A stretch of 64,000 nt of DNA from Agreia sp. Leaf283 (lineage in GTDB: Bacteria > Actinomycetota > Actinomycetes > Actinomycetales > Microbacteriaceae), in contig NZ_LMNF01000004.1 in the NCBI RefSeq assembly GCF_001422485.1, forward strand, positions 62,001 through 126,000, written 5' to 3'. Every line of letters begins with the position of its first letter. Position 1 is the first letter of the stretch. The translations under genes were made by a program, and so were the position numbers. Below, piece by piece: positions 1 through 64,000 of the stretch. The notes below the pieces were generated by a model, which was not told the DNA's origin, searched no databases, and was given only the letters and a program-made list of their open reading frames with translations.

Positions 1-278
1 GTCGATACCGACAGCTGCAGCGACGTGACGACGAAGAAGATGCAGGCTCCCGCCAGGCCGACCCCGTTCACGAACCGCGTCCCGAGGGCGAGCGGGGTGC
101 CCGCGAGCACGACGGTCACGGCGATCCAGAACCAGGTCCATGCTCCGCCGAGCGGATCCCCGGTCGAGGTGACGGCGTCGAGAAGGCCGCTGGCGGCAAT
201 CACCGCGCCGGCCGCCGAGGTGACCCAGGCGAACGGCGGAATCGACCGCCGCGCCACCCACGCGGACATGCGGCTCAC
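1..278 (-). CDS. Membrane protein of unknown function (3' end outside window)
   Basis: Partial gene running off the left edge. The reading frame from GTG 278 has a good ribosome site (a run of G at 285-290, six bases upstream) and an alternative ATG at 269. The visible ~92 residues start MSRMSAWVARRS and contain about three hydrophobic stretches (around FAWVTSAAGAVIAASG, TWFWIAVTVVLAGTPLALG and VGLAGACIFFVVTSLQL) linked by short polar loops, so it is an integral membrane protein. No family could be recognised from this fragment. It lies downstream of tRNA-Leu and its terminator-like hairpin. Confidence 0.6.
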   Translation of the reverse strand, partial: MSRMSAWVARRSIPPFAWVTSAAGAVIAASGLLDAVTSTGDPLGGAWTWFWIAVTVVLAGTPLALGTRFVNGVGLAGACIFFVVTSLQLSVS

Positions 279-334
279 CAGGCACCCCCCAGACCTTCGA
301 TGTCGTCGAATTCTAACGAGCGGATTCAACGACG

Positions 335-368
335 AAGGCCGGACCGGGATTTCTCCCGATCCGGCCTT
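335..368 (-). terminator. Terminator-like hairpin downstream of tRNA-Leu
   Basis: Arms AAGGCCGGACCGGGA (335-349) and TCCCGATCCGGCCTT (354-368) form a 15-bp stem with one mismatch and a 4-nt loop. It begins 13 bp beyond the 3' end of the tRNA-Leu gene on the minus strand. Confidence 0.65.
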
Positions 369-380
369 CACTCGTTCGCG

Positions 381-464
381 TGCGCGAGGGGGGACTTGAA
401 CCCCCACGCCCTTTCGAGCACTGGCACCTGAAGCCAGCGCGTCTGCCAATTCCGCCACTCGCGC
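381..464 (-). tRNA. tRNA-Leu (anticodon CAG)
   Basis: On the minus strand the acceptor GCGCGAG pairs with CTCGCGC, followed by discriminator A. The anticodon stem CTGGC/GCCAG encloses the loop TTCAGGT, giving anticodon CAG. A long variable arm and the T-arm GGGGGTTCAAGTCCCCC identify a class II leucine tRNA of 84 nt. The CCA end is not encoded. Confidence 0.95.
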
Positions 465-510
465 GAACTTAGAGAGATTAGCACGAAGGGGCGGCGCGGG
501 GGAATTCGAC

Positions 511-577
511 GGAACGGGAGGAGATCTGCACATCCGAGCCGAATACGGGGTCGGATGTCGAAATCTCCTCCCGTTCC
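511..577. repeat. Long imperfect palindrome
   Basis: Outer arms GGAACGGGAGGAGAT (511-525) and ATCTCCTCCCGTTCC (563-577) are exact complements. Inner arms ACATCCGA (530-537) and TCGGATGT (551-558) are also exact complements. Together they form a hairpin of about 67 nt whose right end overlaps the dispersed repeat copy at 572-600. Candidate REP-like element. Confidence 0.7.
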
Positions 578-600
578 CTTCGACAAGCTCAGGGAACGGG
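572..600 (+). repeat. Dispersed palindromic repeat, copy 1
   Basis: Contains CGTTCCCTTCGACAAGCTC followed by AGGGAACG. The core TTCGACARGCTCAGGGAAC recurs at 26005, 28668, 28713, 29989 and 30014. Its ends (GTTCCCT/AGGGAAC) are inverted repeats. Confidence 0.85.
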
Positions 601-638
601 GATGCAATGGTTAAAGGGAACGGGGACGCAGTGGTTAA
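591..638 (+). repeat. 24-bp tandem duplication
   Basis: Two adjacent 24-bp units (591-614 and 615-638), both beginning AGGGAACGGGGA and ending TGGTTAA, differ at only two positions. The first unit starts inside the dispersed repeat, so the duplication probably arose from its edge. Confidence 0.8.
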
Positions 639-764
639 GAGGTACGAGAATCACGCGGGAACACGCACAGACGGCGCACTGGGTGGATTTTCACGCAACA
701 CAAGTAACATCTACCTGAGCCACGCCGCCCGTGCCGTGGCGCGCGCGCAGAAATTGGGAGACAC

Positions 765-1568
765 GTGGGACTGCTGGACAACTTCGAGAAGGGTCTCGAG
801 CGCGCCGTCAACGGCGCCTTCGCCAAGACCTTCCGCTCGGGGCTGGCACCGGTCGAGATCACGTCCGCCCTGCGTCGCGAGCTCGACACCAAGGCCGCCG
901 TCATCTCCCGCGATCGCATTCTCGTGCCCAACTCGTTCCGGGTAATCGTGGGCCCCAACGACTACCAGCGCATGATGGCCCTCGGCCCCACACTCAACGA
1001 CGACCTCATCCAGTTCGTTCAGACCCACGCCAAGCAGCAGGGCTACCAGTTCGCCGGCGGCATCTCGATGGAGCTCGTGCAGAACGCCCGCCTCACCGAC
1101 GGTCTGGTGCAGATCGAGTCGGCCAACGCGGCCGGCGAGGTCACCTGGACCCCGGTGCTCGACGTGGCCGGCAAGCGCTACCCCATCACCTCGTCGCGCA
1201 CCGTCATCGGCCGCGGGTCGGATGCCGACATCACCATCGACGATCCCGGCACCTCCCGCAAACACGTCGAGATCCTGTGGGACGGCAAGCGGGCCCTGGT
1301 CAAAGACCTCGGCTCCACCAACGGATCGCAGCTCAACGGCGTCGCGGTGTCGAAGGCCCCGCTCGAGCCCGAGTCGGTCATCCAGATCGGCCGCACGCGC
1401 ATCGTGTTCCGCGTTCTCGCGCAGTCCGCCAGCGTCGACCAGTACTCCGACCTGCGCACGCAGCGCCAGACCCGGCCCCCGGAGCAGTTCCGCGAGCAGC
1501 GACCGCTGCCACCGCGCCCCGACCGCCCCCGCCACGACCCGGGCGGTTTCTGGAGGGACCAGAGTTGA
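765..1568 (+). CDS. fhaA: FHA-domain protein FhaA (DUF3662)
   Basis: 267-residue phosphothreonine-binding protein of the PASTA-kinase cell-wall regulon. It has the N-terminal DUF3662 domain (roughly residues 1-115, starting MGLLDNFEKGLERAVNGAF), a linker, and a C-terminal FHA domain (about 145-225) with the typical motifs GRGSDADI, SRKHVEI and LGSTNGSQLNG. The start is GTG 765, with GGGAG just upstream. In mycobacteria FhaA binds phosphorylated MurJ and PBPs; here murJ lies in the same window at 46204. It is the first gene of an operon, and its stop overlaps the TTG start of fhaB by 4 bp, suggesting translational coupling. The C-terminal ~40 residues are Pro/Arg-rich and probably disordered. 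Confidence 0.95.
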   Translation: MGLLDNFEKGLERAVNGAFAKTFRSGLAPVEITSALRRELDTKAAVISRDRILVPNSFRVIVGPNDYQRMMALGPTLNDDLIQFVQTHAKQQGYQFAGGISMELVQNARLTDGLVQIESANAAGEVTWTPVLDVAGKRYPITSSRTVIGRGSDADITIDDPGTSRKHVEILWDGKRALVKDLGSTNGSQLNGVAVSKAPLEPESVIQIGRTRIVFRVLAQSASVDQYSDLRTQRQTRPPEQFREQRPLPPRPDRPRHDPGGFWRDQS

Positions 1569-2152
1569 GTGAACTCACCCTCCTGATCCTGCAGTTCGCG
1601 TTCCTCGCCCTGCTCTGGATCTTCGTCTTCGTGGTGGTCTACGCCATGCGCAGCGACCTCTTCGGTCGCCGGGTCAAGAAACTGCCGGATGCGCAGGCCG
1701 CGAGCGCCGGCGGCTTCCCCGGTGCGGCCCCGGCCCCGGCCGCCGCCGTCAGCACCAACACCCCTCCCCGGCAGCAAGCCCCTGTTCCCCAGTCGAAGGT
1801 GCCGACCTTCACCCCCCTCGAGGGTTCCTCCGCCGGAACCCACCCCCGCGCCACGACCGGCAACGCCGCCCGTCTCGTCATCACCACGGGCACGAAGAGC
1901 GGCACGGAGATCCCCCTCGGAACCATGCCCCTCACCATCGGCCGCTCCACAGACTCGAGCGTCGTCATCCGCGACGACTACACCTCCACGCACCACGCCC
2001 GGCTCATGGTGTGGAACGAGGAGTGGATGCTGCAGGACCTCGACTCCACGAACGGAACCTTCCTCGACGGCAAGCGCGTCACCTCCCCGGTGAACGTCCC
2101 TCTCAATACGCCGATCAAGATCGGCGCGACCAGCTTCGAGTTGCGGCGCTAG
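1565..2152 (+). CDS. fhaB: Membrane-anchored FHA-domain protein FhaB (FipA)
   Basis: 195-residue protein starting at TTG 1565, read within the fhaA stop (TTGA overlap). The TTG is supported by GGAGG at 1552-1556 and by the sequence following it, a single membrane helix (LTLLILQFAFLALLWIFVFVV). After a Pro/Ala-rich linker comes an FHA domain (about residues 100-190) with GRSTDSSV, STHHARL and DSTNGTFLDGK, the last being the canonical phosphothreonine-binding signature. The role, by family, is recruiting phosphorylated division or wall proteins to the membrane under control of PknA/PknB and PstP, all encoded downstream. The next start codon is 4 bp after this stop. Confidence 0.93.
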   Translation: MSELTLLILQFAFLALLWIFVFVVVYAMRSDLFGRRVKKLPDAQAASAGGFPGAAPAPAAAVSTNTPPRQQAPVPQSKVPTFTPLEGSSAGTHPRATTGNAARLVITTGTKSGTEIPLGTMPLTIGRSTDSSVVIRDDYTSTHHARLMVWNEEWMLQDLDSTNGTFLDGKRVTSPVNVPLNTPIKIGATSFELRR

Positions 2153-2155
2153 GGG

Positions 2156-3478
2156 ATGGCCCTCGTCACATCGAGCGCCGCCATCTCCCATGTCGGCAAG
2201 ATCCGCTCGAACAACCAGGACAGCGGGTTCGCCGGGCAGTCCCTGTTCGCGGTGGCCGACGGCATGGGCGGCCACGCGGGCGGCGATGTCGCATCCGCCC
2301 TGGCCATCACGCGGCTGCGTGAGATCGACGGCGAGTACGGTTCCGCCGTCGACGCCGAGTTCGCCCTGCAGGAGGCGATCGTCGCGGCCAACGCGATCCT
2401 CGCCGAGACCGTGTTCGAGCATCCCGAGCTCACCGGAATGGGCACCACGCTCTCCGCCCTCGTGCGCGTGGGGCAGAGCGTCGCCCTCGCCCACATCGGC
2501 GACTCACGCGTCTACCGTTTTCGCGACGGCACCCTCACCCAGATCACCGCAGACCACACCTTCGTGCAGCGGCTCGTCGACTCGGGCCGCATCACGGCGG
2601 AAGAGGCGAAGACGCACCCGCGCCGATCGGTTCTGATGCGGGTGCTGGGCGACGTCGATTCGACGCCGGATGTCGACCTGCAGGTCATGGACACCCGTCC
2701 CGGCGACAGATGGCTGATCTGCTCCGACGGCCTCACGGGCGTGGTCGACAACGATCACATCTCCGAAGCCCTCGCCAGCGAGATGTCCCCCGCCGACGTC
2801 GTCTCCGAACTCGTCAAGCAGGCACTCGACGGAGGGGCGCCCGACAACGTCACCATCGTGGTGGTCGACATCAGCTCCTCGTTCGACGAGCACGGCGTCG
2901 AACCCGTCACGGTCGGCTCCGCCTCCAAGCCCGTGGCCTTCGAGGGCACGCTGGGGCGCCGCACCTCGCGGCTGCCCGGTCTGCGCCTGCACCCGCGAGG
3001 CCCGGCCGACCCCAGCCACTTCGAACCCGAGTCCGAGGACTATCTCGACGAGCTCATCGAAGAGAACCGCCGCCGCTCCCGCCGTCGAAAGACGGCCTGG
3101 CTCGCCGGCGCCCTCGTCATCGTTCTCGCCCTCGCGGCGGGCGCCTTCGCCGGCTACCGCTGGACGCAGACGCGCTACTACGTCGGCGATGTCGACGGCC
3201 AGGTCGCGATCTTCCACGGCGTGCAGCAGACCATCGGCCCGATCGCGCTGTCCGAGGTGTACCAGACCACCGACATCCAGCTCGACGACCTGCCCGTCTA
3301 CACGCAGGAGCAGGTGCGTGACACCATCAGCGCCGACTCGGTGAAGGCCGCGCTCGAGATCGTCAAGCGCCTCGGCGCCGCGGTCGAGCCCGAGTCGACC
3401 TCGACGGCCACCCCCACCCCCACACCCACGCCGTCTCCCTCACCGACGCCCGACGCCCCGGCGGCCCCCGTTGGCTGA
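2156..3478 (+). CDS. pstP: PP2C-family Ser/Thr phosphatase PstP
   Basis: 440-residue membrane phosphatase that reverses phosphorylation by the PknA/PknB kinases. The metal-binding motifs of PP2C enzymes are present: RSNNQD (about 17-22), ADGMGGH (34-40), GDSRVYR (115-121), CSDGLTG (189-195) and PDNVT (229-233). The catalytic domain (about 8-240) is cytoplasmic. An Arg-rich stretch (305-311) precedes one membrane helix (about 313-334), followed by an extracytoplasmic domain and a Thr/Pro-rich tail. It starts 4 bp after fhaB with ATG 2156, the AGGGG before it acting as a close ribosome site. Its stop overlaps the TTG start of the next gene by 8 bp. Confidence 0.96.
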   Translation: MALVTSSAAISHVGKIRSNNQDSGFAGQSLFAVADGMGGHAGGDVASALAITRLREIDGEYGSAVDAEFALQEAIVAANAILAETVFEHPELTGMGTTLSALVRVGQSVALAHIGDSRVYRFRDGTLTQITADHTFVQRLVDSGRITAEEAKTHPRRSVLMRVLGDVDSTPDVDLQVMDTRPGDRWLICSDGLTGVVDNDHISEALASEMSPADVVSELVKQALDGGAPDNVTIVVVDISSSFDEHGVEPVTVGSASKPVAFEGTLGRRTSRLPGLRLHPRGPADPSHFEPESEDYLDELIEENRRRSRRRKTAWLAGALVIVLALAAGAFAGYRWTQTRYYVGDVDGQVAIFHGVQQTIGPIALSEVYQTTDIQLDDLPVYTQEQVRDTISADSVKAALEIVKRLGAAVEPESTSTATPTPTPTPSPSPTPDAPAAPVG

Positions 3479-4877
3479 TCTCAATGCATCGAGCCCCGTG
3501 ATCGAGTCGTCGCCGATCGTTCCGGATGCCGGGCGCGGCATCCGTCGCATCCGCGTGCCCCAGAAACTCCGCAACCTCGAGCTGTTCCTGCTGGTCATCG
3601 CCTGCGGTATCAACGCGTCGGCCGTCGTGCTCGTGCAGCTCGGCGCGATCGGCACCGTCGACTCCACGGTGATCACGCTGGGCGCGAGCCTCTCGGTCCT
3701 CGTGATCGCGATGCATATCGCCCTGCGCTACGTCGCCCCGAACGCCGATCCGTTCATCCTGCCCGTCGCCGCGATCCTCAACGGAATCGGCATCGCCGTG
3801 ATCTATCACGTCGACCTCATCAACGGCGACACGGGGTGGGATTCGACCGCCATCAGGCAGGTCGTCTGGAGCGCGATCGCCCTGGTGTGCGCCATCGCGG
3901 TCGTCGTCATCATCCGCAACCACCGCGTGCTGCAGCGCTACACCTACGTCTTCATGTTCGCGGCGTTCGTTCTGCTGCTGCTCCCCATGCTTCCCGGCAT
4001 CGGGCAGGAGATCTTCGGTGCCCGCGTGTGGATCCACATCGGTCCGTTCTCCTTCCAGCCCGGCGAGATCGCCAAGATCCTGCTTGCCATCTTCTTCGCC
4101 GGATTCCTCGTGCAGCGTCGCGACACCCTGTCGCTCGTGGGCCGCAAGGTGCTGGGCGTGCGGTTCCCCCGGGCACGCGACCTGGGGCCCATCATCGTGA
4201 TCTGGGCGCTGTCGATGTCGGTCATCGTGTTCCAACGAGACCTCGGCACGGCCCTGCTCTACTTCGGGCTCTTCGTCGTGATGCTCTACGTCGCGACCGG
4301 CCGCACGAGCTGGATCCTTCTCGGCGGCGGGCTCTTCCTCGCCGGTGCCGTGGTCGCGAGCCAGACCCTCACCTACGTCAACGATCGCTTCAATGCCTGG
4401 CTCGACCCGTTCAGCCAGAAGAACTACGACGATGTCGGCGGCAGCTTCCAGCTCGTGCAGGGCATCTTCGGACTCGCCAACGGCGGCCTCGTCGGCACCG
4501 GGCTCGGCCGTGGTCGACCCGACATCACGCCGTTGGCACAGAGCGACTTCATCATCTCGGCGATCGGAGAAGAGCTGGGACTCGCGGGCCTGTTCGCGAT
4601 CCTCTGCCTGTATCTGCTGCTCATCGCACGCGGGCTGCGGATCAGCTTCGCGGGCCACGACGACTTCGGCCGGCTGCTCGGCGTCGGCCTGTCGTTCGTG
4701 ATCGCCCTGCAGTGCTTCGTCGTCATCGGCGGAGTCACCCGGGTGATCCCGCTGACCGGCCTCACGACGCCGTTCCTCGCCTCGGGCGGATCGTCGCTCA
4801 TGGCCAACTGGATCATCGTCGCTCTGCTCCTGCGCCTGTCGGACACAGTCCGCAACCAGCCAAGGCTGGTGATCTAG
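3471..4877 (+). CDS. rodA: FtsW/RodA/SpoVE-family peptidoglycan glycosyltransferase
   Basis: 468-residue polytopic SEDS-family membrane protein that polymerises lipid II into glycan strands together with a class B PBP, here encoded immediately downstream. About ten membrane segments are visible. Family signatures include VWIHIGPFSFQPGEIAKI, FQRDLGTALLYFG, and near the C-terminus LTGLTTPFLASGGSSLMANW. The start is TTG 3471, inside the end of pstP; the reading frame and hydrophobic profile support it over later starts. Position between pstP and pbpA is the standard actinobacterial arrangement, so RodA (elongation) is preferred to FtsW (division). Confidence 0.95.
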   Translation: MADLNASSPVIESSPIVPDAGRGIRRIRVPQKLRNLELFLLVIACGINASAVVLVQLGAIGTVDSTVITLGASLSVLVIAMHIALRYVAPNADPFILPVAAILNGIGIAVIYHVDLINGDTGWDSTAIRQVVWSAIALVCAIAVVVIIRNHRVLQRYTYVFMFAAFVLLLLPMLPGIGQEIFGARVWIHIGPFSFQPGEIAKILLAIFFAGFLVQRRDTLSLVGRKVLGVRFPRARDLGPIIVIWALSMSVIVFQRDLGTALLYFGLFVVMLYVATGRTSWILLGGGLFLAGAVVASQTLTYVNDRFNAWLDPFSQKNYDDVGGSFQLVQGIFGLANGGLVGTGLGRGRPDITPLAQSDFIISAIGEELGLAGLFAILCLYLLLIARGLRISFAGHDDFGRLLGVGLSFVIALQCFVVIGGVTRVIPLTGLTTPFLASGGSSLMANWIIVALLLRLSDTVRNQPRLVI

Positions 4878-4881
4878 TCCG

Positions 4882-6333
4882 ATGAGCAAAGAACTCAAAC
4901 GCGTCGCGATCGTCGTTCTGCTGATGTTCGCCGCACTCTTCGTGGCGACCACGAGCATCCAGTTCTTTCAGACGGATGCCCTCGCCGCCGACACCCGCAA
5001 CACGCGCGCCCTCTACGCCAGCTACGACGCCGAGCGCGGGCCGATTCTGGTCGGCGGCCAGCCGATCGCCATGTCGGTTCCGTCCAACGACGACTACAAG
5101 TTCCAGCGCACCTACCCGAACGGGCCGCTCTACAGCCAGGTCACCGGCTACTACACGCTCGGCCAGGGATCGACGGGAATCGAGCAATCTCTGGGCGACT
5201 ACCTCTCGGGCACGGCCGACTCGCAGTTCCTCGCGCGCATCAACAGCATCATCACGGGGCAGAAGCCCAAGGGCGCGTCGGTCGAGCTCACGATCGATCC
5301 CGTGGTTCAGCAGGCGGCCTGGGATGCCCTGGGCGATTACAAGGGAACAGTCGTCGCGGTCGAGCCGTCGACCGGGCGCATCCTCGCCATGGTCTCGAAG
5401 CCCACCTTCGACCCCAACACTCTCGCCGTGCACGACACCCAGGCGGTGATCGACGCGTACAACTCGCTGATCGACGCTCCGGGCGACCCCCTCATCAACC
5501 GCTCGATCGACGGCAACCTCTACCCGCCCGGATCGACGTTCAAGATCGTCACCTCGTCGGCCGCCCTCGAGAGCGGGATCTCGGCCACCTCCACCCAGCC
5601 GAATCTCTCGCGCTTCCCCCTGCCCGGATCGACCAACACCGTGTCGAACGCCGGCGGCGGAACCTGCGGCGGCGGTGACACGGTCTCGCTCGAGACGGCC
5701 TTCGTTCTCTCGTGCAACATCCCCATGGCCGAGTTCGGCGTGCAGATGGGCGACAGCACCCTCGTCGACAAGGCCAAGGCCTTCGGGTTCGACAAGCAAC
5801 TCGACATCCCGATGGCCGTGCAGCCCAGCACCATCCGCTCGCCCATGACCGATGACAAGCTCGCGCTGGCCGCGTTCGGTCAAGACGAAGACAGGGTCAC
5901 GCCCCTGCAGGTCGCGATGTTCTCAGCCGCCGTCGCCAACAAAGGAACCATCATGAAACCGAACCTGGTCGACTCCATCACGGCGCCCGATCTCACGGTG
6001 CTGCAGCAGTTCGAACCCGAGGTGTTCGCTGAGCCGATCAGCTCTACAACATCTTCGACACTTTCGCAGTTCATGGTGTCCGCCGTCGAGAATGGCGCGG
6101 CTACTAATGCAAGAATAGACGGGGTCAGCGTGGCCGGTAAGACAGGCACGGCAGAGAACGGTGAAGACGATCCGTACACTCTCTGGTTCACCGGTTTCGC
6201 CCCCGCCGACAACCCTCGGGTGGCCATCGCGGTAGTGGTGGAGGACGGCGGAGGCGAAGACCAATCCGGCTCGGGGAACTCCATCGCCGCGCCGATAGCA
6301 AAACGAGTACTTGAGGCGGTGCTGAGTAAATGA
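4882..6333 (+). CDS. pbpA: Class B penicillin-binding protein PbpA
   Basis: 483-residue D,D-transpeptidase that cross-links peptidoglycan. A short N-terminal cytoplasmic stretch and one membrane anchor (about 8-28) precede the periplasmic part. The transpeptidase triad is intact: STFK (218-221, nucleophile Ser218), SCN (277-279) and KTG (420-422). The length matches the small PbpA type of actinobacteria rather than FtsI. It starts 4 bp after rodA, and its TGA overlaps the pknA ATG (ATGA). Confidence 0.96.
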
Positions 6334-8114
6334 GACCCACAGCAGGGCTCACCTTCGGGGGACGCTACGAACTGTCCAGCCGCATTGCGATCGGGGGCAT
6401 GGGCGAGGTCTGGCAGGCCACCGACCTGGTCATCGGTCGAACCGTCGCCATCAAGATCCTCAAAGACGAATATCTCGGAGACCCGGGATTCCTCGAGCGC
6501 TTCCGAGCAGAGGCGCGCCACGCCGCACTCGTGAACCACGAGGGCATCGCCAACGTCTTCGACTACGGAGAAGAAGAGGGCAGCGCCTACCTCGTCATGG
6601 AACTCGTTCCCGGCGAAGCCCTCTCCACCATCCTCGAGCGCGAGCACGTGCTCTCGACCGACCGCGTTCTCGACATCGTCGCGCAGACCGCATCGGCCCT
6701 TCAGGCCGCCCACGCTGCCGGCCTCGTGCACCGTGACATCAAGCCGGGCAACCTGCTGATCACGCCCGACGGCCGGGTCAAGATCACCGACTTCGGCATC
6801 GCGCGCATCGCCGACCAGGTTCCGCTCACGGCCACCGGCCAGGTCATGGGAACCGTGCAGTACCTGTCACCCGAGCAGGCGTCCGGCCAGTCGGCTTCGC
6901 CGACCACCGACGTCTACTCGCTCGGAATCGTCGCCTACGAGTGCCTCGCTGGCAAGCGTCCGTTCACGGGCGAGTCGCAGGTCGCGATCGCCATGGCCCA
7001 GATCAACGAGACTCCGCCCGACCTGCCCATCACCGTCGCAGAGCCGGTGCGCAACCTCGTTCTCTCGTGCATCGCCAAGAAGCCCGAAGACCGTCCGTCG
7101 TCGACGGCCAACCTCGCGCGCGCCGCCACGGCGCTGCGCCGCGGCGACATCGCGGCAGCGGCCGCGGCGGTTCCCGCCATCCTCGGCGGCCGTCCCGCCC
7201 CGCAGACGCAGGCCACCAGCCTGATGCCCACCGCCAGCACCGTTCCGTATGGGGCCACGCAGGCGACCACGGTCATCGGCGCGGCCGGCGCGGGCGATGC
7301 GCTGCTGCCCCCGATCGACGACGGCACCGAGCAGCCCGGCGACAAGAAGAAGAAACGCAGTCCCTGGACCTGGCCGCTCATCGTTCTCATCGCTATCCTC
7401 GTGCTGGTGCTCGGCGGCACGATCACCGCGCTCGTGATCGGCCAGAACGGCTCGAACGACGTGCCGGTCACCACCGCGTCCACGCCGGCCTCGACGCCGT
7501 CGAAGACTCCCACGCCATCAGTGACACCCACCACGACGCCGCCCGCCACCACGGTCGCCATCCCTGAAAGCGAGCTCCTCGGCAAGTCGTTCAACGACGC
7601 GGCCGCCATCCTCGTCGCGCTGGAATTCGACCTCAGCGCGTCCGACGTGACGGGCACCGCCGCGACGACGGCCGAGCAGGTGGGAACGGTCTACAAGGTC
7701 AACCCCGTCGGCAACGTGCAGCGCGGAACCACGATCGAACTCACGGTCTACGGCCCCCTGCCCACGGTGAATGCGCCCACGACCGCGCCCAAGCTCGGCA
7801 GCGTCGACGCTCCGTCGCCACTGCCGAACAATCAGGTTCCGGCAGCCACCGGTTCGTTCACCGTCTCGTGGAGCGCGTACAGCTGCCCCTCGGGTACGAG
7901 CCTCGACGCGTACTCGATCGTCGCCACCAATGCGACGGTCCTCGCGGAGCCGGGCATCGGCACTCAGGCCACGCTGCAGGCCACCGCCGCGGGCCCGGTC
8001 ACCGTCGCGTACACCGTCACCTGCTCGGGCATCGCGTCTCCCGCCTCTCCGGCCCTCAGCCTCACCGCGGTCGCCGTGGGCGGATCGACCCCGGCCCCGG
8101 GAGCGAACGGCTGA
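6330..8114 (+). CDS. pknA: Serine/threonine protein kinase PknA-like
   Basis: 594-residue transmembrane Hanks-type kinase. Kinase features: GGMGEV glycine loop (about 22-27), VAIK with catalytic Lys42, HRDIKPGN with Asp136, DFG at 154-156, and an activation loop with several Thr ([10 protein letters not shown]). A basic KKKKR stretch (339-343) precedes one membrane helix (about 349-371). The extracellular part has a Thr/Pro-rich linker, one divergent PASTA-like domain (about 403-468) and an unassigned beta-rich C-terminal domain. Mycobacterial PknA lacks PASTA, so this protein is an elaborated version. Start overlaps the pbpA stop. Spacing of 63 bp to the second kinase. Confidence 0.93.
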
Positions 8115-8177
8115 CGATCCGCGATTCCCATGCACCTAGACTGAGAACCCCCCTTACACCGACCATGGAGTACCACT

Positions 8178-9884
8178 GTGACCGATGAACATCGCCTGCT
8201 TGCCGGGCGGTATCGAATCGGAGAAGTCATCGGCCGTGGGGGAATGGCCAATGTCTACTCAGGACGAGACGAGCGCCTCGGGCGCCAGGTGGCGATCAAG
8301 CTGCTGCGCTCGTCGCTGGCGAGCGATCCCGTCTTCCGCACCCGCTTCAAGCAAGAGGCCCAGGCGGCCTCGCGCATGGCGCATCCCACGATCGTGCGCG
8401 TGTTCGACGCCGGCGAAGAGAAGGTGCGCGAGCCCGGCGGATTCGAGGGTGTCGTTCCGTTCATCGTGATGGAGTACGTCGAAGGACGACTCCTGAAGGA
8501 CATCATCAAAGAAGGCCCCGTCGCTCCTGCGGAGGCCATCCGCATCACCGAGGGCATCCTCACCGCTCTCGAGTACTCGCACCGGGCCGGCGTCGTGCAC
8601 CGCGACATCAAGCCCGGAAACATCATGCTGACCACGTCGGGTCAGGTGAAGGTCATGGACTTCGGAATCGCCCGAGCGATCTCCGACTCGTCGGCGACCG
8701 TCGCCCAGACCACCGCGATCCTGGGAACCGCACAGTACTTCTCCCCCGAGCAGGCCCGCGGCGAATCCGTCGACGCGCGCACCGACCTGTACTCCACCGG
8801 CGTCGTGCTCTTCGAGCTGCTCACCGGTCAGGCTCCCTTCCGAGGAGACACACCCGTCGCCGTCGCCTACCAGCACGTCAGCGAGACCCCTCCGGTTCCC
8901 TCGTCGATCAACCACAACATCTCCCCCGCGATCGACCGGGTCGTTCTGCACGCGCTCACCAAAGACCGCTTCTCCCGCTTCCAGTCCTCGGCCGAGTTCC
9001 GCACCGACCTGCAGATCGCGGGCGCCGGCAAGATCCCGTCGAAGCGACCCCCTGTCGAAGATTTCCAGTCGTCGCTCTTCGGCGCTCCACCGAGCCTCAC
9101 GGCGACGTCCGATTCGGCGCTCACGCAGCTGGCCGGCGACGACGACTACGCGGTGCGCACTCAGTCCAGGCCCCCGGTCGTGTGGATCTGGGCCGGCATC
9201 GCGAGCGTCGCCGTCATCATCATCGCCATCGTCTTCTGGATCTTCACCCTGCAGCCGACCACGATCGTGCCCGACAACTCGATCACCGTGCCCAGCGTGG
9301 CCGGTCAGACCTTCGACTCGGCAGACAGCACGCTGCAACAGGTGGGCCTGGTCACCGCCAGGCAAGACGTGTTCGACCCCGATGTTCCCGAGGGTCGAGT
9401 GATCCGAACCGATCCAGAGCCCGGCACAGTACTGAATCAGGGCTCCGATCTGATGATCGACGTCTACGTGTCACTCGGCAAGCAAACCGTCTCGATTCCG
9501 GATGTCGGGGGGCAGCCCGCCGCTGATGCCACGACAGCCCTCACGACGCTCGGATTGACGGTCGGCACGACGACCAAAGAGAACTCCGCCACGGCTCCGA
9601 CCGACGCCGTGATCCGCACAGACCCGGCCGCGGGCACGGCGAGTTTCGTCGGAGACTCGATCAACCTCGTCATCTCTTCCGGTCTCGTGAGCGTTCCCGA
9701 TGTATCGGGTCAGCCGCTCGATGTGGCGAGCACGACCCTGCAGGGCCTCGCGCTGCAGGTGAGCGTCGAAGGCGACCCCGGCTGCAAGACCGTCGCGGGC
9801 AACCCTGTGTCGAGCCAGTCGATCGCAGCGGGTGACGCGCCCCAGAAGTCGGCCATCGCCATCCGGTACTGCACCGGGGCGTGA
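8178..9884 (+). CDS. pknB: PASTA-domain serine/threonine kinase PknB
   Basis: 568-residue transmembrane kinase sensing muropeptides or lipid II and controlling wall growth. Kinase domain: GRGGMANVY (19-27), catalytic Lys41, HRDIKPGN (Asp143), DFG (161-163), activation loop TTAILGT. A single membrane helix lies at about 334-357. Three PASTA domains follow (about 369-434, 436-503, 504-568); mycobacterial PknB has four. The start is GTG 8178 with GGAG about ten bases upstream. It is the last gene of the fhaA-pknB operon and is convergent with pabA/trpG, only 3 bp from its stop. Confidence 0.96.
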   Translation: MTDEHRLLAGRYRIGEVIGRGGMANVYSGRDERLGRQVAIKLLRSSLASDPVFRTRFKQEAQAASRMAHPTIVRVFDAGEEKVREPGGFEGVVPFIVMEYVEGRLLKDIIKEGPVAPAEAIRITEGILTALEYSHRAGVVHRDIKPGNIMLTTSGQVKVMDFGIARAISDSSATVAQTTAILGTAQYFSPEQARGESVDARTDLYSTGVVLFELLTGQAPFRGDTPVAVAYQHVSETPPVPSSINHNISPAIDRVVLHALTKDRFSRFQSSAEFRTDLQIAGAGKIPSKRPPVEDFQSSLFGAPPSLTATSDSALTQLAGDDDYAVRTQSRPPVVWIWAGIASVAVIIIAIVFWIFTLQPTTIVPDNSITVPSVAGQTFDSADSTLQQVGLVTARQDVFDPDVPEGRVIRTDPEPGTVLNQGSDLMIDVYVSLGKQTVSIPDVGGQPAADATTALTTLGLTVGTTTKENSATAPTDAVIRTDPAAGTASFVGDSINLVISSGLVSVPDVSGQPLDVASTTLQGLALQVSVEGDPGCKTVAGNPVSSQSIAAGDAPQKSAIAIRYCTGA

Positions 9885-9887
9885 CGC

Positions 9888-10526
9888 CTAGCTCGTGCGC
9901 ATGAGCGGGCTGAGGTGCTGCGCGGCCTCGGGCGCGCCCGTGAGCCCGGCTGCGGCGAGCCAGTTGCCCAGCATGCGGTAGCCGCCCTCGGTGAGAACCG
10001 ACTCCGGGTGGAACTGCACGCCGAACACCGGCGCCTCGATGTGTCGCAGGCCCATGATGACGCCGCCGCGAGTGCGGCTGGTCACGACGAGCTCGTCGGG
10101 CACGGTGCCGTCGACCACGGCGAGCGAGTGGTACCTCGTGGCCGTGAACGGATCGGACACGCCCGCGTAGAAGGCGCTGCCGTCGTGCTCGATGAGGCTG
10201 GTCTTGCCGTGCATCAACTCGTCGGCATGCGTGACCGTGGCCCCGAGCGCCTCACCGATGGCCTGATGACCGAGGCAGACACCGAGGAGGGGCGTGGAGG
10301 CGGCGAGCGCCGCGTGCACGACGGGAATGGACACCCCCGCGTCGTGAGGCGTTCCCGGACCGGGAGAGATGAGCACGGCGTCGTAGTCGGCGATTCGTGC
10401 CGACGCGTCGGCGGCCGTGAAGTCGTCGTTGCGCACGACCTCGGTCTCGGCACCCAGCTGGAGCAGATATCCGTTGAGGGTGTAGACGAAGCTGTCGTAG
10501 TTGTCGATGACGAGAACGCGCGTCAT
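9888..10526 (-). CDS. pabA: Glutamine amidotransferase, anthranilate/aminodeoxychorismate synthase component II
   Basis: 212-residue class I glutamine amidotransferase that supplies ammonia to chorismate for tryptophan or folate synthesis. The start is ATG 10526 (MTRVLVIDNYDSFVYTL). The catalytic Cys lies in LLGVCLGHQAIGEALG, and the His/Glu pair in VQFHPESV near the C-terminus. TrpG and PabA cannot be separated by sequence alone and often one protein serves both pathways. The gene holds the same place beside pknB as trpG in mycobacteria. Its ATG overlaps the stop of the upstream 53-residue gene (ATGA). Confidence 0.92.
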   Translation of the reverse strand: MTRVLVIDNYDSFVYTLNGYLLQLGAETEVVRNDDFTAADASARIADYDAVLISPGPGTPHDAGVSIPVVHAALAASTPLLGVCLGHQAIGEALGATVTHADELMHGKTSLIEHDGSAFYAGVSDPFTATRYHSLAVVDGTVPDELVVTSRTRGGVIMGLRHIEAPVFGVQFHPESVLTEGGYRMLGNWLAAAGLTGAPEAAQHLSPLMRTS

Positions 10527-10684
10527 CGGTCGACGGTCACTTCCTGTGCGGGGGTGATCAGCACGTCGATCCACGGGAAGACCCACGCGGCGAGGGCGAA
10601 GACCACCGCGGCGACCAGAATCAGAACCAGGATGACACGCAGCCAGACCGGCCCGGGCAGAACTCTCCAGAGGGCGGCGTACAT
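10523..10684 (-). CDS. Small membrane protein (53 residues)
   Basis: Short gene starting at ATG 10684, one base after the sortase stop, and ending in the ATGA overlap with pabA/trpG. It encodes MYAALWRVLPGPVWLRV, then one long hydrophobic helix (about residues 15-40) and a short tail ending VTVDR. High-GC codon use and tight coupling on both sides support it as real. The function is unknown; a single-pass membrane peptide in a sortase operon could be a sortase partner, but this is only inferred from position. Confidence 0.75.
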   Translation of the reverse strand: MYAALWRVLPGPVWLRVILVLILVAAVVFALAAWVFPWIDVLITPAQEVTVDR

Positions 10685-10685
10685 G

Positions 10686-11813
10686 TCAGTTCCCCGATCC
10701 GACGACGGATGCGATCTCGGCGGGCGGCCCGGCCGAGCGCGGCTGCCACGATTCGAAGGCGCCGTAGGCGATGATGCGTTCCGACGCGATGTACAGCGGG
10801 TTGCAGCTGGTGAGCGTGATGAGTCGGTCGACCGGCGTGGCACCCTCGACCTGGGGAACGGGATCGATGACGCCCACGCCGTAGGGGGTCACGTACTCGG
10901 TGTCGCGGTACCGGTAGGTGTACCAGCCGTCTTGGGTCTCGACGTAGATGGGATCGCCGATCTGCAGCTCGTTGATCTTGATGAATGCGCTGCCCCAGCC
11001 GTCGCGGTGGGCCGCGATCGCGAAGTTGCCGACCTCGCCGGGCATCTGGGTGTCTTCGTAGTGGCCTGCGCCACCCTTGTTGAGCACGGTGTGGGGATCG
11101 ACGCCCTCGGCGATCGTGCGCTTGAAGTCCGCGCCGAAGCGGGGAACGTAGATGATGGCGAAGTCGGTTCCCGTCGACGGCGCCCCCATGACCGCGGGGT
11201 CGCCGTAGTTGGCCGGTGCCGCCGTATCGGTCGACGTCGGAGTCGGCGTGGACGTGGGCGTCGTGCCCGTGACGACCGGCAGTTTCCAGTCGTCGGCCAG
11301 CGATGAGGCATCCGATGTCTGCTCGTTGGTGAGCACGATGCTGTTCCACCACAGCTGCCAGCCCAGGAAGAGGAGAACGAACACACCGGCCGTGATGAGC
11401 AGTTCGCCGAAGACCCCGACGACCTTGGTGGCCATGCTGCGCCTCACCGGCGGGCGCTCGGCGACCGAGGCGGCGCGGGCCTTCTTCGCGGCGCGACCGG
11501 ATGCGGCTGCGCCGGCGGCCTCATCGGGACCGTCGCCGTGCGCGGGCGGCTCGGAGGCGAGGATGCCGAGCTGCTGCGTGGGCTCGGACTCGGGCTCCGA
11601 CACGGGGGTCACCGCAGACACCGGCTCGGGCGTCTGCTCGGGCTCGGGCGCCTGCTCTGGCTCAGGCGTGTGCTCGGACTCGGGCGTCGCGGATGACGAC
11701 GTCGGGCCCGTCGGGCTCTTGAGCGCGTCAGCCTCGGCCTTCCGGGCCTCACGCCGTGACATCGGCGCAGGACCGGAACTCGGCTGAATATCCCCCGGCT
11801 GGTATTCGGTCAT
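10686..11813 (-). CDS. Class E sortase
   Basis: 375-residue membrane transpeptidase that anchors surface proteins to peptidoglycan. The N-terminal ~125 residues are acidic, with short Pro-Glu-rich repeats (EPEQ-type) and then a basic cluster. One membrane helix (about 131-155) is followed by a Thr-rich linker and the sortase barrel (about 215-360). Catalytic residues: His269 (IAAHRDGWG), Cys337 (TLTSCNPLY) and Arg346 (SERIIAY). The TLTSC motif and LAXTG preference are typical of class E. Likely substrates in this window are the GH92 protein (LSNTG) and possibly the large protein at 52858. In mycobacteria a DUF881 gene sits in this position instead. Confidence 0.93.
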   Translation of the reverse strand: MTEYQPGDIQPSSGPAPMSRREARKAEADALKSPTGPTSSSATPESEHTPEPEQAPEPEQTPEPVSAVTPVSEPESEPTQQLGILASEPPAHGDGPDEAAGAAASGRAAKKARAASVAERPPVRRSMATKVVGVFGELLITAGVFVLLFLGWQLWWNSIVLTNEQTSDASSLADDWKLPVVTGTTPTSTPTPTSTDTAAPANYGDPAVMGAPSTGTDFAIIYVPRFGADFKRTIAEGVDPHTVLNKGGAGHYEDTQMPGEVGNFAIAAHRDGWGSAFIKINELQIGDPIYVETQDGWYTYRYRDTEYVTPYGVGVIDPVPQVEGATPVDRLITLTSCNPLYIASERIIAYGAFESWQPRSAGPPAEIASVVGSGN

Positions 11814-11819
11814 TGTCGT

Positions 11820-11825
11820 ATTGTA
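11820..11825 (-). promoter_or_regulatory. -10 element of the sortase gene, probably leaderless
   Basis: TACAAT on the minus strand lies six bases before the sortase ATG (11813). Transcription would begin at or beside the start codon. No clear -35 is seen. Confidence 0.5.
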
Positions 11826-11881
11826 AGCGGTGCATGCTGGCCTTTGCCTTGAGAGCCGAGTCGTTCTCAGGCATTCCGGGC

Positions 11882-11887
11882 TAGAAT
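11882..11887 (+). promoter_or_regulatory. -10 element of crgA, probably leaderless
   Basis: TAGAAT ends seven bases before the crgA ATG (11895), and there is no ribosome site between them. This fits a leaderless transcript, a common arrangement in actinobacteria. Confidence 0.5.
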
Positions 11888-11894
11888 CTCCCCT

Positions 11895-12152
11895 ATGGCC
11901 CGCGAGAAGACCCGTTCACCCCGTTCCGAAGTCGCCAAGACTGCTACCCGAAGCGGTGATGAGTCGACCAAGCCCAACCCGGTGTGGTTCAAGCCGGTCA
12001 TGTTCGGCTTTATGCTCGTCGGTCTCGCCTGGATCATCACGTTCTACGTGAGCCAGGCCAAGTTCCCCATCGCCGACCTGGGCGGCGGCAACATCCTCAT
12101 CGGGTTCGGAATCGCCTTCATCGGCTTCCTGATGACCACGCGGTGGCGCTGA
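11895..12152 (+). CDS. crgA: Cell division protein CrgA
   Basis: 85-residue membrane protein with a basic N-terminal cytoplasmic region and two membrane helices (about 32-52 and 63-80) joined by a short loop, ending TTRWR. This is the CrgA family, including the conserved NPVWFKPVMFGFM segment. In mycobacteria and streptomycetes it acts at the septum, contacting FtsZ, FtsQ and PBPs. It is divergent from the sortase gene and convergent with the rhomboid gene. Confidence 0.95.
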   Translation: MAREKTRSPRSEVAKTATRSGDESTKPNPVWFKPVMFGFMLVGLAWIITFYVSQAKFPIADLGGGNILIGFGIAFIGFLMTTRWR

Positions 12153-12178
12153 ACCCGTTTTCAACGGCCTTCCTAGCC

Positions 12179-12228
12179 TGTGGATAACTCCTAATTACAC
12201 CCGTGTAATTATCCCCAGCTGTGTATAA
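12179..12228. promoter_or_regulatory. Cluster of DnaA-box-like sequences in the crgA/rhomboid junction
   Basis: One exact DnaA box in reverse (TGTGGATAA, 12179-12187) and two with a single mismatch (TTATCCCCA at 12209-12217; TGTGTATAA at 12220-12228) lie within 50 bp between convergent gene ends. A 9-bp inverted repeat, TAATTACAC/GTGTAATTA (12192-12211), sits between the boxes and could act as a bidirectional terminator. Confidence 0.55.
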
Positions 12229-12249
12229 GCCTGTTAATAACTCTGTGAG

Positions 12250-13095
12250 CTAGACGAGGGCCCTCGCCACGGTCAGCCCCACGAGCGCCACACCGGTGGC
12301 GACGAGCAGCAGAATCTGCGTGTTCTTCTGCCTCACATTGCGCGTCTTCGTGAAGATCAGGCCCATCAGAGCGCCCGCGGCCAGACCGCCGAGGTGCGCC
12401 TGCCACGCGATGCCGAGGCCGGGAATGAACCCGATGACCAGGTTGATGCCGACGAGCACCAGCAGCTGGATGTTCGTGCCGCCCAGATGCCGCTGGATGA
12501 CGAAGTAGGCGCCCATCAGTCCGAAGATCGCGCCCGAGGCGCCGACGACGCCCTGGAATGGCGACGCGATCAGGTCGACGGCAACCGAGCCGCCGAGCCC
12601 CGACAGCAGGAAGAGAGCGAGGTACCGAGCGCGACCGAGCGTGTGCTCGAGCAGCTGACCGAAGATGAACAGGGCGTACATGTTGAACAGCAGATGGAAG
12701 ATGCTGCCGTGCATGAAGATCGAGGTGATCATGCGCCAGGGCTCGAGCGGCGCCCCGAGGCCGGGCTGCGTGTACGCACCGGCGTACTGCAGGGCCTGGG
12801 TCACCGACGAGCCGATGCCCGGAACGCTCTGCAGAACAAAGAAGAACGCCGCGATGCCGATCAGCGAATAAGTGACGACCGGCTGGGTCGACGTGCTGCG
12901 GAAGGCCGTGACGAAGCGCGGCTTCGGGCGCGCGGGTCGATTCTGGCGAGCGCAGTCGACACAGTGCACTCCCACGGCCGCCTGCACCTGACACTCGGGG
13001 CAGACGGTCTTGCCGCAGCGCTGACACAGCACGAAGCTCTGTCGACCGGGATGCCGGTAACAGTAGTTATCGGCATCCACCGGAGCCTGGGACAC
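12250..13095 (-). CDS. Rhomboid-family intramembrane serine protease
   Basis: 281-residue membrane protein. The N-terminus holds a small B-box-like zinc motif (CYRHPGRQSFVLCQRCGKTVCPEC type, ending HCVDCARQ), then about six membrane segments. Rhomboid signatures are visible: HGSIFHLLFNMYALFIFG and GASGAIFGLMGAYF, containing the catalytic Ser, and GIAWQAHLGGLAAGALMG with the catalytic His. The start is GTG 13095, weakly supported by its ribosome site; an internal start is possible. The equivalent gene is found beside ppiA in many actinobacteria. Natural substrates are unknown. Confidence 0.92.
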   Translation of the reverse strand: MSQAPVDADNYCYRHPGRQSFVLCQRCGKTVCPECQVQAAVGVHCVDCARQNRPARPKPRFVTAFRSTSTQPVVTYSLIGIAAFFFVLQSVPGIGSSVTQALQYAGAYTQPGLGAPLEPWRMITSIFMHGSIFHLLFNMYALFIFGQLLEHTLGRARYLALFLLSGLGGSVAVDLIASPFQGVVGASGAIFGLMGAYFVIQRHLGGTNIQLLVLVGINLVIGFIPGLGIAWQAHLGGLAAGALMGLIFTKTRNVRQKNTQILLLVATGVALVGLTVARALV

Positions 13096-13125
13096 CCGCG
13101 CTCGTCTCTATCGTGTCGGTGAGAC

Positions 13126-13665
13126 CTAGACGGCCTCGATGGTGACGCTCTCGACGACCACGCTGTCGAGCGGGCGGTCGCCCGCGTCGGTCGCGACGGC
13201 GCCGATCTTCTCGACGATGCGCTTCGACTCGTCGTCGGCGACCTCGCCGAAGATCGAGTGCTTGGCCTGGAGCCAGGTCGTCGGACCGGTGGTGATGAAG
13301 AACTGCGATCCGTTGGTGCCGTGACCGCCGCGCTGGCCGGCGTTGGCCATGGCCAGAACGTAGGGCTGCGTGAAGTTGAGCTCGGGGCTGATCTCGTCGT
13401 CGAAGGCGTAGCCGGGACCGCCGATTCCCTGGCCGATGGGGTCGCCGCCCTGGATCATGAATCCGGGGATGATGCGGTGGAAGATCGTGCCGTCGTAGAG
13501 CTTGTCCTTCGAGACCTTGCCGGTCTGCGGGTGGGTCCACTCGATCTCGCCTGTGGCGAGTCCGACGAAGTTGGCGACCGTCTTCGGTGCCTGATTGCCG
13601 AAAAGGTTGACCTTGATGGCGCCGTGGTTGGTGGTGAACGTTGCGACGTGCGTATGTGCGGGCAT
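13126..13665 (-). CDS. ppiA: Peptidyl-prolyl cis-trans isomerase (cyclophilin type)
   Basis: 179-residue cytoplasmic cyclophilin. The start ATG 13665 (MPAHTHVATFTTNHG) is chosen over an upstream ATG because GGGAG lies eight bases before it. Family motifs: FHRIIPGFMIQGGDP with the catalytic Arg, MANAGQRGGHGTNGSQFFITT, and HSIFGEV. Position next to the rhomboid and crgA genes matches ppiA in mycobacteria. Confidence 0.96.
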   Translation of the reverse strand: MPAHTHVATFTTNHGAIKVNLFGNQAPKTVANFVGLATGEIEWTHPQTGKVSKDKLYDGTIFHRIIPGFMIQGGDPIGQGIGGPGYAFDDEISPELNFTQPYVLAMANAGQRGGHGTNGSQFFITTGPTTWLQAKHSIFGEVADDESKRIVEKIGAVATDAGDRPLDSVVVESVTIEAV

Positions 13666-13809
13666 GGATCGATTCTCCCATACCCACCCATGCATCCAGA
13701 CGAGGCACAGGGTATGTGCGGGCGATCATCAGGGCAAGCCGTGCGCGGCGAGTGGTGGGCGTGGCAAGATTGGGGGGAACCGCGCTCGTTCCGCTGATGG
13801 AGGTTTTCA

Positions 13810-14319
13810 ATGAGTCTTACTCGCAAGCGTCGCAAGGCGCTCAAGAAGTTGAAGGGCAGTGCTGAAGAGCTCTGGCTCGACCAGCAAGAGATCCTTGATC
13901 GCGCGAACCAGATCGCCCGTGTCGCCGCAGGTCACGCATCCGACCTGACCCGCGAAGAGGTCGTGCCGCGCGTCCGCGGCGCCGTCGACTCCATCGGACC
14001 GGTCATCGGCCGCAACGTCGCCGGGGCCAAGCTCGCGGCTCAAGAAGTGCGCAGCCGCTTCGCGCACGACGTCCTTCCGTCTGTGGGCACCGCCCTCGGC
14101 TCCGCCGCGACCGTGCTGCACGTGGCCAACAACCCCTCCGTCAAGCGCGCCATCGCCAAGACGCAGCCGAAGAAGGCACCGGTCGGCGGCATCGTCGCGA
14201 TCGTGCTCGGCGTCGTGGCTGCAGCAGGCGTCGGCTACGCCCTGTGGCAGACGCTCCGTGCCGATGACGAGCTGTGGATCGCCGACGACGAGGCCGTCTC
14301 GGAGACGCCCGCCGGCTAG
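13810..14319 (+). CDS. Conserved hypothetical membrane protein
   Basis: 169-residue protein with a very basic start (MSLTRKRRKALKKLKGSAEE), a long predicted helical region rich in Ala and charged residues (about 15-110), one membrane helix near the C-terminus (about 117-138, VGGIVAIVLGVVAAAGVGYALW) and an acidic tail. GGAGG lies 7 bp before ATG 13810. It resembles uncharacterised tail-anchored proteins seen in Microbacteriaceae near ppiA; no function can be assigned. It ends at a strong bidirectional terminator shared with the Nudix gene. Confidence 0.8.
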   Translation: MSLTRKRRKALKKLKGSAEELWLDQQEILDRANQIARVAAGHASDLTREEVVPRVRGAVDSIGPVIGRNVAGAKLAAQEVRSRFAHDVLPSVGTALGSAATVLHVANNPSVKRAIAKTQPKKAPVGGIVAIVLGVVAAAGVGYALWQTLRADDELWIADDEAVSETPAG

Positions 14320-14340
14320 GCAGCACACCCACGCATCGTC

Positions 14341-14372
14341 GAGAGCGGCATCCCACACGGGATGCCGCTCTC
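14341..14372. terminator. Bidirectional terminator
   Basis: Perfect 14-bp arms GAGAGCGGCATCCC and GGGATGCCGCTCTC around an ACAC loop, between the converging hypothetical gene and Nudix gene. Confidence 0.9.
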
Positions 14373-14382
14373 GTCGTCTGTA

Positions 14383-14817
14383 CTACGTGACGCGCGCTTC
14401 GGCGGCGGAGCGCATCCGGAGACCCACGTCGACGAGGTCCACGCGATCGATCGACGCGACGTCGTCGAGCGCGAACCAGGCCGCCTCGTCGGTGCTGCCG
14501 TCGAGCTCGTTCGTGAGCTCGCCGCCCACGATCGCCGCCGTGTAGACGATCCTGAGGGCGTGCAGCGGCGCCCCGGATCCGCTGAGTCGATTCTCGGCGG
14601 GGATGACCTTCGAGTCGACGCCGATCAGTTCGCCGAGCTCCGCACGGTATCCCGTCTCCTCGGCGATCTCCCGCACGGCCGCATCGGCCGGGTCCTCGCC
14701 GGGGTCGATGCCGCCGCCCGGCAGAGTCCATCCCGAGTAGCCGCCCTGGCTCCAGTGAGCCAGAAGAATCCGGCCGTCCTGAACGATGACGGCGTAGGCG
14801 GCGACGCGGATATCCAT
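14383..14817 (-). CDS. Nudix hydrolase
   Basis: 144-residue hydrolase of nucleoside diphosphate-linked compounds. The Nudix box is complete, running from GGGIDPGEDPADAAVREI to AEETGY, with the metal-binding Glu pair. The substrate cannot be predicted. Start ATG 14817 (MDIRVAAYAV) is preferred; a TTG three codons upstream, with a possible GTAGG ribosome site, is an alternative. It lies downstream of the GH92 gene with a strong hairpin between them, so they are likely separate transcripts. Confidence 0.92.
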   Translation of the reverse strand: MDIRVAAYAVIVQDGRILLAHWSQGGYSGWTLPGGGIDPGEDPADAAVREIAEETGYRAELGELIGVDSKVIPAENRLSGSGAPLHALRIVYTAAIVGGELTNELDGSTDEAAWFALDDVASIDRVDLVDVGLRMRSAAEARVT

Positions 14818-14830
14818 AGGAGCCAACCTA

Positions 14831-14855
14831 CCCGGCGCGTCGGTGACGCGCCGGG
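14831..14855 (-). terminator. Terminator after the GH92 gene
   Basis: Perfect 11-bp arms CCCGGCGCGTC and GACGCGCCGGG with a 3-nt loop, 20 bp beyond the GH92 stop codon. Confidence 0.85.
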
Positions 14856-14874
14856 CAGGTGATTCGCTCCAGGC

Positions 14875-17800
14875 CTACTCGGCCATGCGCCGCCGACGAC
14901 GCAGCACCAGCAGCAGGCCGCCCGCGAGCATGCCGGCCAGGGCGAGAGCACCGAGCACCACAAGCGGCTGGATGCCGAGTCCGGTGTTCGACAGGTGCCC
15001 GATGGCCGCCGGGTCGGTCGGTCCGCCGGCACCCGTGCTTCCGTCGCCCGGGAGGACGGGCGGCAGCACGGCGAAGGCGATCTCCACGGGCGCGTTCGAT
15101 GCGGCCCCGGTGATGACGATCGTGTGGTCGCCCACCTCGGCGTCGGCGGGAATCGAGAAGCTCGCGGCCATGATCCCGTTCCGGTCGGTCGTGACGGTCG
15201 CTACCGTCACCGGTGCCGAGCGGAACTCCACCGTCACCTGCTCGCCGGGGGCGAAGCCCGAGCCGTCGAGGCCCACGACGTCTCCGGGGCGGCCCGCTGT
15301 GGAGTTCGCGATCACGCGCGGCGTGTAGACCACCGGCGGGGCCGGCGGTTCGTTCACGACCACGGTGCTGTCGGCGGGGTTCTTCGACGTCTCGCCTGTG
15401 GCGGTGAGCGAGTAGAGCGCGGGAACCGCGTCATCCGGAACCGAGATCGTGGCGGTGATCTCGCCCGATCCGTTCGAACGCACCGTGGTGGATGCTCCGT
15501 TCGGCAGGGTCTTCAGCTCGACCACCACGTCTTCGTCGGGAGCGAAGCCCGATCCGGTGACGGTGAGCTCCGTTCCGGCCTCGACGTCGTCTGTCGGCGA
15601 CACCTGGATCGTCGGCGTGTACACCTCGGGCGCCGTGACGACCGCCTTCAGGGTGAGCCGCGTCGTGCCGCTGGCGTTGTAGACCGTGACGTTCACCGTG
15701 TACTCGCCGGGCGCAGCATAGGCGTGCGTTCCGTCGAGCACATAGCCCCCGTCGGCACCCGCCGTGACCGTCACGTCCTCCGTGGCCGACGCGTCGCCCC
15801 ACTGAACCCGGGCTCCGGGGGCCGGCGTCGCGGCGTCGGTCACGGCGACCGTTCCGAGACGGGCCTGGATGGCCTCGCCCGTCAGGCCGGCCAGGTCTGC
15901 TCCGGCCGTCGCGGTGAACGACAGGTCGGGCACGACGCCGTTGCTGGCGATCGCGAAGATGTGCACGCGACCGGTGACCCCGGCCTCACCCGGCTGCACG
16001 GGCAGCGTGATCGACGCGACCGTCTTGCCATCCGGGATCTCGAACGGCACCGTCGAGAAGAAGTACGAGGCCGTCTGCGACGGGTTCGCCCCGACCAGCC
16101 TGTAGTTCGACTTCACGACCTCGATGTTGCCGTAGGGCGCCGTGGCGCCCGCGTTTCCTCCCTTGGTCCAGTCGGAGAACTGCAGCGGCGTCTCGACCGT
16201 CGTTCCGTCGGTGAATGCGACGGTGGCCGTCGTGTCCTGGTTCTTCTCCGTCGCGGAGCCGATGAACGAGAACGCGGTCGCTCCGACGCCCAGCTCGGGA
16301 ACGATCACCTGGCCGTTGCCGGTCGCGTTGTCCGGCTGGCCGGCGGGCACCACGGGAAGGGTGAAGGTGAGGTCCGTTCCCGGCACCCCGTGCTCGACGC
16401 CCTGCTCGAGGCCGCCGTCCTTCAGACCCTGCCTCGGGTACGAGATGCCCTTCGCGTCGCAGTTTCCGCCCACGCCGTCGTCGGCGATGCAGGTGCTGTC
16501 GAACGCGCCAGTCAGCGCGCCGGGCTCGAGATAGTCCACGGTGATGACGACGGATGCCGTCACCGACTCGGTCTCGCCCCGCACGGCCGAGACCGTGGCA
16601 CGGTAGGTGCCCGGCTTGGCGTAGACATGCGTCGCCGAGACCGGCACGTTGCCGACCTTCTCCTCGCCGATCGTCGCGTCGGACGTGGTGCCGTCGCCCC
16701 AGTCGACCGTCGCCGCGTAGTCGCCCGAGGTGCCGCCCGACAGGATGCCGAGGGCGAAGTCCTTCTCCACTCCCGATGAGGCGGTGAGACCGTCAGCCGG
16801 GCTGAACGCCAGGCTGCCCGCCTCGGCACCCGTGCCGTTCGTGAGCAGCTCGATCTCGGCGAGCGACACCGTGGCATCCCCCGCTGTGACCTGGAGCCGG
16901 AACTGCTGGAACGTGCCCGGCGCCGCGATCTTGAACGGCACGGTCTCGTTGCGGTTGGCGAACGTCTGGCCGGAGCGGCTGTCGACGGCCGTCCAGGTCA
17001 CCCCGTCGTTGCTTCCCTCGAGGGTCCACGATGACGGATCCGCCTTCGCCGCTCCCGAGGTGAGGGTGTAGAAGGTGGGCCTCTGGCGTGCCCCCGAGTA
17101 CGCGACGGTCACCTGGGGTGTGGGCTTCTGGAACGTGACCTGCGTGGCCGACGAGTTGTCGACCAGGGCGGCGACGTTCTCGCCGTCGACGCTCGACGAC
17201 GCGGCGATGCCGGCGTCGGTCGTGTCGACCCGCGGTGTGGCGACCGCGTCGCCCGTGGTGAGCGACGGCAGACCCTCGCCATCCGCACCCCACGACGACG
17301 GCTCTGCGCCCATCGAGAAGTCGAGGTTGCCGCCCTGAGACAGGATGTTCGAGTCGATCGAGGGGCTGGTCTGCGGCTCGCCGTTCAGGCTGACCGACTG
17401 CACGTAGACGTTCTGCGTGCTGTTCTCCGGGGCGTTGATCACCAGCGACTTGCCGTCTTTCAGGGCCACCGTCGCCTTCGTGAACAGCGGCGATCCGATG
17501 ACGAGATCGGTCGATCCCGTCTGCATCGGGTAGAGGCCGAGCGCGTTGAAGATGTACCAGGCCGACATCTCGCCGTTGTCCTCGTCGCCCGGGTAGCCCT
17601 GGCCGATGTCGCTGCCGGTGAAGGAGCGCTTCAGAGCCTCGCGGGTGATGGCCTGCGCCTTGTAGGGAGCGCCGACCTCGTTGTACATGAACGGGATGTG
17701 GTGGCTCACCTGATTGCTCACGCCCCACTGGCCATAGCGGCCGTCGCGGGCCTCGGCCTCTTCGTGGATGCCTCCGAGCGACGTCTCCGGGGTGCCGAAG

Positions 17801-20730
17801 AACTCGTCGAGCTTCGCCTCCATGCCGGCCTTTCCGCCGTAGAGGTTGGCGAGCCCGTTCGGGTCCTGCGGCGCGTGGAACGCGAAGTTCCAGCCGTTGG
17901 TCTCGGTGTACGGCCCCCACCAGGTGGTCGGGTCGTAGTCGCCGGGGGCAACGGAGAACGTTCCGTCGGCGTTGCGGGCCTGGAAGAAGCCGCCGATCGA
18001 CGAGTCGAAAAGGTTCACGTAGTTCGTGGCGCGGTCGAGGTAGTACTCGCTCTGCTCCAGCAGCTCCTGTCGGCGCTCCTCCGGGGTGTTCGGGTCGGCG
18101 GCGAGGGCCGCGGCCATGTTGCCGATGCCGAAGTCGTTGATGTAGCCCTCGGTCGCCCACGACACGCTCTCGCCCTGCGACGCGGGGGTGAAGCCGAGGA
18201 AGGTGGAAGTACGCAGGCTCTTGCGCCCCACGTTGTCGTTCGACGACGGCGTCGACGCGTTCTTGAGGGCGGCGTCATAGGTGGCGAGCGCATCCGGCAG
18301 CTTCACGCCGCGCAGATAGGCGTCGGCGAACGACACGTCGGAGCTGGTTCCGGTCATGATGTTGGCGTAGCCGGGCGACGACCACCGGGCGATCCAGCCG
18401 CCGTCGCGGTACTGGTCGGTGAATCCGTCGACGAGCTCGGCGGCGACATCCGGATACAGCAGCGAGTAGGCGGGCCACACCGTGCGATAGGTGTCCCAGA
18501 AGCCGTTGTTGACGTACATCTTTCCGGAGACGACCTTGGCGCCCGTCGTGGTGGCCGAGCTCGAAGAAGTGGGCGTGCTCACCGGACTCGCGTACTTGTA
18601 TTCCGGAGCCTCGACGGTTCCCGTGTTCTCGAACTGCGCGTTCGGGTAGACGTTGAGGCGGTACAGATTGCTGTACAGGGTCGTCAGCTCGGTCTCCGAG
18701 GCTCCCTCCACCGTGACGACACCGAGCCGGTCGTTCCAGATCTGCTGAGCGGATGCCCGTACGGCGTCGAAGGACTGGTCGCCGACCTCCTGGGCCAGGT
18801 TCTTGGCCGCCTGATCGAGGCTGATGAGCGACGTGGCGAGACGCAGCGTCACCGTCTTGTTCGCCGACGTGTCGAAGGTGGCGTACTTGGTGAGTGCGCG
18901 GCCGCCGTCCGCCGTACCGGTGGTCGTGGGCTTCTGGTCGAACGAGCCCGAGACGAACATGCGGCTCTGTCCCGCGATGAATCCTGATCCGTGGTCGATC
19001 CAGCCGGTCACGGAGCCGGTGGCCGCGTCGATCGTGAAGGACCCGTCTCCGGTGGGCGAATCGAGGACAGCACTGCCCGAGTCGCCGGGGAAGGTGAACT
19101 GCATGACCATGCCCCGGTTGGTGGGAGTCATCTCAGCGCGCACGTCGTTGTCGAGCGTCACGCCGTAGTAGTCGGGCTGCGCCGTCTCGTTGTCGTGGCT
19201 GAAGGTGGCGCCTCGGGCGTGCCAGTTGCCGTTCGGGGCGGATGCGCCGGCGACCGGCATGACCGAGAACTGATTGCGGTCTCCCATCCAGGGGCTGGGC
19301 TCGTGCGAGACACCGAGGCCCTCGAAGCGCGTACGGTTCGAGTCGTCGTTCTCCTGCTGATACGAGTACTCGCGGGAGGTGGCCTCGGCGTTGGTCACCG
19401 GAACGAGGAAGTTGAAGGCATTGGGCACCGCGGTGATGACCTCGTTCGATCCGCGCGAGAAGGAGCCGGAGGAGTTGGTGCCGCGCCGGGTGTCGACGTA
19501 GTGCGTCAGGCTCGTCCCGTCGATGGCGACGGGCTCGGCCTCGATGTCGATGTCGTCGATCCAGCCCTGGAAGGCGGTGTCGGCCTCGGCCCCATCGTTG
19601 TCGTAGGAGAGCTGGATGGCATCGATCGTGCGGCCCGCCGCGACGGCCCCCACGTCGATCTGCACGCTGTTCCACTGGTTCGTGTAGAGGATCTTGCCCT
19701 GACCCTGGCCGAGCGCCGTCGCACCGACGCCGTAGGAGTCGACAGGAGCGACGTCGGAGAGGCTGGAGCCGTCGGTGAAGTGCAGGTTCACGGCCGTGTA
19801 CGTCGACGGGTACTGCAGATCGTTGCCCGTGAACTCGGGGAAGATCTTGTAGGACAGACGGGTGGTCTCCGCCACCGGAATCGAGACGTCGAAGAGTCGG
19901 TTCGTGGCGTAGCCCTCGCCCGCGTTCGTGTGGTGACCCGAGTACTTGAGCGAGTGGGCGCCCGTGAAGCCCATGCGGGCCTTCATGTTGTACCCCGAAC
20001 TCGGCCCGGTGCCGATCGTGGTGGTGATGGGCGCGTCGCCCTCACTCGCGTTCTCGCTCGAGATCAGGTCCCAGTCGGCCAGCTGGATGAGACCGCCCGA
20101 CTGATTCGACGAGATGTCGAGGCGGTAGGTGCTGAAGGCCGCCGGCGTCGCGACCGTGTAGCTCTTGCGCACACCGCGGTCGCCCGCAGCCCACGACTGT
20201 CCGGTCTGGGCGTCGACGACGGTCCAGTCCGTGCCATTGTTCGAGCCGAGCACGCGCCAGTCGCGCGGATCGCGCTCGGGTGCGTCTCCACCCGACACGA
20301 GGCTGTAGGTGACGGCCGTGAGGCTCTGTGAGAGGTCGTACTGCAGCCAGGCCTTGTTCGCGAAAGCGAGCCACTTGGTGCCCTGGTCGCCGTCGGCGGC
20401 GAAGATCGCCGCCTCGTTCGGCGCATTCTGCGCGCTGGCGGAGACGGTGCTGACGCTCGGCAGTACGCTGCCCGGCGCCTCGCCCGCCACGTTCAGTTGG
20501 AGCGGAGCGTCGTCTGCGCCGAGCTCGACCCTGTCGGAGTAGGGCTTCGCCTGCTCGGTCGGTTCGAAAGACGTGGAGAAGTCCTGCTCCCCTGCCGCGT
20601 ACGCGGGAGCGGCGACCGCCAGCGGTACGAGACCGGCTCCCAGCAATGCAGCGGCCACGGTCAGAGAGACCGATCGGCGAAGCGAGTGGGAGCTGGTCCC
20701 AGGACGACGGGGGTGGTGCTGCGCCGGCAT
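14875..20730 (-). CDS. Secreted cell-wall-anchored GH92 alpha-mannosidase, multidomain
   Basis: 1951-residue exported glycosidase. An Arg-rich N-terminus and hydrophobic core ending in AAPAYAA (about residues 17-47) form a signal peptide. A discoidin/F5/8-type carbohydrate-binding domain (about 85-230) and a second beta-sandwich (to about 390) precede the GH92 catalytic part (about 400-1170). Catalytic-region signatures include HHIPFMYNEVGAPYKAQ (near 1010) and GDEDNGEMSAWY (near 1050), the family's typical HH.PY.YN and Glu/Asp-bearing motifs. Further C-terminal are another discoidin-like domain, a PKD-like domain, and two Ig/IPT-like repeats. The tail has the sorting signal LSNTG (1913-1917), a membrane helix and RRRRR. 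GH92 enzymes are calcium-dependent exo-mannosidases, often alpha-1,2-specific, acting on yeast mannan or N-glycans. Probably controlled by the divergent LacI-type regulator. Confidence 0.93.
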   Translation of the reverse strand: MPAQHHPRRPGTSSHSLRRSVSLTVAAALLGAGLVPLAVAAPAYAAGEQDFSTSFEPTEQAKPYSDRVELGADDAPLQLNVAGEAPGSVLPSVSTVSASAQNAPNEAAIFAADGDQGTKWLAFANKAWLQYDLSQSLTAVTYSLVSGGDAPERDPRDWRVLGSNNGTDWTVVDAQTGQSWAAGDRGVRKSYTVATPAAFSTYRLDISSNQSGGLIQLADWDLISSENASEGDAPITTTIGTGPSSGYNMKARMGFTGAHSLKYSGHHTNAGEGYATNRLFDVSIPVAETTRLSYKIFPEFTGNDLQYPSTYTAVNLHFTDGSSLSDVAPVDSYGVGATALGQGQGKILYTNQWNSVQIDVGAVAAGRTIDAIQLSYDNDGAEADTAFQGWIDDIDIEAEPVAIDGTSLTHYVDTRRGTNSSGSFSRGSNEVITAVPNAFNFLVPVTNAEATSREYSYQQENDDSNRTRFEGLGVSHEPSPWMGDRNQFSVMPVAGASAPNGNWHARGATFSHDNETAQPDYYGVTLDNDVRAEMTPTNRGMVMQFTFPGDSGSAVLDSPTGDGSFTIDAATGSVTGWIDHGSGFIAGQSRMFVSGSFDQKPTTTGTADGGRALTKYATFDTSANKTVTLRLATSLISLDQAAKNLAQEVGDQSFDAVRASAQQIWNDRLGVVTVEGASETELTTLYSNLYRLNVYPNAQFENTGTVEAPEYKYASPVSTPTSSSSATTTGAKVVSGKMYVNNGFWDTYRTVWPAYSLLYPDVAAELVDGFTDQYRDGGWIARWSSPGYANIMTGTSSDVSFADAYLRGVKLPDALATYDAALKNASTPSSNDNVGRKSLRTSTFLGFTPASQGESVSWATEGYINDFGIGNMAAALAADPNTPEERRQELLEQSEYYLDRATNYVNLFDSSIGGFFQARNADGTFSVAPGDYDPTTWWGPYTETNGWNFAFHAPQDPNGLANLYGGKAGMEAKLDEFFGTPETSLGGIHEEAEARDGRYGQWGVSNQVSHHIPFMYNEVGAPYKAQAITREALKRSFTGSDIGQGYPGDEDNGEMSAWYIFNALGLYPMQTGSTDLVIGSPLFTKATVALKDGKSLVINAPENSTQNVYVQSVSLNGEPQTSPSIDSNILSQGGNLDFSMGAEPSSWGADGEGLPSLTTGDAVATPRVDTTDAGIAASSSVDGENVAALVDNSSATQVTFQKPTPQVTVAYSGARQRPTFYTLTSGAAKADPSSWTLEGSNDGVTWTAVDSRSGQTFANRNETVPFKIAAPGTFQQFRLQVTAGDATVSLAEIELLTNGTGAEAGSLAFSPADGLTASSGVEKDFALGILSGGTSGDYAATVDWGDGTTSDATIGEEKVGNVPVSATHVYAKPGTYRATVSAVRGETESVTASVVITVDYLEPGALTGAFDSTCIADDGVGGNCDAKGISYPRQGLKDGGLEQGVEHGVPGTDLTFTLPVVPAGQPDNATGNGQVIVPELGVGATAFSFIGSATEKNQDTTATVAFTDGTTVETPLQFSDWTKGGNAGATAPYGNIEVVKSNYRLVGANPSQTASYFFSTVPFEIPDGKTVASITLPVQPGEAGVTGRVHIFAIASNGVVPDLSFTATAGADLAGLTGEAIQARLGTVAVTDAATPAPGARVQWGDASATEDVTVTAGADGGYVLDGTHAYAAPGEYTVNVTVYNASGTTRLTLKAVVTAPEVYTPTIQVSPTDDVEAGTELTVTGSGFAPDEDVVVELKTLPNGASTTVRSNGSGEITATISVPDDAVPALYSLTATGETSKNPADSTVVVNEPPAPPVVYTPRVIANSTAGRPGDVVGLDGSGFAPGEQVTVEFRSAPVTVATVTTDRNGIMAASFSIPADAEVGDHTIVITGAASNAPVEIAFAVLPPVLPGDGSTGAGGPTDPAAIGHLSNTGLGIQPLVVLGALALAGMLAGGLLLVLRRRRRMAE

Positions 20731-20803
20731 AACGGCCTTTCGACGATGAATGGCAGAGGAATCTCTTCGATGCGCCCGGGCCCGAGAGCCGGTCGCTCAT
20801 CGA

Positions 20804-20832
20804 AACCTATGTTCTCGATCCGTTGTTGTCAA
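20804..20832 (-). promoter_or_regulatory. Promoter of the GH92 gene
   Basis: On the minus strand a consensus -35 TTGACA (20832-20827), a 17-bp spacer and the -10 TAGGTT (20809-20804). The predicted start near 20797 gives a leader of about 66 nt. The -35 lies inside operator 1, consistent with direct repression. Confidence 0.75.
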
Positions 20833-20840
20833 CGTTGTCT
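20827..20840. promoter_or_regulatory. LacI-type operator 1
   Basis: TGTCAACGTTGTCT matches the ideal palindrome TGACAACGTTGTCA at 12 of 14 positions, including the central CG typical of LacI-family sites. It overlaps the GH92 -35 element. Confidence 0.7.
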
Positions 20841-20947
20841 TTTTATCGGCCCGCGCTTGATCGGCATATTTCCGGGCTTATTCGAGGATTTATCACCCCA
20901 TCAGTCCCACGATAGGGAAGATCTGACGGACGATATGGCCTGAATTG

Positions 20948-20961
20948 TGACAACGCTGTCA
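20948..20961. promoter_or_regulatory. LacI-type operator 2
   Basis: TGACAACGCTGTCA matches the same palindrome at 13 of 14 positions. It lies about 40 bp upstream of the regulator ATG, suggesting autoregulation. The two centres are 121 bp apart, so looping is possible. Confidence 0.7.
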
Positions 20962-21002
20962 TTTCTCTGGCCCGATCACCCGCGTGCCCTAACCTGTACC
21001 GC

Positions 21003-22040
21003 ATGGACGATGTCTCCTCACCCCGCCGATCACGGCCGACGATGAACGACGTCGCGGCCCACGCGGGGGTCAGCCTCAAGACCGTCTCGCGGGTCGTCAA
21101 CGGACTCGACCATGTGCGTCCCGACAAGTTCGAGAGGGTCACCCGCGCCATCGAGACCCTCGGATTCCGTCGCAACGAGTACGCACGCCAGCTGCGCCAG
21201 GGAACGACGGCCACCATCGGCCTGGTTCTCGAAGATGTCGCCGACCCGTTCTACTCCCTGCTCACCCGGGCCGTCGAAGACGTCGCCTTCGAACGGAATC
21301 ACGTCGTCCTCGCCGCGTCGAGCGCCGAGGATCCCCTCCGCGCCCGGGCGCTCATCGAGTCGTTCGGCGCTCGAGGTGTCGACGGTCTCATCGTGGCGCC
21401 GGCCGGTGGAATAGATGCCGGCTACCTGCGAAGCGAACTCGACGCCGGCAGCTCCATGGTGTTCGTCGACCGCCCCGTCTCCGGCATCGACGCCGATACC
21501 GTGCTCGTCGACAGCCGCGAGGGCGCCCAGCGCGGCACGGAACATCTGATCGGGCACGGACACCGACGCATCGCCTTCTTCGGCGACGACGAATCGGTCT
21601 ACACCGCCACGGAGCGCCGCGCCGGGTACCGGGCCGCCCTCGAGGCCGCCGGCATCCCGTTCGACGACCGACTTGTCGTGATGACGGTGCCCTCCACCGC
21701 GCCGACGAGCGAACTGCTCGATCGTGTGCTTGCGGGCCCCGACGCGCCGACCGCCCTGTTCAGCGGCAACAACCGCTGGAGCGTTCGGCTGCTCCGCGCC
21801 CTGCGCGACCGGAGCGACCGCCTCGCGTTCCTCGGCTTCGACGACTTCGAACTGAGCGACGTCTTGAACCCCGGCATCACCGTTATCGCCCAGGACGCCT
21901 CCGCGGTGGGCCGCATCGCCGCCGAGCTGCTGTTCCGTCGGATCACCGGCGACACGTCGCCCGTGCAGCGCGTGCAGCTCGCCACAAGGCTCATCCCCCG
22001 CGGTTCTGCCGAGCGACCCGGGCCCTTCGCTGCCCGCTGA
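21003..22040 (+). CDS. LacI-family transcriptional regulator
   Basis: 345-residue repressor. The N-terminal helix-turn-helix (about 14-60) reads TMNDVAAHAGVSLKTVSRVVNG with the hinge-helix region after it, followed by a periplasmic-binding-protein-like effector domain (about 70-335). ATG 21003 is preceded by a possible -10 TAACCT (20990-20995) only seven bases away, so the message may be leaderless. Divergent location and paired operators point to control of the GH92 gene; the effector is probably mannose or a manno-oligosaccharide, which is inference from context. Ends 1 bp from the converging hypothetical gene. Confidence 0.93.
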   Translation: MDDVSSPRRSRPTMNDVAAHAGVSLKTVSRVVNGLDHVRPDKFERVTRAIETLGFRRNEYARQLRQGTTATIGLVLEDVADPFYSLLTRAVEDVAFERNHVVLAASSAEDPLRARALIESFGARGVDGLIVAPAGGIDAGYLRSELDAGSSMVFVDRPVSGIDADTVLVDSREGAQRGTEHLIGHGHRRIAFFGDDESVYTATERRAGYRAALEAAGIPFDDRLVVMTVPSTAPTSELLDRVLAGPDAPTALFSGNNRWSVRLLRALRDRSDRLAFLGFDDFELSDVLNPGITVIAQDASAVGRIAAELLFRRITGDTSPVQRVQLATRLIPRGSAERPGPFAAR

Positions 22041-22041
22041 G

Positions 22042-22656
22042 TCAGATGTCGTCCATCTGCTTCTTGAGGGCCGCCAGGTCGACGTCGATCAGGGTGCGGA
22101 TGCGACGGGTGCGGTTGCGCTCGTAGTCGGCGTTTCTCACCGGCGGCTTGGGGAGCCTGTCGAGTCGGGACTCGACGGCGCCACCCAGCTCGCCCCACGC
22201 ATCCTGTCTCGCCGTCTCGACGATCTCGCCGACGTACCCGTCGTCGTCTGAGAGTCGCTTGAGCTCTGTGGCCACCCGCGAGTACACGGCGTGGCGCAGG
22301 TCAAGGCTTGCGAGGTCTTCGGGGTGATAGTCGTGTTCGTGCTTCACGCTGCCTCGGGCCCTCGCGGCCCGCTCGCGCAGCACGTCGGTGACGCGATCGG
22401 CGTAGTCCGACTGCTCGGCGGCGAGACGCACGAGCGACTGCCGCACCTCGCGGCCCGTCGCGTCGGCGTCGAAGGGCTCGTCATGCCGCAGCGCACTCAC
22501 GATGATGTGGTTCTTCACATCCATGACCACGGCGAAGCGGGCGATGAGGAGGCCCTCGTCGACGGCTCGCTGCACGGCCTCTTCGGAAACGGAAATGGCC
22601 TCGGGCGAATCCTTCGGCCGCTTTCGCTTCCGATCGGATTTTCGCCTCAAGGCCAT
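22042..22656 (-). CDS. Conserved hypothetical protein
   Basis: 204-residue soluble, highly charged protein with a basic N-terminus (MALRRKSDRKRKRPKD). It appears mostly helical, with no signal peptide or membrane segment. A notable middle segment is KHEHDYHPEDLASLDLRHAVY, and the C-terminus ends ALKKQMDDI. No known catalytic motif was recognised. Start ATG 22656 has a weak GGTGGA ribosome site. Downstream the gene converges on the LacI gene with only 1 bp between stop codons. Confidence 0.75.
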   Translation of the reverse strand: MALRRKSDRKRKRPKDSPEAISVSEEAVQRAVDEGLLIARFAVVMDVKNHIIVSALRHDEPFDADATGREVRQSLVRLAAEQSDYADRVTDVLRERAARARGSVKHEHDYHPEDLASLDLRHAVYSRVATELKRLSDDDGYVGEIVETARQDAWGELGGAVESRLDRLPKPPVRNADYERNRTRRIRTLIDVDLAALKKQMDDI

Positions 22657-22702
22657 TTCGATCCACCAGTTTCGAGAACTGCTGTGTTTTTCATTAGTGC
22701 TG

Positions 22703-22775
22703 TGGAGCCTAGGAGAATCGAACTCCTAACCCCCTGCTTGCAAAGCAGGTGCTCTGCCAATTGAGCTAAGGCCCC
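22703..22775 (-). tRNA. tRNA-Ala (anticodon TGC)
   Basis: Acceptor GGGGCCT pairs with AGGCTCC, including the G3:U70 wobble that defines alanine identity. The anticodon loop TTTGCAA gives TGC, and the T-loop TTCGATT is canonical. Length is 73 nt; CCA is not encoded. Confidence 0.96.
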
Positions 22776-22806
22776 GGGTGAGAAGACTTCTTGTGAAAGC
22801 CTCTCG

Positions 22807-22880
22807 TGGGGGTACGTGGACTTGAACCACGGACCTCTTCGTTATCAGCGAAGCGCTCTAACCGCCTGAGCTATACCCCC
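22807..22880 (-). tRNA. tRNA-Ile (anticodon GAT)
   Basis: Acceptor GGGGGTA pairs with TACCCCC. The anticodon stem TTCGC/GCGAA type flanks the loop CTGATAA with anticodon GAT, and the T-arm GTGG/CCAC holds TTCAAGT. Length is 74 nt; CCA is not encoded. It lies 31 bp upstream of tRNA-Ala in the same direction, so they are probably co-transcribed. Confidence 0.96.
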
Positions 22881-22956
22881 GGATGGGCAGATAGTAGGTT
22901 ATCCCACCTGCACCCGTTTCCCCAAACCGAGCGGACTCGGATGGGAAGTCTGTGTC

Positions 22957-23356
22957 TTACTTGCTGGTGAAGCCGAGCAGGATTCCGCCCGTGATCTTGG
23001 TTGCGAGGTTGTACAGAACGGCGCTGATGGCGCCGAGCGCGGTCACGACGATCACGTTCAGGATCGCCACGATCACCGCGAAGCCCATGACCTGCGACAG
23101 TGATGCGAAGTCGAAGAGGTCGAAGTTGTCCTGGCCCGCGATGTCTTTCAAGAGACCGTTGACCTGGTCGAAGACGCCGGTCTGGTTGAGCAGCGACCAG
23201 ACGAGGAACGACACGACGATCGTGATGATTCCGAGAATCACCGCGAAGAGGAACGACAGCTTGAGGATCGACCAGAAGTCGACGTAGACCAGCTTGAGCC
23301 GCACCTGCTTGGTGGCTGCGGGGCGCGACGATTTCTTCGCGAGTTTCTCGGCGACA

Positions 23357-23364
<8 letters not shown>
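22957..23364 (-). CDS. DUF3566 transmembrane protein
   Basis: 135-residue membrane protein with a basic cytoplasmic start ([15 protein letters not shown]) and two long hydrophobic segments (about 36-60 and 90-120) separated by an amphipathic loop ([22 protein letters not shown]). This matches the DUF3566 family found directly downstream of gyrA in actinobacteria. ATG 23364 overlaps the last 8 bp of gyrA, so translation is coupled. The function is not known. Confidence 0.9.
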
Positions 23365-25945
<2,581 letters not shown>

Positions 25946-26004
25946 GTACTTCTACTTCTTTTCCTTGGTCGCTGGCCTTTGTCGCTGGCCTGTGTGCCAC
26001 GGAG

Positions 26005-26028
26005 CCCTTCGACAGGCTCAGGGAACGG
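26005..26028 (+). repeat. Dispersed palindromic repeat, copy 2
   Basis: CCTTCGACAGGCTCAGGGAA core in the gyrB-gyrA gap, about 30 bp after the gyrB stop. Same element as at 572 and 28713. Confidence 0.85.
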
Positions 26029-26057
26029 ATATGGCTGGGCGGACTGGATGTCGAGCG

Positions 26058-28046
<1,989 letters not shown>

Positions 28047-28085
28047 TCAGTGCCGCCTCGATGTCAGTCAGGAAGGCGACCCTTA

Positions 28086-28091
28086 ATTCTA
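28086..28091 (-). promoter_or_regulatory. Candidate gyrB -10 element
   Basis: TAGAAT on the minus strand, about 55 bp upstream of the gyrB ATG. The -35 region (CGTTTA with a 17-bp spacer) is weak, as is often seen for supercoiling-sensitive gyr promoters. Confidence 0.45.
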
Positions 28092-28108
28092 GCAAAGCCA
28101 ACGTGTTT

Positions 28109-28139
28109 TAAACGGCTCTACGGCGATCTGAGCCGTTTA
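28109..28139 (-). terminator. Hairpin between dciA and gyrB
   Basis: Perfect 10-bp arms TAAACGGCTC and GAGCCGTTTA with an 11-nt loop, 29 bp after the dciA stop and just upstream of the gyrB promoter candidate. Either a terminator for the dciA message or part of gyrB control. Confidence 0.55.
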
Positions 28140-28167
28140 TTCTGACCGGGTGACCGTATTTGTCACG

Positions 28168-28704
28168 TCAACCGTAGGTATCGCGAGGACCACGCCCTGG
28201 AATTGATCTGGAGCCCTTTTTCCAGGACGGTGCGTGGGGTGCCTGAAAGCGAACGGTCTCGATGCCCGCGTCGGGGTACGACTGGGCGATGCGCGTCATG
28301 ATCATCGTGCGCATGTGCCTCAGCTGCGTGGCCCAGGCCGTGGAGTCGCATTGAACGGTGAGAACGGAGTCGGTGACGTCGAGGGGGAAGCTGTGTTCCG
28401 CGGTGTCTGCGCCCGCGATCTCGGTCCACGCGAGAAGCAGGTCGGACTTCGCCAGGGGGGTGGCCCAGCCCAGCTCGCTCGTCATCGCGGTCATCACGTC
28501 GGAGATGCCCTTGGGGTCTCGTCCCCGGCCGTAGGCCTCGCTCTCCGCGACGGGCTCCCGGATGCGGCGCTTGCGCGTTCCGTATCTGCGGCTCGACGCA
28601 TCGCCGAACACCTCTTTGAACCTCAGGTACACAGAGGAGGAGAGATTCGGTTCGTTCCCTGAGGTCTCGTTCCCTGAGCCTGTCGAAGGGCCGGCGTCGC
28701 TCAC
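28168..28704 (-). CDS. dciA: DUF721 / DciA-family helicase-associated protein
   Basis: 178-residue replication protein of the DciA family, which interacts with the replicative helicase DnaB (encoded at 63503) in bacteria that lack DnaC-type loaders. The DUF721 core is at about 85-165 (LLLAWTEIAGADTAEHSFPLDV and LTVQCDSTAWATQLRHM). Residues ~4-15 (AGPSTGSGNETS) are translated from a copy of the dispersed repeat at 28668-28690, so the N-terminus has been altered by repeat insertion. Its start overlaps the recF stop by 4 bp. A later start after the repeat is possible. Confidence 0.9.
   Translation of the reverse strand: MSDAGPSTGSGNETSGNEPNLSSSVYLRFKEVFGDASSRRYGTRKRRIREPVAESEAYGRGRDPKGISDVMTAMTSELGWATPLAKSDLLLAWTEIAGADTAEHSFPLDVTDSVLTVQCDSTAWATQLRHMRTMIMTRIAQSYPDAGIETVRFQAPHAPSWKKGSRSIPGRGPRDTYG
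28668..28690 (-). repeat. Dispersed palindromic repeat, copy 3 (inside dciA)
   Basis: Reverse-orientation copy, TTCCCTGAGCCTGTCGAAGG. A truncated copy (CGTTCCCTGAGG, 28653-28664) lies beside it. Both fall within the dciA reading frame. Confidence 0.85.
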
Positions 28705-29960
28705 GGTGTGTCCCCTTCGACAGGCTCAGGGAACGACGCAGGCTCAGGGAGCGACGACGGGTCGGGCTCAGGGAACGGCACGCTCGGGTCGACGATCGTT
28801 CCCGCGCTGATGCGCACCGTGTGCGGGGTGAGCGACGGAGGCACATCGTCGTAGACCGCTGCCGTGATCAGCACCTGCTCGTAGTCGGCGACAGCGATGG
28901 CGAGTCGCTGCCGTCTCGCCTCGTCGAGCTCGGCGAACACGTCGTCGAGAATCACCACCGGGTCGCCGGTGGGCGACTCGATGCGCAGAAGCGCGGCGGC
29001 GGAGAGTTTGAGCGAGAGCGCATACGACCACGACTCCCCATGGCTGGCGTATCCCTTCGCCGGCAGTCCGTTGAGCTCGAAGACGAGATCGTCGCGGTGC
29101 GGCCCGATGAGGGTGAGTCCGCGGTCGAGCTCCTGTCGCCGCACGCGGGCGAGGCCCTCACGGAACAGGCCGGCGATGACCTCGCGCGTCAGCGCGTCTT
29201 TCGTGGTGCCCTCGGGAACGGCGAATCCGTCGTCGCCCTGCTCATCGGCATCCGGATGCGCGGACAGCACGCTGAGCCGATTGCCGAGCGCCGGCCGGTG
29301 ATCGGCTCCCGCGATGGAGCGGTACGCGTCGACGACGAGAGGGTGGAGCCTGCCGACCAGGGCGACCCGTTCGGCGATCAGCTCGCTGCCGAGTTCGACC
29401 AGGCGTTCGTCCCAGATGTCGAGCGTGGACAGATTCGCGCCGCGCAGGCCCTGGGCCCGCGCGGACTTGAGGAGCGTGTTGCGCTGCTTCAGCACTCTCT
29501 CGTAGTCGGACTGCACACCGGCGAGCCGAGGAGTGCGGGCGACGAGCAGCTGATCGAGGAATCGGCGCCGACCCGACGGCTCGCCCCGGATCAGAGCCAG
29601 GTCTTCGGGGGCGAAGAGAACAGACGAGAAATACCGCGGGAGCTCCCGGGGCTTGATGACCGACCTGTTGACTTGGGCCCTGTTGGCGCTCGAGCGGTTG
29701 ATCTGCACCTCGACCAGCAGTTCGCGGGCATCGTGCTCGAGCCTGGCCCGCACGATGGCTGCGTTCTGACCGGCGCGGATCATCGCGTGATCGACCGAGA
29801 CGCGGTGGGACCCCAGGCTGCTCAGATAGCCGAGGGACTCGACGAGGTTGGTCTTGCCCTGGCCGTTGCTGCCCACGAAGAGATTCGGCCCCGGCTCGAG
29901 GCCGACCTCTGCGGTGATGTAGTTGCGGAAGTCGACGAGGGAGAGATGCCGAACGAGCAC
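28701..29960 (-). CDS. recF: DNA replication and repair protein RecF
   Basis: 419-residue ABC/SMC-type ATPase that helps load RecA at gaps. Walker A is GSNGQGKTNLVE (about 32-43), the signature region GESWSYALSLKLS, and Walker B VVILDDVFAELD. The start is GTG 29960 with GGAG upstream. The C-terminal ~30 residues (PEPDPSSLPEPASFPEPVEG) come from tandem and partial copies of the dispersed repeat at 28713-28780, so the natural C-terminus has been replaced or extended. The order dnaN-gnd-recF-dciA-gyrB is typical of actinobacteria. Confidence 0.95.
   Translation of the reverse strand: MLVRHLSLVDFRNYITAEVGLEPGPNLFVGSNGQGKTNLVESLGYLSSLGSHRVSVDHAMIRAGQNAAIVRARLEHDARELLVEVQINRSSANRAQVNRSVIKPRELPRYFSSVLFAPEDLALIRGEPSGRRRFLDQLLVARTPRLAGVQSDYERVLKQRNTLLKSARAQGLRGANLSTLDIWDERLVELGSELIAERVALVGRLHPLVVDAYRSIAGADHRPALGNRLSVLSAHPDADEQGDDGFAVPEGTTKDALTREVIAGLFREGLARVRRQELDRGLTLIGPHRDDLVFELNGLPAKGYASHGESWSYALSLKLSAAALLRIESPTGDPVVILDDVFAELDEARRQRLAIAVADYEQVLITAAVYDDVPPSLTPHTVRISAGTIVDPSVPFPEPDPSSLPEPASFPEPVEGDTP
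28713..28780 (+). repeat. Dispersed palindromic repeat, copy 4 with partial tandem copies (inside recF)
   Basis: A full copy (28713-28735) is followed by two partial ones (CAGGCTCAGGGAGCG near 28739 and GGGCTCAGGGAACGG near 28764). All are translated as the Pro/Glu-rich C-terminus of RecF. Confidence 0.85.
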
Positions 29961-29988
29961 GGGTTCTCTCCTGTCTTCCGGATGTTCT

Positions 29989-30036
29989 GTTCCCTGAGCT
30001 TGTCGAAGGGGGGCCCTTCGACGAGCTCAGGGAACG
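29989..30036. repeat. Inverted pair of dispersed repeats between recF and gnd
   Basis: Two copies face each other (29989-30010 and 30014-30036) with only GGG between. They make a 22-bp stem with one G-T wobble. It lies downstream of gnd and upstream of recF, and may act as a terminator or mRNA-stabilising hairpin. Confidence 0.85.
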
Positions 30037-30045
30037 ACATCACTT

Positions 30046-30936
30046 CTAGTCTTCGGCCTTCTTGACCGCGTGGCCACCGAACTGGTTGCGCAGCGCGGCG
30101 ACGGCCTTCATCGACGGCGAGTCCTCCTGGCGGGAGACGAAGCGAGCGAAGATCGACGCGGAGATCGTGGGTACGGGAACGGCGTTCGCGATGGCCTCCT
30201 CGATCGTCCAGCGGCCTTCACCCGAGTCCTCGACGTAGCCCTCGATCTCTTCGAACTCCGGGTCCTGCTCGAGAGCCTGAACGAGGAGCTCGAGCAGCCA
30301 GGAGCGAACGACGGTTCCGCGCTGCCAGGCCTTGAAGGTTCCCGTGACGTCTTTGATGATGTCTTTGCGGGTGTCGAGCAGCTCGTAGCCCTCGGCGTAG
30401 GCCTGCATCAGTGCGTATTCGATGCCGTTGTGCACCATCTTGGCGTAGTGGCCTGCACCGACCTCGCCCACGTGCACGAAGCCCTCCTCGCGGGGGCCCT
30501 CGGGGCGGAGCGCGTCGAAGATCGGCATGAGCAGCTCGACGTTGGCCTTGGTGCCGCCGACCATCAGGCCGTAACCGTTCTCGAGGCCCCAGATGCCGCC
30601 CGAGACTCCGGCATCCACATAGCCGATGCCCTTGGGCTCGAGCTCCGCGGCGTGCTTGAAGTCCTCGGTGAAGCGCGAGTTGCCTCCGTCGATGACCAGG
30701 TCGCCGTCGGACAGGACCGTGCCGAGCTCGGTGATGACCGAATCGGTGATCTTGCCGGCGGGAACCATGACCCACACGATGCGGGGGCTGGGCAGGGCGG
30801 CTGCGAGGGCGGCGAGATCGGCGACGTCGGAGACGGCCGGGTTGTTGTCGTATCCCGTCACCTCGTGACCGGCGTTGCGCAGTCGCGCACGCATGTTGTT
30901 GCCCATCTTGCCGAGACCGACGAGTCCAATGTGCAT
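30046..30936 (-). CDS. gnd: 6-phosphogluconate dehydrogenase, decarboxylating (short form)
   Basis: 296-residue oxidative pentose-phosphate enzyme converting 6-phosphogluconate to ribulose 5-phosphate. The N-terminal NAD(P) fold has GLVGLGKMGNNMRARL, and the substrate region has DGGNSRF and VGAGHYAKMVHNGIEYALMQ. The ~300-residue length is the short, often NAD-dependent form. ATG 30936 follows a strong AGGAG. Its place between dnaN and recF is a long-conserved actinobacterial feature, although the enzyme has no known replication role. Confidence 0.95.
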   Translation of the reverse strand: MHIGLVGLGKMGNNMRARLRNAGHEVTGYDNNPAVSDVADLAALAAALPSPRIVWVMVPAGKITDSVITELGTVLSDGDLVIDGGNSRFTEDFKHAAELEPKGIGYVDAGVSGGIWGLENGYGLMVGGTKANVELLMPIFDALRPEGPREEGFVHVGEVGAGHYAKMVHNGIEYALMQAYAEGYELLDTRKDIIKDVTGTFKAWQRGTVVRSWLLELLVQALEQDPEFEEIEGYVEDSGEGRWTIEEAIANAVPVPTISASIFARFVSRQEDSPSMKAVAALRNQFGGHAVKKAED

Positions 30937-31003
30937 TACGAAATCTCCTTGACGAATACGTGGGTGACGGCGCCCGGGATCCCGGCCACCGGCATCCGGT
31001 GAA

Positions 31004-32149
31004 TTACCGCAGCAACAGGTTCGGCTGCAGCAGGTATTTGTAGTCGTCTGTGCCGGGCTGGTCTTTGGACGACTGGCTCGTGATGAGCACGGGGCCCGGC
31101 TTGTTCGGGTTGTCGGTCTTGGTGAACGAGATCCGAACGTATTCCGAGTGCACAGCACTCAGACCATCAAGCAGGAACTGTGGTTTCAGCGAGACGACGG
31201 TGTCGGAGCCGGTGAGGAGTGCGTCGATCGATTCGGATGCCTGGGCCTGCTCGGAGCCGATGGCCTCGAGGGTGACACCGTCGATCGTGAACGAGAAGCG
31301 GAGCGCGGCCTCGCGCTCGAGAACGAGGCTGACACGGCGAGTCGACTCGATGAGTTCGGCCGTGTTGATGACCGCGTAGTTGTCGACGGTCTCGGGGAAC
31401 AGGCGCTTCACGGGAGGGAAGTTGCCCTTGATGAGCAGCGACGTGACGGTCTTCTTGTCGGCGCGGAAGGCGATCAGTTCGCGGTCGTCGGTGTTGGTGA
31501 TCGAGACCGAGATCGTGCCGGCGTTGCCGAAGGTCTTGCCGACCTCCTGAAGCGTCTTCGCGGGAACGAGCGCGCTCGCCGTGGTGACTCCGGCGTCACC
31601 CGAATCCCAGTCGATGTTGCGCACGGCGACGCGGTAGCGGTCGGTGGCGACGAGCGAGAGCGTGTTGTCGGAGACCTCGAGCTGCACGCCGGTGATGACG
31701 GGCGTGACGTCGTCTCGAGATGCGGCCACGGCGACCTGGGCCACGGCGGCGGCGAACTTGTCGGCGGGCAGGATGCCCGATTCCTCGCCGATCTGCGGAA
31801 GGCTCGGGTACTCCTCGACCGGCATGCTCAGCAGCGTGAACTTGGCTGACCCGCTCGAGACGGTGATGCGTGAGTCTTCTGAGGCGAAGCGCACGGGAGC
31901 GTTGGGGAGCTTGCTCGCGATGTCGGACAGCAGACGGCCTGAGACCAGGACGGTGCCGGGCTCTTCGACGTCTGCGGCGATCTGAGTTTGAGCCGAGACT
32001 TCGTAATCGAACGACGACAGCGTGAGTCCGTCTTCATCGGCCTTGATGAGGATTCCGGAGAGGATCGGCAGAGTGGTTCGCTGAGGCAACAGCTTGACGG
32101 CGAAGGAGACGGCTTCGCTGAAGACGTCTCTGTTGGCTTGGAACTTCAC
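31004..32149 (-). CDS. dnaN: DNA polymerase III beta subunit (sliding clamp)
   Basis: 381-residue clamp protein forming a ring dimer that tethers polymerase to DNA. The start is GTG 32149 (MKFQANRDVFSEAVSFAVKLLPQRTTLPIL), with GGAG in the right place; an upstream in-frame ATG is rejected because it lacks the family N-terminus. Three clamp domains are present, ending DDYKYLLQPNLLLR, close to the usual length. It is the first gene left of oriC. Confidence 0.97.
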   Translation of the reverse strand: MKFQANRDVFSEAVSFAVKLLPQRTTLPILSGILIKADEDGLTLSSFDYEVSAQTQIAADVEEPGTVLVSGRLLSDIASKLPNAPVRFASEDSRITVSSGSAKFTLLSMPVEEYPSLPQIGEESGILPADKFAAAVAQVAVAASRDDVTPVITGVQLEVSDNTLSLVATDRYRVAVRNIDWDSGDAGVTTASALVPAKTLQEVGKTFGNAGTISVSITNTDDRELIAFRADKKTVTSLLIKGNFPPVKRLFPETVDNYAVINTAELIESTRRVSLVLEREAALRFSFTIDGVTLEAIGSEQAQASESIDALLTGSDTVVSLKPQFLLDGLSAVHSEYVRISFTKTDNPNKPGPVLITSQSSKDQPGTDDYKYLLQPNLLLR

Positions 32150-32540
32150 GAAGGCACTCCATACGAGATCGGCCAGTTGAGATGGGTTGCTGATTGGCCT
32201 CAATGCTAGCGGGTGACGACACCGTCGACGGTTTTTGTGATTCGAGGGCGACGCCGTCGGAAAGGTTGTCGGGGGCTGGATTAATTGAATTAAACGTTAA
32301 TGGTCTTAACCGCTGTGGATATGTGGATAACTTCTGTGGATTGCAGTCGTGCGTAGGGAACTACACGAGTGTGAGATGTAGAAATCGTGTGCGGCACGCA
32401 TCCACAACTCGACCCCGCGACGAACGTGGGATTAACGACTCCACAACTCGGGGCCATCTGCTCACACATTCGGAGCCGTTATCCACAGCTTCTGCACAAG
32501 CTGTGGAAAGTGCTGTGCGATGGCACGGTGCGAGGCGCGA
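32150..32540. other. Origin of replication region oriC
   Basis: 391 bp between dnaN and dnaA. It has an AT-rich stretch (32278-32310), a candidate unwinding element, followed by DnaA boxes: TGTGGATAT (32314), exact TGTGGATAA (32322-32330), TGTGGATTG (32335), CATCCACAA (32399), CTCCACAA (32439), exact TTATCCACA (32479-32487) and TGTGGAAAG (32502). Two exact and several degenerate boxes at this location match actinobacterial oriC. No gene is seen. Confidence 0.88.
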
Positions 32541-33974
32541 TCAGACGTCTTTGTAACGCTGGTTGTGCTTGATGCGATTGCTCACTTCGGTGACCTGGTT
32601 GTAGATCGACCGCTTCTCGGTCATGAGCTTGCCGATCTTGTTGTTCGCGTACATCACCGTGGTGTGGTCCCGGCCCCCGAACAACTGGCCGATCTTCGGC
32701 AGCGAGAGACTCGTCATCTCGCGGCACAGGTACATAGCGATCTGTCGTGCAGTCGCGATCGCCTGCGATCTCGACGAGCCGTAGAGATCGTCGACCGACA
32801 GCTTGAAGTACTCGGCCGTGTGGTTGATGATGTCGACCGGCGCGATGATGTTGTCTTCATCGAGGGTGATGAGGTCTTTGAGCACGGTCTGCACGAGCTG
32901 CATGTCGACGGGCGTGCGATTGAGGCTGGCGAACGCCGTGACCCGGATGAGGGTTCCCTCGAGCTCGCGCACATTGGAGGAGACCTTGGTGGCCATGTAT
33001 TCGAGGATGTCGTCGGGAACGCGCAGCTTCTCGCTCTGCGCTTTCTTGCGGAGGATGGCGATGCGCGTCTCGAGGTCGGGCGTCTGCACGTCTGTGATGA
33101 GACCCCATTCGAACCGCGTTCGCATGCGGTCTTCGAATCCGGTCAGGGCCTTCGGCGGAAGGTCCGACGTGATGACGACCTGCTTGTTGTGGTCGTGCAG
33201 GGTGTTGAAGGTGTGGAAGAAGGCTTCCTGGGTCTCGGCCTTGCCCTGCAAAAACTGGATGTCGTCGATGAGGAGCAGATCGATGTCGCGGTAGCGGGAG
33301 TGGAAGGCCGCTCCCCTGTTGTTCGCGATCGAGTTGATGAAGTCGTTGGTGAATTCCTCGCTCGACACGTAGCGAACGCGCACCCCGGGATAGAGGCTCA
33401 TGGCGTAGTGGCCGATGGCGTGCAAGAGGTGGGTCTTGCCGAGACCGGAGTCTCCATAGATGAAGAGCGGGTTGTAGGCCTTGGCCGGTGCCTCGGCAAC
33501 GGCCACCGCCGCGGCGTGGGCGAAGCGGTTCGAGCCGCCGATGACGAAGTTGTCGAAACTGTACTTCGGGTTGAGCCGGGTGTCGTTATTGCGGGGCGGC
33601 CCGACGGTCTCCTGTGCGGGCGTCGGCTGCTGCTGCACGGGCGGCGTCTCGATGTAGACGGGTTCGGATGCCTCGGCCTGGCCGGCCATCTCGGATCCGC
33701 TGATCTCGGGGTTCACCACCACGGAGAAGTTGGTGACGTCGAGGCCGGAGTCGAGCTGGCCGATCGCCGTCAGCAATGACGGGCGCACTCTCAACTCGAG
33801 CATGTCGCGGGTGAAGTCGTTGGGCACTTCGAGGTAGAAGGATCCGGCCATGATGCCCTTGGGCACCACCAGACCGAGGAAGCCGCGGAGCTGCGGTGTG
33901 ATTCGTTCGTCACGGGACAGTGCCTGAAGTACGGAACGCCACTGGCCTTCCGTCGAGGTGTCATCCTCAGCCAT
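32541..33974 (-). CDS. dnaA: Chromosomal replication initiator protein DnaA
   Basis: 477-residue AAA+ ATPase that binds DnaA boxes and melts oriC. Domain I is at about 1-90. A Pro/Gln-rich linker (about 105-140) is followed by domain III with Walker A GDSGLGKTHLL and Walker B LLLIDDIQFLQ. Domain IV has the DNA-binding signature LSLPKIGQLFGGRDHTTVMYA. ATG 33974 (MAEDDTSTEG) has GGGAG seven bases upstream. The protein is normal in length, and the dnaA promoter lies at 34080-34108. Confidence 0.97.
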   Translation of the reverse strand: MAEDDTSTEGQWRSVLQALSRDERITPQLRGFLGLVVPKGIMAGSFYLEVPNDFTRDMLELRVRPSLLTAIGQLDSGLDVTNFSVVVNPEISGSEMAGQAEASEPVYIETPPVQQQPTPAQETVGPPRNNDTRLNPKYSFDNFVIGGSNRFAHAAAVAVAEAPAKAYNPLFIYGDSGLGKTHLLHAIGHYAMSLYPGVRVRYVSSEEFTNDFINSIANNRGAAFHSRYRDIDLLLIDDIQFLQGKAETQEAFFHTFNTLHDHNKQVVITSDLPPKALTGFEDRMRTRFEWGLITDVQTPDLETRIAILRKKAQSEKLRVPDDILEYMATKVSSNVRELEGTLIRVTAFASLNRTPVDMQLVQTVLKDLITLDEDNIIAPVDIINHTAEYFKLSVDDLYGSSRSQAIATARQIAMYLCREMTSLSLPKIGQLFGGRDHTTVMYANNKIGKLMTEKRSIYNQVTEVSNRIKHNQRYKDV

Positions 33975-34079
33975 GGAACTCCCGTCGAACAATATGAAAA
34001 AACAAATCTGCCTGTGGAAAACGAAGGCAGTTAGAGCCGGCGTGCTGAGCGTCCCCGAGCGCCAGCGGGCTGGATAACT

Positions 34080-34108
34080 AAGCTAGTTGCTGCCATGCGG
34101 CAGGGCAA
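34080..34108 (-). promoter_or_regulatory. dnaA promoter
   Basis: Minus-strand -35 TTGCCC (34108-34103), 17-bp spacer and -10 TAGCTT (34085-34080). The predicted leader is about 100 nt. Confidence 0.6.
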
Positions 34109-34190
34109 GCTCACTGTATTGACTCTACGCGTGTCATGCACAGGCAGTTTCCACAGTCTGTGGATAATTGATTCTTTGTGCCCGTGAAGT

Positions 34191-34219
34191 TTGACCATTG
34201 GCATTCGAGGTCGTAGGTT
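34191..34219 (+). promoter_or_regulatory. rpmH promoter
   Basis: -35 TTGACC (34191-34196), 17-bp spacer and -10 TAGGTT (34214-34219), followed by TAAT. The leader to the rpmH ATG is about 85 nt. Confidence 0.75.
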
Positions 34220-34312
34220 TAATCAGTTGACTTGTGGCCAATCGGCCCGCACTTACTTTCCCGGTTCCCTGTCGTGCACACGCGATGAGGTCCGGGCCAC
34301 GGAGAACACACC

Positions 34313-34450
34313 ATGAGCAAGAGAACTTTCCAGCCGAACAACCGCCGCCGCGCCAAGGTGCACGGCTTCCGTCTGCGCATGCGCACGCGCGCCGGCCGCG
34401 CCATCCTCGGCGCTCGTCGCCGCAAGGGTCGCACCGAGCTCTCCGCGTAG
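34313..34450 (+). CDS. rpmH: 50S ribosomal protein L34
   Basis: 45-residue, strongly basic ribosomal protein, reading [20 protein letters not shown] and ending [11 protein letters not shown]. Length and sequence are typical of actinobacterial L34. It starts the rpmH-rnpA-yidD-yidC-jag-rsmG cluster running away from dnaA. Confidence 0.97.
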
Positions 34451-34469
34451 CAGCCGACCTCGTTTCGCT

Positions 34470-34823
34470 GTGTTGGCTCACGCCAACCGGATCACCACCG
34501 CTGATGACTATCGCGGTGTGGTCCGGCGGGGAACACGTTTCGTGTCCCCGAATGCCGTGACGTACCTTCGCGCACCCAAAAACGACGAGTCCGCTGCCGG
34601 TGCTCCCCGGTTCGGATTCATCGTGGCCAAGTCTGTGGGCGTGGCTGTGATCCGCAACAGGGTGCGCAGACGGTTGAAAGCCGCCAGCTACAGCATGCTC
34701 GACCAGGTGAAGCCAGGAACCGATGTCGTGGTCCGGGCTCTTCCCGGGGCTGCATCTCAGCCTTACGGCGTACTCTGCCAGGAGTTGGCCGCATCGCTCC
34801 GGAAGGGATCCGCACTCGTATGA
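34470..34823 (+). CDS. rnpA: Ribonuclease P protein component
   Basis: 117-residue protein that assists the RNase P RNA in trimming tRNA 5' ends. The signature RNRVRRRLKAA is present. The start is GTG 34470 or the TTG directly after it (MLAHANRITTADDYRGVVRRG). It overlaps yidD by 4 bp (ATGA). Confidence 0.96.
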   Translation: MLAHANRITTADDYRGVVRRGTRFVSPNAVTYLRAPKNDESAAGAPRFGFIVAKSVGVAVIRNRVRRRLKAASYSMLDQVKPGTDVVVRALPGAASQPYGVLCQELAASLRKGSALV

Positions 34824-35161
34824 CGACGGTTCCGGTTTCCTCCATCTCGATGAAATACGTGCTGATCAGCGTATTCCTGCTTCCCCGCAACGCGGCGGTG
34901 CTCCTTCTCCGCGGGTACAGGGCAGTGATCTCTCCTCTATACGGAGATGTCTGCAGGTATTACCCCTCTTGTTCGTCGTACACCCTCCAGGCAATTCAGC
35001 AACGTGGATTGTCTGTGGGAACCGGTCTCGGCATCCTGCGTATCGCGCGGTGTCACCCCTGGGCGGCCGGCGGTGTCGACGATGTGCGACCCGCCAAGAA
35101 CCCCCGATACGCGCTGACGCCGTTCGGATTCGTTGTTCCACGTAGCCACGGAAAGGGCTAG
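34820..35161 (+). CDS. yidD: Membrane protein insertion efficiency factor YidD
   Basis: 113-residue membrane-associated protein with the family signature YRAVISPLYGDVCRYYPSCSSYTLQAI and GLGILRIARCHPWAAGGVD. It aids YidC-dependent insertion. Coupled to rnpA, with 5 bp between its stop and yidC. Confidence 0.95.
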   Translation: MTTVPVSSISMKYVLISVFLLPRNAAVLLLRGYRAVISPLYGDVCRYYPSCSSYTLQAIQQRGLSVGTGLGILRIARCHPWAAGGVDDVRPAKNPRYALTPFGFVVPRSHGKG

Positions 35162-35166
35162 ACGCT

Positions 35167-36126
35167 TTGGATCTCCTCGGCACCATACTTTGGCCGATCA
35201 AATGGGTCGTCGAACTCATCCTGGTCGCATTCCACTACGTCTGGACGTGGGTCGGGCTCAACCCCGATGACGGCCTCACGTGGGTGCTATCCATCGTCGG
35301 CCTGGTGCTGGTGATCCGGGCCGCCCTCATCCCCATCTTCGTGCGGCAGATCAAGAGCCAGCGCAAGATGCTCGAGGTCGCGCCACAGCTGAAGAAGATC
35401 CAAGACAAATACAAAGGCAAGAAAGACCAGTTCTCCCGCGAGGCGATGTCGCGCGAGACCATGGAGCTCTACAAGCGCACGGGCACCAATCCGCTGAGTT
35501 CCTGCCTGCCGCTGCTTTTGCAGATGCCGATCTTCTTCTCGCTCTTCTCCGTGCTCAACGACGCGCAGCACGAGAAGCCCGGAGGTGGCGTCGGGCTCCT
35601 CAATGAGGCACTGGCCAAGTCATTCGGAGAGTCCGATCTGTTCGGCGCACCGCTCAAGGCGACCCTCGCGAACAACGAGGGCAGTGTTCTCGTCATCGTC
35701 TTCGCTGTCACGATGATCGCCCTGATGACGGCTTCGCAGTTCATCACGCAGCTGCAGATCATGTCGAAGAACCAGTCGCCCGAGGCCAAGAACAGCCCGA
35801 TGTTCAAGCAGCAGCGCATCCTGCTCTACATCCTTCCCGTTGTCTTCATCTTCTCCGGCGTGGCCTTCCCGCTGGGCGTGATGTTCTACTGGCTCACCTC
35901 CAACTTCTGGACCATGGGGCAGCAGTTCCTGGTCATCCGGAACATGCCCACACCGGGCAGTGAGGCGGCCGCGGCGCGCGAGGCACGACTCGCGAAGCGG
36001 GGCAAACTCGTGATCAAGGACGGTCCTCTGAGCGACGAGGTCGTCGAAGACCAGACCCCGAAGACGACGCAGCGGCAGCAGCCCGTGAGCAAGAACCGAG
36101 CCAAGAAGCAGGGTGGATCCAAGTGA
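35167..36126 (+). CDS. yidC: Membrane protein insertase YidC
   Basis: 319-residue membrane insertase. The start TTG 35167 (MDLLGTILWPIKWVVELIL) is supported by GAAAGGG upstream. About five membrane segments are visible, with the hallmark basic cytoplasmic loop (QIKSQRKMLEVAPQLKKIQDKYKGKK) and QMPIFFSLFSVL. The C-terminal tail is basic, typical of ribosome-contacting YidC forms. It overlaps the jag GTG by 4 bp. Confidence 0.96.
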   Translation: MDLLGTILWPIKWVVELILVAFHYVWTWVGLNPDDGLTWVLSIVGLVLVIRAALIPIFVRQIKSQRKMLEVAPQLKKIQDKYKGKKDQFSREAMSRETMELYKRTGTNPLSSCLPLLLQMPIFFSLFSVLNDAQHEKPGGGVGLLNEALAKSFGESDLFGAPLKATLANNEGSVLVIVFAVTMIALMTASQFITQLQIMSKNQSPEAKNSPMFKQQRILLYILPVVFIFSGVAFPLGVMFYWLTSNFWTMGQQFLVIRNMPTPGSEAAAAREARLAKRGKLVIKDGPLSDEVVEDQTPKTTQRQQPVSKNRAKKQGGSK

Positions 36127-36701
36127 GTGACGTGACAACAGACGCCGCAACCGTGTCGAACGACGAGACGGATGTCGTCGTCGAGGTCGTCGACGAGGCC
36201 GCCATCGGCACCGATCCTGTCGAATCGTCGGAGTCGACGCCTGAGGCGAACCTCGACGACGAGGGCGATATCGCAGCCGACTACATCGAAGAGCTTCTCG
36301 ACATCTGCGACCTCGACGGCGATATCGACATCGACACTCGTGGTGGCCGTGCCTACATCTCGGTCAACGCTTCCGGCGACAGCAACATCCGAGTGCTGTC
36401 GAAGCCCGACACGGTGAACGCTCTTCAGGAACTCACGCGCCTTGCGGTTCAGACCAAGACCGGCGCTTTCAGCCGCCTGATTCTCGATGTCGGCGGAAGC
36501 CGTGAGGCTCGCCAGGCCGAGCTGGGTCGTCTCGTCGACGCCGCTGTTGCGAAGATCGAGGCCGGCGACGAGTCGGCCGCGCTGGAGCCTATGTCGTCGT
36601 ACGAGCGCAAGCTGGTTCACGACATCGTGGCCGAGCGCGGCTTCGTGTCGGCGTCGGAGGGCGACGGCCGCGACCGTCACACCGTCATCACGCGCGCCTG
36701 A
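36123..36701 (+). CDS. jag: R3H-domain RNA-binding protein (Jag/KhpB type)
   Basis: 192-residue protein starting at GTG 36123 in the GTGA overlap with yidC. An acidic N-terminal ~50 residues precede a KH-like domain (about 55-125) and a C-terminal R3H domain (about 130-190), with MSSYERKLVHDIVAERGFVSASEG matching the R3H pattern. KhpB/EloR homologues bind RNA and affect cell elongation in firmicutes; the role in actinobacteria is less clear. Confidence 0.93.
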   Translation: MSDVTTDAATVSNDETDVVVEVVDEAAIGTDPVESSESTPEANLDDEGDIAADYIEELLDICDLDGDIDIDTRGGRAYISVNASGDSNIRVLSKPDTVNALQELTRLAVQTKTGAFSRLILDVGGSREARQAELGRLVDAAVAKIEAGDESAALEPMSSYERKLVHDIVAERGFVSASEGDGRDRHTVITRA

Positions 36702-36729
36702 CCCACTCCCCCACTACCCCGGCACCGCA

Positions 36730-37365
36730 GTGAGCATCCCTGAGAACACCGAAGCCGAGCCCGCCGTTGCGGCTGAGCTCTTCGGAGACCGCATCGAGCT
36801 CGCTCGTCGATTCACGAACGCCCTCGCCACCCACGGCGAGGAGTACGGCTTGATCGGACCGCTCGAGCTCCCCCGCCTGTGGACCCGGCATATCCTCAAC
36901 TGTGCGATCGTGGCGCCGCTGCTGCGCGGGGGCACGGTTGGAGACATCGGCAGTGGAGCTGGTCTGCCGGGCATTGTTCTGGCGATCGCCCGACCCGACG
37001 TTCACTTCACCCTCATCGAGCCGATGGAGCGTCGGGTGAAGTGGCTGAATGATCAGGTGCAAGAACTCGAGCTCGACAACGTGGTGGTGCTGCGTGATCG
37101 GGCCGAAGATGTGCGTCTGCCCGAGGGCTTCGATCAGCTGACAGCCCGAGCTGTGAGCGCCTTCTCGAAGCTCATCCCCATGTGCGCTCCCCTGGTTGTT
37201 CCGGGTGGCGAGTTCATTCTGATGAAGGGCATCAACGCAGCCAAGGAGGTCGAGGCCGCCGAGAAGCAGATCCGCCGTTTCAAACTCCGCGACGTCGAGG
37301 TCATCGAGCTGGGCGAGGGAACACTGCCCGAGACCACCCGGGTGATCCGAGCCACGGTCTCCTGA
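36730..37365 (+). CDS. rsmG: 16S rRNA 7-methylguanosine methyltransferase RsmG
   Basis: 211-residue SAM-dependent enzyme (GidB) methylating G527 of 16S rRNA. The start is GTG 36730 (MSIPENTEAEPAVAAELFG). Motifs: LWTRHILNCAIVAPLL, VGDIGSGAGLPGIVLAI (SAM site) and LTARAVSAFSKLIP. Loss of this enzyme gives low-level streptomycin resistance in other bacteria. A parS site lies 11 bp after the stop. Confidence 0.95.
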   Translation: MSIPENTEAEPAVAAELFGDRIELARRFTNALATHGEEYGLIGPLELPRLWTRHILNCAIVAPLLRGGTVGDIGSGAGLPGIVLAIARPDVHFTLIEPMERRVKWLNDQVQELELDNVVVLRDRAEDVRLPEGFDQLTARAVSAFSKLIPMCAPLVVPGGEFILMKGINAAKEVEAAEKQIRRFKLRDVEVIELGEGTLPETTRVIRATVS

Positions 37366-37375
37366 GAGAAGCCGA

Positions 37376-37391
37376 TGTTTCACGTGAAACA
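37376..37391. promoter_or_regulatory. parS site 1
   Basis: TGTTTCACGTGAAACA, the perfect 16-bp ParB-binding palindrome, 11 bp after rsmG. Confidence 0.95.
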
Positions 37392-38315
37392 TCGATGGGC
37401 GCGCTGACCACGGGTTGGTTCGTGTGCGACCGTGGCAATCGGTCTTTTTCTGGACAGCAGGAAAGGACGAAGAGCCCCACAGACCGGCCGGTTTTTCCGA
37501 ATGCGTGGAGAACCCGCGCCGGAACTAAGTGAAGCGGACCCTTGTCTTGGTTGGGGGTCGCGACTTGACGTCCGGGACAGTGACTCATGGTGACACTGTC
37601 TCCGGCAGATGCTGGTCTGGCTCAGAATGGAGCTGGGGACAGTCTCGTCAAGCGGATTCTGGGCATGAGCTCGAAGCAGCTCGAGGCGTTGTGGGTCGTC
37701 GGTCCGCGGTGGTGAGTGGTGTCGCGCGGTGGTCTGGTGTTGCTGCTGTCCCCTGCTCGCGAGGCCTGTCTTATGGGATACGGCAGCAGTGATCGCGTTC
37801 ATGTTCTCCGTGGCGGATGGGGCCATCGAGATTCGGGCTGGGTTTCAGGAACCCCTCCCCTGGATCGGTCCTGACTGAGATGCATGAGGGCGTCATACTC
37901 CGGGCGGAAGGCAGACACTCTTACGATCATGGGCCAGGCGCCCCGGGCGGTGCGCCTGCAGCGATGAACTGGAATGCAGTAACGACCCAGCGGCGCCGGG
38001 CCTGAGTTGCCCAGAGAACGCGTGTGTTTGACCGGCTGATGAGACCGGTCGCGGCCACCGCGAGTGATTTCGATAAGCCGTTCTTGTTCCGCGCGCGGCT
38101 ACTCAATCGGCGCATTCCGATGTTCAGTCAATAGTCCCCCGGTCGAACATTGAGTTCCGGTGCGCTGGTTCCGTCGGCTCGACGTGGTGACCGCTACTGG
38201 AAAAGAAAGCCCGCCGATCGAGTAGGTCGATTGCGGCCCTGTCGGCTCGTTGCTCGCGTGGCTACTCAATCTGCGAGATTGATGAGATCGACTTGTCGTC
38301 CTATTCCGGGCTCGA

Positions 38316-38331
38316 TGTTTCACGTGAAACA
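38316..38331. promoter_or_regulatory. parS site 2
   Basis: Perfect TGTTTCACGTGAAACA, 56 bp after the start of the GGCTACTCAATC module at 38260. Confidence 0.95.
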
Positions 38332-38710
38332 TGCGGCCATCGGCAACGAGATGCGCCTGTCGATTAGGCCGCTTGCGGCCGTATCGAGGCCACGGCCAGG
38401 GGACGTTTACTCGTCTGCATGATCCCCGTGTAGTTACGTGATCCGGGCATGAGCATGGTCTGTGAGTACGCCCGCGGCCGGACAGGCTTCTCGGCCGGTT
38501 AGTCCCCGGCGGGGGACAGTGGATTCGGATGCGCCGGTCGTTCTGGTTGCAGCGGGAGGTTCTGTCGACAAGGTCCGCCGGTCGGATAGGCCGCCCGCGG
38601 CAGTATCGAGGCCACTGTGAGGTGATTTCGATACGCCCGCTCGTTCCTCCCGTGGCTACTCAATCGGCGCGAGAGTTTAGATTGACCTTTTCGCCGATTC
38701 TGGACGCCTA

Positions 38711-38726
38711 TGTTTCACGTGAAACA
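38711..38726. promoter_or_regulatory. parS site 3
   Basis: Perfect TGTTTCACGTGAAACA, 57 bp after the start of the module at 38654 and 395 bp from site 2. Confidence 0.95.
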
Positions 38727-39054
38727 TGCGATCATCGGCGACAGCGCGCGCCGGTCGAGTAGGCCGCCCGCGGCCGCATCGAGGCCACTTTCACTGATCT
38801 CCTTTCGCCTTCTCGATCCTCATGTGGTTACTCGATCAGGGCATCAGGATGGTCTGTGAGTACTCCCCCGGCCGAACGGTCTATCGTCCGGACAGTCCCT
38901 GGGAGGCACAGTGGATTCCGACGCGCTTGTCTCGCTGGCCGCGGCCGTATCGAGGCCGCTGTGTGGTGATTGTGATACGCCGGTTCGTTCCTAGCGTGGC
39001 TACTCAATCGGCGCGAGGGTTTCGATTGACCTTCCCGCCGATCCTGAACGCCTA

Positions 39055-39070
39055 TGTTTCACGTGAAACA
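39055..39070. promoter_or_regulatory. parS site 4
   Basis: Perfect TGTTTCACGTGAAACA, 57 bp after the start of the module at 38998. Confidence 0.95.
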
Positions 39071-39842
39071 CGCGACCATTGGCGAGGACATGTGCCGGTC
39101 CAGTAGGCCGCTTGCCGCAGGGCCGCTTCCGCAGTATCGGGACTACTTTCAGGTGATGTCGATTCGCGAGATCGCTCCTCGTATGGATATTCGATCCGGG
39201 TATCAGGACGGTCTGTGAGTACTCCCCCGCCCGGACAGACCTCTCGGCCGGATAGTCCCCGGCGGGACAGTGGATTCCCGACCGCCGGTCGTTCTGGTCT
39301 CAGCGCTACGCTCTGTCGAAGAAGTGCGCCGGTCGAGTAAACCGCCTGCGGCCGTATCGCGGCCTCGGTGGATGGTTCTGAGATGCCGGCTCGTGCTTCG
39401 CGTGGTTACGCAATCGGTGCGTTCGTGTGTTCAGTCGATGTCCCTCCGCCGAGTCGGTCCGGCCTGTTCGCCTGACCGGCCAGCACTGTTCGTGGCGGGG
39501 ACTCTGGCAGACGAAGTGCTCCGGAGCAGGCGGGCCACGGATATAAGGAGGCCGCTGTGAGGTGATTTCGATACGCTGGCTCGTTCCTCGCGCGGCTACT
39601 CAATCGGCGCGTTCGTGTGCTCAATCGATGTCCCTCCGCTTAGTCGACTCGGCTGGGTTGGCCGTCGGGCCCGCACTGTCCGTGAAGGGGATTCTGGCGG
39701 ACGAAGTGCTCCGGCCAAGTAGGCCGGCCGCAGGTATATCGAGGCCACCGTAAAGTGATTTCGATACGCCGGCTCGTTCCTCGCTCGGCTACTCAATCAG
39801 CGCGAAGGGAGGATCCGGCTGGCCGATCAGTTTGGATAGCTG

Positions 39843-39858
39843 TGTTTCACGTGAAACA
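39843..39858. promoter_or_regulatory. parS site 5
   Basis: Perfect TGTTTCACGTGAAACA, 56 bp after the start of the module at 39787 and 788 bp (twice 394) from site 4. Confidence 0.95.
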
Positions 39859-40250
39859 TTGACGGAGTAGGTCGATGATTCCCGACTCGACGCGTTACCG
39901 GTGAAACGCATCGTGGGGACAGATTCTCGTCAACCCCATTCCACAATCGCTCGCACCATATTCGCCTACTCGACTTTGTGGCCGCGAGTCAAGGTGCGCG
40001 CCGAACTTTTCGTTCGCTGAAACGGATCCTAAGCGATTTTCGGCTCTGCGAAAAAACCCGAAATCGGGACCAGATTCGACCGATTCTGGTCTCAACTTAG
40101 AGTTTCCAGCGGCGACAGGTACTTTGGTCTAGGGACGATTTCGTTTCGACATCTGGTCGTTTCAGTGGTCGATCGATGTCTCCCATCCCCCTCCCCCGAC
40201 CTCGGGTCTCAACAGGTCGACAACGGAACTCAGCAAGTCAGGATTTGTGG

Positions 40251-41177
40251 ATGTCAACGGAAGCAATCGGCGGAGCAGCATCATTCGATGCGTCGACGCC
40301 CCTGGCTCGTGAACTGGCCGACCTCTCGAACCGGCGACGCAATTTCGCCAAACGTGTCGTGCCACTGCCGGAGACCACGAGGGTGTTCACGGTCGCGAAC
40401 CAGAAGGGGGGCGTGGGCAAGACCACGACGACGGTCAACCTTGCCGCTGCCCTCGCGCGGAGCGGAGCTCGAGTGCTCGTCATCGACCTCGACCCCCAGG
40501 GCAATGCGTCGACAGCATTGGGAGTCGAACACCGCGCTGAGACGCCGAGCGTCTACGACGCTCTGATCCGAGACGAGCCGATGTCGGATCTCGTGCAGAA
40601 GAGCCCCGAGTTCGACACCCTGTTCTGTGTGCCGGCGACCATCGACCTGGCAGGTGCCGAGATCGAACTCGTTCCCATGGTCGCCCGCGAGCAGCGGCTG
40701 CGCAGCAGCGTCGACACCTACCTGCAGGAGTCATTCGACGCCGGCGCCGCCTACCACTACGTCTTCATCGATTGCCCTCCCTCGTTGGGGCTGCTCACCA
40801 TCAACGCGTTCGTCGCAGCCCACGAGGTTCTCATCCCCATCCAGTGCGAGTACTACGCACTCGAGGGTCTGAGCCAACTGCTCAAGAACATCCAGCTGAT
40901 CGAGCGTCACCTGAATCCGACTTTGGCCGTGTCGACGATCCTGCTCACCATGTACGACGGACGAACACGCTTGGCTTTCCAGGTCGCTGAGGATGTGCGC
41001 AGCCACTTCCCCGACCAGACGCTCACCGCTGTTATCCCGCGGTCGGTGAGAGTGTCGGAGGCTCCCAGTTATGGTCAGACCGTGATCAGCTTCGACCCCA
41101 ATTCCCCCGGCGCGCTCTCGTATTTCGAGGCCGCAGCCGAGATCGCAGACAGAGGAGCGCCCACCGATGGCAACTAA
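40251..41177 (+). CDS. parA: Chromosome partitioning ATPase ParA
   Basis: 308-residue Walker-type ATPase that drives origin segregation with ParB. The start ATG 40251 (MSTEAIGGAASFDAS) is chosen over an upstream in-frame ATG at 40176 because GGA lies eight bases before it and the extra residues look non-native. The deviant Walker A KGGVGKTTTTVNLAAAL is present, as are Walker B YHYVFIDCPPSLGLLT and IPIQCEYYALEG. The parB start overlaps its last 11 bp. Confidence 0.95.
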   Translation: MSTEAIGGAASFDASTPLARELADLSNRRRNFAKRVVPLPETTRVFTVANQKGGVGKTTTTVNLAAALARSGARVLVIDLDPQGNASTALGVEHRAETPSVYDALIRDEPMSDLVQKSPEFDTLFCVPATIDLAGAEIELVPMVAREQRLRSSVDTYLQESFDAGAAYHYVFIDCPPSLGLLTINAFVAAHEVLIPIQCEYYALEGLSQLLKNIQLIERHLNPTLAVSTILLTMYDGRTRLAFQVAEDVRSHFPDQTLTAVIPRSVRVSEAPSYGQTVISFDPNSPGALSYFEAAAEIADRGAPTDGN

Positions 41178-42168
41178 GAAGAGAACAGGTCTGGGCCGCG
41201 GAATCGGCGCCCTCATTCCCACGAACGATGCGGTCGACGCCGACGGTCGGCCAGGAGCCAGGCCCGTCGATGTCTTCTTCGCTGATCGCGGCGATGCGAC
41301 GGTGTCGTCGCTGCCCCAGGCGAGTCGCCCCGAGACGGAGCTGGTCGAGGTGCCGGGTGCCCGGCTGGCGCACCTGAACCCTGCCGACATCGTTCCCAAC
41401 GCGAAGCAGCCGCGCGCCGTCTTCAAGGAGGACGACCTGGCCGAGCTCGTGGTGTCGATTCGCGAGATCGGTGTGCTGCAGCCTGTCGTCGTGCGGCCGT
41501 TACCCGTTGTGGAGGGCGAGAAGCCCAAGTACGAGTTGGTCATGGGCGAGCGTCGCCTGCGCGCAACGCGCCAGGTCGGCCTCGACACGATCCCGGCGAT
41601 CGTCAAGGACACCGCAGACGAGAACATGCTGCGCGATGCTCTGCTCGAGAACCTCCACCGCTCAGAGCTCAACCCGCTCGAAGAGGCGTCCGCCTACCAG
41701 CAGCTGTTGAGCGACTTCGGCATCACTCAAGACGAGCTGGCTACGCGCATCGGCCGATCGCGCCCCCAGATCACCAATACCATTCGCCTGCTTCGCCTAC
41801 CGGCCGCCGTACAGAAGCGCGTTGCGGCCGGAGTTCTGAGCGCGGGCCATGCGCGCGCCGTGCTCTCAGCCGGCGATGCCGACGCGATGACTCGCCTGGC
41901 CGACAAGATCGTGAACGAGGACCTCTCGGTTCGCGCTGCCGAGGCGGCGGCGACAGCCGTGCCGAAGCCGGCGAAGGCCAAGACGGCCGCGGGCACGAAG
42001 CGCGGTCACCTCGATGAGATCGCCGATCGGCTGGGCGATCGCCTCGACACCCGTGTGAAGGTGAGCCTCGGCAGGACCAAGGGCCAGATTGTCATCGACT
42101 TCGCGACCATCGGCGACCTGAATCGCATCCTCGCGGAACTGGGCGACAAAGGCTTCGGTCGCCCCTGA
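41167..42168 (+). CDS. parB: Chromosome partitioning protein ParB
   Basis: 333-residue CTP-dependent clamp that loads at parS and spreads. The N-terminus MATKKRTGLGRGIGALIP is typical. The CTP-binding boxes include NAKQPRAVF and GERRLRATRQVGL with ENLHRSELNPLEEA. The central helix-turn-helix (about 190-215) has TQDELATRIGRSRPQITNTIRLLRLP, and the C-terminal dimerisation domain ends DLNRILAELGDKGFGRP. Seven parS sites flank the parAB operon. Confidence 0.97.
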   Translation: MATKKRTGLGRGIGALIPTNDAVDADGRPGARPVDVFFADRGDATVSSLPQASRPETELVEVPGARLAHLNPADIVPNAKQPRAVFKEDDLAELVVSIREIGVLQPVVVRPLPVVEGEKPKYELVMGERRLRATRQVGLDTIPAIVKDTADENMLRDALLENLHRSELNPLEEASAYQQLLSDFGITQDELATRIGRSRPQITNTIRLLRLPAAVQKRVAAGVLSAGHARAVLSAGDADAMTRLADKIVNEDLSVRAAEAAATAVPKPAKAKTAAGTKRGHLDEIADRLGDRLDTRVKVSLGRTKGQIVIDFATIGDLNRILAELGDKGFGRP

Positions 42169-42187
42169 TCCACTCCCCTAAACGCAA

Positions 42188-42221
42188 CAACCCCGATGTT
42201 TCACGTGAAACATCGGGGTTG
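42188..42221. terminator. parB terminator with parS site 6 as its core
   Basis: A 34-bp perfect palindrome whose arms are CAACCCCGATGTTTCAC and its complement, 20 bp after the parB stop. Its centre is the exact 16-bp parS (42197-42212). In RNA it forms a 17-bp stem, so it can serve both as terminator and as ParB site. Confidence 0.8.
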
Positions 42222-42245
42222 CGTTGTTAAAGACCAGGGAGGGCA

Positions 42246-42261
42246 TGTTTCACGTGAAACA
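42246..42261. promoter_or_regulatory. parS site 7
   Basis: Perfect TGTTTCACGTGAAACA, 49 bp from site 6, between the parB and ddl-like stop codons. Confidence 0.95.
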
Positions 42262-42274
42262 TTCCGGCTGCAGG

Positions 42275-43237
42275 TCAGGCTGAGGCGTCTGCGATTGCCT
42301 TCTCGCCGAGAGCCTCGTACACCTGTCCGAGGTTGAGCCCTGCAGCCTGGATGGCCTGTGGGACGAGGGAGGTCTCCGTGAGGCCGGGCAGAACGTTCGC
42401 CTCGAGGAACCAGACCACGCCGTCATCATCGACGATCAGGTCGACGCGAGAGATGTGGCGAAGCGCCAGCGTGTTGTGAATCGAGAGTGCCGTGGACTGG
42501 GCCAGCTCGGTGATATCACTCGACAGGCGAGCGGGTGTGAAGAAGCGGGTCTCCCCCGCGTTGTAGCGCGCGTCGTAGCCATAGACGCCGAGGCGCGGCT
42601 CGATCTCGACGGCGGGCAGCGCGTAGGGGCCATCGCCGGTGTCGATCACACCGACAGAGATCTCAGTGCCCGAGACGCGACGCTCGATGAGCGCGACATC
42701 GCCGTAGGTGTACGCCTCGACCACGCCGCGACGAAGGTCGTCGGTGTCGGCCACCATCGTGACGCCCTGTGCAGATCCACCCATGGCCGGCTTCACGACG
42801 AGGTCCGTGCCGAACTGGCTGGCTACGCGATCGAGAACCTGGGCGGAACCTAGCTCCCGGAACGTGTCGCGAGGAAGGGTGATCGACTCCGGTGTGGAGA
42901 ACCCGGCACGCGCCACGATGACCTTGGCCGTGGGCTTGTGCCAGGCCAGCCGACTGGATCCCGGCTGCGACCCGACGTAGGTGATGTCGAGAGCATCCAG
43001 CAGTGCGCGCAGGGCGCCGTCCTCACCGCTGGCGCCGTGCAGTGCGGGCCAGACCACGTCGGGACGGTTCGTCTCGAGATAGGACAGGAGCGACGCATCC
43101 GGTTCGCGCAGAATCACGGTGTGCCCACGATCGAGCAGGCCGTCGGCCACGCGCCGACCCGATCGAAGTGAGACGTCGCGCTCGTGCGAGATGCCTCCGG
43201 CCAGAACGACGACGGTACGAGAGGTCACGGTATTCAT
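42275..43237 (-). CDS. D-alanine--D-alanine ligase family protein (ATP-grasp)
   Basis: 320-residue ATP-grasp ligase. The N-terminal part has VVVLAGGISHERDVSLRSGRRV, like Ddl. Later motifs are PALHGASGEDGALRALLD, VVKPAMGGSAQGVT and the metal/ligand loop FLEANVLPGLTETSLVPQA. This makes it a D-Ala-D-Ala ligase or a close paralogue. Actinobacteria usually have another ddl elsewhere, so it may be a second copy with altered specificity. It starts 2 bp after the aminotransferase stop, suggesting an operon. Confidence 0.85.
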   Translation of the reverse strand: MNTVTSRTVVVLAGGISHERDVSLRSGRRVADGLLDRGHTVILREPDASLLSYLETNRPDVVWPALHGASGEDGALRALLDALDITYVGSQPGSSRLAWHKPTAKVIVARAGFSTPESITLPRDTFRELGSAQVLDRVASQFGTDLVVKPAMGGSAQGVTMVADTDDLRRGVVEAYTYGDVALIERRVSGTEISVGVIDTGDGPYALPAVEIEPRLGVYGYDARYNAGETRFFTPARLSSDITELAQSTALSIHNTLALRHISRVDLIVDDDGVVWFLEANVLPGLTETSLVPQAIQAAGLNLGQVYEALGEKAIADASA

Positions 43238-43239
43238 CC

Positions 43240-44565
43240 CTAATTGGTGTTGGGCGGCGGTGCTGTGTAGTTGTCGTCACGACGGACGGCGGTGAGGGGC
43301 CCTGTGGCCGAGAATGACTCGAGCAGGTCGCGCTCCGCGTTGATGACGCTGGTGAGGCGTCGGATGCCGAGCTTGATCTGCTCCGGTGTGGGATAGCAGA
43401 ACGAGAGTCGAATGTTGTTGCGGCCCTGCCCGTCGGCGAAGAACGCGGTTCCGGGCGTGTAGGCCACGAGTTCGGTCACCGCGCGGGGCAGCATCTGCTT
43501 CGAATCGAGATAGTCGGGCAGGGTGAGCCAGACGTAGAAGCCGCCGTTGGGGTTGGTCCAGCTCAGGTCTGGCAGGTACTCGGTGAGCGCTGAGAGCATG
43601 GTCTCTTTGCGCTCCTTGTAGATGCCACGGAACGTGTCGATCTGGCCTTTCCAATCGGCCGTGTCGAGGTATTGGCTGATGATGAGCTGGCTGAACGAAC
43701 TCGGGCTGAGCACGGCTGCCTCGTTGGCGAGGATCAGTTTCTCGCGGATGGCGTGGGGCGCGAGGGCCCAGCCCACCCGGAAGCCCGGGGCGAGGGTCTT
43801 CGAGAAGGTGCCCAGGTAGATGACGCCGTCGGTTTCGAGCGACCGGATGGCGGCGGGCGGCTTCTCTTCGAAGTAGAGCAGGCCGTAGGGGTTGTCCTCG
43901 AGAACGAGAATGCCCTCTGACCGGCAGATTTCGAGGATCTCGATGCGGCGTTCCCAGCTGAGCGTGACGCCGGCCGGGTTGTGGAAGGTGGGGATCGTGT
44001 AGAGGAACTTGATGCGCTTGCCCGCGCGCTTGAGGCCGGCGATATGCTCGCGCAGAGCCTCGGGGATGAGCCCGTGCTCGTCCATGGGAACGTGCTCGAT
44101 CTCGGCCTGATACGACTTGAAGATGACCACGGCGGTGACGTAGCTGGGGCCTTCGGAGAGAACGACGTCGCCCGGGTCGAGGAAGAGCTTGCTGACGAGT
44201 TCGAGCGCGTGCTGCGAGCCCGTGGTGACGACGACATCGTCGACGCCCGCCTTGATGCCCTCAAGCGCCATGACGTCGAGGATCTGCTCACGGAGAGCGG
44301 GAACGCCCTGGCCCGATCCGTACTGGAGTGCAGCCGCACCGTTGCCGGTCATGACACGATTCATCGCGTCGATGACGAGGTCTTGGGGAAGACCCGAGAC
44401 GAAGGGCATTCCTCCGGCGAGCGAGACCACCTCGGGGCGGGAGGCCACAGCGAAGAGTGCACGCACCTCGGAGGCCGCCAGGCCTGCCGCCCGGGCGGCG
44501 TAGTTGCCGTACCAGGGGTCGAGGTTGTTTCCTGTGCCACTTCGAGTGTTGTCGTTCACGCGCAT
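43240..44565 (-). CDS. PLP-dependent aminotransferase (class I/II, 2-aminoadipate/MocR-like)
   Basis: About 441 residues, fold type I aminotransferase. The PLP lysine is in YLGTFSKTLAPGFRVGWALAP; other motifs are LAGGMPF, GSGQGVPALREQILD, SEGPSYVTAV and LEDNPYGLLYFE. The substrate is probably an aliphatic or aromatic amino acid and cannot be fixed. ATG 44565 is used; GTG 44559 has better spacing to the AGGA at about 44569 and may be the true start. The pair with the D-Ala ligase-like gene may serve cell-wall precursor or amino-acid metabolism (inference). Confidence 0.88.
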   Translation of the reverse strand: MRVNDNTRSGTGNNLDPWYGNYAARAAGLAASEVRALFAVASRPEVVSLAGGMPFVSGLPQDLVIDAMNRVMTGNGAAALQYGSGQGVPALREQILDVMALEGIKAGVDDVVVTTGSQHALELVSKLFLDPGDVVLSEGPSYVTAVVIFKSYQAEIEHVPMDEHGLIPEALREHIAGLKRAGKRIKFLYTIPTFHNPAGVTLSWERRIEILEICRSEGILVLEDNPYGLLYFEEKPPAAIRSLETDGVIYLGTFSKTLAPGFRVGWALAPHAIREKLILANEAAVLSPSSFSQLIISQYLDTADWKGQIDTFRGIYKERKETMLSALTEYLPDLSWTNPNGGFYVWLTLPDYLDSKQMLPRAVTELVAYTPGTAFFADGQGRNNIRLSFCYPTPEQIKLGIRRLTSVINAERDLLESFSATGPLTAVRRDDNYTAPPPNTN

Positions 44566-44698
44566 GTCCTGACAGTGGGTCATTCTGGTTTCAGATCGCC
44601 TGATTCCAGACCGAAATTCCATACTAACCAGCCCCGGGCGTGTCGAATGCCGGGCGGAACGCATCCGGGGCCACAGGCATCCGACTGGCCCTTAACGC

Positions 44699-44733
44699 CG
44701 ACAGGCCCCCCGCGATGAGCGGGAGGCCTGTCG
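44699..44733 (-). terminator. Terminator after trxA
   Basis: Arms CGACAGGCCCCCCGC and GCGGGAGGCCTGTCG with a 5-nt loop; a 15-bp stem with one mismatch, 12 bp past the trxA stop. Confidence 0.9.
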
Positions 44734-44744
44734 AGTCGAGCGAT

Positions 44745-45071
44745 CTACGCGAGGAAGTCTGCGAGGTCCTTCTCGAGCGCAGCCTTGGGCTTGGCGCCGA
44801 TGATGGTCTTCACGACCTCGCCGCCCTTGTAGACCTTGAGCGCGGGGATCGACGTGATCATGTACTTCGCGGCGGTCTGGGGGTTGTCATCGACGTTGAG
44901 CTTGACGATCTCGATCTTGTCGCCGTGCTCGTCGGCGATCTGGTCGAGGATGGGGCCGACGGCGCGACACGGGCCGCACCACTCTGCCCAGAAGTCGACC
45001 AGGATCGGCTTGTCGGACTGGAGGACGTCGGCATCGAAGCTGGCGTCGGTGACTGCCTTGGCATTGGACAT
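44745..45071 (-). CDS. trxA: Thioredoxin
   Basis: 108-residue redox protein with the active site WCGPC (about 31-35) and the cis-Pro in TSIPALKVY. It receives electrons from TrxB, encoded 30 bp upstream. ATG 45071 follows an AAAGGGG/AACGAAAG-type region. Normal length for the family. Confidence 0.97.
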   Translation of the reverse strand: MSNAKAVTDASFDADVLQSDKPILVDFWAEWCGPCRAVGPILDQIADEHGDKIEIVKLNVDDNPQTAAKYMITSIPALKVYKGGEVVKTIIGAKPKAALEKDLADFLA

Positions 45072-45101
45072 GATTGCTTCTTTCGTTGAAAGGGGAGAAA
45101 A

Positions 45102-46079
45102 CTAGTTGACGGGGATGAGGTCTTCGGCGGCTGCGTCAGGAGCGACGTGCGCCGCCTGCGCTAAACCCGCGAGGTAGTGCTCCGCGTCGAGGGCTGCGAC
45201 GGTTCCCGACGCGGCGGCCGTGACGGCCTGGCGGTAGGTGTCGTCGACGACGTCGCCGGCTGCGAAGACGCCGGTGAGGTTGGTCTTCGAGCTGCGGCCG
45301 TCGACGGCGATGGTTCCGGATGCCGTGAGCTCGAGCTGGCCGTGAACGAGGTGCACCCGCGGGTCGTTGCCGATCGCGACGAACAGGCCCTGCACGGGCA
45401 GCTCGCTCTGCTCTCCCGACACGGTGTTGCGCAGCGTGAGACCCTCGACCGTGTTTTCACCGGAGATGCCGACGACCTCGGAGTTCCAGACGAACTCGAT
45501 CTTGGGGTTGTCGAAGGCACGCTGCTGCATGATCTTCGATGCGCGGAGCGTGTCTTTGCGGTGAACCAGGTAGACCTTGTCGGCGAAGCGGGTGAGGAAC
45601 GTCGCCTCCTCCATGGCCGAGTCGCCGCCGCCGATGACGGCGATGGTCTTGGTCTTGAAGAAGAAGCCGTCGCAGGTGGCGCACCACGAAACGCCGCGGC
45701 CGCTCAGGCGCTCTTCGTCTTCGATGCCGAGCTTGCGGTACGCGGATCCGGTGGCGAAGATGACCGACAGGGCCTCTTGGTCGCCGCTATAGCCGGTGCT
45801 GACCTTTTTGATGTCGCCGGTGAGGTCGACGCTGGTGACGTCGTCGAGCAGCACCTCGGTGCCGAACTTCTCGGCCTGCTCCTGAAGCTTGCCCATGAGC
45901 TCGGGGCCCTGGATGCCTTCGGGGAAGCCGGGGAAGTTCTCGACGTCGGTGGTCTTCATCAGCTCGCCGCCGGCCTCGACACTCGAGGCGATCAGGAGCG
46001 GGTTGAGCCCCGCCCGGGCAGCGTAGATGGCCGCTGTGTATCCGGCAGGACCGGATCCGATGATGATGATGTCGCGCAC
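45102..46079 (-). CDS. trxB: Thioredoxin reductase
   Basis: 325-residue NADPH-dependent flavoprotein. FAD site GSGPAGYTAAIYAARAG at the N-terminus, redox-active CATC in WCATCDG, NADPH site VIGGGDSAMEEA, and the second FAD motif GVFAAGDVVDD. The start is GTG 46079 with AGGAG about 10 bp upstream. Operon with trxA, driven by a candidate SigR-type promoter at 46145-46170. Confidence 0.97.
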   Translation of the reverse strand: MRDIIIIGSGPAGYTAAIYAARAGLNPLLIASSVEAGGELMKTTDVENFPGFPEGIQGPELMGKLQEQAEKFGTEVLLDDVTSVDLTGDIKKVSTGYSGDQEALSVIFATGSAYRKLGIEDEERLSGRGVSWCATCDGFFFKTKTIAVIGGGDSAMEEATFLTRFADKVYLVHRKDTLRASKIMQQRAFDNPKIEFVWNSEVVGISGENTVEGLTLRNTVSGEQSELPVQGLFVAIGNDPRVHLVHGQLELTASGTIAVDGRSSKTNLTGVFAAGDVVDDTYRQAVTAAASGTVAALDAEHYLAGLAQAAHVAPDAAAEDLIPVN

Positions 46080-46144
46080 GTGCGTGTCAGCTCCTTGAAA
46101 GGGTGTCGCGAGGTCGCCCGGAAAAGCGCCTCACGAACTGGTAC

Positions 46145-46170
46145 AACACATCCTATTCCGCGGATATTCC
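46145..46170 (-). promoter_or_regulatory. SigR/SigH-type promoter of trxB-trxA
   Basis: On the minus strand GGAAT (46170-46166), exactly 18 bp, then GTT (46147-46145), the consensus of SigR/SigH disulfide-stress promoters. Thioredoxin operons are classic SigR targets. The leader would be about 55 nt. Confidence 0.65.
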
Positions 46171-46203
46171 GCCGTCAGGGGACAGCGGGCACCTGGTCGG
46201 AAA

Positions 46204-47850
46204 CTAGGAGGAACGGCGCGTGACGCGCGCGAACAGGGGTGTGAGCGCGTCGTTCAATTCGGGCGACTTCAGCAGGCGGAGCGCGCCGATATAGAGGACC
46301 GACAAGACGAGACCGATCACAATCATCGATAACAGAACGCCGACGTAGCCGCTCACGCCGTAGCCCCCGTCGTTCGCGAAGCCGAACGCGACGGCGAGTG
46401 CGATGCCGGCAGCTGCGGCGGGGACGAGTGCGCCGAGGTCGCGTGCCAGGCTCCGGGCCACCGTGGCGCCGCCCAGCCCGCCGAGTCGGCGGCGGATGAG
46501 GACGGCCGCGAGGACCGCCTGGAGGATGCCGGCGGCCGACAGGGCGAGTGCCACACCGACGCCGATGAACTCCTTCGGCACGAGGACGAGCACGAGGAGG
46601 GCGCCGATGGAGAAGAGCACGGCCTGGAACAGCGTGATGAAGAACGGAGTACGGGTGTCGCCGAGCGCGTAGAACGCCCTGAGGATGACGAACAGGATGC
46701 TGAAGGCGGGCAGGCCGACCAGGAACGCAATGAGAACGTTCCCCATGGCCACCGTGGTCGAGTAGTCGAACTTGTTGAAAAGACCGCTGAAGGGATAGGC
46801 GACGACGATGAGCACCACTGTCGCCAGCATCATGATCAGAGAGATGACGCGAATGGAGGCCGACAGATCGCGGCGGACCTTCGCGAGGTCTCCCTCGGCG
46901 GCGTGCTCACTCATGCGGGTGAAGTAGGCGGTCGCGATCGACACGGCGACGATCGAATGAGGCAGCATGAAGATGAGCCAGGCGGTCGACAGCACCGTCG
47001 TCGATGCGTCGTCTCCCGAGGCGGTGATGACGACGCGCGTCTCCACGATTCCGGCCAGCTGGGTGACCATGAGCATGGCGAAGGTCCAGCCCGCGAGCTT
47101 GCCCGCCGTGCCGAGACCCACTCCCCGCCACCGGAAGTCGGGACGATAGCGCAGACCGACCCGTCGCCAGAAAAAGAAGAGCACGAGGGCCTGCACCGCG
47201 ACGCCGAGCGTGGCTGTTCCCGCGAGAACGGCCACCTTGTCGGGCGTCCACCAGTCGAGGTCGCCCACATTCAACGCGGAGGGGCTGAAGGCGACGTTGA
47301 AGGCGACCAGGCCGAGAATCGCGACGATGTTGTTGAGCACGGGCGTCCAGGTGAACGGGCCGAACGAGTTCCGGGCGTTCAGAACCTCGCTGAGCACGGA
47401 GTAGACGCCGTAGAAGAAGATCTGCGGCAGGCACCAGTAGGCGAATGCGGTCGCCAGGGCGAACTGACCGCTCGACGAGGGGTCGGCCACGATCGTGATG
47501 AGCACCGGGGCGAGCAGAGTTGCGATGAGGGTGGCCGAGCCGAGCACCACGAACGCCACGGTCACGAGCTTGTTGATGTAGCCCGCTCCCCCGTCGGCGT
47601 GCCGTGCCGCTCGCACGATCTGCGGAACGAGGATGGCGTTGAGCATGCCGCCCGCCACGATCACGAAGATCGTGTTCGGCAGCTGGTTGGCGATCGTGAA
47701 CGCGTCGGTTCCCAGGCCGATCGTGCCGATGGTCTGGATGAGGACGAACGCCTTGACGAAGCCCAGGATGCGCGACACGGTCGTGCCCGAGGCAAGGATC
47801 GCGCTCGCGCGTCCGAGGTTGGGCGCCGGTTTGGCGGAGGTGTCAGCCAC
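46204..47850 (-). CDS. murJ: Lipid II flippase MurJ
   Basis: 548-residue MOP-superfamily membrane protein that moves lipid II across the membrane. About 14 hydrophobic segments are visible. The N-terminal region GRASAILASGTTVSRILGFVKAFVL and TDAFTIANQLPN are typical. GTG 47850 (MADTSAKPAPNLG) overlaps the DUF6049 stop by 8 bp. Unlike mycobacterial MurJ there is no attached pseudokinase or PASTA-interaction extension here. FhaA at 765 is its expected FHA partner by analogy. Confidence 0.94.
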   Translation of the reverse strand: MADTSAKPAPNLGRASAILASGTTVSRILGFVKAFVLIQTIGTIGLGTDAFTIANQLPNTIFVIVAGGMLNAILVPQIVRAARHADGGAGYINKLVTVAFVVLGSATLIATLLAPVLITIVADPSSSGQFALATAFAYWCLPQIFFYGVYSVLSEVLNARNSFGPFTWTPVLNNIVAILGLVAFNVAFSPSALNVGDLDWWTPDKVAVLAGTATLGVAVQALVLFFFWRRVGLRYRPDFRWRGVGLGTAGKLAGWTFAMLMVTQLAGIVETRVVITASGDDASTTVLSTAWLIFMLPHSIVAVSIATAYFTRMSEHAAEGDLAKVRRDLSASIRVISLIMMLATVVLIVVAYPFSGLFNKFDYSTTVAMGNVLIAFLVGLPAFSILFVILRAFYALGDTRTPFFITLFQAVLFSIGALLVLVLVPKEFIGVGVALALSAAGILQAVLAAVLIRRRLGGLGGATVARSLARDLGALVPAAAAGIALAVAFGFANDGGYGVSGYVGVLLSMIVIGLVLSVLYIGALRLLKSPELNDALTPLFARVTRRSS

Positions 47851-50077
47851 GCGGCTCCTCGGTATCGGATTCAGCGGCGGCAGCGGTCGGCGCAGCCGCA
47901 TCCGGATCATCGTCTGGATCGCCGGCGGTCTCTGCGGCCGTTTCGGCGGTGTTCTCCGCAGCACGGTTGTGGCGCCGCTTCAGGAACAGGCGGATCGCGG
48001 CGAAGATGAGCAGCGCGCCGACGACTCCGCCCACGAGCCACGAGCCCGCGACCTCCCAGTCGGCGGAGACATTCACGGGAATGAAGGTGGGCTGTGCCGA
48101 GATGAGGATGCCGGTGGGGCTGACGAGCTCGGCGCGCACGATGGTGTCCCCGTTGGCGACTCCGGCCGTGATCGGCACCTTCGCCTGCTTGCTCGAGGAC
48201 GCCTCGACGGTGATCGAGACCTCTCTCTGAACAACGAGACGGAAGTTCGAGGGCGAGAGCCGCACGGTGAGGGTGACCGGATACGGGAGCTTGTTCTCGA
48301 CGAGCACCGGCATGTCGCCCGTATTGCTCACCAGGTTGATGGGCGAGCCGGCGACGATCGAGACGGCCCCCAGTGTCTGGGTCGAGCGGTCGGCCTGCGC
48401 CTGCATGGCCACGTTCCAGCCGCCCGAGTTCGAGGCCCAGGAGTTGGCCAGCAGCGAGAGGATGTTGGCGCGGTTCTCGCCGAGCAGGTTCGTGGGGTCG
48501 GCGATGATGCTCGAGAACGCGGCGACCTGGTTCTCGGATGCGAGGAGTGCGGCGACCTGGCCGGTGCGTTCCGCGGGTTCCGGCTGGTCGACAACCGTGG
48601 CGTCTGCCGCGGGAGCCTGGGCGGCGAAGCCGTCGAACGCGGTGGTCGACGACCAGGAGAGTGCGTCGAGCGAATTCAACGCGTCGGTGAGCGCCGTTCC
48701 GTCGGAGGGCGCCGCCCGGTCGAGAGTGGCGAGGATCGTGCGCGGGCTGCTGTCGTCTTCATTGGCCACGACGGCGAGGCTCGACGCGAGGTCGGAGAGC
48801 GACTTCTGTCGTTCGGTCGCGGTGAGTGCGCCCGCTGCCTCTCGAAGCGGCGTCGATACCGTGTCGTCGGAGACGAGCACCGTGTTGTCTCCTGCGCGAA
48901 CGACGCCGCCCACCGCAGACGACGGGGTCGACACATTCGACGACGAGACGATCGTGGTCGTGAGGCCGTTCGCCGCGAAGTACGGCAGATCGGCGGCGGT
49001 GACGGTGTCGTCTCTCGGCCAGGCGATCGAGGTGCCCGTGTAATCCCACTGCAGCAGCGCGCTCGTGTCGGGCACGGCATCCGGTGTCGGGCTGGGCGTG
49101 GGCGTCGGCGTATCGGTGGCCTCGCCACCGGGCGAGACTGCGGCGGCGCCGGTTGTGGGTGACGGGCTGGTGGTGGGCGGAGCCAGGTCGACGAAGTCGG
49201 CCTCGTCGAGCGCGTAGTCGAACGAGTTGGGGGTGAGCAGCTGGGCGGAGCCGGCCTGGCTCATCGCGGCGACGTCGGCGTCGGCGTAGCTCAGCTGATA
49301 GATGGGATTGGATGCGCCCTGAAGCCGCTCGAGCCACGAGATCGCGCTCGATGGTGCCGTGCTTCCCAGGGCGCGGATCGACACGATGATGCGCGGGTCG
49401 ATGAGGATGCCGACGGGCCGGCCGATCACCGCGTCGAGTTCGCGGGTGAGCAGGCCGTCGTCGGCCGTGATGGTGGCGAGCGTGGCCTCGGGAATGAGAC
49501 CCGTCTGCCCGGGCTGCGTGGTGAGGGGAACGGCGACCGCGACCCGGGTGGGTGCGGGAGCGTCGGCGCCGTTGAACACGACCGACGTGTGCGCGACCGT
49601 CTCGGTGCCGTCGCCCTGCTCGAGGGTGCCGGTGATGCCGTGCACGCCCCAGTCCTCGAACGGGACGGAGGCGGCGGGAATCGTGGCCTGCACGACGTGT
49701 TCCTCGCCGGGCTTCAGGGCGGGAACGGCGACGCTGGTGATGATGGCGTCGGAATCGACCGTCGAGGTGTCGTCGGCGGGCGAGAGCCACTCCGCCAGGT
49801 CCGCGCGGGTGGAGATGAACTCGCGATCGACGGCGATCTGCAACGAGGCCCCGTCGATCGTGGTCGAGCCGGAGTTGGTGAGAGAGGCGGTGACCGTGAG
49901 GTCTGCGCCGGGCTGCGCCACTCCCCCGTTCGCCGGGGCCAGAACGACCTGCACGGGCTCCTCCGCGGCGTTCGCGGCACCCGTCACGGGCACGATGCCC
50001 AGCATCGACGACGCCACCACTCCCAGGCCCAGGAGGGCGGGGATGGCGCGCAGGCGTCGAGGAGGAGGCAGGTTCAT
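47843..50077 (-). CDS. DUF6049-family secreted/membrane protein
   Basis: 744-residue protein with a signal peptide (about 1-38, ending GAANA), a long extracytoplasmic region and a single C-terminal membrane helix (about 675-697) followed by a basic stop (KRRH) and an acidic Ala/Glu-rich tail. The outer part contains a CARDB-like beta domain (about 45-160) and a large unassigned domain with a Thr/Pro-rich insert. The conserved position between murJ and the CCA-adding enzyme gene suggests a wall-related role; the biochemical function is unknown. Confidence 0.85.
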   Translation of the reverse strand: MNLPPPRRLRAIPALLGLGVVASSMLGIVPVTGAANAAEEPVQVVLAPANGGVAQPGADLTVTASLTNSGSTTIDGASLQIAVDREFISTRADLAEWLSPADDTSTVDSDAIITSVAVPALKPGEEHVVQATIPAASVPFEDWGVHGITGTLEQGDGTETVAHTSVVFNGADAPAPTRVAVAVPLTTQPGQTGLIPEATLATITADDGLLTRELDAVIGRPVGILIDPRIIVSIRALGSTAPSSAISWLERLQGASNPIYQLSYADADVAAMSQAGSAQLLTPNSFDYALDEADFVDLAPPTTSPSPTTGAAAVSPGGEATDTPTPTPSPTPDAVPDTSALLQWDYTGTSIAWPRDDTVTAADLPYFAANGLTTTIVSSSNVSTPSSAVGGVVRAGDNTVLVSDDTVSTPLREAAGALTATERQKSLSDLASSLAVVANEDDSSPRTILATLDRAAPSDGTALTDALNSLDALSWSSTTAFDGFAAQAPAADATVVDQPEPAERTGQVAALLASENQVAAFSSIIADPTNLLGENRANILSLLANSWASNSGGWNVAMQAQADRSTQTLGAVSIVAGSPINLVSNTGDMPVLVENKLPYPVTLTVRLSPSNFRLVVQREVSITVEASSSKQAKVPITAGVANGDTIVRAELVSPTGILISAQPTFIPVNVSADWEVAGSWLVGGVVGALLIFAAIRLFLKRRHNRAAENTAETAAETAGDPDDDPDAAAPTAAAAESDTEEPRG

Positions 50078-50197
50078 AGGGGCTTTCGTCGAGGCAGCGT
50101 GGGATGCGGCCTCGCGTAGATTCTAGGTCGCACAGGCTGGGAAGCACGGGAGGCCGCTCTGCCCGTGCCGCCCGGCGCTCCTCGGTAAACTGTCGGG

Positions 50198-51634
50198 ATG
50201 CAGCGAACTGTCCAGGAATCCATGGTTCGGCTGCGCTCTCTCAGCGAGTCGTCGCCCGTCGCCCCGCTTGCCGCCGCCTTCAACGCGGCGGGCTTCGAAC
50301 TGGCCCTCGTCGGCGGCCCGGTTCGAGACGCCTTCCTCGGGCGACCGGCCAAAGATCTGGACTTCACGTCGAACGCCACCCCCGACGAGATCCTCGCGGT
50401 GCTGAAGAAGCTCACGAAGAGCACCTGGGACATCGGCCGGGACTTCGGCACGATCGGAGCCCTGATCGATGGCGAACAGGTCGAGATCACCACCTACCGC
50501 TCCGACAGCTACGACCAGCAGACCCGCAAGCCGATCGTCGAGTTCGGCGACAGCCTCGAGGTCGACCTGTCGCGCCGCGACTTCACCGTGAACGCCCTCG
50601 CCCTGCGGCTGCCCGAACTCGTTCTCGTCGATCCGTCGGGCGGCGTCGAAGACCTGCTCGAGGGCATCCTGCGCACGCCGTCGACGCCGGCTATCTCGTT
50701 CGGCGACGATCCCCTGCGCATGCTGCGCGCCATCCGGTTCTCGGCGCAGCTCGGGTTCGATCTCGACGCCGAGACGATGGATGCCCTGAGGACGATGGGC
50801 GAATCGCTCACGATCATCTCGGCCGAGCGCATTCGCGACGAGTTCTCGAAGCTGCTGCTCACGCCCGCGCCGCGCCGGGGAATCGAGCTGCTCGTCGAGA
50901 CGGGCCTCGCCGAGCTAGTGATGCCGGAGATCCCCGCGCTGCGCCTGGAGCGCGACGAGCACCACCACCACAAAGACGTCTACCAGCACAGTCTCACCGT
51001 GCTCGACCAGGCCATCGAACTCGAGGAGTCGCGCGGCTCGTTCGAGGGACCGGATCTGGTGCTGCGCCTTGCCGCCCTGATGCACGACATCGGAAAGCCG
51101 GCCACGCGTCGGCTCGAACCGGGCGGCGTCGTGACCTTCTATCACCACGACGTCGTGGGCTCGAAGATCGCCAAGAAGCGGCTGCGCGAGCTGCGCTTCG
51201 ACAACGACACGATCAACGACGTGGCCCGGCTGATCGAGCTGCACCTGCGCTTCTTCGGCTACACCGAGGGTGCGTGGACCGACTCCGCCGTGCGCCGCTA
51301 CGTTCGGGATGCCGGACCGCTGCTCGAGCGGCTGCACATCCTCACCCGGGCCGACGTGACCACGCGCAACAAGCGCAAGTCGCACATGCTCTCGTTCGCC
51401 TACGACGACCTCGAGACCCGCGTGGCCGAGCTCGCCGAGCTCGAGGAGATGCAGGCCGTGCGCCCCGACCTCGACGGCGAGCAGATCATGGCGATCCTCG
51501 GCATCCGGCCCGGCCGCGAGGTGGGAGAGGCCTACCGTTTTCTGCTGGAGATGCGCCTCGACGACGGGCCCCTCGGAGAAGAGGAGGCGACCCGCCGCCT
51601 GCTCGAGTGGTGGGCTAGCCGTTCTTCTGGATGA
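50198..51634 (+). CDS. pcnA: CCA tRNA nucleotidyltransferase
   Basis: 478-residue class II nucleotidyltransferase that adds CCA to tRNA 3' ends. The polymerase head shows [24 protein letters not shown] with the catalytic Asp pair, then [11 protein letters not shown] and [20 protein letters not shown]-terminal HD domain follows ([17 protein letters not shown] and [14 protein letters not shown]). It is essential here because the three tRNA genes in the window lack encoded CCA. ATG 50198 is used; ATG 50222 is a possible alternative. Its end overlaps the convergent ino1 gene by 20 bp. Confidence 0.95.
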
Positions 51635-52685
51635 AAGATTCCAGTCTGGCGCGAGCCTCGTCGTCGGGCAGCTGCACGGCCGGCGACTTCATGAAGTAGG
51701 CGCTGGCCGACTCGACAGGCCCTGACAGGCCGGCATCGAGGGCGATCTTCGCTGCGCGCACGGCGTCGATGATCACACCGGCCGAGTTCGGAGAGTCCCA
51801 CACCTCGAGCTTGTACTCCAGGCTCACGGGGGCATTGCCGAATCCGTGGCCCTCGATGCGCACGTAGGCGAACTTGCGGTCGTCGAGCCACGGCACGTGG
51901 TCGCTCGGGCCGATGTGGATGTCGCGCTCCGGCAGGTCGATGTCGATGTTGCTCGTGACTGCCTGGGTCTTCGAGATCTTCTTCGACGCGAGGCGCTTGC
52001 GCTCGAGCATGTTCTTGAAGTCCATGTTGCCGCCCACGTTGAGCTGGTAGGTGCGGTCGATGGTGAGGCCGCGGCTCTCGAACAGGCGGGCGAGCACCCG
52101 GTGGGTGATCGTGGCGCCGAGCTGGCTCTTGATGTCGTCGCCGACGATCGGCAGGCCGGCCTCGACGAACTTCGCGGCCCAAACCGGGTCGCTCGCGATG
52201 AACACCGGGATGGCGTTGACGAATGCGACCCCGGCATCGAGCGCCGCCTGCGCGTAGTGCTTGGCCGCCTCCTCCGATCCGACGGGCAGGTAGCAGACGA
52301 GTACCTCGGCGCCGCTGTCGCGGAGGGCCTGAGCCACGTCGACGGGTTCCGCCTCTGACTCCTCGACCATCTCCGAGTAGTACTCGCCGAGGCCGTCGAA
52401 GGTCGGCCCGCGCAGAACGGTGAGGCCGGTCTGTTCGACGTCGGCGAAGCGCAGGGTGTTGTTCTCGCTGGCCCAGATGGCGTCGGCCAGGTCTTCGCCG
52501 ACCTTGGCCGCGTCGACGTCGAACGCCGCGACGAACTCGAGATCGCGCACATGGTGCGGGCCGAAGCGCACGTGCATGAGCCCGGGCACCACCTCGTCGT
52601 CAGCGGCGTCGCGATAGAACGTCACGCCCTGGATCAGCGAGTTGGCGCAGTTTCCGACTCCGGCGATGGCGACTCTGATGCTCAT
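51615..52685 (-). CDS. ino1: myo-Inositol-1-phosphate synthase
   Basis: 356-residue NAD-dependent enzyme converting glucose 6-phosphate to inositol 3-phosphate, the entry to phosphatidylinositol and mycothiol. N-terminal NAD fold [19 protein letters not shown], and the characteristic [21 protein letters not shown] catalytic region. The short form is typical of actinobacteria. ATG 52685. Divergent from the large surface-protein gene. Confidence 0.96.
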
Positions 52686-52831
52686 GTGACACGTCTTTCA
52701 CTTCGGGAACGGCAAACCCCACAATGCTAGCCGCCATACGGAGGTCGAAGAATTTTCAGAAAGTCCCGTCATAACCGAGCGCTTGGCGCCTCTCTTAGGT
52801 GAGAGAGAACATTTAATGCATCTCGACTCAA

Positions 52832-52845
52832 GCGATACATATCGC
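52832..52845. promoter_or_regulatory. Palindrome upstream of the surface-protein gene
   Basis: GCGATACATATCGC, 6-bp arms around CA, 13 bp before the chosen ATG. Possible regulator site or promoter element; its role is not known. Confidence 0.35.
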
Positions 52846-52857
52846 CTAGTTGGGTCA

Positions 52858-55800
52858 ATGACGATCGGGGAGACCGTGGCACATTCACGAGCACGATACG
52901 CGCAGGGGCCGCTGGCCCTCCACCGTCTGAGAAAGGTCGTCGCGTCACTCGCGGTCGTCCTTCTCGGAGTCTCCGGAGTCGCGCTCGGCGCCACGGCCGC
53001 GAACGCGGCAGACGAGGGCTTCACGCTCACGAAGTCGGTCATCGCACCCGATACGTCCGACATCGGCATCTCGAACGTCGCCGGAGTCGACGGCGAGGGG
53101 TTCACCTATCAGCTCGCGTACTCGTGCAGCACCTTCGACCCGGCCGGCTGTACGAGCGTGCTCATCCACGACGCCCTGCCCGCCGGCGTCGAGGTCGTCG
53201 GCGACATTCCCAGCAACTGGACCGTCGTCGGCACCGATGTCACGATCAACCTCGGCACGATCCCCCCGGGCAACGGCACCGTCTCCATCCCGGTGCGCTT
53301 CACCACCGACCCGGCGCTCGCCGCGAATGACACCGTCACGGTGAACAACACCGCCGACATCAGCGGCACGGTCGCCGGCGTGGGCAAGACGGCCGTCTCG
53401 CAGACCGTTCCGGCCACAGGTCGGGTCAAGCCCGTCGGTGGTGCGGATGCGCACAAGACCGCGACGCCCGACACGGTGGGCGAGTTCACCGGTCAGTCGG
53501 TCGCGTTCTCCCTCACCGGCACGAACGCCGGTACGACCGCCGCGTCGAGTATCGGCATCACCGACCTCGATCCGGCGTTCTTCGATGCGTTCGATGTCGC
53601 CTCGATCGACGCGCCCACCCTTCCTGCCGGCGCCACCTCGGCCGTCGTCGAGGTCTCGACCGACGGAACCACCTGGACGACCGTAGCGACTCCCTACACC
53701 CCGGCCGCACACATCCAGGGCATTCGAGTGACCTTCGACGGAGCTGCCGCCGGCAGCACGGGAACCCTGAACTACACGGCCACCCTGCGCGACAGCCTCG
53801 TCTCCAACGGCGCCCAGGTCGTCTCGGGTGGATCCACCGCCTACACGAACGACGCCGATGTCGACGTGCACTACGCAGACAGCGCCCTCGACCGCTCGCT
53901 CACCGCGTCGGCCGTCGTCACCGTCGCAGGCGAGGTCGTCTCCGCTCCGAGCGTGACGAAGACCTTCAGCCCCAACACCGTCATCCAGGGATACTCCGGA
54001 ACGGTCGACACCACGATCTCCACCACCGGCGCCGGACAGGGTGGCGCCAAGACGGTCGTCATCTCAGACCCCGCCACCGCGGGCGGCGTCACCCCGTTCC
54101 CGAGCACGCTGGTGCTGAACGGAACCTTCACCGTGGCCTGGCCCGCAGGCGCCGAGGAGGCCACGCTCACTCTCTCCGACGGGTCGACGGCCACGATCGT
54201 CAACCCCACGACCACGTTCACCCTGCCGGCCGGAGTCGACCTCGCCACTCTCACCGGCTTCTCGGTCGAATTCGAGTCGACCTCCGGCGCTCCGATCGAC
54301 TCCACGTTCACGGGCACGATCACCGCGGGCTCGACGCTCGCCGCCGGTGTCACCAACGACGTCTACAAGAACAACGCCGAGGTCGACGTCGACAGCGCAT
54401 CGGGCAACTCGTCTGGCGAGACCGTCTCGCCCACCGTCGACTTCACGGTCGCCACGCCGCATGCCGAGATCCAGACGACGAAGGCGTTCACGCGTCCGAC
54501 CGTGGTCCTCGGCTCCCCCACCCAGTCGAACGTCGTGCAGCTGCGCACCGTCTACGGTCCCACCGGATCGGGAACGAACGTGAACGCCGAGAAGGTCGTC
54601 ATCCAGGACCCGGTCTCACTGCCGACCGCGGGAGTCGACGACTTCTTCGACGAGTTCGACCTCACGAGCATCAAGAGCGCGAACTGCAGTGCCGGAGACA
54701 GCCTGCTCGTCGAGATCTACAACGGAAGCGCCTGGGTCACCGTGACGAGCGACGCCTGCGCGAACACGCCCATCGCCATCACCGATCCCGACGCCCAGGG
54801 TGTGCGATTCACGTACTCGAACCCGAGCGGCATCCAGCCGGGACGCACGTTCCAGCCCGAGGTCGTCGTGAAGATGAGGGCGACCAACCGCGAGACCGGA
54901 GCCCCTGTCCTCACCCTCACGCCCCCGCTCAGCGGAACCGACCCGACCCGGGTCTTCACGAGCCCCGGCAACTGCTCCGCCGCATCCGCCTACCTGGCCG
55001 GCGCCACGGCACCCGCCTCGACAGACTCGCTCGCCGGCGACGAGTGCCCGGAGATCAAGACGGAGCAGCGCCGCAACAGCGGCACCGTCGGAATCACCAA
55101 GGTGCTGCACGGCACCGATGGCACCGACTCCGGAACAGAGGGATCCGGCGCGCCGATGCACGCCGACCTCCAGCTGAGCAGCCGACCCTCTGAAGACACG
55201 GCCACCCTGGTAATCGCCGACCCGCTGCCCGGTGACACCTACTCGCAGACCTTCGCGGCCGTCACGAACATCACCAAGGTCGGCCCGTACACCGTTCCGC
55301 AGTACGAGCAGGCGCGCATCGACTGGCTCGACGCCTCGGGCGCGGTCATCGCCTCGAGCCCGACCGTCACAGGCGCAGGAGTTCTCACCGCCGCCGGCGA
55401 CCCGAGCTACGCCGGCTTCCGCTTCGTTCTCGAAGAGAACCCGGCCGACCCCGGAATCGACCCCGGAATCGAGGCCGCCACGTTCGACCTCGCGCTCAAG
55501 CTCGGAGTCGACTACACCCTGCGCGACACCTTCCGTGACGCGGTCGGCGGCCACGCGGCGGGAAGCCTCGTGCGCAACAACGTCTGCTACACCGAAGACG
55601 ACAGCACCCTCACCGAGGGTCTCGACGGCAACCCCGACAACGCGGCGGAGTGCCAGCTCGACCACGGGCCGTTCAACGAGAACGGGTTCAACAACGATCT
55701 CGACAACATCAACGACGGCGGGTGGATTCTGAACAACGCCGAAGCGGTCGCGACGTACGTCGCCCCGAATGCCGAGGGCGACACCTCGGAGCGCGGCGAG

Positions 55801-58800
55801 ACGAACCTGTACTCCCAGCAGATCTTCCGCATCACCAACAGCATCGCCAACGCCAAGCTGACCAAGTCGGTCGCACCGGATGCGTCGGTGCCGCTTCCCG
55901 AGACCGGGGTGCCGGTCGGCACGCTGCAGGAGCGCACGGTCAGCCTGAAGGCCGACAACATCTCGGGCAACCCTGTTCGCGGCCTCGACATCGTCGACAC
56001 CGACGCCGACTTCTGGGCGACGTTCGAGCTGCTCTCGGTGTCGGCACCGATCACGCCCGCCGGATCGACCGTCACCTACGACGTCACCTACTCCGACGGA
56101 ACGCCGGCTCTGACCGGCGTCGACGCGGCGGCGATCACCAACCTCGCCGCGGTCGACGGCATCGCGGCGCACGTGGTCGGAGCGATTCCGACGACAGGAA
56201 CGGCGACGATCGCGCTGCAGGTGCGCCTGCGGAGCTCGGTGACCGCCGAGACGCAGGTGATCAACACGTCGACCGTCACCGCGGTCAGCCCGTTCGCCGA
56301 CTCGCTTCCGAGCGACGACAGCGCCACGATCACCGTGCGCAAGCCCGGAACGAAGGTCGACACGAGCAAGGCGCTCACCTTCGCCCCCGGCTCCTCGACC
56401 GACATCGACTCGCATCCGGTGGTGAACGCGACCGTGCGCACCACCAACTCCGGTGAGCTCGGCCTCACGACCATCGTCTCCGAAGACGACGACATCCTGA
56501 CGCCCTCCGACTACCCCGCCGGAACGACTCTGCCGACCAATACCGACGGTGACTTCTGGGCCGATTCCGACTTCGTCGGCGTGATCTCGATCACCGCCCC
56601 CGCCAGTGCAGAGACGGTGAACGTCGAGTACTTCGACGGCACGACGTGGGCCGCAGCGGCGAGCTACCCTGCCGCATCCATCGACATCGCGGCCCTGAAC
56701 GCCGTTCTCGACGGCGTGACCGTCGAGGGTCTGCGGGTCAGCTACCTCAGCACCGCGGCAACCCCCATCGCCAACGGAGAGTTCGGAGAACTCGCGTTCG
56801 GCGTCTCGCTGAACGATCAGGCCGAGGCCGAGGCCGCCCTGACGAACTGCGCCGAGTCGGCGTACTCGACGGGTGCGGAGCTCTCGCACCTCAGCCCGTC
56901 GTGCGCGACCGTCACCCCGACATCCGGAACCCCGCAGGTGTCGGTGTCGAAGGTCTTCGCCCTCACCGGCCAGCCGACCGCGAGCGACAGCGCGGGAACG
57001 ACGCAGCGCTACTCGATCACGGTGACCAACACGGGAACCCAGAACCTCGGATCGCACGGCAGCGTGTTCGAGATCGACGATCTGCTGCCCAGCACGCTGA
57101 GCTACAACGTCGCCACCGCCAACCCCGTGATCACCCTGCCCGCAACGGGACCGGTCGACTCGACGCTGGCAGGATCGCCCACGGCGACCGTCGTCGGCCA
57201 GACGGTCGTGTGGGCGTGGCCCGCCGGCCAGTACCTCGCCCCCGGCGAATCGGTGAACATCGCGGTGAGCCTCGATGTGGCCGCGGCGCTGCCGACGGGA
57301 ACCACCGTCACCAACACGGCGGCGGTTCCCACCCACGGCGAGATCACCTGTGCACCCGGAACGGTTCAGCAGGGCGATGACTACTGCGTCTCGACAGCCG
57401 TGCTGAACGTGAACGCGGGCGGCGCCATCCGAGCGACCAAGTCGATCGACGGCGCATCGAACACCGGCGCGGCCGGCCCGAACACGACGTGCGAGTCGAT
57501 GACCGGCTTCGTCTCCAACCCCTGCGCGGCCCTCACCCCTGCGGGCAGCACCTACACCTGGAAGCTCGACCTCCAGAACGCGGGCAACTCGACCATGCGC
57601 GACCTCGTCGTGATCGACCGCCTGCCGGCCGTCGGTGACACCGGCGCGTACCTGAACGTGTCGCGTGGAACGGAATGGCGCGGAACGCCGCTGACCGCAC
57701 CCGTCGCATCCGGCGTGCCTGCCGGCGTGACCGTGGGCTACGAGTACCTGCCCGCGGGCGCCGACCTGAACGCCTGCACGGGGGAGGTCGCCACGGGTGC
57801 CGCGAAGTGCGGCGACTGGGTGGTTCTCGCCGCCGGCGCGGTCATCCCGGCCGACGCCCAGGCGCTGCGCATCGCCGCGGACTACGGCGTGGGCTCGAAC
57901 CCAGTGTTCGCTGCTGGCGACCGCATCACGGTCACGTGGGACGAGACGGCTCCCGAGAACCTCACGGGTGCCACGGATTCCACGGACGCGAACGGCCAGC
58001 CCGCCCCCGACGGTCGACTGATCGAGTGGAACAGCTTCGGCTTCAGCGTTCACGAGATCGACTCGGGCGAGGTCTACCGCAACGAGAGCACGAAGGCTGC
58101 GGCACTGTTCGACAGCGCGGCGCTCTCCGTGACCAAGTCGGTCGCCAACGACACCATCGCGCCGACCGCGGCGTTCGGCGACTTCACGGTCGACTACTCC
58201 TGCGCTCCCCCGGCAGGATCCTCGGGTGCCGTGATCACCGGATCGTTCGTGCTCTCCGATGGAGAGACGGGCACCGCGCTCGGCCTGCCCACAGGAAGCG
58301 TGTGCACCCTGACCGAGCAGAACGCCCCGGCGAGCTTCTCATGGTCGACCCCGGATGCCGACACGACGACGGCGGGCTACCAGCTGGTGCTCGCGACGGC
58401 GTTCGGTTCGACCGCCTCGACGCTCACCAACCCGATTGCGGCGCAGAGCCTGACGATCGCCAAGAGCGTCGCCGGCGAGGTTCCGTCGAGCGCCGAGTTC
58501 GACTACACCGTGGTCTGCACGTTCGCCGGCGAGGATCTGGCGTTCGCCGACGGACCCGACTACTCGCTGCCCGCGGCGGGTGGCCGGATCGTCATCGACG
58601 GCCTGCCCATCGGCACGGAGTGCGTGGTGACCGAGACGAACAGCGGCGGCGCCCAGACGGTCACGATCAGTGACCAGAACGGTGGCACCCAGGTCGGAGA
58701 CGGCATCACCGTCACCATCCCCGATGGAGGCGACCAGGTGACGATCACGAACAACTTCGGCACCAACGCCCTGACGGTCGCAAAAGACGTGAAGGGAACC

Positions 58801-60219
58801 CTCGACAGCGACATCGTTTTGGGCGACTTCTCGATCACGGTCGTCTGCTCCGACCCGGTGAACGGGGAGTCGACCCAGACCCTCACGCTGGCCGACGGCG
58901 GTTCGCAGACGCTCACCGACATCGCGAACGGCACGGAGTGCACCGTCTCCGAGCCCGCCCCGGGCAACAAGCACGCTCACTCCACGAAGATCTTCGTGAA
59001 CGGCGTGGAGTCGGCGGACGGAACGATCGTCTTCGATGAGACCGGGCTCGGACAGACCATCCAGGTGGTCGTCGAGAACAGCTACGACACCGGCGCCCTC
59101 ACGGTGAACAAGGTCGTCGAGGGTGACACCGACGCGGTCGACTTCACCTTCGCGGTGACCTGCACCTGGTTCGACCAGACGATCTCCGAAGACGTCGTCG
59201 TGCAGAACGGCGCCTCGGGCACCGTCACCGGCATCCCCGTCGGCGCCGAGTGCACCGTGGTGGAGCAGGACAGCGGCCAGAGCAGAGTCGTCTACGACGT
59301 CGAGGGTCCCTACGAGATCACCGCGGCCGGAACCGACGTCGCCGTGCAGGCCACGAACTACTACGAGGCAGACCTGACCGTCGAGAAGATCGTGTCGAAC
59401 GACACCGTCCTCACCGACGAGCAGATCGCCGACCTCACGTTCACCATCGAGGTCACCTGCACCTACGGCGACACCGTCGTGAGCGAGACGTACGAACTCG
59501 CGAACGGCGAGCACGCCACGCTCGAGGGCGTGCTGGTGGGCAGCGACTGCATCGTCACAGAGACGGATGCCGACGGGGCCACCTCGACGGTCGTCACCAT
59601 CGCGAATGGCGACGCAGACGGAACGGACACCGAGGGAACCTCGGCCGAGTTCGTGCTCGGCGCCGGCAGCACGACGGCCACTGTCGAGAACAGCTACGCG
59701 TCCACGGCGCTCGAGGTCACCAAGACCGTCACCGGTGCGGCACCGGCGGGAGCGCAGTACACCTTCCTGGTGCTCTGCACCTTCGAGGGAGCCACTCTCG
59801 AGCTCACCGGCCACTCGGGTCTGGAGGCCACATTCATGAACCCGGCCAGCCGGTTCGACCTCGCCGCCGGCGCGACCCAGCTCATCGACGGCCTTCCTGT
59901 CGGCACGAGCTGCGACGTCACCGAGTCCGATTCCCACGGCGCCGTCTCCACCACCTACGCGGTCGAGGGGTCGGCCGCAGCAGACAACGCCAAGGCGATC
60001 GTGTTGACGACCGCCTCCGCGGGAGCCGACGACGTGCGGTCGGTCACGGTGAAGAACACCTTCCCGGCCGCGGGCAAGGGCGGCACCGGCAACCCGATCG
60101 TCGATCTGGCGCACACGCGGGCGGGCGCGGTGTTCATCGCGCTGCTGTCGCTGTCGCTGGCGGTGGCAGGACTGGTGCTGCTGGTCGTGCGTCACCGCCG
60201 CCGGCAGCACGCCGAGTAG
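52858..60219 (+). CDS. Giant repeat-rich surface protein (DUF11-like and DUF5979 repeats)
   Basis: About 2453 residues. The start is uncertain: ATG 52858 is chosen because codons before it (from ATG 52816) use AT-rich third positions unlike the rest. A long basic n-region and hydrophobic core ending in ATAANAADEG (about 30-52) form a signal peptide. Residues ~55-1740 contain around eight DUF11/fimbrial-adhesin-like beta domains, many opening with TK-type lysine strands and containing SxTG or D-rich loops. Residues ~1755-2395 are six DUF5979 repeats, each with two Cys, starting like LTVAKDVKG, LTVNKVVEG and LEVTKTVTG. The C-terminus has the membrane helix and RHRRRQHAE. The sorting motif position reads LAHTR rather than LAXTG. 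Probably a stalk or adhesin; ligand unknown. Confidence 0.85.
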   Translation: MTIGETVAHSRARYAQGPLALHRLRKVVASLAVVLLGVSGVALGATAANAADEGFTLTKSVIAPDTSDIGISNVAGVDGEGFTYQLAYSCSTFDPAGCTSVLIHDALPAGVEVVGDIPSNWTVVGTDVTINLGTIPPGNGTVSIPVRFTTDPALAANDTVTVNNTADISGTVAGVGKTAVSQTVPATGRVKPVGGADAHKTATPDTVGEFTGQSVAFSLTGTNAGTTAASSIGITDLDPAFFDAFDVASIDAPTLPAGATSAVVEVSTDGTTWTTVATPYTPAAHIQGIRVTFDGAAAGSTGTLNYTATLRDSLVSNGAQVVSGGSTAYTNDADVDVHYADSALDRSLTASAVVTVAGEVVSAPSVTKTFSPNTVIQGYSGTVDTTISTTGAGQGGAKTVVISDPATAGGVTPFPSTLVLNGTFTVAWPAGAEEATLTLSDGSTATIVNPTTTFTLPAGVDLATLTGFSVEFESTSGAPIDSTFTGTITAGSTLAAGVTNDVYKNNAEVDVDSASGNSSGETVSPTVDFTVATPHAEIQTTKAFTRPTVVLGSPTQSNVVQLRTVYGPTGSGTNVNAEKVVIQDPVSLPTAGVDDFFDEFDLTSIKSANCSAGDSLLVEIYNGSAWVTVTSDACANTPIAITDPDAQGVRFTYSNPSGIQPGRTFQPEVVVKMRATNRETGAPVLTLTPPLSGTDPTRVFTSPGNCSAASAYLAGATAPASTDSLAGDECPEIKTEQRRNSGTVGITKVLHGTDGTDSGTEGSGAPMHADLQLSSRPSEDTATLVIADPLPGDTYSQTFAAVTNITKVGPYTVPQYEQARIDWLDASGAVIASSPTVTGAGVLTAAGDPSYAGFRFVLEENPADPGIDPGIEAATFDLALKLGVDYTLRDTFRDAVGGHAAGSLVRNNVCYTEDDSTLTEGLDGNPDNAAECQLDHGPFNENGFNNDLDNINDGGWILNNAEAVATYVAPNAEGDTSERGETNLYSQQIFRITNSIANAKLTKSVAPDASVPLPETGVPVGTLQERTVSLKADNISGNPVRGLDIVDTDADFWATFELLSVSAPITPAGSTVTYDVTYSDGTPALTGVDAAAITNLAAVDGIAAHVVGAIPTTGTATIALQVRLRSSVTAETQVINTSTVTAVSPFADSLPSDDSATITVRKPGTKVDTSKALTFAPGSSTDIDSHPVVNATVRTTNSGELGLTTIVSEDDDILTPSDYPAGTTLPTNTDGDFWADSDFVGVISITAPASAETVNVEYFDGTTWAAAASYPAASIDIAALNAVLDGVTVEGLRVSYLSTAATPIANGEFGELAFGVSLNDQAEAEAALTNCAESAYSTGAELSHLSPSCATVTPTSGTPQVSVSKVFALTGQPTASDSAGTTQRYSITVTNTGTQNLGSHGSVFEIDDLLPSTLSYNVATANPVITLPATGPVDSTLAGSPTATVVGQTVVWAWPAGQYLAPGESVNIAVSLDVAAALPTGTTVTNTAAVPTHGEITCAPGTVQQGDDYCVSTAVLNVNAGGAIRATKSIDGASNTGAAGPNTTCESMTGFVSNPCAALTPAGSTYTWKLDLQNAGNSTMRDLVVIDRLPAVGDTGAYLNVSRGTEWRGTPLTAPVASGVPAGVTVGYEYLPAGADLNACTGEVATGAAKCGDWVVLAAGAVIPADAQALRIAADYGVGSNPVFAAGDRITVTWDETAPENLTGATDSTDANGQPAPDGRLIEWNSFGFSVHEIDSGEVYRNESTKAAALFDSAALSVTKSVANDTIAPTAAFGDFTVDYSCAPPAGSSGAVITGSFVLSDGETGTALGLPTGSVCTLTEQNAPASFSWSTPDADTTTAGYQLVLATAFGSTASTLTNPIAAQSLTIAKSVAGEVPSSAEFDYTVVCTFAGEDLAFADGPDYSLPAAGGRIVIDGLPIGTECVVTETNSGGAQTVTISDQNGGTQVGDGITVTIPDGGDQVTITNNFGTNALTVAKDVKGTLDSDIVLGDFSITVVCSDPVNGESTQTLTLADGGSQTLTDIANGTECTVSEPAPGNKHAHSTKIFVNGVESADGTIVFDETGLGQTIQVVVENSYDTGALTVNKVVEGDTDAVDFTFAVTCTWFDQTISEDVVVQNGASGTVTGIPVGAECTVVEQDSGQSRVVYDVEGPYEITAAGTDVAVQATNYYEADLTVEKIVSNDTVLTDEQIADLTFTIEVTCTYGDTVVSETYELANGEHATLEGVLVGSDCIVTETDADGATSTVVTIANGDADGTDTEGTSAEFVLGAGSTTATVENSYASTALEVTKTVTGAAPAGAQYTFLVLCTFEGATLELTGHSGLEATFMNPASRFDLAAGATQLIDGLPVGTSCDVTESDSHGAVSTTYAVEGSAAADNAKAIVLTTASAGADDVRSVTVKNTFPAAGKGGTGNPIVDLAHTRAGAVFIALLSLSLAVAGLVLLVVRHRRRQHAE

Positions 60220-60234
60220 CGCGAGTCGCCTCCC

Positions 60235-60276
60235 GAAGGGCCTGTCACGCAGCAGCTGAAGCGTGACGGGCTCTTC
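60235..60276. terminator. Terminator after the surface-protein gene
   Basis: Arms GAAGGGCCTGTCACGC and GCGTGACGGGCTCTTC form a 16-bp stem with two G-T wobbles and a 10-nt loop, 15 bp past the stop. Confidence 0.8.
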
Positions 60277-60301
60277 GTCGTCGTTGGGTCGAGACGACTT
60301 G

Positions 60302-60320
60302 TTAGGGTAACCTTACCTTC
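60302..60320. promoter_or_regulatory. Iron-regulator (DtxR/IdeR) box
   Basis: TTAGGGTAACCTTACCTTC matches the 19-bp DtxR/IdeR consensus TTAGGTTAGCCTAACCTAA at 14 of 19 positions, 20 bp upstream of the siderophore-interacting protein ATG. Confidence 0.65.
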
Positions 60321-60339
60321 GAGTCGAGGAGGCGAAGAC

Positions 60340-61173
60340 ATGGCACGGATGACGGCCCAGGCGCGCAGGATCAAACCCGGTATCACCGAGCTGCTGACGC
60401 TGCACGTGATCCGGCGCGAGCAGATCACGCCCTCCATGGCCCGGGTCACGCTCGGGCAGGGAGACATCGCGAAGTTCGTGCCGATGGGGTTCGACCAGTG
60501 GTTCCGCCTCTTCATCCCGGTGGCCGACAACGACTCGCTCTCGCGGCTGCCGCAGAAGCTGAACGCCCTCGCCTACGCCAAGTACCTGACCATCTCGAAG
60601 ACGCATCGCCCTGTGCTGCGCAACTACACGGTGCGCGCCTACAGAGAAGACGGCCCCTCCGGCCCCGAACTCGACGTCGACTTCGTGCTGCACGGCGACG
60701 AGGAATCGGGCACCGCGGGCCCCGCCTCGAGCTGGGGCGGCCGTTGCGTGCCGGGCGACGCGGTGGCGATCCTCGACGAGGGCATCGGATTCGTGCAGCC
60801 CGCCGGTACGAACAGCGTGCTTCTCGTCGCAGACGAGACGGGCCTGCCCGCCGTGGCGGGCATCCTGGCCTCGCTGCCGGCCGACACCGTCGGCATCGCG
60901 CTGGTCGAGGTCGGGGCGACCGACGACATCCAGAATCTCGATGGCCCGGCCGGCGTCGACGTGCGGTTCGTCGTGCGACCGGATGCGCGTGACACCCCGG
61001 GCGTCGCCGTTCTCAAAGCGACCCAGGCGCTGCCCGCCCTGGGCGAGCGCTGCTTCGCCTGGACCGTGGGCGAGTCGGCCCTCGTCGCGGGCGCGCGCAG
61101 GCACTGGATCGCCACGGGGGTGCCCAAGGACAACATCATGTTCTGCGGGTACTGGAAGGCTTCTCACCACTGA
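60340..61173 (+). CDS. Siderophore-interacting protein (FAD-dependent ferric-siderophore reductase)
   Basis: 277-residue cytoplasmic flavoprotein of the ViuB/SIP family that reduces iron from imported siderophores. The FAD-binding region contains RNYTVRAYR and SWGGRCVPGDAVAILDEGIGF, and the NAD(P)H-binding half has VLLVADETGLPAVAGILASLP. The C-terminus ends MFCGYWKASHH, typical of the family. GGAGG lies 7 bp before ATG 60340. The iron box just upstream suggests induction under iron limitation. A lone gene with no siderophore transport genes beside it. Confidence 0.94.
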   Translation: MARMTAQARRIKPGITELLTLHVIRREQITPSMARVTLGQGDIAKFVPMGFDQWFRLFIPVADNDSLSRLPQKLNALAYAKYLTISKTHRPVLRNYTVRAYREDGPSGPELDVDFVLHGDEESGTAGPASSWGGRCVPGDAVAILDEGIGFVQPAGTNSVLLVADETGLPAVAGILASLPADTVGIALVEVGATDDIQNLDGPAGVDVRFVVRPDARDTPGVAVLKATQALPALGERCFAWTVGESALVAGARRHWIATGVPKDNIMFCGYWKASHH

Positions 61174-61254
61174 ACAGGGCCTTCTGCTAAGCTTCCAAGG
61201 TTGTCCGTTGCCAGTGGGAATCTCCTACGCGGCGGCGGGCCGATGCAGATACAC

Positions 61255-61298
61255 CCTCCTGTCACAGACCGTCTGTGACCGAACTAGTCCGAAGGAGG
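61255..61298 (+). ncRNA. Probable S6:S18-binding leader (rpsF leader)
   Basis: CCTCC (61255-61259) can pair with the ribosome site GGAGG (61294-61298). Between them is the perfect hairpin GTCACAGAC-C-GTCTGTGAC (61261-61279), followed by CCG (from 61279) and another CCG further on. An outer stem masking the ribosome site, an inner hairpin and single-stranded CCG fit the known rpsF leader that lets S6:S18 repress their own operon, here rpsF-ssb-rpsR-rplI. Confidence 0.55.
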
Positions 61299-61305
61299 TG
61301 GGTTT

Positions 61306-61809
61306 GTGACGCATCAGTACGAACTCATGGTGATCCTCGATCCTGAAATCGATGAGCGCACCGTGGCCCCCAGTCTCGACAAATTCCTCAACGTCATCCG
61401 CAAGGATGGCGGCACCGTCGACAACGTCGACATCTGGGGACGCCGTCGCCTGGCCTACGAGATCAACAAGAAGACCGAAGGCATCTACGCGGTGGTCAAC
61501 CTGACCGCCAGCGCAGACTCGACCAAAGAGCTCGACCGCCAGCTGAAGCTGTCGGAGGCCGTCATGCGCACCAAGGTGCTGCGTGCCGAGGAGGCCATCG
61601 CGATGGTCGCCACCGCCGACAAGCTCGCCGCCGAGAAGGCCGCCCGCAAGGCTGCCAACCCGAAGGCCGCTGCCGCGCCCGCCGAGACCCCCGCTGCCGC
61701 TCCTGCTGCCGCGAAGTCCGCGCCGAGCGCCGCCTCGAAGGTCGCTGCTGCCGCCAAGGCTCCGAAGGCTGCCGCCGAGCCGGCCGCCGCCGACGAGTCC
61801 GCCAAGTAG
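61306..61809 (+). CDS. rpsF: 30S ribosomal protein S6 with Ala/Lys-rich extension
   Basis: 167 residues, against about 95-100 for typical S6. The S6 fold occupies residues 1-96 ([34 protein letters not shown]). The remaining ~70 residues are almost entirely Ala, Lys and Pro and are likely disordered. GTG 61306 follows the strong ribosome site GAAGGAGG. First gene of rpsF-ssb-rpsR-rplI. Confidence 0.95.
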
Positions 61810-61815
61810 TCGATC

Positions 61816-62331
61816 ATGGCTGGCGAAACCGTAATCACCGTGGTGGGCAACCTCACCAGCGATCCCGAACTGCGCTACACGCAGAACGGGCTGGCGGTTG
61901 CCAACTTCACCATCGCTTCCACGCCGCGCACGTTCGATCGTGCCGCGAACGACTGGAAAGACGGCGAGGCTCTGTTCCTGCGCGCGAGCGTCTGGCGTGA
62001 ATTCGCCGAGCACGTCGCCGGATCGCTGACCAAGGGAAGCCGCGTCATCGCGACCGGCCGCCTGCGCCAGCGCTCCTACGAGACGAAAGAGGGCGAGAAG
62101 CGCACCTCCATCGAGCTCGAGGTCGACGAGATCGGCCCCAGCCTGCGCTACGCCACGGCAAGTGTCACCCGGGCAGCCGGGGGAGCACGCCAGGGCGGCG
62201 GCCAGGTCGGTGGACCGAGCGGTGGAAACGACGAGCCGTGGGCCGCTTCGGCGCCCGCGCAGCCGGCTGCCGGAGCTGGAGCCGACGTGTGGAACACGCC
62301 GGGCAACTTCAGCGACGACACCCCCTTCTAA
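61816..62331 (+). CDS. ssb: Single-stranded DNA-binding protein
   Basis: 171-residue SSB with an N-terminal OB fold (about 1-115; [27 protein letters not shown]), a Gly/Ala/Pro-rich linker and the acidic partner-binding tip DDTPF. It coats exposed single strands at the fork. Lies 6 bp after rpsF. Confidence 0.96.
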
Positions 62332-62373
62332 CAACTTCGTTCTTTACTAGAACTCATCTGAAAGCAGATAAAA

Positions 62374-62637
62374 ATGGCTGGAAAGTCAAGCGGCGACCGC
62401 CGCAAGCCGCTGCGCGGTGCCAAGGGCGCCAAGAACGCAGCTCCCGCGAAGTCCATTCGCGTGGGCGTCATCGACTACAAAGATGTCGCAACTCTCCGCA
62501 AGTTCATCTCCGAGCGTGGAAAGATCCGCGCTCGCCGCATCACGGGAGTCTCCGTCCAGGAGCAGCGCCTCATCGCCCGTGCCGTCAAGAACGCCCGCGA
62601 AATGGCTCTCCTGCCCTACGCCGGCTCGGGCAGGTAA
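62374..62637 (+). CDS. rpsR: 30S ribosomal protein S18
   Basis: 87-residue basic protein; core [19 protein letters not shown] and [22 protein letters not shown] is the S18 signature. It forms a dimer with S6 on 16S rRNA, which may also be the regulator of the operon. Confidence 0.96.
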
Positions 62638-62646
62638 GGAACCGAC

Positions 62647-63099
62647 ATGTCAAAACTCATTCTCACGCACGAGGTCTCCGGCCTCGGTTCAGCGGGTGAC
62701 GTGGTCGAGGTCAAGAACGGCTTCGCTCGCAACTACCTGATCCCCCAGGGCTTCGCGGTCTCGTGGAGCCGCGGTGGCGAGAAGCAGGTCGAGCAGATCA
62801 AGGCCGCCCGCGTTTCGCGCGAGCACGCCACGATCGAAGAGGCCCAGCACCTCAAGCAGGTTCTCGAGGCTGCCGTCGTCAAGCTGACCGTCAAGGCCGG
62901 CGAAGGCGGACGCCTGTTCGGCTCGGTCAAGACCGCCGACATCGCTGACGCGGTCTCGGCTCAGGGTCTCGGCTCGCTCGACAAGAAGAAGATCGAGATC
63001 AGCCAGGCGATCAAGCTCACCGGAACCCACGAGGCCACGGTCAAGCTGCGCGACGACCTGGTCGCCACGATCACGTTGAACGTGGTCGCTGCCAAGTAG
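62647..63099 (+). CDS. rplI: 50S ribosomal protein L9
   Basis: 150-residue protein with the N-terminal L9 domain ([26 protein letters not shown]), connecting helix, and C-terminal domain containing [16 protein letters not shown]. Spaced 9 bp after rpsR with its own ribosome site. Last gene before a strong terminator. Confidence 0.96.
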
Positions 63100-63502
63100 C
63101 GTCACCCGCACTCGGCGAGTGCACAAACGAATGGCGGTGGATTCTTCCACCGCCATTCGTCGTTGAAAAGCTTGCGCGCGCGGCGAGACCAGACCCACTT
63201 CGGGGGTAAGAATCGCTCGATTTTATGCACAGGCCAAATGTCAAATCCAAACCCTCAAGCTCTGCTGGAGGGATGTATTTATCCACGGTTGTGGAATCTC
63301 TGTAAGTGCTGGTCAAGCAGCCTTTATACCCAAATTTGGGTTTGAGTTTCCACAACGCTTTCCACAGTTTTACCCCAGACCTTCCGGCGTTTCTCCCACA
63401 CTCTCCACAAGGTTATCCACAGGCCCTGTTTGGGATGTCCGACGCTACGGGTAGAACTGTGCAAGAACGATTCTGCGTGCGAACGCAGACGAAGGAGGAC
63501 CC
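63100..63502. other. rplI-dnaB intergenic region with DnaA-box cluster
   Basis: 403 bp without a gene. After the terminator, six DnaA-box-like sequences are packed at 63279-63421: TTATCCACG (63279), TGTGGAATC (63290), TTTCCACAA (63347), TTTCCACAG (63359), TCTCCACAA (63402) and the exact TTATCCACA (63413-63421). The last ends about 80 bp upstream of the dnaB start. Confidence 0.75.
63127..63160 (+). terminator. Terminator of the rpsF-rplI operon
   Basis: Perfect arms CGAATGGCGGTGGA and TCCACCGCCATTCG with a TTCT loop, extended by one A-T pair, 28 bp after the rplI stop. Confidence 0.92.
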
Positions 63503-64000
63503 GTGTCGATAGCCCATCTCGGACTGTCCGGCCCGAACGACGGCCAACGGGGCGGCAACGCCGCTGGTGGCTCCTCGAGCGAGTGGCGGGCCGACTCACG
63601 CGGCGATCGCACCCCTCCCCACGACCTTCTGGCCGAACAGAGCGCTCTCGGCGGAATGCTGCTCAGCAAAGACGCGGTGGCCGATGTCGTCGAGGTCGTG
63701 CGCGGCGCCGACTTCTACATTCCCAAGCACGAGATCATCTTCGACGCCGTGCTCACCCTCTACTCGCACGGTGAGCCCACCGACGTGATCGCCGTCACCG
63801 ACGAGCTCACGAAGATCGGCGAGCTGAGCCGCGCCGGCGGCGCGGAATACCTGCACACGCTCACGGGCCTCGTGCCCACCGCGGCCAACGCGGGCTACTA
63901 CGCCAACATCGTCTCCGAGAAGGCCGTGCTGCGCCGCCTCGTCGAGGCCGGAACCCGCATCGTGCAGATGGGCTACGCCAGCGAGGGCGAAGTCATGGAC
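63503..64000 (+). CDS. dnaB: Replicative DNA helicase DnaB (5' part)
   Basis: 166 codons visible, cut by the right edge. GTG 63503 follows GGAGG. A Gly/Ser-rich N-terminal extension (~40 residues) precedes the DnaB N-terminal domain: PPHDLLAEQSALGGMLLSKD, FYIPKHEIIFDAVLTLYSHGEPTDVIAVTDEL and AEYLHTLTGLVPTAANAGYYANIV. The ATPase part lies outside the window. DciA (28168) is its expected partner. The upstream DnaA-box cluster suggests control by DnaA. Confidence 0.95.
   Translation, partial: MSIAHLGLSGPNDGQRGGNAAGGSSSEWRADSRGDRTPPHDLLAEQSALGGMLLSKDAVADVVEVVRGADFYIPKHEIIFDAVLTLYSHGEPTDVIAVTDELTKIGELSRAGGAEYLHTLTGLVPTAANAGYYANIVSEKAVLRRLVEAGTRIVQMGYASEGEVMD

Follow-up and report, generated by a model that had tools for sequence, protein, structure and literature searches.

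The locus described here is quite probably an ordinary origin-proximal ParABS centromere in which the number of parS sites has been raised, in an Agreia-like lineage, by local tandem duplication. On sequence grounds, what was duplicated is a two-part block, E-P-E-T2, in which E is a ~105-bp palindromic element carrying GGCTACTCAATC near its right end, P is a ~75-bp stretch bearing parS and T2 is a spacer bearing GGTCTGTGAGTA (a different spacer, T3, occurs elsewhere in the array). This reading is based on homology of the P flanks, homology of the T2 spacers and the grouping together of the right-hand E copies.

An origin-proximal ParABS locus with seven parS sites

The repeats lie in the rsmG–parA spacer of the window (the whole 64,000-nucleotide stretch that was analysed), which extends for 2.8 kb from the stop of rsmG at 37365 to parA at 40176, with parB next after parA. 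The left neighbour, rsmG (gidB; 36730–37365, plus strand), was identified by a Pfam GidB match of 4e-46 on the open reading frame 36487–37365, the start at 36730 being read from the sequence. parA (40176–41177, plus strand) matches AAA_31 (9e-58), and parB (41167–42168, plus strand) matches HTH_ParB (3e-33) and ParB_N (5e-31). The Pfam assignments thus place parA beside an HTH-type parB, as in chromosomal ParABS systems, and the perfect 16-bp palindromic parS sites are likewise those of a chromosomal system. Both dnaA (32541–33992) and dnaN (31004–32203) lie on the minus strand a few kb upstream of the spacer; since dnaA is ~3.4 to 6 kb from the parS sites of the spacer, the locus is origin-proximal as judged by the position of this gene. 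The closest named relative is the locus of Agreia sp. PsM10, with a ParB 98% identical.

Perfect copies of the parS sequence TGTTTCACGTGAAACA are present at 37376–37391 (parS 1), 38316–38331 (parS 2), 38711–38726 (parS 3), 39055–39070 (parS 4), 39843–39858 (parS 5), 42197–42212 (parS 6) and 42246–42261 (parS 7), and with up to 3 mismatches allowed the window has these seven matches and no more, against an expectation of 0.07. The last two, 3' of parB, had been missing from the list of sites in a preliminary description of this DNA. At up to 2 mismatches no parS was found beyond the window in the whole 3.98-Mb genome (four contigs), giving a genome total of seven. parS 1 is situated ~11 bp past the rsmG stop, outside the array, and has a counterpart in all five named Agreia loci. 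parS 2, 3 and 4 are the duplicated copies, with homologous flanks, while parS 5 occupies the place of the parA-proximal site of the same five loci. We also observed that parS 6 lies in the middle of a perfect palindrome of 34 bp, CAACCCCGA-parS-TCGGGGTTG, at 42188–42221, directly 3' of the parB stop. The arrangement CCCCGA-parS-TCGGGG is common to all five named Agreia loci, and it may combine a terminator hairpin and a parS site.

Anatomy of the array and its dispersed element

From left to right, the array has the order E0 - T3' - [E-P-E-T2] x3 - [E-T3] x2 - E - parS 5. Between parS 1 and the array there is a stretch of ~640 bp (37400–38040) without detected array repeats. E0 (38049–38113, plus strand) is an incomplete copy of E, the dispersed palindrome, recognised by its self-BLAST matches to the other E copies. 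The three blocks that follow, all on the plus strand, can be aligned with each other along their length. Block 1 (38204–38560) has an internal deletion of ~30 bp in its left-hand E, Block 2 (38561–38904) is ~50 bp shorter at its end, and Block 3 (38905–39311) has a 14-bp insertion in its right-hand E. The spacings from parS 2 to parS 5 are 395, 344 and 788 bp, and the value of 344 instead of 394 fits the absence of ~50 bp from the end of Block 2. Beyond the blocks lie two E-T3-E stretches (39311–39611 and 39502–39804, both plus strand), 76% identical at an offset of 191, neither of which contains a parS or a remnant of one; the right-hand end of the second is the E copy that precedes parS 5. 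A search of Rfam with 37300–40300 returned zero families at E<=1.

The preliminary description had reported parS sites phased within a diverged repeat array, and its coordinates, phases and spacings proved exact. GGCTACTCAATC occurs without mismatch at 38097, 38260, 38654, 38998, 39594 and 39787 (allowing up to 1 mismatch, the window has 6 matches against an expectation of 0.12), and four of the six copies precede a parS site, by 56, 57, 57 and 56 bp, the last of these phases being that of parS 5. The second module it had named is equally real, with exact GGTCTGTGAGTA matches at 38457, 38851 and 39210, although with up to 2 mismatches allowed this word is not above chance over the entire window (6 matches against an expectation of 3.01, with 9 of 100 shuffles reaching 6). 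Homology also extends beyond the short modules, as had been proposed: besides the alignment of the three blocks, self-BLAST gives repeats of 372, 444, 306 and 310 bp, with identities of 77, 72, 76 and 74%, respectively.

The role assigned to GGCTACTCAATC, as a module of a centromere repeat, did not survive a genome-wide search, since the word lies within a dispersed palindromic element. A search with a single E copy gave 40 genomic matches at E<=1, 8 of which lie inside the array. With the whole spacer as query, at least 54 matches at E<=0.01 were obtained (a lower bound, 40 of 88 candidates having been scored), of which one is the spacer matching itself, one a short hit to parS 1 and the rest, at least 52, lie outside the spacer, all of the latter on E stretches. 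Matches to E are present in seven of the eight genus genomes, at 1 to 44 each, and a strict pattern for its right half is found in 19 of 150 family genomes, our own included. No parS was detected at up to 3 mismatches at the fetched E loci away from the array, in flanks of 1.5 kb. As far as sequence comparison can tell, then, E is not a centromere-specific repeat and, because it is dispersed, a common E cannot by itself prove shared ancestry of the sites beside it.

Dispersed copies of E read as imperfect palindromes, and the four that were folded gave z −1.8, −1.8, −4.4 and −7.6. The six E stretches of the array that were tested, two of them half elements, do not fold better than shuffles (z between −1.3 and +0.95), and the reading of them as hairpins was dropped. 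REP and BIME sequences are short dispersed palindromic repeats present in many copies, and E resembles them in being a dispersed palindrome. It differs in that a Y1 (RAYT-type) transposase, PF01797, was found in none of the eight genus genomes, with 5 of 14 control genomes positive; such an enzyme was dropped as the mover of E, and membership of the REP/BIME class is not claimed. Two further features of E were seen by eye. Among the listed matches, the palindrome TTTCGATACG...CTACTC has an inner stem that covaries on both sides in several genera, and a second dispersed repeat, resembling CCCTTCGACAAGCTCAGGGAACG, stands beside several E copies (L009, L015, L017 and L021, loci of the window's own genome).

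Duplication and the alternatives

Given the dispersal of E, the comparison of parS flanks was restricted to the letters between E and parS, excluding both, with random stretches of the window as the null. By this test the sites at 38316, 38711 and 39055 have homologous flanks (pairwise joint p 0.00025, 0.00085 and 0.00025; the upstream spacers of 38316 and 39055 taken alone are weak, p 0.05). The T2 spacers are mutually 79–83% identical over 86–121 bp. Furthermore, a tree built from 17 E copies places the three right-hand block copies in one group (94/95; 92% of bootstraps), though it is weak overall, with no branch at the tool's 95/80 mark and an unsettled bootstrap. This group is separate from the left-hand, dispersed and sister-species copies, a value as low being reached in 5 of 500 label shuffles, and the left-hand copies fail to group (14% of bootstraps). 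Homology outside both parS and E, as expected of a tandemly duplicated array, is therefore found for three sites and not for 39843, whose flanks show no detectable homology to those of the three (joint p 0.31, 0.31 and 0.47). Its upstream spacer gave p 0.06 against that of 38711, and 0.016 and 0.021 under a slightly different cut. Apparent support for 39843 as a further P copy came from the E end, or from masked parS letters scored as matches, and was gone once these were removed. Hence the proposal that the centromere expanded by duplicating a parS-bearing unit holds for three copies, on flanks, block alignment and E tree, and is not supported for the fourth.

The arrangement in relatives, for which the parA start was estimated by alignment, points in the same direction. 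In each of the five named Agreia loci the rsmG–parA spacer holds two parS sites, one 10–11 bp past rsmG and one 271–331 bp ahead of parA, and two more follow parB. At up to 1 mismatch, all seven other genomes of the genus (partly the same as the named loci, judging from site spacings) have 3–4 parS sites, as against seven here. Since 37376 and 39843 match the old Agreia sites in position, the three block sites are most simply explained as a gain, and the two outer sites flank the array and, by position, predate it. Relatives with the same parS sites in unrelated flanking sequence, which the preliminary description had counted against an expanding array, do exist for the rsmG-side and parA-side sites; only the three in the middle represent the expansion. 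The equivalent spacer of a sister locus (L069, ParB 98% identical) holds an E array of 196-bp period with no parS between the repeats, and its two spacers have no homology to T2 or T3 at p<=0.02. The spacers of the other four of the five named Agreia loci gave no match to E at E<=1e-4.

Phasing of the kind seen here could also arise if the parS sites were old and independent, and a mobile palindrome, E, had inserted repeatedly nearby at a preferred distance. The dispersal of E accords with this, as does 39843, which has E at an equal 56-bp phase and flanks that are not detectably related. However, the P flanks and T2 of the three units are homologous outside E and parS; the account also sits poorly with the grouping of the right-hand E copies and with the lack of parS sites both in the rest of the genome (up to 2 mismatches) and at the fetched E loci (up to 3). 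We consider this account unlikely in general, and for the three duplicated sites it is disfavoured. Alternatively, one parS unit might have been amplified over the entire array, with 39843 another copy and parS lost from two units in the gap before it, as the preliminary description had supposed. The length of the gap, 788 bp or twice 394, and the E copies inside it are in keeping with this, as are the marginal likeness of the 39843 and 38711 upstream spacers in the less strict tests and the existence elsewhere of decayed homologous sites (L143 at 5538, with 3 mismatches, and L132 near 8381, which by eye looks like a degraded site with 3 mismatches to parS). Nevertheless, what fills the gap is not two parS-bearing units but an E, a T2 and a pair of ~190-bp E-T3 monomers, and P-T3 pairs never reached p 0.02, so the agreement with twice 394 looks coincidental. 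The positions at which a remnant would fall by phase, after 38097, 39404 and 39594, show none (10–15 of 16 letters mismatched), and the most parS-like word in the array, known sites aside, has 7 mismatches, no better than shuffles. With the joint flank test also failing for 39843, amplification and loss over the whole array appears very improbable indeed.

The repeats could instead be functional, for example if a protein on the E ends or T2 bounded ParB spreading or aided handover to ParA or SMC. Conservation within the blocks bears on this question and on the fate of the duplicated sites. In the block alignment parS agrees at 16 of 16 positions in all three blocks, as compared with 170 of 290 other ungapped columns, and at the background rate 16 columns would all agree with a probability of 0.0002. 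A run as long as the longest agreeing one, 17 columns at parS, arose in 2 of 5000 column shuffles. Two further runs show no difference among the three blocks, one of 15 columns around GTGGCTACTCAATC at the end of E and one of 13 columns, GGTCTGTGAGTAC, in T2. Runs of these two lengths were reached in 5 and 19 of 5000 shuffles, and look rarer than they are because gapped columns were shuffled as well. Since the latter two runs are also rare, and the blocks were picked for containing parS, conservation does not cleanly single out parS; selection on the parS copies is nonetheless likely. The conserved E-end and T2 runs speak for a function of the repeats. Against such a function, E is dispersed over the genome without parS and its end is perhaps conserved for its own reasons, the array copies fold no better than shuffles whereas the dispersed ones fold better, and four of the five named Agreia spacers do without a match to E. 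A functional role for the repeats seems to us very unlikely.

Under the preferred reading, local tandem duplication, adjacent E copies would have undergone homologous exchange or slippage, which would have duplicated the stretch between them. Each parS would load ParB clamps, and ParB binding would have kept the new sites intact through selection, the repeats being mostly by-products and the rest free to drift. The parS-bearing blocks are 73–80% alike outside parS, so the duplication was not recent. Because the blocks are old and diverged, the duplication junctions can no longer be read, and we infer the exchange between E copies.

Other centromeres and relatives

In the higher-order repeats of eukaryotic satellites, the centromere-protein site is found in alternate monomers. 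The array is like these, by analogy only, in having a two-part repeat with such a site in one part; it differs in that there is no homology and only three copies are present. A closer parallel is the tandem-repeat centromere, of which sopC of the F plasmid is an example and in which the plasmid units are short and regular. There, as here, the number of ParB sites is raised by a repeated unit that bears the site, but the present units are ~344–407 bp long, diverged, chromosomal and made of two kinds of sub-unit. Plasmid centromeres have been described in general terms as tandem repeats of ParB sites (PMC9499535). Among chromosomes, Myxococcus xanthus has 22 parS sites in 3 kb, ~4 kb upstream of parA (PMC3899335), which is similar in having 16-bp sites near parA and many of them within a few kb. 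Unit homology and an internal dispersed element are seen in our array, whereas the passages concerned with the M. xanthus cluster are silent on homology between units. The number of parS sites in Streptomyces averages 22.8, with a range of 11–65 (PMC8743542).

What drives the clustering of parS sites has been named as an open question, one answer being that new sites are restricted to a permissive zone (PMC7333895), and such a zone for parS has been described in Caulobacter (PMC5815017). The present finding adds a mutational source of new parS sites. In the window and four other loci of the family Microbacteriaceae, three of them from Cryobacterium, a stretch containing parS was duplicated locally, in the window's case between copies of a dispersed element. 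This mutational route suggests one way for bacterial centromere sites to multiply and cluster. Growth of parS number through dispersed repeats was not among the titles and abstract openings listed from the open-licence literature, which does not imply its absence from print. With respect to consequences, the relevant passages of one study state that condensation force in vitro increased with parS number (7, 13 and 26 sites), that no condensation was observed at 1, 2 or 4 sites, which its authors attribute to a limit of the assay, and that according to these authors one parS suffices for segregation (PMC8299390). The difference between seven sites here and 3–4 in the seven congeners is a natural experiment on parS number: an increase from four to seven within a genus makes an effect of number testable and is not itself evidence for one. 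It is possible, but we think rather unlikely, that the whole chain applies, with dispersed palindromes promoting duplication in the origin region and thereby centromere growth and clustering, and the rise from four to seven sites kept for stronger ParB-driven condensation.

The survey of relatives covered the window and 80 loci chosen as the best ParB matches rather than as a random sample. At least two parS sites at up to 2 mismatches are present in 77 loci, the window and 76 of the 80, the remaining four having fewer. Some flank similarity between parS sites was found in 9 of the 77, and in-register duplication (at least 20 bp of homology on both sides with parS masked) in 5: the window, Cryobacterium L110, L132 and L144, and Leifsonia virtsii L143, representing three genera. 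When the positions were shifted as a control, 2, 1 and 1 loci were scored at −150, +150 and +300 bp and none at the other five shifts, and the positives were L132, L143 and L144, that is, duplicated loci themselves. The Cryobacterium units have short pieces in common with each other's loci, so that the duplications may not be separate events. We also recorded, in all 81 loci, what stands opposite each parS inside every repeat alignment. Across 5 loci this gave 14 distinct sites, and 12 of these sites, counted by eye, retain the 14-bp core GTTTCACGTGAAAC; the script chose the best match no more than 3 bp away, passed over sites lacking an aligned partner and left alignments ending at the site uncounted. 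The in-register alignments are 65–81% identical outside parS.

A dispersed repeat lies within the parS units in two of the three genomes examined, those of the window and of L132. In L143 the unit is restricted to its own array, with 3 matches in its genome. The L132 unit contains a stretch of ~27 bp (in the region 9003–9035) with ~100 matches in its genome, or 106 when its own array is counted, and by eye these matches often run at steps of ~54 or 100 bp.
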